From IMG/VR virus record IMGVR_UViG_3300042691_018653, positions 1 through 25,953 of that record: a DNA stretch of 25,953 nucleotides; one strand, 5' to 3'. The notes beneath the pieces were generated by a model, which saw nothing but the letters and a program-made list of their open reading frames with translations, was not told the origin of the DNA and searched no databases. The translations under genes and the position numbers were made by a program. Origin of the DNA: a virus. Each line of letters begins with the position of its first letter. Positions within the stretch are counted from its first letter, which is position 1. Positions 1 to 25,953 of the stretch are shown piece by piece.

Positions 1-327
1 GTCACGCCCCTCTACGCCGCCCCGCAGCCGCCGCGCGGGTGGCTGACGGAGGAGGAGCGGGAAGCGGTGGCGTTTGCCGCCACCAGTCTCCGTCAGTTGT
101 CCAACCGCCAGTACGTCAACGGCGACCTGGACGCAGCCAGAGAAGCCGGGAGGGAGGAAGACTTCTTGCGAGCCCTCCTCGCCCGCTCGACGCCGCCGAG
201 GGTGAAGCTCACGGAGGTGTTTAATTACTTTGACAGCTACGGTGATCGCGTTGCGGCGTTTGATGCCGCCCATGTACGCAAAGCCCTCGCCGCCGCTGGC
301 GTGAAGGTGAAAGAGGTGGGGAAGTGA
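1..327 (+). CDS. Conserved phage hypothetical protein, 5' truncated
   Basis: The frame is open from the first base of the window, so the start lies upstream; a GTG at 67 is internal and is not a credible start because coding-like sequence continues before it. The visible 108 residues begin VTPLYAAPQPPRGWLTEEER and continue as an alpha-helical, charged protein. The segment PLYAAP..P.GWLTEEERE resembles, from memory, an uncharacterised family seen in many phage accessory regions. No catalytic motif or membrane segment is visible. The stop codon overlaps the start of the next gene (TGATG), implying one transcript with translational coupling. Function unknown; existence as a gene is well supported, identity is not. 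Confidence 0.7.
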   Translation, partial: VTPLYAAPQPPRGWLTEEEREAVAFAATSLRQLSNRQYVNGDLDAAREAGREEDFLRALLARSTPPRVKLTEVFNYFDSYGDRVAAFDAAHVRKALAAAGVKVKEVGK

Positions 328-665
328 TGGGGCGGCCCAAGAAGCCAATGCCGACCAGAGAGTGCCTAGAGGCTATGTGGTTGGATCACACGGTCACGGT
401 CGTCGCGATGGCTAAGAAGTACGGCGTTAGTGACGGGTGTGTGATGCAGTGGGCGAAGCGCTTTGGCCTGGGACCGCGTCAGTGCGGCCAAAGGAGGCCG
501 CGCGGCACAGCTCCACCCATTCAGATTTCGCCCGCGGACAATCACTGCCGCGACCTGGGCGATGGTCCCGATGCTGGCGATCCCACGCCGTCGCAAATTG
601 CGATGCGGGCAGCAAGGATCCGCGCTGACCACCTCGAGGAGAAGCGGCGCGGCCTCATCGCTTGA
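327..665 (+). CDS. Small helix-turn-helix-like DNA-binding protein
   Basis: This 112-residue basic protein starts at the ATG overlapping the previous stop (TGATG); a GTG one codon earlier is the alternative. Residues about 20-50 read as a helix-turn-helix: the AMAKKYGVSDGCVMQWAKRF stretch has the usual A..y.V....V..W spacing, followed by a basic, proline-rich linker (RRPRG) and a charged C-terminal helix. The HTH portion aligns without gaps to the HTH-like part of the protein at 2972-3367, including the trailing PRGT. It is probably a phage regulator or a DNA-binding accessory factor. The target is unknown, and the HTH call rests on pattern only. Confidence 0.7.
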   Translation: MGRPKKPMPTRECLEAMWLDHTVTVVAMAKKYGVSDGCVMQWAKRFGLGPRQCGQRRPRGTAPPIQISPADNHCRDLGDGPDAGDPTPSQIAMRAARIRADHLEEKRRGLIA

Positions 666-668
666 CCG

Positions 669-687
669 TTCCGGCAGGATGCCGGAA
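669..687 (+). promoter_or_regulatory. Start-codon hairpin with GGA loop
   Basis: TTCCGGCA (669-676) and TGCCGGAA (680-687) form a perfect 8-bp stem closed by a GGA triloop. The last paired base is the A of the ATG of the following gene. The only Shine-Dalgarno-like bases before that gene (AGGA, 676-679) lie in and beside the loop. This suggests structure-controlled initiation. A transcriptional terminator is unlikely because no T tract follows. Confidence 0.5.
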
Positions 688-1100
688 TGATCACCGAAGT
701 ACTGCAGCTCAACGAGCTCGACTCCGACCTAGCGGAGCACTGTGCGCGGTATCTGTGCCGGTCAGGCTCCGAGATGCAGCGAGAGTTTCGCCGCCATCGC
801 AGCCGCACGCCTGTCGCTGTGACCTACGACGGGGACGATGCCTTACCTGTGGCCTGGGTAGCCAGCCACGTGTGGAATGGCATGCAGACTGTGGAGTGCT
901 ACACCGACGGCTCATACCGTCGCCATGGTCTGGCCAGGATCGGCACCCTGATGCTGAAAGCGACTGGCCGGCTTGACATACGTCAACCGGTGGCGGTGTT
1001 CGCCCCCGAATGCGTCGAGCTCGCCTATTCAGTCGGCTGGGACGACGTGCGTTTTTTCGAACGCAACGCGTTTGGCGAGTGGACCGAGGTGCGCGCGTGA
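687..1100 (+). CDS. GNAT-like acetyltransferase-fold protein
   Basis: A 137-residue protein beginning at the first ATG after the upstream stop. The middle (about residues 50-95) has the shape of GNAT motif A: beta strands with VAWVASHVW and VECYTDGSY, then the RRHGLARIGTLMLKA turn-helix that in GNATs binds acetyl-CoA (consensus R/Q-x-x-G-x-G/A). The second glycine of the pyrophosphate loop is an alanine (RHGLA), which is tolerated in the family. The tail resembles the C-terminal GNAT strand (VELAYSVGWDDVRFFER). The substrate is unknown. Its stop overlaps the next gene (GTGA). The call is by eye from secondary-structure pattern; a degenerate, non-catalytic GNAT fold is possible. Confidence 0.6.
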   Translation: MITEVLQLNELDSDLAEHCARYLCRSGSEMQREFRRHRSRTPVAVTYDGDDALPVAWVASHVWNGMQTVECYTDGSYRRHGLARIGTLMLKATGRLDIRQPVAVFAPECVELAYSVGWDDVRFFERNAFGEWTEVRA

Positions 1101-1489
1101 TCAGGTTCCAGGTGCCTGGGGATCCGACGCCGCAGCCGCGGCCACGAGTGTCTACGCGCGGTGGATTTGCCAGGGCCTACGTACCCGCCAGGCACCCCGT
1201 GCACGCATACCGGCAAGCGGTTGCGATTGCTGCCAGGGTGGCTGGAATGACCGCTTTGGCCGATCCCATTCGTGTGACGGTGTCATGCGTCTTCCGACGG
1301 CCTAAATCGCACATGACTTCCAAAGGTGTCAAAGCGTCCGCCCCTAGATGCCCTAGGCCGGACTGTGACAACCTCGCCAAGGCCGTGCTTGATGCACTCG
1401 CGGAGTTCTTCGACGACTCTCTTGTGACCACGCTTGTGGTGCACAAGGCATACGGCGACCTGGCCTACACGGAGGTAGTCATCGAATGA
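1097..1489 (+). CDS. rusA: RusA-family Holliday junction resolvase
   Basis: RusA cleaves four-way DNA junctions as a homodimer, resolving recombination or replication intermediates before packaging. The 130-residue product has the usual length. It carries the family signature PRPDCDNLAKAVLDAL near residues 86-101 (Asp89 and Asp91 of the DxDN pair, Lys95), followed by the DDSLV motif near 106-110 that supplies the third acidic residue. The GTG at 1097 is chosen because it gives a GTGA overlap with the upstream gene and the normal RusA N-terminus (IRFQVPGDPTPQPRPR). The open frame extends further upstream, but that part lies inside the GNAT-like gene. Confidence 0.93.
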   Translation: MIRFQVPGDPTPQPRPRVSTRGGFARAYVPARHPVHAYRQAVAIAARVAGMTALADPIRVTVSCVFRRPKSHMTSKGVKASAPRCPRPDCDNLAKAVLDALAEFFDDSLVTTLVVHKAYGDLAYTEVVIE

Positions 1490-2088
1490 AAGTCGCAATG
1501 GTCACGAGCGTCTCTGCTGACACGCCGTGGCAGTCGCTCACGACGCCCAACCACGCAGAGTGGTGCCACAGGCACGGTGCCACCTACATCGCTCGGCACT
1601 TGCCTTACGACCAGGCGGTGGCGGACTTCCTGTTCGTGCACGACCTGCTGCTCGACCATTTTGATCTGGTCTGGTGCCTGGACTCTGATGCGGTCGTTAC
1701 GAACATGCAGACGCGTCTCGACGACATCTCATTCCGGCCGGGCATGAACGTTTGTGAGGAAGGCCTTCACCCGTCATGCCCAATCAACTGCGGCAGCGTG
1801 GTCTGGACCAGCGGCAAGGAAAGCCAGACCGTGCTCCTCGCGCTTTCCGCAAAGGAGTCTGAATGGAGGCGGCTAACCTGGATCTGGCAGCAGTGGGTGG
1901 CTGAACGCCTAGCGAGATGGCCCCTCGAGGGCAGGGTGACTGTCCATCAGGCCAGAACGTTCAACTCGTGCCACCACGGCGACAGGTGCCTGTGGAGGCC
2001 TGGTGACTTCGTCTACCACCCATGCGGGATGCCGCACAGCATTCGCATGCAGTTCATCCGCGAGCAGATGGAGGCTGTTGTCCGATGA
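1486..2088 (+). CDS. Predicted GT-A glycosyltransferase
   Basis: A 200-residue protein starting at an ATGA overlap. The N-terminus (MKVAMVTSVSADTPW) and the core LVWCLDSDAVVTNM give a Rossmann-like GT-A layout. The DSD at residues 66-68 is the metal- and nucleotide-sugar-binding DxD motif. The layout resembles GT34-like (GMA12/MNN10) galactosyl/mannosyltransferases: NH2-strand, DxD, a CGSVVW acceptor-side strand and a late H-rich region. There is no signal peptide or membrane segment, so it should act in the cytoplasm. The next gene is a second, different glycosyltransferase joined by an ATGA overlap, so the two are probably translated together and may act on one glycan. Donor and acceptor cannot be told. 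Confidence 0.8.
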   Translation: MKVAMVTSVSADTPWQSLTTPNHAEWCHRHGATYIARHLPYDQAVADFLFVHDLLLDHFDLVWCLDSDAVVTNMQTRLDDISFRPGMNVCEEGLHPSCPINCGSVVWTSGKESQTVLLALSAKESEWRRLTWIWQQWVAERLARWPLEGRVTVHQARTFNSCHHGDRCLWRPGDFVYHPCGMPHSIRMQFIREQMEAVVR

Positions 2089-2972
2089 CTGTGTCAGTCA
2101 CCATCGACCTGACGGAGCACACGCCAGATTCCGTGCTGCCCGTCGATCCAGAGTTCGCGGACGATTATGCAGATGCGGTGCGTCGTGGGGAAATCCATGC
2201 CCGACAGCGGGATGTCGTATTCGTCGGCATGGCACGGCAGATAGGCGATATCCTGCCGCTGACAATCGAGCGCATCGAGCGCCTCGGGGAACAGTTCCGC
2301 AGCTGGTCAGCGGTGGTTGTCGAGAACGATTCAACCGATGACACCAAGGATGTGCTGCACGCGTGGCAGTCGCGTCGCCCTGGCCGTGTGGTCGCTGATT
2401 GCCGGGACTTGGGCCGGGAGCACCTGCATCTATTTGAGCGTGCGCGCGTGGAGCGCTACGCCGAGTACAGGAATCGATATAGAGACATCGCCGCCAGCCG
2501 ATTCCGAGACGCCGACACGGTCATCGCCCTCGACCTCGACGCATGGGGCGGCTGGAGTGACGCCGGCGTGCTGCACTCGGTTGCGATGCTCGCAGAAATG
2601 CCGTTGGCTGGCGCCATGGCCAGCACATCGCTCTACCGGGCAAAGACGGACGGCGGCGTACTGTGCTGGGGCCACTACGATTTGTGGGCGCTTCGGCTCT
2701 ACGGGATCCGGCCACGTTTCGATCCCTGGCAGCCACTTTGGCTTCCTCCGCCAGGTGCCGCTCCGATCCGGGTAGTGTCCGCGTTTGGTGGCCTGACCAC
2801 GTACAAGGCCGACGCGTTCTTCAATGCGACATACGCGAGCCACGATGGGGACATCGAGCACGTCGGCTTTCACCGATCCATGGCCGAAGAAGGCTGGCAT
2901 GTCTACCTGAATCCAGCATCGCGGACGCTCATGCACTGGCTGCACGGAATCCCAATTCCAGGCAAAGAGTGA
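2085..2972 (+). CDS. Predicted glycosyltransferase (GT2/GT69-like)
   Basis: This 295-residue protein starts at the ATG overlapping the previous stop; an upstream ATG at 2022 would bury 21 extra residues inside the previous gene. Two features indicate a GT-A fold. The VVVENDSTDDT segment (about 77-87) is the nucleotide-sugar loop seen in GT2 and CAP59-like mannosyltransferases. The DTVIALDLDAWGGW segment has the DxD at Asp150/Asp152. A later HDGDIEHVGFH segment could supply the catalytic base. There are no membrane segments. It pairs with the glycosyltransferase immediately upstream. The specific family is uncertain; glycosyltransferase as a class is well supported. Confidence 0.82.
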   Translation: MTVSVTIDLTEHTPDSVLPVDPEFADDYADAVRRGEIHARQRDVVFVGMARQIGDILPLTIERIERLGEQFRSWSAVVVENDSTDDTKDVLHAWQSRRPGRVVADCRDLGREHLHLFERARVERYAEYRNRYRDIAASRFRDADTVIALDLDAWGGWSDAGVLHSVAMLAEMPLAGAMASTSLYRAKTDGGVLCWGHYDLWALRLYGIRPRFDPWQPLWLPPPGAAPIRVVSAFGGLTTYKADAFFNATYASHDGDIEHVGFHRSMAEEGWHVYLNPASRTLMHWLHGIPIPGKE

Positions 2973-3367
2973 TGGCTGGCAACACGGCGACGATCTGCGT
3001 GCAGGCGTTTCGCGCCGAATGGGAGGCGGGTGTGCCGATGGCCGCCCTGTGCCAGCGGTGGACCATCACCAAGGACCAGCTGGTACGCCTCAAGCAGGTC
3101 TGGGATCTGCCGCTCAGGTACGACCGAGCGCGAAAGCGTGGGCCGCGTGGCACGGTCCCCGAGGAGGAACTGCGAGCGTCGGAAGCTTCGCTTGACCTTG
3201 CTCCTCTCGTGGCTGCGGCAGCCGAGATTGAGCGCAGGGCGTGGACGCTCGAGGTCGAGCACTCAAGGCGTGGCTCCCAATCTGGCGGCACGCTACCCAG
3301 GCTGCCAAAGATCGTGTCGATGGCGGCCATTAACGCCGCGATGCGGCAAACTGGCGGTGACGACTGA
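2972..3367 (+). CDS. Small HTH-like DNA-binding protein, paralogue-like
   Basis: A 131-residue protein whose ATG overlaps the previous stop by one base. Residues about 23-50 (ALCQRWTITKDQLVRLKQVW) align gap-free with the HTH-like part of the 327-665 product, with conserved hydrophobic positions and the shared basic PRGT tail. The remainder is charged and helical (EIERRAWTLEVEHSRRG), ending in LPRLPKIVSMAAINAAM. A DNA-binding role is inferred from that pattern. It closes the run of overlapping genes that began at the window edge; a 61-base gap follows. Regulator and DNA-processing accessory factor are both possible. Confidence 0.7.
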   Translation: MAGNTATICVQAFRAEWEAGVPMAALCQRWTITKDQLVRLKQVWDLPLRYDRARKRGPRGTVPEEELRASEASLDLAPLVAAAAEIERRAWTLEVEHSRRGSQSGGTLPRLPKIVSMAAINAAMRQTGGDD

Positions 3368-3406
3368 CGGCCCGTGTTCAAGGAGCACGATATCTCGGGG
3401 GAAACT

Positions 3407-3424
3407 GGGTCTCACAGGAGACCC
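3407..3424 (+). promoter_or_regulatory. Hairpin holding the Shine-Dalgarno sequence
   Basis: GGGTCTC (3407-3413) and GAGACCC (3418-3424) make a perfect 7-bp stem around an ACAG loop. The AGGAG ribosome-binding sequence of the next gene (3416-3420, 8 bases before its ATG) is split between the loop and the 3' arm, so the folded form would hinder initiation. Confidence 0.5.
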
Positions 3425-3428
3425 CGTC

Positions 3429-3716
3429 ATGACTACCGATGCAGAGCTCGACCAATACGGTGCAGGGCTGTCGATCTGGGAGCAGATCCGGCTTTTCCAG
3501 GAGTGGGCGCCGCTTGTCGGCTTTGCCCAACGCTTCACCAGCGAGCCCGATGCGTACAGGCGATCCGTAATCGTCGCCGAGGCCCTGGAATGGGTGGCGA
3601 GCAAGACCAAGAGCCAGCTCGATAACGAGCTCGTCACTCGCGTCGTGGCCATCGCCAAGACCCGCGAGGGTGAAGAGTTCATCCGCTGGGCGCTCAGCAA
3701 AGCGGGGGCTGCATGA
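3429..3716 (+). CDS. Small hypothetical protein opening the envelope cassette
   Basis: A 95-residue, mainly helical soluble protein. The ATG at 3429 is preceded by a good AGGAG at 8 bases; the open frame extends upstream but there it overlaps the HTH gene. No recognised domain, signal peptide or membrane helix is visible; hydrophobic positions in LSIWEQIRLFQEWAPLVGF suggest an amphipathic helix. It overlaps the following membrane-protein gene by ATGA, and so belongs to the run of genes from 3429 to 6613. I do not recognise it. Confidence 0.72.
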   Translation: MTTDAELDQYGAGLSIWEQIRLFQEWAPLVGFAQRFTSEPDAYRRSVIVAEALEWVASKTKSQLDNELVTRVVAIAKTREGEEFIRWALSKAGAA

Positions 3717-4327
3717 GTGCCGACGATGCGATTCGTGGCTGTGCGGCACTGGCGGCGCTGGTTCTCGCGTGCGCGCCTGCCGCGCCCATCGTGGTGGCCT
3801 GGGCAAGAGAGCACGCGCCGAAAGCGCGCGAAGCACTCAAGGGCTGGCCACAGTTCGCCCTCGCTGGCGTCCTGGCTTACGTGGCCATCTTTGGTGTGCC
3901 GCAGCTGCCGGCATTGACCCCCACGCCAGTCATCCCAGTTGTCGTTGTCCAGACTCCGAGCCCAGCCATGCAGGCAGCAGTGTCCGACGTTCATAAGGCG
4001 CTTCTCGGGGCTAACCCCGTGGACCGTGCGGTGTGGGCCCAACTCTGGTCAAACGCTGGCAAGGTCGTTGGCGGAGACGCCACCGACACCGAGGTCGTCT
4101 TCACAGACACGCGAGCACTGCGAGCATTCAACATCATCGCCCTTCGGATCGGCTGGCGTCGGCTCGGAGAAAACGCCCACGGGAAGTACCCAGGGCTGGG
4201 TGAGGCCACTGAGAGAGCCTTCGCCGGTGTGCTCGGGACCGACGTGCAGCCAGTCACCACAGACATTCGCAGCCGATACATCGAGCTCTGCAACGCTCTC
4301 GCGTGGTGTGGCGCAGGAAAGGGCTGA
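3713..4327 (+). CDS. Membrane-anchored hypothetical protein, two TM segments
   Basis: A 204-residue protein with two probable transmembrane helices: about residues 8-29 (Ala/Val/Leu-rich) and about 46-66 (FALAGVLAYVAIFGVPQLPA), separated by a short basic loop. A proline-rich stretch (LTPTPVIPVVVVQTPSPAM) then leads to a soluble alpha-helical C-terminal domain. Such a two-helix anchor plus soluble domain just before a peptidase gene could be a holin-like or spanin-like component, but it has no diagnostic motif. The N-terminal helices favour placement in the inner membrane. Function inferred from position only. Confidence 0.7.
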   Translation: MSADDAIRGCAALAALVLACAPAAPIVVAWAREHAPKAREALKGWPQFALAGVLAYVAIFGVPQLPALTPTPVIPVVVVQTPSPAMQAAVSDVHKALLGANPVDRAVWAQLWSNAGKVVGGDATDTEVVFTDTRALRAFNIIALRIGWRRLGENAHGKYPGLGEATERAFAGVLGTDVQPVTTDIRSRYIELCNALAWCGAGKG

Positions 4328-5232
4328 TGAGCGATCACCTGTTTGGTTACCAACCGAACCCGACCGGCACGGCGGCCTTCGTGGCTTCGCTGGGAGCGAG
4401 GTCGTTGGCGCAGGCCGGGCCGGACCTAGCCTTGGACGATCAGAGGGATGTGTTTCTGGGTCATGCCCTGCTCAAGTGCAGCCCGCGGTGGAAAAGACTC
4501 AACCAGCCAATCGGATCATGCGTCGGGTACGCGTGGGCAATGGCCGTTGACGTGCTTGCTGCGTGTGATGTGGTCCTGCGCGCAGAACCGGAGGCTTACG
4601 GTGGCGAGGTATTTCCGGCGAGCGTGTACGGTTTCTCGCGCGTGGAGGTTCGTGGCGGGCCGAACTACGGCGGCGACGGGTCTTATGGTGGGGCCGCCGG
4701 TAAAGCCGTGACGAAGTACGGCACACTGCACTTCGGCCAGGACTACGGCGGCACCGTCTATAACGCGACATCTGCTGAAATCGAGCGGGAGTGGGGACGC
4801 ACCGGCGTGCCTGACAAGCTCGAGCCCTATGCCGCCGAGCACAAGGTCGCCCAGGTCACACTCTGCACGGACTTCGTGCAGGCCGCCACAGCGATCCAGA
4901 ACGCCTACCCGGTGGCAGTCTGCTCGATGCGCGGCTTCGACATGACGCTACGGGACGGCGTGCTGACTCCCAGTGGACGCTGGGCACACGCGATGCTTTT
5001 CTGCGGCCTGAGGTGGAAGCCAAAGCCGCAGCTCTATCTGGCCAACAGCTGGGGCGACTGCTATCGGGGCACGTACGACGAGACACTGCCGCCCGTGTTC
5101 CGGCGGTCTGGGGGGTGGGTCGATGCCGACGTGTGCACATCCATGCTCAAAGGCGAAGACTCGTTTGCTCTGGCGGGATTCCAGGGCTTCAAGCCTCGCT
5201 CTCTCCCGGACTGGACTGGGGGTGTGCTGTGA
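4327..5232 (+). CDS. Papain-fold (C1A-like) cysteine peptidase
   Basis: A 301-residue protein with the full papain catalytic layout in the right order. Gln60 (oxyanion hole) and Cys65 lie in NQPIGSCVGYAWAM, His221 in GRWAHAMLFCG, and Asn240 in LYLANSWGDCYRG, which is the classic NSWG motif. The ATG overlaps the upstream stop (TGATG), giving a start at MSDHLFGYQPN. No clear signal peptide or long pro-domain precedes the catalytic Cys, so export would need help (holin) or the protein acts inside the cell or on the virion. It sits between small membrane proteins, so a cell-wall-lytic endolysin-like role is one hypothesis. Processing of host or virion proteins is another. The peptidase fold is strongly supported; the substrate is not. 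Confidence 0.88.
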   Translation: MSDHLFGYQPNPTGTAAFVASLGARSLAQAGPDLALDDQRDVFLGHALLKCSPRWKRLNQPIGSCVGYAWAMAVDVLAACDVVLRAEPEAYGGEVFPASVYGFSRVEVRGGPNYGGDGSYGGAAGKAVTKYGTLHFGQDYGGTVYNATSAEIEREWGRTGVPDKLEPYAAEHKVAQVTLCTDFVQAATAIQNAYPVAVCSMRGFDMTLRDGVLTPSGRWAHAMLFCGLRWKPKPQLYLANSWGDCYRGTYDETLPPVFRRSGGWVDADVCTSMLKGEDSFALAGFQGFKPRSLPDWTGGVL

Positions 5233-5483
5233 AGGCGACCACTGCTTTCGGCGCGTTCGTCCTGGCGGTGGTTTTCGCGGCCGGAGATCGCCAGCCATCG
5301 CTTGACGCTGAGCTCGCCTGCGAAGCGGCGAGAGAGATCGTGCGGCTGCAGTCATCCCCTGCCCCAGCACCACCAAAGCCCAACCCTGGCAAGTGCGTCC
5401 GCTGCAACGGCACTGGCAAGGTGAAAAGCGGGGACGGGATCGCCGTGATCCCCTGCCCCGACTGCGACGGAGGCAAGAAATGA
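5229..5483 (+). CDS. Exported small protein with DnaJ-type zinc knuckle
   Basis: An 84-residue protein starting at GTG within a GTGA overlap. The first about 18 residues (MKATTAFGAFVLAVVFAAG) form a signal peptide or N-terminal anchor. A Pro/Ala-rich linker leads to CVRCNGTGK, then CPDCDGGKK: one pair of DnaJ-like CxxCxGxG/CxxCxGG knuckles expected to bind a single zinc ion. There is no J domain or substrate-binding domain, so this is not a DnaJ. It is probably periplasmic or membrane-tethered. The tight coupling to the desaturase gene downstream and the peptidase upstream suggests a shared role; the specific function is unknown. Confidence 0.8.
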   Translation: MKATTAFGAFVLAVVFAAGDRQPSLDAELACEAAREIVRLQSSPAPAPPKPNPGKCVRCNGTGKVKSGDGIAVIPCPDCDGGKK

Positions 5484-6007
5484 GCCACGTCCTGTACTTC
5501 GCCTCTGCATGGATCGCCGCAGAGCTGCTGTCGGGCGCTGTCCACTGGTGGGAGGACAGGTACGGCAACCCTGATTGGCCTGTGCTTGGAAAGTACGTTG
5601 TCCGACCAAACATCGAGCATCATTCTAATCAGACTGCGTTCACCAAGGGCAGCTACCTAGAACGCAACTGGACGGTCATCGCCCCGTCGCTCACGGCCGC
5701 CGCGTTCGCTGCGGCCTTCGGCCAGTGGTGGCTGATGCTCGTCGCGCTGATCGTCAGCCAGGGCAACGAGGTCCACTGCTGGAGTCACCAGCGGTGCAGT
5801 CGGCCCATCCGAGGCCTGCAACTTCTCGGCGTTCTCCAAAGCCCTGAGCAGCACGCAAAACACCACGCTCAGCCATTCGACCGCAACTACTGCGTCATGA
5901 CAGACGCCATCAATCCAGTGCTGCAAGCAGTTCGGTTTTGGCAGGCGCTGGAGTGGTGCGTGGCGTTGTTTGGTGTTCTCCCTCGAGCCGAACGGAGAAT
6001 CGCATGA
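5480..6007 (+). CDS. Kua/CarF/FAD4-family lipid desaturase-like membrane protein
   Basis: A 175-residue integral membrane protein; the ATG at 5480 overlaps the previous stop, and the upstream extension of the frame lies within the zinc-knuckle gene. It matches the lipid desaturase family that includes plasmanylethanolamine desaturase (TMEM189/PEDS1, CarF) and plant FAD4. All eight conserved histidines are present in family spacing: His22 (SGAVHWWEDRYG), His47-His48 (PNIEHHSNQTAF), His99 and His103 (EVHCWSH), and His125, His128-His129 (SPEQHAKHHAQPFDRNYCV). The FWQALEW end also fits. Hydrophobic helices lie around 5-21 and 66-95. The histidines would hold a di-iron centre for dehydrogenation of an acyl or alkyl chain. 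Its presence in a phage cassette of envelope-facing genes is unusual; the substrate is inferred from family only. Confidence 0.88.
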   Translation: MSHVLYFASAWIAAELLSGAVHWWEDRYGNPDWPVLGKYVVRPNIEHHSNQTAFTKGSYLERNWTVIAPSLTAAAFAAAFGQWWLMLVALIVSQGNEVHCWSHQRCSRPIRGLQLLGVLQSPEQHAKHHAQPFDRNYCVMTDAINPVLQAVRFWQALEWCVALFGVLPRAERRIA

Positions 6008-6321
6008 GCCGAGCCGACCTCGAGGCATACGTCTGGCAACGGCTGTCAGCACGACGCTGGGCTGTCGGCCGTGCTGCCGTGGACCGCGTCACGCGTAGGG
6101 TGCTGCGGCGTTGGGAGCGTGAACCAAACCTAAAGGTGATTGCCAGCAGCGTCGAGGAGCAGACGAGGCAGGACGCACAGCTCGGCGTCATCGCGTCATG
6201 GTTGCTGGCGGCGCTGATCAGCGAGATCGTCCGTGCCGTGTGGGAGTGGTGGAGAAAGAGCTACGCCAATCACTGCCTGATCTTCGGCTATCAGCGGGAG
6301 TTGCCAGATGACGACGAATGA
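6004..6321 (+). CDS. Small single-TM hypothetical protein
   Basis: A 105-residue protein starting at an ATGA overlap with the desaturase gene. The N-terminal half is strongly basic (WQRLSARRWAVGRAAVDRVT, RRVLRRWE). One transmembrane helix lies near residues 65-82 (VIASWLLAALISEIVRAVW), followed by a short Trp/aromatic-rich tail that ends DDDE. The basic N-terminus suggests it stays cytoplasmic. Size, single helix and position fit a holin-like or lysis-accessory protein, but no family motif is visible. Its 3' end overlaps the next gene by 14 bases. Confidence 0.68.
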   Translation: MSRADLEAYVWQRLSARRWAVGRAAVDRVTRRVLRRWEREPNLKVIASSVEEQTRQDAQLGVIASWLLAALISEIVRAVWEWWRKSYANHCLIFGYQRELPDDDE

Positions 6322-6613
6322 CGAGCCGAAAGGTTTTCTTGACGTCGCGCTCAAGATTGGGGAAAGGCTCGGGGTTCCGATCCTGATTCTTGCAGCCGTG
6401 TTTCTGATGGCCCGCGAGGCAGGCATGGCACTGTATTCGGGTGCGGTCGTGCCTTTGGTCAAGGCTCACGGCGACTTCCTCGAGGCAACGCAGCACACAC
6501 TCGAGGAAATCGGCGACACCCAGAGGCAGCAGGCCACGACCATGCAGGAAATCGTGGTTGGGCAGAGGGAAATTACTGCCATCCTCGAGGCACGGGAGGA
6601 GGTGAGGAACTAA
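6308..6613 (+). CDS. Small membrane protein with coiled coil (holin/spanin-like candidate)
   Basis: A 101-residue protein. The ATG at 6308 has GGGAG about 7 bases upstream inside the previous gene. Residues about 23-40 (VPILILAAVFLMAREAGMA) form one transmembrane helix. The rest is a long helix with coiled-coil character rich in Gln, Glu and Thr (EATQHTLEEIGDTQRQQATT). One anchor plus a long coiled coil is the layout of inner-membrane spanins and some phage holin-like proteins, but neither is proven. It is the last gene of the envelope cassette; the next gene begins the appendage block with a TAATG overlap. Confidence 0.68.
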   Translation: MTTNDEPKGFLDVALKIGERLGVPILILAAVFLMAREAGMALYSGAVVPLVKAHGDFLEATQHTLEEIGDTQRQQATTMQEIVVGQREITAILEAREEVRN

Positions 6614-6933
6614 TGGCTCACTACTCACTCGCCAGCGGCACGCTCAACATCACCGTGCCACGGGGCACCGAACTGGTCGCCACTCTCGATTTCTCAGACG
6701 ACACGACCGGCTACACGGTCACAAGCGAGGTCTACTCGCTTGTCAGTGGAGCTACGCTGTATTCGCCAACCGTCTCAGTGGTGTCTGCGACAGCAGGCCA
6801 GCATTCGATCACGCTGACAGAGGCTGATACGCAGGATTACGGGTCCGGGTCCTATGGCCTGCGCATTATCCGCGTCGCACCAGGGACAGTGACACGTCGT
6901 CTGATCGACGGCATCCTCGAGGTAAAGCCGTGA
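6613..6933 (+). CDS. Predicted beta-sandwich virion/appendage protein
   Basis: A 106-residue, Thr/Ser/Gly-rich protein with alternating beta-strand pattern (YSLASGTLNITVPRGTELVA, LDFSDDTTGYTVTSEVYS), looking like an Ig-like or jelly-roll fold and ending in a short RRLIDGILEVKP strand. The first line of such proteins (polar strand, PRGTDL..., then a Tyr-rich core) is common in small phage baseplate/fibre-attachment subunits placed just before fibre genes. It is joined to the tail-fibre gene by a GTGA overlap. No enzymatic motif is seen. Structural role inferred from composition and position. Confidence 0.65.
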   Translation: MAHYSLASGTLNITVPRGTELVATLDFSDDTTGYTVTSEVYSLVSGATLYSPTVSVVSATAGQHSITLTEADTQDYGSGSYGLRIIRVAPGTVTRRLIDGILEVKP

Positions 6934-7535
6934 GCGACGTAAACGTGTCCGGCAACAACCCGCCTTCAGTGAGTGTCAGCGGCAACACCGTGTCGGTGTC
7001 TGTCTCGTCCGGCGTTGGTCCGCAAGGCCCTGCCGGGGCCGGCGGAGTGACCACGCTCCAGGGCCTCGCCGGGGCGCTGACTCTCGCCGCCGTCGGCGGC
7101 TCGTGGTCGGCGTCCGGCTCGACGATCACGCTGACCGTGACCACGGCCGGGGCTGTCGCATGGGCAGACATCACCGGCAAGCCGACGTTTGCCGCCGTCG
7201 CCACCACAGGGGCTTATTCTGACCTCACTGGCACACCCGCGGCATACTCGCTGCCAACGGCCTCCGCGTCCACGCTCGGAGGCGTGATCGTTGGTGCGGG
7301 GCTGTCTGTGGCCTCCGGCACCGTATCGGTGAGCATCGGCAGCACAGCCGGCACGGTCTGCGCCGGCGACGATGCCAGGTTGTCGAACGCCAGGACGCCG
7401 ACCGGCGCGGCTGGTGGCGATCTCACCGGCAGCTACCCGAATCCAACCATCGCGGCCGGTGCGGTGACGGAGGCCGATCTCAACGACTCTGCCCGCATCC
7501 TGATCTTCCACCCCTTCCTTCTCGGCGGGATGTGA
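6930..7535 (+). CDS. Tail fibre-like protein
   Basis: A 201-residue low-complexity structural protein starting at GTG in a GTGA overlap. It carries a very short collagen-like GPQGPAGAGG, then fibre repeats of the type AWADITGKPTFAAVATTGAY and SDLTGTPA, then STLGGVIVGAGLSV. The AGDDARLSNARTPTGAAGGD and GSYPNPTIAAGAVTEADLN repeat typical of phage tail fibres follows. These motifs form trimeric beta-helical shafts. The C-terminus (FHPFLLGGM) is short, so a receptor-binding tip is not obvious here and may be supplied by the downstream genes. Role in host recognition or as a fibre shaft is inferred from the repeat family. Confidence 0.85.
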   Translation: MSDVNVSGNNPPSVSVSGNTVSVSVSSGVGPQGPAGAGGVTTLQGLAGALTLAAVGGSWSASGSTITLTVTTAGAVAWADITGKPTFAAVATTGAYSDLTGTPAAYSLPTASASTLGGVIVGAGLSVASGTVSVSIGSTAGTVCAGDDARLSNARTPTGAAGGDLTGSYPNPTIAAGAVTEADLNDSARILIFHPFLLGGM

Positions 7536-7538
7536 ACC

Positions 7539-7868
7539 ATGCCCCAGACGCACAAAGTGCTCGGCCAGAGCAACCCGTCCAGCGCGACGGCGACGACGCT
7601 TTACACCGTGCCGTCGGCGACGCAAGCCGTCTGCTCAACGCTCACGATTGCCAACCTCGCCTCCACGGCGACGACGTTCCGAGTGGCGGTTCGCGTCGGA
7701 GGTGCGGCGCTCACCAATGCCCAATACATCGCCTACGACGTGCCGCTCGCCGGGGCGGATTCGATCACGCTCACGCTCGGACTGGCTCTCAGCGCGAGTG
7801 ACGTCGTGACCGTCTACGCGGGAAGCGCGAACGTGGCGTTCGGGCTGTTTGGGGTGGAGGTGACATGA
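7539..7868 (+). CDS. Small phage structural/appendage protein
   Basis: A 109-residue protein starting 3 bases after the fibre gene. The sequence begins HKVLGQSNPSSATATTLYTV, then PSATQAVCSTLTIANLAST, a beta-rich pattern widely seen in small phage virion proteins encoded near fibres or tail tips. The remainder (ITLTLGLALSASDVVTVYAG) is also strand-like. No enzymatic features, signal or membrane segment. It overlaps the next gene by ATGA. It is probably an accessory fibre or decoration subunit. Confidence 0.72.
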   Translation: MPQTHKVLGQSNPSSATATTLYTVPSATQAVCSTLTIANLASTATTFRVAVRVGGAALTNAQYIAYDVPLAGADSITLTLGLALSASDVVTVYAGSANVAFGLFGVEVT

Positions 7869-8734
7869 GCATCCGCCGCCTGTCAAGGCTCACTACCGCC
7901 GTCGGTTCCGGCGTGAAAACGCTGGCGCTGCCGCTGCCGTCAGTCGGTCGTCTCGTCACTCAGACGGACGGACCACGCGGATTTGTCAGCGTCAACGTCC
8001 CAGCAACGGCTAACGCCGCCGGCGCGTGGACGCAGATTTTCGCCAGCACTTCGGCAGAATCAACGCTGTTGTATTTCTGCCTGGCGGCAGGCTCATCCAT
8101 CGCCGACTCGTCGCTTATGTTCGACGTTGGCGTGGGACCCTCTGGTTTGGAATCGGTCGTGGTTCCGAACCTCGCCGTCGGCATGAACAACTTGTTTTCG
8201 GCCAACATCGTCTTCCCGGTGCCAGTGCGAATCCCAGCAGGTTCCAGGGTGGCGGTTCGCGGCCGTTCCGCCAACGGCACAAGCCGCAACTTCTCGCCGG
8301 ATCTCGTTCTCGCGTCGCACCCTGACGCATGGCTGATCCCGTCGTCTGTGGACACGCTCGGATCGTCGTCGTCAACGTCTCGCGGGACGGCGATGTCGGG
8401 GTTAAGCGGGACATACACAGAGATTGCATCATCGACGACGCGCCCGTACCAAGCGCTCATTGTCATCCCCTCTGCCCCGACGAACGCAGGAATCAACGGC
8501 CGGTTCCGGCTGACGCTGGCGATTGGCCCGGCCGGTGCGGAGGTGGATATCGGGTCGGTCGATGCGCTCCAGGGCAGCGGCGGCGGCGTGCAGCCGCAGT
8601 CGATTATAGGTAATACACCGTGGCCCATCTTCGGCACCGTCATCCCCGCCGGGTCGCGGGTCGCGCTCAAACACAACCTCGCCAGCAACCCGCAGTACGT
8701 CGAAGCGTGCGTCATCGGAGTTCCTTTCCCATGA
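7865..8734 (+). CDS. Predicted tail fibre/appendage structural protein
   Basis: A 289-residue Ser/Ala/Val/Gly-rich protein, beta-strand dominated, with segments such as AAGAWTQIFASTSAESTLLY, VRIPAGSRVAVRGRS and IPAGSRVALKHNL. The repeated IPAGSRVA(V/L) near the middle and the end suggests two related domains: roughly residues 40-135 and 190-285. This composition and position between fibre genes suggest a fibre or receptor-binding component. No family is recognised. Coupled by ATGA overlaps on both sides. Confidence 0.68.
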   Translation: MSIRRLSRLTTAVGSGVKTLALPLPSVGRLVTQTDGPRGFVSVNVPATANAAGAWTQIFASTSAESTLLYFCLAAGSSIADSSLMFDVGVGPSGLESVVVPNLAVGMNNLFSANIVFPVPVRIPAGSRVAVRGRSANGTSRNFSPDLVLASHPDAWLIPSSVDTLGSSSSTSRGTAMSGLSGTYTEIASSTTRPYQALIVIPSAPTNAGINGRFRLTLAIGPAGAEVDIGSVDALQGSGGGVQPQSIIGNTPWPIFGTVIPAGSRVALKHNLASNPQYVEACVIGVPFP

Positions 8735-9174
8735 GCGACTCGGCATGGTTCGCGGTCGTTGACCCTGCGGGCACGCTCGTCAGCCTCGGCTCCGTCGTGG
8801 CGTCGCCGCTGCCCGCCGGTCTGGACGCTGTCCAGCTGTCGCCCGCCGACGCCGCCGCGATCCGCGAGGGCCATGCGTCGTGGGACGCGGAGACGCGGTG
8901 CGTGGTGATCCTCCCGCCGCCCGTCCCTGTGTTTGTCACCCGCTGGCAATTCCGGCGCTGGCTCGTCGATCACGCGATCACCCCGGAGAGCGTCGAGGCC
9001 ATGATCGCGGCGACGATCTCCGACCCGCTGGAGCGTGCCCGCGCCCTCGTGGACTGGCGAGACGGGCCGATTGTACGGCGGGACCACCCGCTTCTCGTGC
9101 CGATGGCTGCGGCGCTCGGGCTCACCGAGACGGCCGTCGATACAGCGTTCCGCGAGGCGGCGGAGTACGCATGA
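8731..9174 (+). CDS. Tail fibre-associated protein with phage C-terminal helical domain
   Basis: A 147-residue protein. The ATG at 8731 gives an ATGA overlap; the open frame extends upstream only inside the previous gene. The N-terminal half is a small strand-rich domain ([31 protein letters not shown]). The C-terminal half matches a helical domain often found in phage tail-fibre neighbours: [20 protein letters not shown], then [20 protein letters not shown] and [12 protein letters not shown]. Its function is not established; fibre assembly chaperone or structural linker are possible. It overlaps the gmd start by ATGA. Confidence 0.72.
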
Positions 9175-10124
9175 AAGCACTCATCACCGGAATCACCGGC
9201 CAGGATGGTTCGTACCTCGCGGAGTTGCTTCTGGCGAAGGGGTACGAGGTGCATGGCATCGTGCGCCGGTCATCGACCAGCGGAACGGGCCGCATCGACC
9301 ATCTTGCGGGTGGCGTCGTGCTGCACGACGGTGACCTGAACGACGGTGCCGGCTTGGCCCGAATCGTGCGGTCCGTTTCCCCGACCGAGGTCTACAACCT
9401 CGCCGCCCAGAGCCATGTTCACGTGAGCTTTGCGCAGCCGGCATACACGGCCGCGACGACCGGGGTGGGCACGCTCCTGCTGCTCGACGCGGTGCGAGAA
9501 CACGCACCCGCTGCCCGCTTCTACCAAGCCTCGTCGTCGGAGATGTTCGGTCAGGTGGCCGAGACTCCCCAGCGTGAGTCCACGCCATTCCATCCGCGCT
9601 CGCCCTACGGCTGTGCGAAGCTCTACGCCCACTGGATCACGGTCAACTACCGGGAGTCTTACGGACTTCACGCGTCGTGCGGCATTTTGTTCAACCACGA
9701 GAGCCCACGCCGCGGCGAGGAGTTTGTCACCCGCAAGATAGCCAAGGCCGTGGCCCGAATTGCCAATGGCAAACAGCTGCACCTTAAGCTGGGCAACCTT
9801 GATGCGCGGCGTGACTGGGGTTTCGCCGGCGACTACGTCAAGGCGATGTGGCTGATGCTCCAGCAGGACAAGCCAGACGACTACGTCATCGCCACGGGCG
9901 AGACGCACACCGTGCGGTCGTTCGTCTCAGCGGCCTTCGAGCACGTTGGCATGGACTGGAAGGACCACGTCATCATCGACGAGCAGCTGTACAGGCCTGC
10001 CGAGGTGGATCTGCTCCTAGGGGACGCATCGAAGGCAAAGAAGGCACTGGGGTGGAGTCCATCCATGACATTCGTGCAGCTTGTGCACAGCATGGTCGAT
10101 GCCGAAATGGCTTCAGAGTGCTGA
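9171..10124 (+). CDS. gmd: GDP-mannose 4,6-dehydratase
   Basis: Gmd converts GDP-D-mannose to GDP-4-keto-6-deoxy-D-mannose, the branch point to GDP-fucose, GDP-rhamnose and related sugars. The 317-residue protein is an extended SDR with the NADP-binding [15 protein letters not shown] (7-21) and the Gmd-specific [13 protein letters not shown]. The catalytic Ser122/Glu124 lie in SSSEMFG, Tyr146 and Lys150 in [48 protein letters not shown] and [11 protein letters not shown] follow. Length and motifs indicate a complete, probably active enzyme. No GDP-fucose synthase-type reductase is visible in this window, so the next step would rely on host enzymes or genes outside. It ends the fibre block, which suggests supply of a deoxysugar for the predicted glycosyltransferases. 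Confidence 0.96.
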
Positions 10125-10131
10125 GGTATTC

Positions 10132-10443
10132 ATGCCAGAGCGCATGCCGGCCTTCCGTCCTCCGAGGCTGCGTCCTCGTCCGCGAGAGGAGAACAGGCCC
10201 AACGCTCACGAACGGGGCTACTGCGACGAGGCACACAAAGCCTGGAGGCTGGCCGTGCTGACGCGTGACGCATGGCAATGCCAGAAGTGTGGGCGTGTGT
10301 GCAGCAACAGGCGAGAGGCACACGCTGATCACATCAAGCCAATCACGAGCGGCGGCGAGCGGTACGACGTGGCCAACGGTCAGTGCCTCTGCGTGCGATG
10401 CCATGGCAGGAAAACAAGGCGAGAGCAGAACGAGAAATCTTGA
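10132..10443 (+). CDS. HNH endonuclease, small, terminase-proximal
   Basis: A 103-residue protein; the ATG at 10132 follows a GAGG 6-7 bases upstream. The HNH core is complete: Cys50-Cys53 (CQKC), the His-Asp-His segment AHADHIKPI (64-69), Gly-Gly of the turn (ITSGGERYD), Asn82, and Cys87-x2-Cys90-His91 of LCVRCHGRKT. The N-terminal Pro/Arg-rich leader (MPAFRPPRLRPRPREENRP) is typical of the small HNH proteins beside HK97-like terminases, such as HK97 gp74, which assist DNA cleavage during packaging. A homing-endonuclease role is the alternative. Confidence 0.9.
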   Translation: MPERMPAFRPPRLRPRPREENRPNAHERGYCDEAHKAWRLAVLTRDAWQCQKCGRVCSNRREAHADHIKPITSGGERYDVANGQCLCVRCHGRKTRREQNEKS

Positions 10444-10463
10444 CGACTGACGCAGGTTTGATG

Positions 10464-10479
10464 GCACACGGAGGTGTGT
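10464..10479 (+). promoter_or_regulatory. Hairpin presenting GGAG ribosome-binding site
   Basis: CACAC (10465-10469) pairs with GTGTG (10474-10478), extendable by a G-T pair, enclosing a GGAG tetraloop (10470-10473). The loop is the Shine-Dalgarno sequence of the ATG at 10482. The ATG at 10461, in the 5' flank, lacks a comparable site. Confidence 0.45.
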
Positions 10480-10481
10480 CT

Positions 10482-11495
10482 ATGGCCTGCAAGAAGTGCG
10501 GAAGCGATTGGACTACAGAGGCGGGGGCCGACTGCAAGAGTTGCCCGCATTGCTGCAAGCTCAAGAGATGCCTGGCACGCAAGAAAGGCTTGTTTGTTGA
10601 GCCGACTCAGAACAAGTCGTGCAAAGAGTGCGGCGTGGAGTTTGTGGCAGTTGGGTTGAGTCAAATCAAAAAGCGGGTGCTATGCGGTAGTGCTGAGTGC
10701 AAGATCAGTAACGACAGACGACGAAGGAATGAAGCGGCTGCAAGGAGATCGGCAGGTATCTACGTTATGCCGCGAGGGCCTAAGCCAAAGAGGCAGTGTG
10801 CGTTCTCTGGATGCAGGAACGCGTTGACCAGAAAACATCAGACAACGTACTGCAGTCGGGATTGTTTTTACGCCGCCGTAAACGCAGGCGAGCAGCAGTT
10901 CAAGGGGCGAGTGCGGGACGAATGGGCTTCTTTGGTGGACTGGGCCTATGACTGGGAACAGCAAAGGCCTCGCCCACGAAAGCAACGTAACCGCAAGAGC
11001 GGCCCTAAGTGCCAGCACTGCGGCAGCGAGTGCAACGCAGGGTCAAAGAGGTTTTGCTCGTACGCGTGCACGAAGCAATGGCGTGGCGAAAGGGCGTGCA
11101 AATGCGGTCGCGTTGTCCCTGACGCTACGGCCTTTGGGCGGCCTGTATGCAGTGAGTGCAAGAAAGAAGCTAAAAGACTGCACAAGAAGATGTACGGCAG
11201 CTACCGTAAGAGATGCCGTGCATACGGAGGATTCTTTAATCCTGACGTTCGGCCAATGGATGTGTTTGTGCGTGACAAATGGAAGTGCCACGTATGCGGA
11301 GCAAAAACGCATAAGGTCTTTCGTGTGGACGATCCACGCTCAGCAACCGTAGACCACCATCCAATTCCATTAAGCAAAGGCGGCGATCACGATTGGCATA
11401 ACGTGCGGTGTGCCTGCTTCCTGTGCAACTCAATCAAGAGCGATCAATGGGACGGGCAAGCTAGGCTGCCTATGCAAGTGGTGGCTAACCCATGA
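10482..11495 (+). CDS. Large HNH endonuclease with multiple zinc knuckles
   Basis: A 337-residue protein. The ATG at 10482 is chosen because GGAGG lies 8 bases upstream; ATG 10461 is weaker. Five successive Cys-rich knuckles precede the nuclease: CKKC...CPHC, CKEC...C, CAFSGC...CSRDC, CQHC...CSYAC and CKC...CSEC. The C-terminal HNH core carries CHVC, then DHHPIPLSKGG (from residue about 291), Asn307 and CFLCN. It should cut DNA site-selectively; the knuckles may read DNA. Base composition differs from its neighbours: two sampled 60-base lines are near 50-52% GC, whereas a line in the portal gene is 67%. This suggests recent insertion as a mobile nuclease gene. Lys/Arg are frequent, and there is no membrane segment. 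Confidence 0.85.
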   Translation: MACKKCGSDWTTEAGADCKSCPHCCKLKRCLARKKGLFVEPTQNKSCKECGVEFVAVGLSQIKKRVLCGSAECKISNDRRRRNEAAARRSAGIYVMPRGPKPKRQCAFSGCRNALTRKHQTTYCSRDCFYAAVNAGEQQFKGRVRDEWASLVDWAYDWEQQRPRPRKQRNRKSGPKCQHCGSECNAGSKRFCSYACTKQWRGERACKCGRVVPDATAFGRPVCSECKKEAKRLHKKMYGSYRKRCRAYGGFFNPDVRPMDVFVRDKWKCHVCGAKTHKVFRVDDPRSATVDHHPIPLSKGGDHDWHNVRCACFLCNSIKSDQWDGQARLPMQVVANP

Positions 11496-11599
11496 TTTCT
11501 ACCAGCATGGGGGCCTAGAAAATCTTCAGCACTGTTTCCCTAATAAACCCCTGTCGTTAGAGGGGTGTGCGTGTCCGCAAAAGTCAGCAAGGTTTTCCA
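11496..11599 (+). other. Longest intergenic gap, with a small hairpin
   Basis: About 104 bases between the large HNH gene and terS, more AT-rich than its surroundings. It holds the inverted repeat ACCCCT (11547-11552) / AGGGGT (11561-11566) with an 8-base loop, and no T tract. A promoter for the packaging genes could be here, but I see no convincing -35/-10 pair. A cos or pac site near terS is possible by position only. Confidence 0.4.
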
Positions 11600-12073
11600 A
11601 TGGCTCGCAACGGCCGACCGCCTCAGCCAGCGGCAGTCAAGAAGCTGCTCGGCAACCGCGGCAAGCGGAAGATCCGGCCTGACTTGCCATCCCCGCCCGG
11701 TGTGCCAGACATGCCACCGCGCCTGCTCCCCGACACTGTCGCGGTCGAGAAGTGGCGAGAGCTTGTCCCGATCCTGCAGAGCCTTGGGACGCTGACAATG
11801 TCCGATGGCGAAGCGCTTGCCACGCTTTGTGAAGTGTTCTCTGCGGCGCAGTCCTGCCTCCTGGCCTTGCGCGCCGGCGGGCCGGTGATGCACACCGACC
11901 TGGGAGGGGTGAAACCAAACCCAGCCGGCCCGTTGTACCGCGGATTAGTGGCACTGCAGTCCACGCTAATGAGCGAGTTTGGGCTGACGCCTTCCTCGAG
12001 AGCACGCATCGGTGGCAAAGAGCAGAAGCCGACCGACGAAGTCGAAGAGTTCTTCAAGCTCCACGGCGCCTGA
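11600..12073 (+). CDS. terS: Terminase small subunit, P27-like
   Basis: The small subunit recognises the packaging site and recruits the large subunit. The 157-residue product starts MARNGRPPQPAAVKKLLGNR, the hallmark opening of P27-family small terminases (GRP..P...K.L.GNR.K). A proline-rich linker (PSPPGVPDMPPRL), then helices with WRELVPIL, DGEALATLCEVF and GLTPSSRARI follow; the last is the conserved SPSSRARI-like end. The ATG at 11600 has AAGG about 8 bases upstream; a GTG at 11567 would add 11 residues without a better site. Its 3' end overlaps terL by 62 bases in another frame. Confidence 0.93.
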   Translation: MARNGRPPQPAAVKKLLGNRGKRKIRPDLPSPPGVPDMPPRLLPDTVAVEKWRELVPILQSLGTLTMSDGEALATLCEVFSAAQSCLLALRAGGPVMHTDLGGVKPNPAGPLYRGLVALQSTLMSEFGLTPSSRARIGGKEQKPTDEVEEFFKLHGA

Positions 12074-13622
12074 ACTGACGCCCGAGGGGCAGGCGAAGTA
12101 CGAACGAGTCGTCGCGTTCTTCGAGAAAATCCTGCGGCACTCCAAGGGACAGAACGCGGGCAAGCCGTTCCTCCTGCTTCCCTGGCAGCACCACGTGCTT
12201 CGGGAACTGTTCGGGCGTCTGAACCCCGACGGCACGCGGCAGCACCGTGTCGGGTACATCGAGTTGCCCAAGAAGCAGGGCAAGTCCACGACCCTCGCCG
12301 GCATCGCGCTTTACATGACGGCCTTCGACTCCGAGCCGGGCGCCGAGGTGTACGGTGCGGCCTGTGACCGTGAGCAAGCCGGCATCATCTACCGTGAGGC
12401 AGCGTCGATGGTGCGTGCCTCCCCTGCCCTCTCCAAACACCTCGAGGTGATCGACAGCCGAAAGACCATCGTGCACAAGGCGAGCAACTCGTTCTATCGC
12501 GTGCTCAGTGCAGACGCGTTCCGCGCCGAGGGTCTCAACATCCACGCCCTGCTCTTTGACGAGCTGCACGCCCAGCGGGACCGCCGCCTGTGGGACGCGC
12601 TCCGATACGGCGGCGCGGCTCGTCGGCAACCGCTGCTTCTGTCTATCACGACGGCAGGATACGACCGGAAAAGCATCTGCTGGGAGCAGCACGCCTACGC
12701 CGAACGCTGCATCGCCAAACCGGAAACCGACCCGGCATTCTTTGGCTGCATCTACGCTGCTCCGCCCGAGTGTGGATCAGACGGTTCGTGGAAGGACGAG
12801 CGCGTGTGGAAGATGGCTAACCCTTCGCTGGGCGAGACGATCACGCTGGAGTCATTTGCGGCAGACGCCAGGGAGGCGGACGCCAGCCCCTCAAAGCTGA
12901 ACAGCTTCCTCCGCTACCGGCTCAACGTCTGGACCACCTCCGATGTCCGCTGGCTGTCGCCGGCCGCCTGGGCCAAGTGCTCTCAGCCATTGCGTGACGA
13001 CCTGGCCAAGCGGGAGTGGTATGCCGGCCTCGACCTTGCCAGCACCTACGACCTCTCGGCATTCGTACTTGTCAGCCAAGCGTACGACGGGTCATTCGAC
13101 GCGCTCCCTTACTTCTGGGTTCCGCAGGCCAATGCGGCAGAGCGATCAACCAGGGACAAGATCGACTACATCAGCTGGATTAGGGATGGGCACATTCGTG
13201 CGACAGATGGCAATGTGACCGATTACGACGTGATCAAGCGAGACATCGTCGCCCTTTCCCAGCAGTTCAACATTCGTCAGATCGCCATAGACCGCTGGAA
13301 TGCCACGCAACTGGCTACGCAACTTCAAGGAGAAGGGCTGCAAATCGTAGGTTTTGGGCAGGGATATGGCTCAATGTCATCCCCTGCCAAGCAGCTCGAG
13401 AACCTCGTGCTGTCGGAACGCCTCCGGTGCCAGAGCCCTGTGATGGACTGGATGGCCGGGAACGTTGCAGTGCAGACGGATCACATGGGCAACATCAAGC
13501 CATCGAAGGCCAAGAGCACCGAACGGATCGACGGCATTGTCGCCCTGGTCATGGGGCTGGGCCTCCACGCGGCGGCGACTGCCAAGCCCGCCGATAAAAA
13601 CTGGGACATCCTCGTGCTATGA
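12012..13622 (+). CDS. terL: Terminase large subunit (HK97/Terminase_1-like)
   Basis: TerL is the packaging motor ATPase and headful/cos nuclease. This 536-residue protein has the N-terminal ATPase with Walker A-like ELPKKQGKSTTLA (84-96), Walker B LLFDE (180-184) and coupling motif SITTAGYD (211-218). The RNase H-like nuclease carries Asp341 (AGLDLASTYDLSAF), Asp427 (IAIDRWN) and Asp507 (ERIDGIVALVMGL). The start is the GTG at 12012, inside terS, because the conserved N-terminal region (LTPEGQAKYERVVAFFEKIL) begins only 20 residues later and no later start precedes it. The stop overlaps the portal ATG. Confidence 0.97.
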   Translation: MAKSRSRPTKSKSSSSSTAPELTPEGQAKYERVVAFFEKILRHSKGQNAGKPFLLLPWQHHVLRELFGRLNPDGTRQHRVGYIELPKKQGKSTTLAGIALYMTAFDSEPGAEVYGAACDREQAGIIYREAASMVRASPALSKHLEVIDSRKTIVHKASNSFYRVLSADAFRAEGLNIHALLFDELHAQRDRRLWDALRYGGAARRQPLLLSITTAGYDRKSICWEQHAYAERCIAKPETDPAFFGCIYAAPPECGSDGSWKDERVWKMANPSLGETITLESFAADAREADASPSKLNSFLRYRLNVWTTSDVRWLSPAAWAKCSQPLRDDLAKREWYAGLDLASTYDLSAFVLVSQAYDGSFDALPYFWVPQANAAERSTRDKIDYISWIRDGHIRATDGNVTDYDVIKRDIVALSQQFNIRQIAIDRWNATQLATQLQGEGLQIVGFGQGYGSMSSPAKQLENLVLSERLRCQSPVMDWMAGNVAVQTDHMGNIKPSKAKSTERIDGIVALVMGLGLHAAATAKPADKNWDILVL

Positions 13623-14941
13623 GCGACACACTCCGCGGCGACGTGATCGAGGTGGCGTCTGGCCGAGAATGGCGCATGATCGACCTGCGCGGCATGGACT
13701 GGGTGCCGGAGAACCGAACCGTGGCGGGCGTTCGTGTGACGCCTGAGACGGCGCTTCAGTGTTCCGCGTTCCTGGCTTGTGTCAGGGTGATTTCGGAGAG
13801 CGTGGCAAGTCTGCCGCTGCACCTGTACGAGCGCCTTGGAAACGGCGACCGAGCTAAGGCAGAAAGCTCTCCGCTCTACCGCCTGCTGCACCGGCAGCCC
13901 AACTCGTGGCAGACGGCCTTTGAGTTCCGCGAGCAGATGACCGCGCTCTACCTCCTGTACGGGCAATCGTTCGCCGAGGTGATCGGCTCTTCGCGTGTCG
14001 GTGCGGTTGCTGAGATGAAGCCGCTCCACCCGTCCAACATGACCGTCGAGCGTGTCGAGAACGGTGCCCTTCGCTACCGATACCGTGAGCCCGGCGGCAC
14101 AGGCAAGGAAACCGTCTACCGCCAGGACCAGATCTTCCACCTTCGGTTCCTCTCGCTCGACGGCATCAACGGCGTGATGCCCACCACAGTCTGCCGGGAC
14201 GCCATCGCTCTCGCGCGGGCACTCGAGCAACACGGCGGCGCTTTCTTCGGAAACGGCGCCAGACCTGGCGTCGTCCTCGAGAGCGACAACCCGATCCCAA
14301 ACGAAGCGGCCGAACGTCTGCGGGAATCCTGGGAGCGCATGCACCGCGGCGCCGACAGGGCTTTCCGCACGGCTGTCCTCCCGAACGGCGTGAAGGCCAA
14401 GGAGCTCAGCGGAAGCAACGAAGCGGCCCAGTACCTGGAAACGCGGCAGTACCAGGTCATCGAGATCTGCAGGGCGTTTCGCGTTCCGCCGCACATGATC
14501 CAAGACCTGACCCGCAGCACCTACAGCAACATCGAGGTGCAGGGCACTGAGTTCGTTCAGCATTGCCTGCTGCCGCACCTCAAGCGTTGGGAAGCGGCGA
14601 TCTCCCGGGATCTTATCGCCGATGACGACCGCTACTTCGCCGAGCACAACGTCAACGGCCTGCTGCGTGGAGACTCCGCCGCCCAGTCTGCGTTCGTGAC
14701 TGCGATGCTCGACAGGGGCGTGTACGACATCGACGAAGCCAGGGCGTACCTCGGTATGGCTCCGCTGCCGGCAGACGCGGGAAAGCTGCGACTGGTTCCG
14801 CTGAACATGCAGACCGTCGAGAGCGCCGTGGCTGGCCCGCCGCCGCAGCCCCCTGCGGAGCCGGCACCTGCCATCGAGGTCGAGGACTCGCCGGAGGACG
14901 ACGTGGAGGATCAGTCAGAGGTGCCTGCCGATGGTGTATGA
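13619..14941 (+). CDS. Portal protein, HK97 family
   Basis: The portal forms the dodecameric DNA channel at the capsid vertex, docking terminase and later the connectors. The 440-residue product shows HK97-portal features in order: TPETALQCSAFLACVRVISE and ASLPLHLYER near the N-terminus, LYGQSFAEVI, QDQIFHLRFLSLDGINGV, and LEQHGGAFFGNGARPGVVLE. Near residue 290 comes FRVPPHMIQDLTRSTYSNIE with QGTEFVQHCLLPHLKRWE. The C-terminal 50 residues are Pro/Glu/Asp-rich and probably flexible. ATGA overlap with terL on one side; its last 11 bases overlap the protease gene. Confidence 0.96.
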   Translation: MSDTLRGDVIEVASGREWRMIDLRGMDWVPENRTVAGVRVTPETALQCSAFLACVRVISESVASLPLHLYERLGNGDRAKAESSPLYRLLHRQPNSWQTAFEFREQMTALYLLYGQSFAEVIGSSRVGAVAEMKPLHPSNMTVERVENGALRYRYREPGGTGKETVYRQDQIFHLRFLSLDGINGVMPTTVCRDAIALARALEQHGGAFFGNGARPGVVLESDNPIPNEAAERLRESWERMHRGADRAFRTAVLPNGVKAKELSGSNEAAQYLETRQYQVIEICRAFRVPPHMIQDLTRSTYSNIEVQGTEFVQHCLLPHLKRWEAAISRDLIADDDRYFAEHNVNGLLRGDSAAQSAFVTAMLDRGVYDIDEARAYLGMAPLPADAGKLRLVPLNMQTVESAVAGPPPQPPAEPAPAIEVEDSPEDDVEDQSEVPADGV

Positions 14942-15920
14942 GTCGCTTGACTTTACCCCGCCGGAAGGCGTGCGCAACGAAGCCACGCGCGGGCTGGCGT
15001 GGCGGCGTGAGTACGGCCGCGGCGGCACCGAGGTCGGCATCGCCCGAGCCCGCGACCTGAGCAACGGTACGCAGATCTCGCCCGACACCGCGCGGCGAAT
15101 GAAGGCCTATTTCGACCGTCACGAAATCGACAAACAAGGTCAGGGCTGGAGCCCAGGCGAAGACGGTTTCCCCAGCAATGGCCGAATTGCTTGGGCCCTA
15201 TGGGGCGGCGATCCGGGGCGCTCGTGGGCCGAGAAACTGGTGCGACAGATGAACGCTGAAGACGAGAACAGGAGCCATCCCATGAGCGACATCGAACGCC
15301 GTGACTTCGAGTTCGAGGCGGCCGACGACCTGGTCGTCGAGACCCGCGCCGATGGCCGAGCGGCCATCGTTGGGTACGCCGCGGTCTACAACCGCCTGTC
15401 GCTCGATCTGGGCGGCTTTCGGGAGATGATCCTGCCGGGAGCCTTCGACAAGGTGCTCGGGCGGGAGCGGGGCCGCCAGGACGTGGTGGCGCTGTTCAAC
15501 CACAACTCCGACATCGTCCTCGGTCGCACCTCGAGCGGCACGCTCGAGCTGTCGAGCGACGACAAGGGCCTTCGCTACGTGGTGACGCCGCCAGCCAGCA
15601 GGGCCGACGTGCTCGAGCTGATCCAGCGGCGCGACGTAAAGGGCTCGTCGTTCGCCTTCACCGTGGACGCGAAGGGCGAGGCGTTCGTGCCCGACGAAAA
15701 GGGCAATGCCATCCGCCACATCCGCGAGGTGTCCGGCCTCTACGACGTTGGGCCGGTCCTGGTGCCTGCGTATCCGGCCTCCACGGCCAGCGTCGCCATG
15801 CGTTCGTACGAGGTGTGGCTGGCATCGCGTCAGTCGCCCACGCCTGTGCCGACACGTTCCATGGCGCCTTACGCTGCAATCGCAGCCGCCCTCCGTCTTC
15901 GGAGCCAGATGCGTGGCTGA
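14931..15920 (+). CDS. Prohead protease with extra N-terminal domain
   Basis: HK97-type prohead protease matures the capsid by removing the scaffold part of the capsid protein. Two parts are visible in 329 residues. Residues 1-115 form a separate domain (EVGIARARDLSNGTQISPDT, RRMKAYFDRHE, WALWGGDPGRSWAEKLV) seen, from memory, in phage head proteins. From about 118 onward is the S78-like protease: VGYAAVYN, GGFREMILPGAF, His191 in LFNHNSDIVLGR and Ser240 in KGSSFAFTV. An in-frame ATG at 15282 (MSDIERRDF) is preceded by AGGAG 7 bases upstream, so a short protease-only product of 212 residues is likely made as well. Starts at ATG 14931 within the portal tail. The fusion is unusual. Confidence 0.92.
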   Translation: MVYESLDFTPPEGVRNEATRGLAWRREYGRGGTEVGIARARDLSNGTQISPDTARRMKAYFDRHEIDKQGQGWSPGEDGFPSNGRIAWALWGGDPGRSWAEKLVRQMNAEDENRSHPMSDIERRDFEFEAADDLVVETRADGRAAIVGYAAVYNRLSLDLGGFREMILPGAFDKVLGRERGRQDVVALFNHNSDIVLGRTSSGTLELSSDDKGLRYVVTPPASRADVLELIQRRDVKGSSFAFTVDAKGEAFVPDEKGNAIRHIREVSGLYDVGPVLVPAYPASTASVAMRSYEVWLASRQSPTPVPTRSMAPYAAIAAALRLRSQMRG

Positions 15921-16092
15921 CCGGCCCCGGTGCCAATGCGGCGAGACGATGCGGACACGCTCCAGCCGCGCGTGCGGCGCGGAGCAACTCCGCTACGTGC
16001 GCTGCCCTAGGTGCGGTGCCAGGGGCCGCGTCGTTGTTCGCACAACACATTCGGCCCTCCGTTTCTTCAAGGCTCCGGGAGGGCGGTCCTAG
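15913..16092 (+). CDS. Small zinc-finger protein, Ogr/Delta-like
   Basis: A 59-residue basic protein overlooked by ATG-based calling: the GTG at 15913 has GGAG 8 bases upstream and overlaps the protease stop by 8 bases. It has Cys7, Cys9, Cys21, Cys31 and Cys34, a pattern able to bind one zinc. The run TMRTRSSRA..., RYVRCPRCG and LRFFKAPGG resembles P2 Ogr/P4 Delta late-gene activators (HARTSR, RY..C...C, RYIVKPG). The resemblance is by eye, and the first pair is CxC rather than CxxC. An activator of late transcription or a small DNA/RNA-binding factor is inferred. Confidence 0.68.
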   Translation: MADRPRCQCGETMRTRSSRACGAEQLRYVRCPRCGARGRVVVRTTHSALRFFKAPGGRS

Positions 16093-16143
16093 TCTGCGTC
16101 CATCGCACCGCGGCACGCCGCCGCTCGCACCGGAGACGCAGAC
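16092..16143 (+). promoter_or_regulatory. Inverted repeat sequestering the capsid gene ribosome-binding site
   Basis: GTCTGCGTC (16092-16100) is the exact reverse complement of GACGCAGAC (16135-16143). The 3' arm is contiguous with the GGAGA ribosome-binding site (16132-16136) and ends 1 base before the capsid ATG (16145). Between the arms a smaller GCGG/CCGC hairpin fits (16110-16121). The 5' arm begins at the last base of the zinc-finger stop codon, so translation of that gene would open or close the structure. Confidence 0.5.
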
Positions 16144-16144
16144 C

Positions 16145-17446
16145 ATGGACGTCATCAAGCAGCTCACCGACGAGGGCGCCGAGATCGCCAACCGGATGGA
16201 CGCCGTTCGGGCCATGGAGTGCCAGGACGCCGACGCCATCGCCGCCCGTGACCTCGAGCTCGAGGCTCTTTCCCGCCGTGCGGACGAGACGACCAAGAAG
16301 CTCGCCTTCGAGCACGCGGTCGCCGAGAAGGCCAAGAGCCTGCGGTCGGTCGTGGATCGCTGCACCCCTGCGGTCGAGCCGGCCAAGGCCGAGCGTGCCC
16401 GCATCGAGCCCGTCGCCTACCGCGGCAAGCTGCGTGCGTACAAGGATCCGAAGGACGCCTTCACCGTCGGGCAGTGGCTCAAGGCCCAGTACGGCAACGA
16501 CGCCGACGCACGCCTGTGGTGCGCCGACCACGGCGTCGAGGTGCGGACCATGGGCGAGGCGACCAACTCGGCCGGCGGTGCGCTCGTCCCCGACGTGATG
16601 GTCGCCAACCTCATCCGGCTGGTGGACGTGTACTCGGTGTGGGCCAGCTCCATGCAGCAGGTGCCCATGGCGAGCGACGCCGTGCTGTTCCCGAAGCGGG
16701 TCTCCGGCGTCACGGCCAACTGGACCGGCGAAAACGCCGAGATCAGCACGAGCGACCCGGCGGTGAACCAGGTGCAGCTGGTCGCGTCCAAGCTGACGGT
16801 CGGCACCAAGGTCTCCAACGAGGTGCTCGCCGATTCGGCCATCTCCCTCGGCGATTTCATCACCGAGGAGTTCGCCACGGCGATCTCCGGCAAGCTCGAG
16901 GCCGCGGCTGTCGCCGGCGACGGCACCAGCACCTACGGCGGAGTCTACGGACTCAAGAACAAGATCGGTTCCGCGTCGGTCCACACTACCGGATCCGGCC
17001 GCGACACGTGGGAGGAGCTGGTGGCCGCGGACTTCCTCGGCGCGCTCGGCAAGCTCCCTCGGTACGCCCTGAACGGTGCCCGCTGGTACATCTCGAGCGT
17101 CGGCTTCGCCCTGGCGATGCAGCGGCTCGACATGGCCGCCGGCGGCCGCGTCTCCGTCGAGGGGGGCACGGGCCTGCAGTTCGCCGGATTCCCGGTCGAG
17201 ATCACCGACCAGACCCACGCCACGGACACCGACTTCACCAACGAGATCATCGCCTACTTCGGTCGGCCGGATCTCGCGGGCATGTTCGGCCTGCGGTCGC
17301 AGTTCGCCACCCGGGTCAGCACCGAGCGCTACGTCGAGTTCGACCAGACGCTCTTCACGGGCGTGGCCCGCGGCACCATGGTCTGGCACTCGGTCGGCGA
17401 CTCTTCGGTCGCCGGTCCCATCGTGGCGATCAAGGGCAACTCCTGA
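16145..17446 (+). CDS. Major capsid protein, HK97 fold
   Basis: The principal shell subunit. The ATG at 16145 gives 433 residues. Residues about 1-80 are a charged helical scaffold or delta domain (AEIANRMDAVRAMECQDADA, ARDLELEALSRRADETTKKL) that the prohead protease is expected to remove. The remainder is the HK97 gp5-like fold: GGALVPDVMVANLIRLVD, WTGENAEISTSDPAV, VQLVASKLTVGTKVSNEVL, FITEEFATAISGKLEAAAVA, FPVEITDQTH and VEFDQTLFTGVARGTMVW. No promoter is obvious; the upstream hairpin suggests translational control. The mature N-terminus is not evident. Confidence 0.95.
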   Translation: MDVIKQLTDEGAEIANRMDAVRAMECQDADAIAARDLELEALSRRADETTKKLAFEHAVAEKAKSLRSVVDRCTPAVEPAKAERARIEPVAYRGKLRAYKDPKDAFTVGQWLKAQYGNDADARLWCADHGVEVRTMGEATNSAGGALVPDVMVANLIRLVDVYSVWASSMQQVPMASDAVLFPKRVSGVTANWTGENAEISTSDPAVNQVQLVASKLTVGTKVSNEVLADSAISLGDFITEEFATAISGKLEAAAVAGDGTSTYGGVYGLKNKIGSASVHTTGSGRDTWEELVAADFLGALGKLPRYALNGARWYISSVGFALAMQRLDMAAGGRVSVEGGTGLQFAGFPVEITDQTHATDTDFTNEIIAYFGRPDLAGMFGLRSQFATRVSTERYVEFDQTLFTGVARGTMVWHSVGDSSVAGPIVAIKGNS

Positions 17447-17498
17447 TCGGCTGTCGGCGTCCTTCTCTCAATCCTGACCTGGCCCTGGAGACCGTCCC

Positions 17499-17939
17499 AT
17501 GAACCGCCTCGAGAACACGAAGACGCTGGCGAGCCTGTCGGACGACATCACGTCTTCTGCCACGCACTCGCACGAGATCGACACCCTCGGCTTCAAGCAC
17601 GCGTCCATCGACGTGGCGTTCGAAAAGGTGGCCGCCGCCGGCACCAACTCGGCCGTCGCGCTGGTGTGCAAGCTCCAGCACGGCGACAGCACCTCGAGCT
17701 ACAGCGACGTGTCTGGGTTCGTCGGTGGCACGAGCTTCACGATCCCGACCCCTGCGAACACCTCGAGCGACACCGTCGTGCGGTTCGACGTCGATCTGCG
17801 TGGCAAGAAGCGCTACCTGAAGGTCGTGGCCACCGGCCAAGCGACCGGCTCGGTCTACTCGGTCGCCCGCCTCGGGAAGCCTGAGGACGGCCCGGACACG
17901 GCCAGCGAGAAGGGTGCCTCGGTCGCGGTGGCCGGCTGA
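17499..17939 (+). CDS. Probable head decoration/capsid-associated protein
   Basis: A 146-residue protein 52 bases after the capsid gene, with GGAG about 8 bases before its ATG. It is strand-rich and ordered: DTLGFKHASIDVAFEKVAA, SAVALVCKLQHGDSTSSYS and RFDVDLRGKKRYLKVVATGQ. The pattern TLG...A.IDVAF... looks like a family of small virion proteins placed directly after the major capsid gene in many tailed phages. A capsid-decoration or completion role is inferred from order. A strong hairpin terminator follows its stop, which fits a highly expressed capsid module. Confidence 0.78.
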   Translation: MNRLENTKTLASLSDDITSSATHSHEIDTLGFKHASIDVAFEKVAAAGTNSAVALVCKLQHGDSTSSYSDVSGFVGGTSFTIPTPANTSSDTVVRFDVDLRGKKRYLKVVATGQATGSVYSVARLGKPEDGPDTASEKGASVAVAG

Positions 17940-17970
17940 CGGCTTGACGCGTCCGACAATCTCAACGCCC

Positions 17971-18010
17971 AAGCGGGCGGCGGGTGGCCCCCGTCGCCCG
18001 TTTCGCGTTT
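17971..18010 (+). terminator. Rho-independent terminator-like hairpin after capsid module
   Basis: CGGGCGGCGGG (17974-17984) pairs with CCCGTCGCCCG (17990-18000) with one G-T pair and a TGGCC loop. The stem extends through AAG/TTT to about 14 bp, and a T-rich run TTTCGCGTTT (18001-18010) follows. This is the strongest terminator-like structure in the window, placed after the capsid and decoration genes. Confidence 0.75.
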
Positions 18011-18022
18011 CCGGGAGGCACG

Positions 18023-18754
18023 ATGCTGATCAAGGTCGGCGACACCACGGTGGAGATCCGTGTGCACGCCGTGCTGTCCATGCCGCGGCTGTCGTTCACG
18101 TCCAACCACTTCGGCTGGTGGAAGGCTTTGATGCCTCTCGGCATCGAGCCGACGATGGGCACCGGTGCCTTCTGGGATCAGGTGAATAGCCGCATCTTCG
18201 AAGGAGTGATGGACTCCAACGAGTACATCCTGACGCTGGACTACGACAGTTTCATTCTCAAGGAGGACATCGAGCACCTTTTCTCGCTGGCGCTGACATT
18301 CGGGTGCGACGCGCTCGCGCCGATCCAGACTAAGCGAGAAGACGGACGCCCGATGTTCACCATGCTGGGGACGCTCGATGATCCTCCGGCGGACGGCACC
18401 AACCACGTGCCGAGGGAGTGGTTTGCGGAGCCGGTCCAGGAGGTGGATGCCGCGCATTTCGGCTGCACAATCATCAGCACGAGGGCGCTGCGTCGTGCGA
18501 TCAAGCCTTGGTTCTGGTCTCAGCCGGACCCTCAGGGAGGGTGGAACGAAGGTCGCGTCGATCCCGACATCTGGTTCTGGAAGCAGTGGAAGAAGAGCGG
18601 GAACCGGTGCTTCGTCACCCCGCGTGTCGTGATCGGCCACGGCGAGTACGTGATCACTTGGCCTGGCCGTGAGCTCGCCAACCCCGTCTATCAGTACGCC
18701 ACCGAGTTCAACGCCCAAGGCAAGAAGCCTGAGAGCATCTGGAGGGCAGGCTGA
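18023..18754 (+). CDS. Predicted GT-A glycosyltransferase inserted in the structural operon
   Basis: A 243-residue protein. The ATG at 18023 has GGGAGG about 5 bases upstream; the longer frame from 17984 would run into the terminator stem. N-terminal strands (VHAVLSMPRLSFTSNHFGWW) and the EYILTLDYDSFI segment, with DxD at Asp73/Asp75, indicate a GT-A glycosyltransferase. Later DAAHFGCTIISTRALRRA and DIWFWKQWKKSGNRCFVTPR fit the acceptor half of such enzymes. It is unrelated in detail to the pair at 1486-2972. It is located between capsid and connector genes, just after a terminator, which is unusual. Donor and acceptor unknown; virion glycosylation is a hypothesis. Confidence 0.8.
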   Translation: MLIKVGDTTVEIRVHAVLSMPRLSFTSNHFGWWKALMPLGIEPTMGTGAFWDQVNSRIFEGVMDSNEYILTLDYDSFILKEDIEHLFSLALTFGCDALAPIQTKREDGRPMFTMLGTLDDPPADGTNHVPREWFAEPVQEVDAAHFGCTIISTRALRRAIKPWFWSQPDPQGGWNEGRVDPDIWFWKQWKKSGNRCFVTPRVVIGHGEYVITWPGRELANPVYQYATEFNAQGKKPESIWRAG

Positions 18755-18960
18755 TGCCGCAGGCAGTCAAGATCACGCGAGGCTTCGGACGCTACGTCAA
18801 AGGCCAGATCGTCACCATTGGCGGGGGCGTGGCCGACGTGTGGATCCGCATGGGGCGGGCAGTCCCGGTGCCTGCCGCCATGCCGCAAATCGAGACTGCC
18901 TCGCTCGAGCCAGCTGTCGAGCGTGCCGACCGCACTCCACGCAGGAGAAAAGGCCGATGA
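18754..18960 (+). CDS. Small hypothetical protein before the connector gene
   Basis: A 68-residue protein whose ATG overlaps the glycosyltransferase stop by one base, with GGAGG 8 bases upstream. The N-terminal half is strand-rich (VKITRGFGRYVKGQIVTIGG), looking like a small barrel domain seen in phage head-tail region proteins; the C-terminus is basic (RRRKGR). ATGA overlap with the following connector. It could be a head-tail accessory factor; no function is established. Confidence 0.65.
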   Translation: MPQAVKITRGFGRYVKGQIVTIGGGVADVWIRMGRAVPVPAAMPQIETASLEPAVERADRTPRRRKGR

Positions 18961-19553
18961 AGTACCGCAGCCTTACACGCACGAGCGGACCGGAGGTCGA
19001 GCCGGTGAGTGTTGCCGACGCGAAGCTGCACCTGCGCGTGGACAGCGAAACCGACGACACCTACATCGCCGGCCTTATTTCCGCGGCGCGTGAGTGGTGT
19101 GAGGTCTACACCGACCGCACGTTCATCCACACCCAGTACGCCATGACGCTCGACACATTCCCCTGGGAAATCGAGTTGCCGCGTCCCCCGGTCGCGGTGG
19201 CATCTGGCAACACGGCCACGTCTGTCACCTACGCCCAGGAGGGCGGCGGCACCGGCACGCTGGCGACGAGCGAATACCGCGTGGATCGCACGGCCACGCC
19301 TGGCGTCATCCGCACTGTCTACGCCGGCACGTGGCCTAGCCATCTGCTGGACCGCAACAGCGTCACGGTCACGTGGTGGGCCGGTTACGGCGAGGACGGC
19401 ACGAAGGTTCCGAAGGTCGTGAAGTCCGCGATCCTCATGCTGGTCGGCTTTTGGTACGAACGGCGTATGGCCGCCGACCAAGCCGCAGCCACGGAAGTGC
19501 CGTTTGGCGTCCGCGCCCTACTCGACAGCATCAAGTGGGGCTCATACCGATGA
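18957..19553 (+). CDS. Head-tail connector, phiE125 gp8 / HK97 gp6-like
   Basis: This 198-residue protein matches the head-completion connector family that docks beneath the portal. It opens with MKYRSLTRTSGPEVEPVSVA, the typical PVSLAEAK.HLRVD signature (DAKLHLRVDSETDDTYIAGL, AAREWCEVYTDR). A strand-rich middle domain (PFPWE-like, VAVASGNTATSVTY) follows, then the helical VKSAILMLVGFWYERRMA and a VPFGVRALLDSIKWG tail found in phiE125 gp8-type proteins. The ATG at 18957 gives an ATGA overlap; the longer frame upstream is in another gene. Confidence 0.92.
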   Translation: MKYRSLTRTSGPEVEPVSVADAKLHLRVDSETDDTYIAGLISAAREWCEVYTDRTFIHTQYAMTLDTFPWEIELPRPPVAVASGNTATSVTYAQEGGGTGTLATSEYRVDRTATPGVIRTVYAGTWPSHLLDRNSVTVTWWAGYGEDGTKVPKVVKSAILMLVGFWYERRMAADQAAATEVPFGVRALLDSIKWGSYR

Positions 19554-19873
19554 TGGATCCCGGAGCGCTCCGAGAGCGGGTGACAGTGCAGGTGGCCAGC
19601 GGTGCCACCAATGCACTCGGCGAGACGGTGCTGACGTGGTCGAACAGCTCGGCTGTGTGGGCAAGCGTCGAGGGCGTCAGCGTCCGCGAGGCCCTGGTCG
19701 CCGGCCAGCAGGAGGTGAACATCACGCATCGCGTGCGGCTCCGCTACCTCCCCGGGCTCACGCAGTCGCATCGATTCGCATGGCGCGGGCGCACCCTCGA
19801 AATCGTGTCCCTGCTCGAGCGCTCAAACCGGTCTGAGCACGAGGCCATCTGCCAGGAGTCACGCAGTGAGTAG
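19550..19873 (+). CDS. Head-tail adaptor (SPP1 gp16-like)
   Basis: A 107-residue joining protein that seals the connector and receives the tail. The product begins MMDPGALRERVTVQV and contains WASVEGVSVREALVAGQQE, the characteristic W..v....g.E...a.q......h.v..RY segment of the head-tail joining family (Phage_H_T_join), followed by RYLPGLTQSHRFAWRGRTLE and IVSLLER. Either of two tandem ATGs (19550, 19553) may be used. Overlaps upstream by 4 bases and downstream by 8. Confidence 0.9.
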   Translation: MMDPGALRERVTVQVASGATNALGETVLTWSNSSAVWASVEGVSVREALVAGQQEVNITHRVRLRYLPGLTQSHRFAWRGRTLEIVSLLERSNRSEHEAICQESRSE

Positions 19874-20570
19874 GGGTCCGGCCATGAAAGTCGCGTTCCC
19901 CGAGCTCGACAACCTGAAGCGGGCGTTCACCAACTTCAGGCCGAGTCTTGCCAGGAAGCACCTCGGTGCAGCTATCAGGCGTAGCCTCAAGCCGGGCCTG
20001 TCAGCGCTGAGAAGCACGACGCCTCGTGGGCCCACTGGCAACCTGCGCCGTGCCATCGCGTCCAAGGTGAAGACCTACAAGGGCGGCAACGCCGTCGGTC
20101 TCGTCGGGTTCACGGCGGCTGGCAGCGGTCGAGTGAAGGCCACTGCAGGCACGGTCAAGAAGGGGAAGGATCGTGCCTTCCACATGGGCTTCCTCGAGTT
20201 CGGCACGCGTGACCGTCGCACGAAAGGCCCCATCGCGTCTTCGTTCAAAAGGCTGGGCCCTTTCGTGATTCGTCCTGTGGCAAAGCGCGGGCAGTTCAAG
20301 GGCGTCGCCCGGGTGGTGACCAGCCCTGCATTCCCGAAGGCGTTTTTCAAGCGCGCGCCACGCGGGCAGACCGTCTATTTGTCGAGCATGCCCATTGGCG
20401 GCTCCACGGGACAGCCCCCCGTCCGCACGGCTTTCCAGAGGGCGTTGCCCGAGATGCGGGCGCTCCTGCCTATCGAGATGACCAAGAGCGTGAACGCCGC
20501 CCTGCGCGACTTGGCAGATAGGTTCCAACGCAAGCCCGACGGCCGCGGCCTACCTATCACGCCGTTCTGA
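19866..20570 (+). CDS. HK97 gp10-like tail/neck protein
   Basis: A 234-residue basic protein. It has the gp10 family layout: an N-terminal basic helical stretch (LKRAFTNFRPSLARKHLGAA), the signature RSTTPRGPTGNLRRAI, GFLEFGTRDRRTKG, and a final PVRTAFQRALPEMRALLP in place of the usual P-F-L-R-PA. It is longer than the usual 130-150 residues because of an insert around 120-185 (KRGQFKGVARVVTSPAFPKA; YLSSMPIGGSTGQPP). GTG 19866 has AGGAG 8 bases upstream; ATG 19884 is the alternative. Role in tail completion is inferred from family. Confidence 0.85.
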   Translation: MSRGPAMKVAFPELDNLKRAFTNFRPSLARKHLGAAIRRSLKPGLSALRSTTPRGPTGNLRRAIASKVKTYKGGNAVGLVGFTAAGSGRVKATAGTVKKGKDRAFHMGFLEFGTRDRRTKGPIASSFKRLGPFVIRPVAKRGQFKGVARVVTSPAFPKAFFKRAPRGQTVYLSSMPIGGSTGQPPVRTAFQRALPEMRALLPIEMTKSVNAALRDLADRFQRKPDGRGLPITPF

Positions 20571-20580
20571 GGATCCGACG

Positions 20581-20997
20581 ATGGCACTCAAAAGCCCCGA
20601 GTCTGTCCTGCGTGCGGCCTTGATCGCAGACGCCACCGTGTCGGGGCTCGTCGGCAGCCGCATTTATCCGCTGATCGGGCCGAAGGGCTCCACGTTGCCG
20701 CTGGTGCTCTGGCGCCGTACTGCCATCCGCCGGGAACAGACCCTGGCCGCACCGATGGGGGTGCCCACGGTGGTGCTCGAGTACCAGGTGCTGGCGGAGA
20801 CCTATGAGGCCGCCAGGACGGCCGCCGACGCTATCAGAGGCGTTCTGGATGGGTATACAGGCACGGCCGACAATACGACTGTCAGGCAGACCAGCCTGGA
20901 AGACGAGGCGGACGACCTAGTCAGCCTCAACGGAGCAGAGCTCCCCGATACGTATTCGGTCCGACAAACCTACGAAGTGCTCTGGCAGGAGGCATGA
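20581..20997 (+). CDS. Tail completion protein, DUF3168-like
   Basis: A 138-residue protein with the order and layout of SPP1 gp17-like tail completion proteins: an N-terminal LRAALIADATVSGLVGSRIY, LPLVLWRRTAIR, then VLEYQVLAETYEAARTAADA and IRGVLDGYTG, ending SVRQTYEVLWQEA. The R.Y.....p...PlV.......... and A..IR..LDG pattern is the DUF3168 signature. ATG 20581 follows GAGG. It caps the tail tube at the head side. Confidence 0.9.
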   Translation: MALKSPESVLRAALIADATVSGLVGSRIYPLIGPKGSTLPLVLWRRTAIRREQTLAAPMGVPTVVLEYQVLAETYEAARTAADAIRGVLDGYTGTADNTTVRQTSLEDEADDLVSLNGAELPDTYSVRQTYEVLWQEA

Positions 20998-21000
20998 CGG

Positions 21001-21390
21001 ATGGCCGACACCCCCCATGATGGCAGCGGCACGACGCTCAGCTTTCCCAACACGGCAGCGTCCAACGCCTACGTCGTCACGAACATCGTCTACAACCTCA
21101 CCGACCCCGGTGCAGACGACACCATCGACATTTCGCACCTCGGCCTGACGACCGGTGCCGAAGTGCTCTCGCAGTCGCGGCCCCTCTCTGGATCGGCGAC
21201 CGATACCGGCCGTGAGATCTCCTTCGACTTCATCGGCAAGACGCCGCTCAAGGACAAGACGACCGGCACTCTGACCATCACGGGTGGCCTGGCCATCGCC
21301 GCGGCGGGTACGGTGCGCTCCTCGAGCATCACCCTGGCCACGAACGACGTGACCAAGGGTTCGGCCACGATCCGTATCGCCCGGGTCTGA
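21001..21390 (+). CDS. Tail tube protein-like
   Basis: A 129-residue Thr/Ser-rich beta protein located where siphoviruses encode the major tail protein, between DUF3168 and the tail chaperones. Visible strands include GTTLSFPNTAASNAYVVTNI, DDTIDISHLGLTTGAEVLS, REISFDFIGKTPLKDKTTG and LTITGGLAIAAAGTV. Small tail tube proteins of this length (single domain) are known. Assignment rests on order and composition. Confidence 0.75.
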   Translation: MADTPHDGSGTTLSFPNTAASNAYVVTNIVYNLTDPGADDTIDISHLGLTTGAEVLSQSRPLSGSATDTGREISFDFIGKTPLKDKTTGTLTITGGLAIAAAGTVRSSSITLATNDVTKGSATIRIARV

Positions 21391-21391
21391 T

Positions 21392-21410
21392 CCACGGGAG
21401 GCACCCGTGG
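21392..21410 (+). promoter_or_regulatory. Hairpin enclosing Shine-Dalgarno and GTG start
   Basis: CCACGGG (21392-21398) and CCCGTGG (21404-21410) form a perfect 7-bp stem with an AGGCA loop. The GGGAGG ribosome-binding sequence spans stem and loop (21396-21401), and the GTG start (21407-21409) lies in the 3' arm, so folding would hide the start. Confidence 0.5.
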
Positions 21411-21727
21411 CCACCTACTCGACCGGCATCAGCGTCACCTGGGGCGGCGTCGCCTTTACGGAGGTGACTGCGGCGGCCCCTGTCTACGCCGGGGCTCCCA
21501 GCAAGGGACGCTCGGTCGTCTGGACCGACGACGCCGGCACCTGCAACGTCGAGTGCTACGGCGCTGCGAACGTCTCGGTAGCCGAGTACGGACTGCGCAA
21601 GCAGCTGGTCATCAGCGGCGGCGGCGTCAACTTGACGAGCTACGCAGTGTATCTGGGGTTCACGCAGACGCCGGAGCTCAACGGCGTCACCAGGTACACC
21701 GTGTCTTTTCGCCTCCTCGATGGGTGA
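21407..21727 (+). CDS. Second small tail protein
   Basis: A 106-residue strand-rich protein starting at GTG; the GGGAGG at 21396-21401 gives a 5-base spacer. It shows VTWGGVAFTEVTAAAPVYAG, the Trp-rich VVWTDDAGTCNVECYGAANV and LTSYAVYLGFTQTPELNGVT, compatible with a tail tube or minor tail subunit. No family is recognised. Position between the tube and chaperone genes suggests part of the tail. Its start is buried in a hairpin, which may keep its level low relative to the tube gene. Confidence 0.72.
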   Translation: MATYSTGISVTWGGVAFTEVTAAAPVYAGAPSKGRSVVWTDDAGTCNVECYGAANVSVAEYGLRKQLVISGGGVNLTSYAVYLGFTQTPELNGVTRYTVSFRLLDG

Positions 21728-21730
21728 TAC

Positions 21731-22075
21731 ATGCCGCTCTCCGCCGACGATCTCAAGAAAGCCTGCAGGCCGAACATCAAGACCCTGGACGTCCCTGGCC
21801 TCGGGGAAGTCTGCATCCGCGCGATGACCCTGCGCGACCGAGACAGCTACGAGAAGGCCTCGGTCGATTCCGGTGGCAAGCTCCCCGAGGACTTCCGATC
21901 ACAGTACCTGTCGCGGTGCCTGTGTGACGCCGACGGCAAGCTGTTGTTCCCGGGTCTGGACGGCGTCGAAACGCTGCAGGGGCTCGACGCGGCCATCGGC
22001 GCCAAGCTGTTCGACGTGGCGCTCAAGCACAACCGCATGACCGAGAAGGACATACAGGAACTGGCGGGAAACTGA
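21731..22075 (+). CDS. Tail assembly chaperone, G-like frame
   Basis: A 114-residue, acidic/basic helical protein just upstream of the tape measure region, in the slot of lambda gpG. It includes PGLGEVCIRAMTLRDRDSYE, a region seen in tail chaperones, and LQGLDAAIGAKLFDVALKHN. Its reading frame ends GCG GGA AAC TGA, and the last sense codons form a GGGAAAC slippery site. In known siphoviruses G and its frameshifted GT form hold the tape measure during tail-length determination. The start at ATG 21731 lies 3 bases after the preceding stop, with a weak ribosome-binding site. Confidence 0.88.
   Translation: MPLSADDLKKACRPNIKTLDVPGLGEVCIRAMTLRDRDSYEKASVDSGGKLPEDFRSQYLSRCLCDADGKLLFPGLDGVETLQGLDAAIGAKLFDVALKHNRMTEKDIQELAGN
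22066..22072 (+). promoter_or_regulatory. Programmed -1 frameshift slippery site GGGAAAC
   Basis: In the upstream frame this reads ..G GGA AAC before TGA, a canonical X XXY YYZ heptamer. Slipping back one base continues as CTG AAC GCC into the downstream chaperone frame without an intervening stop. Confidence 0.9.
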
Positions 22076-22374
22076 ACGCCCGGCCTGAGCGGCGCTTTGC
22101 GTTCCGCTTGGCCGGGCACCTGGGTATGACCGTCAGTGAATTGCTCGACAGGATGGACTCGGAGGAGTTCTCCGAATGGATTGCATTGGACCGTTACTTC
22201 GAACGCATCGGCGACCAGTGGATGCAGACCGGCATCATCGCGTCGGCGGTGCTGGCGCCGTACAGCAAGTCCACGCCTGACCCCAAGCGGCTCATTGGCC
22301 TAGACGATCACGTGCCAAGGCACCGAACACAGGATCTCGACGCGCTGCGAAGACTCAAGGCGGACCTGGGATGA
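22066..22374 (+). CDS. Tail assembly chaperone, T frame (made as -1 frameshift GT fusion)
   Basis: This frame has no well-placed start of its own (TTG 22108 and ATG 22126 lack good ribosome sites) and lies directly behind the slippery site. After slipping, translation adds about 100 residues (LNARPERRFAFRLAGHLGMT, ELLDRMDSEEFSEWIALDRY, FERIGDQWMQTG and a basic tail), giving a GT fusion of about 214 residues. The T portion is helical, with the short HLGMTVSELLDRMDSEEFSE stretch typical of T domains, and should contact the tape measure. Its stop overlaps the tape measure ATG. Confidence 0.85.
   Translation, partial: GKLNARPERRFAFRLAGHLGMTVSELLDRMDSEEFSEWIALDRYFERIGDQWMQTGIIASAVLAPYSKSTPDPKRLIGLDDHVPRHRTQDLDALRRLKADLG
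22078..22117 (+). promoter_or_regulatory. Frameshift-stimulating stem-loop
   Basis: GCCCGGCC (22078-22085) pairs perfectly with GGCCGGGC (22110-22117); inside, AGCGG (22088-22092) pairs with CCGCT (22104-22108). The stem begins 5 nt after the slippery heptamer, the usual spacer for -1 frameshifting. Confidence 0.8.
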
Positions 22375-24287
22375 GCACGGCACTTTCACTGGCGATGCAG
22401 ATTACGGCGAACACCGCTTCGCTCGCTGCGAGCGTGCGCGACGTGAACGCTCGTCTGGATTCGATGGGTCGAGCCGGCAAGCAGGCCGCCACAGACCTCG
22501 GCGTGCTCAAGACCATCGAGCTGTCGCGGGTCTTCGTGGCATCTGTAACAAGCGCCGCGAGCTCCTTTCAGAGTCTGGTGGTCGGCTCGGCGTCGGCCGT
22601 GGCGGCCATCGACGACCTGTCGAACCGTACCGGCGTATCCTCGACTGCACTGCAGGCCTACCAGTTCGCCGCTGATCAGTCAGGCGTCAGCATCGAGACG
22701 TTCGGTAAGAGCCTGCAAAAGCTGACGATCAACCTGGGCGAAGCTCAGACCGGAAACGCCTCAGCCATCAAGGCGTTCACCGACCTGGGTCTGTCGGTGC
22801 AGGAGCTCTCGACCCTCGAGCCCCAGGTGGCGTTCGAAAAGGTCGCGGCAGCGATTGCCGAGCTACCCAACCCCGCTCAGCAGGCCGCCGCCGCAGTCGG
22901 CCTGTTCGGCAAGAGCGGCATCGACCTCGTGCCTGTGTTTCAGGAGGGTGCTGGGTTCCTCAAGGAAATGCGCGAGGAGGCAGAGCGGCTCGGCACGGTC
23001 CTGTCCGAGGACCAGGTCGGTGCTCTCGCGGGACTCGACGACTCCATCGCCAAGGTGAGCTCAGCGTTCCGGGGGCTTACCGGACGGGTCGTCGCGGAAC
23101 TGGCACCGGCGCTGACGGCAGCGGCCGACCAGTTGTCCACTTTTCTTGGCAGCCTGGACGCCAGGGAAATTGTGGGTGGCCTGTCTGCCTCGCTCGGCAG
23201 CCTGACCGATGTTGCCTCTGGGCTAGGAAGTGCCTTTCAGCTGGTCGCCGCTGTGTTCACTCCCCTGGCGGAAACGGTGTTCCCGGTAGTCGCCACTACG
23301 CTGGGCTTCCTGGTGCGAAACATCGAAGGAGCGGCCCTGGGAGCCCTTCTGGCGGCAGGAGCCTACGCGGGGTACTCGCTCTCCGCCGTGACTGCTGCCG
23401 GGGCTACGGCGGCCTTTACGGCGGCCCTGCGTGGCCTGCTCGCCTCAACTGGCATTGGCCTGCTGGTGGTCATCCTGGGGGCGGCAGCCGGCGCATTCCT
23501 CGAGTGGGCGACCGCTGGCGATGCCGCCACGGCCGACGTGTCGGAGGCCATCGCGGAAAACAACGCCCGCATCGAGGAGCTGCGGCAGAACCTGCAGGAC
23601 GCGGCAGGGGACGCCTCTGAGCTCGGCAAGGAGCTGGCTACGGCGTTCAGGCTTCCCGCAGAGGTCACTGACCAGACGCTCGTCCAAGGCGTGGTGGACG
23701 AGGCTGGGCAGGCGTTCCGGCGTCTGGCGGCCGAGTATGGCCGGCTCGACCTCGTTCCGCAAGAACTGCTGGACGCCTGGGATGTCTTCAGGAATGACAT
23801 CGAGAACGCCAACGACGGCGCCAAGGATGCCGCCCTGGCGCAGCAGCTGATCGCTGACAGCGCCGGCGAGGTGCTGCGGATCACGCAGGACATCAGCAAC
23901 GCACGACAGCAAGAGAAGGACCGCATCGACGACGTGGTCGATGGGGTGCGGCGTGCCCAAGAGTTCGAAAAGCGGCTCAAGGAAGAGCAGCAGCGTCGAA
24001 TCGACGACATCAGCCGGAGGGAGCTCGAGGCCCAGGCCGACATTGAAAAACGCGTCGCCGAGGTCGAGGCGGAGCGTTTGAGTGGACTGCAGAAGCGGAT
24101 CAACGAACCGCTGCGCGTGTCGGACATCCGCACGAGCGAGGGCATCGGTCAGTTTCTTGCGCTAGCCACTGGCCGCGAAGATCCGTCTGTGCAGGAGGCT
24201 CGCCGGCAGACTGCTGAGCTCGAGGCGATGAATCGCAAGCTAGACGATTTGCGTGCCCAGAAGGTCGAAATCATGGGTGGCGCATGA
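22371..24287 (+). CDS. Tail tape measure protein
   Basis: A 638-residue protein fixing tail length; family scaling of about 1.5 angstrom per residue would predict a tail near 95 nm, typical of siphoviruses. Layout: N-terminal helical coil (LAASVRDVNARLDSMGRAGK), a TMP core (DLSNRTGVSSTALQAYQFAA, FGKSGIDLVPVFQEGAGFLK), a hydrophobic membrane-active region about 325-380 (LGALLAAGAYAGYSLSAVTA; GIGLLVVILGAAAGAFLEWA), then a long charged coiled coil about 525-610 (EKRLKEEQQRRIDDISRREL). No lysozyme or peptidase domain is visible. The start overlaps the T-frame stop (ATGA). Confidence 0.95.
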   Translation: MSTALSLAMQITANTASLAASVRDVNARLDSMGRAGKQAATDLGVLKTIELSRVFVASVTSAASSFQSLVVGSASAVAAIDDLSNRTGVSSTALQAYQFAADQSGVSIETFGKSLQKLTINLGEAQTGNASAIKAFTDLGLSVQELSTLEPQVAFEKVAAAIAELPNPAQQAAAAVGLFGKSGIDLVPVFQEGAGFLKEMREEAERLGTVLSEDQVGALAGLDDSIAKVSSAFRGLTGRVVAELAPALTAAADQLSTFLGSLDAREIVGGLSASLGSLTDVASGLGSAFQLVAAVFTPLAETVFPVVATTLGFLVRNIEGAALGALLAAGAYAGYSLSAVTAAGATAAFTAALRGLLASTGIGLLVVILGAAAGAFLEWATAGDAATADVSEAIAENNARIEELRQNLQDAAGDASELGKELATAFRLPAEVTDQTLVQGVVDEAGQAFRRLAAEYGRLDLVPQELLDAWDVFRNDIENANDGAKDAALAQQLIADSAGEVLRITQDISNARQQEKDRIDDVVDGVRRAQEFEKRLKEEQQRRIDDISRRELEAQADIEKRVAEVEAERLSGLQKRINEPLRVSDIRTSEGIGQFLALATGREDPSVQEARRQTAELEAMNRKLDDLRAQKVEIMGGA

Positions 24288-25156
24288 GCGTGGTGTCCTA
24301 CAGAGAAGTGCTGCCAAGGACGTTCCAGCATCGGCTGGGCGAGCCCCCGCGCGCCGGCACGAAGTGGGCCATCACCGTGTCGGAGCCGATCTCCCACCAA
24401 ACGGCGATCAACGCCATCGGTATCCTGCACGGCACCGCTCACCCAGAGTACAGCTACCTCGTCTGCACAGACGCTCAGGTGACGGAGCCCGACCGTCACC
24501 ACGTGGAGATTGCATACACCTTCGAGGTGGCCCCGCCAGGGTCGGAGGGCGGCCTTCAGCCCAACCCGCTGGCCCGTGCGGATGTGTGGGAGTTCTCCAC
24601 TGGCGGGTCGCAGGTGCCGTGCCTGACGTATTACGAGGGCAGCGGCAACGGCGATCAGAGACCGCTGGTCAACTCGGCCAACGACTACTTCGAAGGCCTG
24701 ACAGTCAATGAGGGCGAAGTCAGGCTGACAATCAGCGGCAACCGCCCTACGTTCCCCGCCGCCGTGGCGTCAGCGGTGACGAACGCGGTGAATAGCGGAC
24801 CGTTCCTGTTTGGCGCTGCACACCAGTGGTGTTGCGCCGGCATCACGGGCCGCCAAGCCAGCGAGGTGGTCAACGGCCTGGTCGTCAACTACTGGCAGGT
24901 CGGCGCGGAGCTTGTCTACAGGCGCTCAGGACATGACCTGCTCCTACCTGACGTCGGATGGCACTATGTCTCGGCAAGCAAGAAGTACCCAGTCACTGTC
25001 GTCGGTGATGACGGCCTGACCTACAGGGCATCGGCCCCCCAGCCGCTCAACGAAGACGGCACGCAGAAATCGGCCGGGAGTGCTCCAGACATTCTCACTC
25101 GACGCGTTTACCCGGAAGTCAATTTCACCACGTACTTCGGCGTTCCGCCGTTCTGA
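24284..25156 (+). CDS. Tail tip/distal tail protein-like
   Basis: A 290-residue strand-rich protein directly after the tape measure gene, where siphoviruses encode distal tail and tip proteins. Segments: RTFQHRLGEPPRAGTKWAIT, HPEYSYLVCTDAQVTEPDRH (Cys-containing), VWEFSTGGSQVPCLTYYEGS, WHYVSASKKYPVTVV, and SAPDILTRRVYPEVNFTTYF. The C-terminal GVPPF is compact. No family is recognised with certainty. An ATGA overlap with the tape measure fits one assembly module. Baseplate hub and tail-completion roles are both possible. Confidence 0.78.
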   Translation: MSVVSYREVLPRTFQHRLGEPPRAGTKWAITVSEPISHQTAINAIGILHGTAHPEYSYLVCTDAQVTEPDRHHVEIAYTFEVAPPGSEGGLQPNPLARADVWEFSTGGSQVPCLTYYEGSGNGDQRPLVNSANDYFEGLTVNEGEVRLTISGNRPTFPAAVASAVTNAVNSGPFLFGAAHQWCCAGITGRQASEVVNGLVVNYWQVGAELVYRRSGHDLLLPDVGWHYVSASKKYPVTVVGDDGLTYRASAPQPLNEDGTQKSAGSAPDILTRRVYPEVNFTTYFGVPPF

Positions 25157-25165
25157 GGACAGACC

Positions 25166-25534
25166 ATGGCCGACCTCACCTACTCCGTCCAGGCTCAACT
25201 GTCGAAGGGCTCACTCAACCACACGTTCAACGCGTCAGGGGTGACGGCAGACCTGTCTGCCACCGGCATCATCGCCACCACGCTCAACCTATCGACGGCC
25301 ACGACGGCAATCTCGACGGCGGCGCTCTCGAGCGTCGGGCTGTGCATGGCTCGGTCGCTCGCTACGAGCGAGACCCACGTGGTCACAATTGGCCGCCTGG
25401 ACGGCGCTACCCTCCATGGCTGTGTGTCTCTCCGTGCCGGGGAGGCAGCCGTGTTTCGGATGGCGCCAGGGAACTACGCCGCAAACGCCGCTGTCGCAGG
25501 CTCACGCTTGGTGCTCGCGATCACGGAGGGATGA
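25166..25534 (+). CDS. Small beta-rich tail-tip protein
   Basis: A 122-residue, Ala/Thr/Ser-rich protein (QAQLSKGSLNHTFNASGVTA; IATTLNLSTATTAISTAALS), with a compact end (GEAAVFRMAPGNYAANAAV). It resembles small phage virion proteins in which an outer beta sheet carries a regular polar-apolar pattern. It begins 9 bases after the previous stop, at ATG 25166. No enzymatic or receptor-binding motif is seen. Role as a tail-tip subunit is inferred from position. Confidence 0.7.
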   Translation: MADLTYSVQAQLSKGSLNHTFNASGVTADLSATGIIATTLNLSTATTAISTAALSSVGLCMARSLATSETHVVTIGRLDGATLHGCVSLRAGEAAVFRMAPGNYAANAAVAGSRLVLAITEG

Positions 25535-25535
25535 C

Positions 25536-25889
25536 GTGGCAGGCAAGCCAAACGGCCAGAACGACCGCAACGACCGGATCGTGTTCACGAGGTCGTCGGC
25601 GGAACGCATCTCCAAGGTCGTCCGACAGGTCGAGGCGGGGCCGCGTTCCAGTTCCGCGCTCGTCTACGGAGCTCACCTCGACGATGGCCCGTACATCCGC
25701 ATGGCGACCTTTACCGGGTCGTGGGCCAAAGACACGGCACGCGTGGTGACGCTCAGGAATCACACCGCCACCGTCTCGGCGCAGAACGTATTCGGCATCG
25801 CCGGCAGCACTGCCACCGGGGTTTACGACTGCTGCATAATTCGAGAAGGCACGGCCTGGTTCGCCATTCAGGGGGAGTGCGTCTCGTGA
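25536..25889 (+). CDS. Tail-region hypothetical protein
   Basis: A 117-residue protein starting at GTG 25536, one base after the previous stop, with GGAGG 6 bases upstream; CACG/CGTG (25522-25525 / 25535-25538) can fold with the ribosome site in the loop. It is strand-rich: IVFTRSSAERISKVVRQVEA, then SALVYGAHLDDGPYIRMATF, WAKDTARVVTLRNHTATVSA and GVYDCCIIREGTAWFAIQGE. The acidic/basic N-terminus and Cys-Cys pair are notable. It overlaps the following Cys-rich gene by GTGA. Probably virion-associated; no domain is recognised. Confidence 0.72.
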   Translation: MAGKPNGQNDRNDRIVFTRSSAERISKVVRQVEAGPRSSSALVYGAHLDDGPYIRMATFTGSWAKDTARVVTLRNHTATVSAQNVFGIAGSTATGVYDCCIIREGTAWFAIQGECVS

Positions 25890-25953
25890 AGGGTGGATTT
25901 GGGTGCTCGCCTTGCTGTGACCCGTGTCTGCCCTGCGAGCAGGAGTGCACGGA
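25886..25953 (+). CDS. Cys-rich tail-tip protein, 3' truncated
   Basis: Only the first 22 codons are in the window: a GTG start in a GTGA overlap, then KGGFGCSPCCDPCLPCEQEC, with 7 Cys in 20 residues. The CxxCCxxCxxC pattern could bind a metal or form disulfides. The GFGCSPCC opening is frequent, from memory, in tail-tip-associated proteins of aquatic phages. Too little is present to name it. Confidence 0.6.
   Translation, partial: MKGGFGCSPCCDPCLPCEQECT

Follow-up and report, generated by a model that had tools for sequence, protein, structure and literature searches.

A conserved gene cassette with a papain-fold peptidase, a candidate host-exit module of planctomycete phages

The closest described counterparts of the locus analysed here are the canonical and SAR lysis cassettes of phages (holin, endolysin, spanins) and, for single proteins, the C1A proteinases and the PF10520 desaturases. 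PeiW and PeiP, the pseudomurein endoisopeptidases of methanogen viruses, are a further point of comparison. The make-up of the planctomycete envelope is, to our knowledge, still debated. It has been described as SDS-resistant protein that is rich in proline and cysteine and stabilised by disulfides (PMC3035269, PMC2754498). Planctomycetes also possess peptidoglycan (PMC4432595), and the citation of Jeske 2015 in PMC5945725 is to the same effect. The literature searched held no account of how phages exit planctomycetes and no description of the present cassette, though subscription journals may hold one.

The stretch of DNA analysed (the window) corresponds to a single virus record in IMG/VR, 25,953 bp long, and is a fragment of a virus genome and not an entire one; no close DNA relative was found among GenBank phages. 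Its late region is siphovirus-like and comprises a RusA resolvase, a glycosyltransferase-like gene, the block at 3429–6613, fibre genes, an epimerase, an HNH gene, terminase, portal, head protease, capsid, connectors and tape measure. An earlier note on this DNA had described the block as seven overlapping genes; all seven are present on one strand, with neighbours overlapping by 1–14 bases, and the protein types that it gave for g09 and g11–g14 agree with those in Table 1. The start/stop overlaps are of the kind typical of translational coupling, and the gene after g14 begins at 6613.

Table 1. Genes of the block, with their positions in the window, predicted features and occurrence.
Gene	Position	Strand	Features	Occurrence
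g08	3429..3716	+	95 aa, without TM; conserved first cassette gene	Homologues directly 5' of g09/g10 in most close relatives; profile: 56/101 peptidase loci
g09	3713..4327	+	N-terminal pair of hydrophobic segments, then a Pro-rich linker and a soluble helical domain	Obligate peptidase partner
g10	4327..5232	+	Papain-fold (C1A-like) cysteine peptidase; catalytic Q60, C65, H221, N240	
g11	5229..5483	+	GTG start; predicted small exported protein, signal-like N-terminus, zinc-knuckle CxxCxGxG...CxxC	
g12	5480..6007	+	PF10520 membrane lipid desaturase	Accessory insertion, outside core
g13	6004..6321	+	One C-terminal TM (58–76), then Trp/Arg-rich segment	Profile: 62/101 loci including prophages L159/L160
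g14	6308..6613	+	N-terminal TM (17–35), coiled-coil-like tail	Profile: 56/101 loci

The order RusA, glycosyltransferase, g07, g08, g09, g10, g11, g13, g14 is recurrent around ∼80 peptidase loci. A search for the same ordered set in other phages, as the earlier note had proposed, found it in ∼50 other contigs, and the arrangement is thus far beyond chance. Relatives were also selected by their terminase, so as not to select on the peptidase, and only loci with ≥3.7 kb of upstream sequence were kept. In this set the peptidase was present in 18/18 loci, g09 in 17/18 (the exception lies at a contig end) and the desaturase in 0/18. The presence of the peptidase in all 18 marks it as module core and not as a moron. 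Six of the seven genes, all but g12, are a conserved module of many Planctomycetes viruses.

The carriers have unrelated packaging and head genes: some share the window-type terminase, G731 has a lambda-type GpA terminase and portal, and a further carrier is an element of Blastopirellula. The cassette is found in prophages, where it is surrounded by other small TM proteins, and in a 26-kb head-tail block that occupies the same chromosomal site in three genomes. In G731, the prophages and the 26-kb block, the peptidase is accompanied throughout by a g09-like gene and by small partners that are membrane or exported proteins. The Blastopirellula element is GTA-like and vertically inherited; its module is under purifying selection and lysogeny genes are not visible in it.

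A scan of genomes with the peptidase profile matched contigs of Planctomycetota, among them Blastopirellula marina DSM 3645 and a MAG contig (L153) on which the peptidase is found with g06, g07 and a g09-like gene. In drawn samples, the peptidase was present in 11/392 Planctomycetota genomes versus 0/298 genomes of a control phylum (Fisher p 0.002), a control count that leaves out the centre MAG, whose matches sit on tiny contigs. From this association we infer that the host of the window phage belongs to the Planctomycetota.

The sequence of g10 gave no usable match in Pfam, PHROGs or NCBIfam, C1 models included, and the PDB, searched by sequence with profiles of the peptidase and of the desaturase, gave no match for either. 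The papain fold proposed in the earlier note was borne out by model structure only. An AlphaFold (AF2) model built from seven family members (pLDDT 79, pTM 0.87) had xylellain (3ois, E 2e-9) as its best Foldseek match, and VIA-align superimposed 239 residues of the two at 3.2 Å (Z 20.3); the best structural matches were C1A proteinases (xylellain, cathepsins), with Z of 16–20. In 84 sequences, the catalytic set was conserved at Q60 (the oxyanion Gln, 99%), C65 (99%), H221 (100%) and N240 (93%). The papain fold is thereby confirmed at the level of the predicted structure, and g10 is classified from its fold and catalytic residues rather than as a C1A member on sequence grounds. The family counts at least 530 candidate loci in viral contigs; it was found in 0/50,697 GenBank phage records (tblastn, two members as queries) and is absent from PHROGs.

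By a hydrophobicity test confined to the N-terminal part of the peptidases, a TM anchor was present in 0/61 members of the window-type lineage versus 21/22 of a sister lineage. An N-terminal TM in close peptidases, suggested by a first hydrophobicity pass, was rejected, the segment being the catalytic helix. The two modes of export, with anchor-free and anchored peptidases, parallel the holin-dependent canonical endolysins and the signal-anchored ones, and argue for a target outside the cytoplasm.

A profile detected the membrane-anchored helical protein g09 directly 5' of the peptidase in 92/101 loci. In some relatives it is divided over two genes, and L159/L160 have a lipobox version. Its AF2 model (pLDDT 83.7, C-terminal domain >90) gave no significant match in a fold search of the PDB. 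For g11 the count relied on is that from BLAST, 55/83 peptidase loci; an iterative profile gave 86/101, with some matches out of frame. Counterparts of g11 in relatives are lipoproteins or thioredoxin-linked, and the downstream exported partner varies between a zinc-knuckle protein, a thioredoxin-like protein and, judged by eye in L159, a zinc knuckle with a thioredoxin-like CxxC stretch. The thioredoxin-like neighbour in prophages matched Pfam Thioredoxin_7 (5.5e-7) and Thioredoxin (4.6e-9). The layout of g14, a TM followed by a coiled coil, is that of an i-spanin, and relatives of g11 and g09 have lipobox-like N-termini; no spanin family was matched, nor did the small TM proteins of the cassette match a holin family. 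By eye, a TM plus coiled-coil gene resembling g14 was also seen in prophages L160 and L161.

In agreement with the earlier note, the window gave no match to a family of lysozymes, amidases or holins. Five near-complete relatives (G002, G720, G724, G725 and G731; 38–45 kb) had no muralytic Pfam family among their unassigned proteins. G002 (38.4 kb) is practically a whole genome, since its contig begins and ends between a pair of genes that are direct neighbours in the window; its non-structural proteins were scanned, and three other genomes of 38–39 kb were scanned likewise. Amidase_2, Phage_lysozyme and Peptidase_M15_4 were found in 0/25 peptidase-phage records, with positive controls, in a search by Pfam models that may miss a divergent muralytic enzyme. 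Desaturase phages that have no peptidase likewise lack Amidase_2, the absence of which is therefore not specific. Four planctomycete genomes have Amidase_2 far from the cassettes, presumably as host genes. For the six core genes, then, no standard endolysin turned up elsewhere and the genes do co-occur in relatives, the two points on which the earlier note had staked its proposal of a lysis or envelope-remodelling module. That proposal stands in part: six conserved genes, five near-complete relatives in which no muralytic enzyme was found and a peptidase that is either self-anchored or placed beside membrane proteins speak for it, whereas the desaturase falls outside the core.

The explanation that we prefer, with moderate confidence and doubt in about equal measure, is that the block is a host-exit (lysis) cassette of a tailed Planctomycetota phage, with the peptidase as lytic enzyme and the desaturase as inserted cargo. 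Here g09, and possibly g13 and g14, would be small membrane proteins that open or span the envelope. The cytosolic g10 would cross the inner membrane in the manner of a canonical endolysin, and the sister-lineage peptidase would use its own signal anchor, as in a SAR endolysin. The peptidase would then cleave envelope components (structural proteins or peptides), while the exported zinc-knuckle or thioredoxin-like partner would keep thiols reduced or open disulfides. In a protein envelope stabilised by disulfides, a peptidase with a thiol-active partner would make sense; since planctomycetes have peptidoglycan, a protein-cutting enzyme alone may not suffice, which counts against this explanation. 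Lysis, the substrate, the redox role and the holin and spanin assignments are the parts that we infer. That the lysis system ignores peptidoglycan, with membrane proteins freeing a cysteine peptidase that cuts wall proteins and a zinc-knuckle or thioredoxin-like partner reducing their disulfides, is put forward as a tentative suggestion.

It is rather doubtful that the exit role holds but the papain-fold enzyme is a peptidoglycan-peptide endopeptidase, an unusual endolysin of ordinary logic. The peptidoglycan of planctomycetes would suit such an enzyme, some BFVD phage matches of the g10 model are annotated as N-acetylmuramidase or peptidoglycan binding-like, and the papain-fold NlpC/P60 and CHAP enzymes cleave peptidoglycan (PMC10318531). 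The top structural matches of g10, however, are the C1A proteinases, and Pfam scans recognised no wall-binding domain in the peptidase.

An entry or virion module, with a particle-borne peptidase that cuts a surface protein layer during infection, is unlikely. The block of the window directly precedes the fibre genes, and in L033, L038, L132, L139 and L140 the peptidase lies between the head protease and major capsid genes; in G001, however, the cassette is ∼30 kb away from virion genes, and in L144 it adjoins an integrase. The sister peptidases have N-terminal TM anchors, unlike virion proteins, and the partners are membrane or exported proteins. Adjacency of the cassette to fibre or head genes in some phages would fit a virion role as well, which counts against the exit reading.

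Quite improbable is a role in superinfection exclusion or lysogenic conversion, in which a membrane-anchored peptidase would remodel the lysogen's envelope. Integrases mark several carriers as temperate (G002, L144 and G415), and membrane-anchored proteins are typical of exclusion systems, but the module is core in the terminase-selected relatives and embedded in the late-gene strand, and it is under purifying selection in the GTA-like element, where lysogeny genes are not visible. PADLOC gave no match for the cassette, and its classification as a defence system was rejected on the same result.

The desaturase g12 matches PF10520 (Lipid_desat, Pfam) with E 6.5e-39 and 134.2 bits versus a gathering cut-off of 26.4; against the NCBIfam equivalog NF045946 it scores 87.7 bits, below the cut-off of 500. 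Residue roles in PEDS1, including the essential histidines and aspartate, have been described (PMC8960569, PMC9131029). All eight histidines and the D100-equivalent Asp are present in 26/26 phage desaturases, which have, also in 26/26, Asn at Phe118 and Gly or Leu at His131 (mouse PEDS1 numbering). Phe118 and His131 are both required for activity as a plasmalogen desaturase. Planctomycete chromosomal copies have Phe118 in 11/11 and the ninth histidine, H131, in 8/11. The placement of the mouse PEDS1 numbers on the alignment is presumed to be correct, and the host copies agree with it. In the desaturase tree, phage and host copies are split with 100/100 support. Given this split and the two differing functional residues, capture from present-day planctomycete hosts is not supported. 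A scan of genome contigs with a single desaturase query gave no match.

Of the 55 viral loci with desaturase relatives, most lack the peptidase, and only four of ∼83 peptidase loci have the desaturase. The nearest relatives of the window, L057 and L058 (peptidase 89% identical), have g08–g11, g13 and g14, and the desaturase is absent both from the locus and from the remainder of their records. In most other relatives the coding ends of g11 and g13 overlap. At this junction L058 has a 33-codon ORF that begins in the same context as the desaturase (MSHVL...); either the ORF is a remnant, or its start was adopted by the desaturase. The desaturase as module core was rejected on its absence from the terminase-selected and nearest relatives. 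Judged from its sequence, g12 is a PF10520 desaturase carried as accessory cargo and probably not a plasmalogen enzyme. The earlier idea that lipid modification and proteolysis act together did not survive: although desaturase and peptidase are neighbours in the window and in L002, L033 and L038, which occupy two separate places in the desaturase tree, and their pairing may have arisen repeatedly, a single functional lysis unit of the two is very improbable and, as a general rule, largely refuted by the near relatives and by the desaturase loci without a peptidase.

A widespread module in which a papain-fold peptidase replaces a recognised endolysin is a concrete, testable candidate for phage exit from planctomycetes. 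The module can serve as a marker of phages that infect planctomycetes, and it would supply enzymes acting on planctomycete envelopes.

Among the known systems, the phage desaturases share the eight histidines and the essential aspartate with PEDS1/TMEM189, CarF and plant FAD4, but differ at F118 and H131 and form a clade apart from the planctomycete copies. With the C1A proteinases (xylellain, cathepsins), g10 has the fold and the Gln-Cys-His-Asn set in common; it differs in its 11–16% identity, in being phage-encoded, in having no match to Pfam Peptidase_C1 and in its membrane partner gene. PeiW and PeiP (cited in PMC10318531) are likewise viral cysteine peptidases directed against a wall other than ordinary murein, but they belong to another family and have another substrate, whereas g10, known from sequence and model, is closest to C1A. 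Like the canonical and SAR lysis cassettes, the cassette is a compact operon in which a single hydrolase is surrounded by several small membrane proteins, and its peptidases likewise fall into an anchor-free lineage and one anchored in the membrane at the N-terminus. With no recognised muralytic enzyme and no match to a holin or spanin family, it is not filed as a classical lysis cassette, from which it differs further in having a papain-fold peptidase as its hydrolase and a thiol-redox or zinc-knuckle protein as its partner.

The seven-gene block that carries the papain-fold peptidase cassette is bordered by sugar genes (see the table). Of the 83 loci, 44 retain one of these, the glycosyltransferase-like gene, at a conserved place upstream of the cassette.

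In L058, a close relative of the window, the place of the PF10520 desaturase is taken by a short ORF, whose first five residues (MSHVL) are identical to the start of the desaturase; this ORF may be a remnant or mark the insertion site. The PF10520 desaturase was also found in the tail region of a large group of freshwater phages without the peptidase (L007, L021, L029 and similar loci). No exit genes were recognised in these phages either, and Amidase_2 was not found in the longer records tested.

A thioredoxin-like CxxC stretch is fused to the zinc-knuckle protein in the prophage L159, and prophage L160 is similar; in locus L163 the zinc-knuckle gene is followed by thioredoxin as a separate gene. 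These arrangements tie the zinc-knuckle protein to thiol chemistry.

Two tiny contigs (C136 and C312) of an alphaproteobacterial MAG, G026, carry phage genes including the peptidase, which probably reflects binning contamination.

A head-tail block with the peptidase cassette occupies an identical chromosomal site in Blastopirellula marina DSM 3645 and two further genomes (G365 and G147). The dS of its genes equals that of the flanking host genes, dN/dS is low (0.069/0.515 for the peptidase), and the block contains no integrase or replication genes in these three genomes. Taken together, these properties make it a candidate planctomycete gene transfer agent.

Coordinates and loci of the features
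Feature	Position or size	Location
Head-tail block with peptidase cassette	26 kb	L169-L171 (B. marina DSM 3645), L172-L174 (G365), L175-L177 (G147)
Nucleotide-sugar epimerase; glycosyltransferase-like gene	8880-10124 and 2022-2972	window, on either side of the seven-gene block
33-codon TM ORF	7154-7255	L058, at the place of the window's desaturase

Follow-up and report, generated by a model that had tools for sequence, protein, structure and literature searches.

A putative PF10520 lipid desaturase encoded by a tailed-phage fragment, and its relatives in phages and prophages

The virus DNA of IMG/VR record IMGVR_UViG_3300042691_018653, positions 1 to 25,953 (the window, by which we mean the whole stretch of 25,953 nt that was analysed), contains a short gene that an earlier, sequence-only reading took for a phage-borne lipid desaturase of the family that includes CarF. 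This raises the questions of whether the gene belongs to the phage, which branch of the family it represents, and what its product might do to an infected cell.

We observed that the 175-aa translation contains nine histidines, at position 3 and at the eight positions given in Table 1, and that these eight, which had been claimed as the family histidines, all lie where the sequence-only reading placed them. The family assignment was likewise confirmed by the profile comparison proposed with it: PF10520 (Lipid_desat) matched the protein essentially end to end (E 6.5e-39; profile positions 1-174 of 175), with a score of 134.2 bits where the cutoff is 26.4. FA_hydroxylase was a second and weaker Pfam match (25.4 bits, below its own cutoff), PF00487, the classical FA_desaturase family, was absent from the Pfam matches up to E 1, and none of the PHROGs families matched the desaturase. 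None of 200,000 shuffled versions of the protein had the spacing of the eight histidines plus Asp, and this spacing occurs a single time in the six frames of the window. Moreover, the eight histidines, Asp26 and Cys138 were invariant in all 64 aligned homologues from phages, prophages and cells, each of which matched PF10520, and dN/dS between phage pairs was about 0.07-0.36, which indicates that the desaturase evolves under purifying selection. The protein would appear to be a minimal, integral-membrane enzyme of the PF10520 family.

Table 1. Coordinates and properties of the desaturase gene and of other genes in the window
Feature	Coordinates	Strand	Remarks
Papain-like (C1 fold) peptidase	4303..5232	+	likely start ATG 4327; upstream partner also in L002, L033, L038
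86-aa small protein	5223..5483	+	hydrophobic N-terminus, CxxCxGxG...CxxCxGG zinc-ribbon-like tail; weak sub-cutoff Anti-TRAP match; ATGA overlap with desaturase start
Lipid_desat (PF10520) gene	5480..6007	+	175 aa; His22, 47, 48, 99, 103, 125, 128, 129; Asp26; Asn44 at the site of PEDS1 F118, Gly57 at that of H131
Small putative membrane protein	6004..6321	+	coupled to desaturase stop by ATGA
Small protein, one hydrophobic segment	6308..6613	+	no family match
phrog_1084 protein (unknown function)	6613..6933	+	homologue in phage L044
HNH endonuclease (PF01844)	10126..10443	+	gene of like type after desaturase in Pirellulaceae prophages
Terminase small subunit (PF05119)	11567..12073	+	
Terminase large subunit	12012..13622	+	thousands of phage matches; 56-57% identity to Pirellulaceae copies, best 39% in 200 Pseudomonadota
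Portal protein	13619..14941	+	homologous to portals of desaturase-carrying Pirellulaceae prophages

The description of the gene as phage-borne holds: besides standing in a virus record, the contig encodes both terminase subunits, a portal and a homologue of the phage prohead protease. The window is a fragment of a tailed phage. The start of the desaturase overlaps the upstream stop, and its stop overlaps the next start, in each case as ATGA, and these overlaps indicate translational coupling on both sides. We looked within the window for a redox partner of the desaturase and rejected the 86-aa CxxC neighbour, which looks zinc-ribbon-like (weak Anti-TRAP match) and not like a ferredoxin or thioredoxin. 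Elsewhere in the window, a nucleotide-sugar epimerase gene (9171-10124; phrog_540, E 1.7e-86) lies near two glycosyltransferase-like ORFs (1486-2088 and 2082-2972), and these genes may possibly serve in surface-sugar modification; a 256-aa protein that matches no Pfam family is encoded at 17984-18754, inserted in the head/tail gene block.

Relatives of the desaturase are encoded at at least 106 loci on viral contigs of up to 390 kb, and 21 of 21 rechecked viral records scored over the family cutoff. Conserved homologues were found in other phages, and the sequence-only reading, which named their absence from related phages as grounds for its refutation, is relieved of that objection. The PF10520 family is rare among the sampled genomes, with scores over the cutoff in 5/398 Pseudomonadota, 1/145 Verrucomicrobiota, 6/199 Acidobacteriota, 2/247 Bacteroidota and 12/199 Pirellulaceae, and a homologue of the desaturase was not found on plasmids. 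In a tree of 75 proteins, from a set without plant sequences, the window protein fell in a cluster of 31 rows (support 86/74) made up of 23 phage contigs, seven contigs from planctomycete genomes that represent prophages or phages, and one 5.2 kb contig of a Pirellulaceae MAG (L114). Within it, a 13-row, all-phage subset that includes the window had support of 98/91, and the pair formed by the window and phage contig L002 had 100/99. Judging from this tree, the branch appears to be all but confined to viruses and prophages. In this phylogeny against CarF, a comparison that had been proposed earlier, the window protein clusters with phage and prophage copies and does not join the CarF-type clade, which is split from the rest of the tree with 100/99 support. 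The family has probably entered phages on three or more occasions, because two further copies fall outside the window's cluster, that of Erythrobacter phage vB_EliS-L02 within a clade of Sphingomonadales prophages (100/93) and that of the 595-kb phage LR756511 within the nine-His clade (97/87).

The desaturase turns up repeatedly in the late gene blocks of phages unrelated to one another. We examined four planctomycete prophages, whose chromosomes (8.44 and 6.53 Mb) are each a single contig. In all four, the gene directly upstream of the desaturase encodes a trypsin-like protease whose N-terminus resembles a signal peptide, and the terminase large subunit and portal are encoded downstream, with an HNH endonuclease in between in three. 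In the Pirellulaceae chromosomes the desaturase precedes the genes for terminase, portal and prohead protease, and the window's versions of these three proteins are homologous to their planctomycete prophage counterparts (25-42%). PF10520 copies of Sphingomonadales were observed inside Mu-like prophages (L124, 4437-8213; L158, 5080-8954; L125; L128); in L124 the desaturase lies exactly between terminase and portal, and in a second Mu-like Sphingomonadales prophage it immediately precedes Mu-like packaging genes, the terminase among them.

Several carriers are temperate, because a tyrosine integrase is encoded just downstream of the desaturase on the opposite strand (phage contigs L007 and L029) or integrases occur elsewhere on the desaturase contig (L040). 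The window and L002 share a collinear block consisting of a glycosyltransferase-like gene, small genes, the papain-like peptidase and the desaturase; since the two desaturases are 81% identical and the flanking genes 22-39%, the desaturase would seem either to be much more conserved than its surroundings or to have been transferred between them. It is not universal, as the genomes with the closest terminases (G1504, G1476, G1471, G1461 and G1427) have no PF10520 match. The gene is found in bona fide phage genomes, is conserved there and is dispensable in some relatives, and these are the properties by which phage auxiliary, or moron, genes are recognized.

The same terminase comparisons bear on the host. 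At least 5 Pirellulaceae genomes encode a terminase large subunit with 56-57% identity to that of the window, against a best value of 39% among 200 Pseudomonadota, and we consider Planctomycetota to be the probable host phylum. Our confidence in this assignment is only moderate because the Pirellulaceae loci with the closest terminases resemble partial elements and lie in genomes where PF10520 had no match. Similarity to the terminases of named phages was uninformative, reaching up to 47% among the matches listed, to phages of many Firmicutes. In three Pirellulaceae elements (L219, L220 and L221) a serine recombinase accompanies a terminase that shares 55-56% identity with that of the window, and no portal was recognised after the terminase; these elements are possible phage satellites or decayed prophages.

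With regard to fold, AlphaFold (from a 62-sequence alignment) gave a confident, all-helical model of the desaturase, with pLDDT 95.6 and pTM 0.89. The nearest solved structure was that of yeast Scs7p, a membrane di-metal fatty-acid hydroxylase, at a non-significant level (E 0.6, TMq up to 0.47), and a sequence search for a solved homologue returned none. Foldseek placed two viral models nearest, that of a giant-virus lipid desaturase at E 8.4e-6 and TMq 0.65 and that of an unnamed protein at TMq 0.70.

We lean towards reading the protein as a late-expressed di-iron membrane enzyme that oxidises or desaturates acyl chains of host phospholipids and so remodels the envelope. The eight histidines would hold the di-iron centre of an integral-membrane enzyme, and this centre, given O2 and electrons, would oxidise a lipid chain. 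The substrate would most likely be the acyl chains of host membrane phospholipids, desaturated or, less likely, hydroxylated, and would differ from the alkyl ether chain used by PEDS1. Gene order suggests late expression, the desaturase presumably being read with the late genes from a one-direction phage gene block; together with an envelope-directed protease and small membrane proteins, it could then remodel the host envelope late in infection or in the lysogen. We infer the di-iron chemistry, the acyl substrate, the timing and the benefit alike. PF10520 proteins are kin to hydroxylases, so that the product could instead be a hydroxylated lipid, or the substrate something other than a lipid.

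Envelope remodelling is suggested by the exported proteases encoded near the desaturase, papain-like in the window and trypsin-like in the Pirellulaceae phages. The papain-like neighbour had been named in the sequence-only reading, and it is supported: Cys65, His221 and Asn240 are invariant in four homologues (window, L002, L033 and L038), and cathepsins were the top Foldseek matches of its model, which is of low confidence. A trypsin-like protease with a predicted membrane anchor is encoded upstream of the desaturase in L100, L102, L107, L111, L116, L118 and L121 as well as in the four prophages; the upstream position is taken by a CAP protein in L019 and by an HExxH protein without a family match in L066. 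This recurrent pairing with unrelated exported hydrolases suggests, from gene context, that the desaturase may act on the envelope. Against this, the protease pairing is absent in the L004, L019 and L081 types, other phages have no such neighbour at all, and, as described above, the closest-terminase genomes carry no PF10520 gene. We also observed two unrelated membrane-anchored CxxC proteins encoded just upstream of the desaturase (L040, 6917-7840; L076, 3912-4841; L048, 1730-2215; L049, 7476-7961). By eye they have CxxC and a plausible cis-Pro, they had no match in Pfam, PHROG or PDB, and as candidate electron donors to the desaturase they are a lead only.

A different purpose is possible, if on the unlikely side: as a lysogenic-conversion (moron) gene, the desaturase could alter lipids in a way that keeps superinfecting phages out or shields the lysogen, and lysis or virion production would not be its target. 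The copies in chromosomal prophages, the nearby integrases and the different insertion places in unrelated phages would suit such a gene, but in the sampled prophages it sits in the structural/late block, which is normally silent in a lysogen. More speculatively, and in our view rather improbably, this may be a phage-dedicated PF10520 lineage carrying out a lipid oxidation known from no cellular member, which together with the adjacent exported protease (papain-like, trypsin-like or other) would form a conserved envelope-remodelling module in phages of Planctomycetota and other freshwater bacteria, serving for example in the exclusion of rival phages or the timing of release.

As to the chemistry, the sequence-only reading had also named a trans-unsaturated lipid as an example; an action like that of plant FAD4, which introduces a trans (delta-3) double bond into a phosphatidylglycerol acyl chain, is possible but rather unlikely. 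FAD4 is a PF10520 protein that likewise lacks the ninth histidine discussed below (PMC8960569), and its activity is boosted by the thiol protein PRXQ (PMC12456178); a few related phages (L040, L076, L048 and L049) have the membrane-anchored, thioredoxin-like CxxC proteins upstream. However, Pfam, PHROG and PDB offer no family match for those proteins, the ninth site is usually Arg in plants and is Gly in the phage, and sequence cannot predict the position of a double bond.

Vinyl-ether lipid had been offered as an example of the product, and this part of the sequence-only reading was not supported. A ninth histidine (mouse H131, CarF H113) sets PEDS1/CarF apart, and plants and Alphaproteobacteria are without it (PMC9131029; PMC8960569). 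It is required in CarF, and mouse PEDS1 needs it for full activity; only carriers of the ninth histidine complemented carF, whereas homologues without it, from plants and Alphaproteobacteria, failed (PMC9131029). Published mutagenesis places D100 and F118 likewise among the residues that define PEDS1/CarF against other PF10520 proteins: the Phe is important for PEDS1 activity, and D100 was, of 28 further residues tested, the sole one whose loss abolished activity (PMC8960569). In mouse PEDS1, D100, F118 and H131 lie 4, 22 and 35 residues past the first histidine (H96), and the same spacing in the window protein leads to Asp26, Asn44 and Gly57, so that of these three residues the Asp is retained, whereas Phe and the ninth histidine are missing. 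As a positive control, the Acidobacteriota copies L180, L182 and L185 carry F and H at those sites (HH context PFREHH...H), as does L181; the ninth histidine is thus present in these four and in phage LR756511. The NCBIfam CarF equivalog NF045946, with a cutoff of 500 bits, scored the window protein at 87.7 bits and L180 at 215.5, and the first ~60 positions of the CarF model are missing in the window protein. It is therefore very unlikely that the window protein is a true plasmanylethanolamine desaturase making vinyl-ether plasmalogens in the infected host, as it has neither the ninth histidine nor the Phe, its equivalog score is low and the CarF-type clade is separate, for all that the Pfam family, the eight essential histidines and Asp26 are common to both. 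On the first three of these, plasmalogen synthesis was dropped as the leading reading.

The copy in the 595-kb uncultured phage LR756511.1 (L059, 4001-4459) is another matter: it has the ninth histidine and the Phe of PEDS1 (EFQEHH...H), lies within the CarF-type clade, and is a candidate phage-encoded plasmalogen desaturase. Pirellulaceae chromosomes (L194-L200) hold a distinct, cellular type of PF10520 protein, in which the motifs PFRVHH and TNGD occur and the ninth-His site is Cys or Arg, and in G1452 and G1372 the cellular and phage types occur side by side in one genome.

It is scarcely credible that the window gene is a normal host gene picked up by chance or through misassembly and without a phage role: a small share of bacteria do carry PF10520 genes, but the purifying selection argues against it, and host contamination or misassembly was rejected in view of the viral loci, the operon-embedding ATGA overlaps and the phage/prophage clade.

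A virus-dominated clade, present in late blocks of unrelated phages and in complete planctomycete chromosomes, offers a case in which the rewriting of host membrane lipids by phages can be tested. Its members of about 175 aa are small, minimal forms of an enzyme family that is hard to purify, and copies with and without the plasmalogen-specific histidine provide a natural contrast.

Virus-encoded desaturases of membrane lipids have been described before, namely the fatty acid desaturases of cyanophages (Roitman 2018, cited in PMC11480375) and of sea-ice viruses (PMC7300359), both proposed to alter the host membrane. Those enzymes are of the acyl-CoA/acyl-lipid type with three His motifs, whereas PF10520 is another family with another arrangement of histidines. 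The phage lipid desaturases already known come from the classical fatty-acid desaturase family only; the literature searched contained no paper linking the PF10520/CarF/FAD4 family, or the lipid desaturase domain, to phages, and a phage enzyme of the CarF/FAD4 family is unreported there. The closest named viral structure, the Harvfovirus lipid desaturase domain protein A0A3G5A308 (the giant-virus model above), is from a giant virus known from metagenomes and is 21% identical. UIS25202.1 of Erythrobacter phage vB_EliS-L02 is 38.8% identical, has all eight histidines and is encoded between PhoH and the portal, but it is annotated 'hypothetical' and belongs to the Sphingomonadales prophage clade, apparently a separate acquisition. 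Plant FAD4, likened here by its described features alone, shares PF10520, the eight histidines and the lack of the ninth, and differs in being a plastid enzyme with usually Arg at the site of Gly57. CarF/TMEM189 (PEDS1) shares PF10520, the eight histidines and the essential Asp at +4 from the first of them, and is set apart from the window protein by the latter's Gly57, Asn44, missing N-terminal ~60 positions and separate clade.
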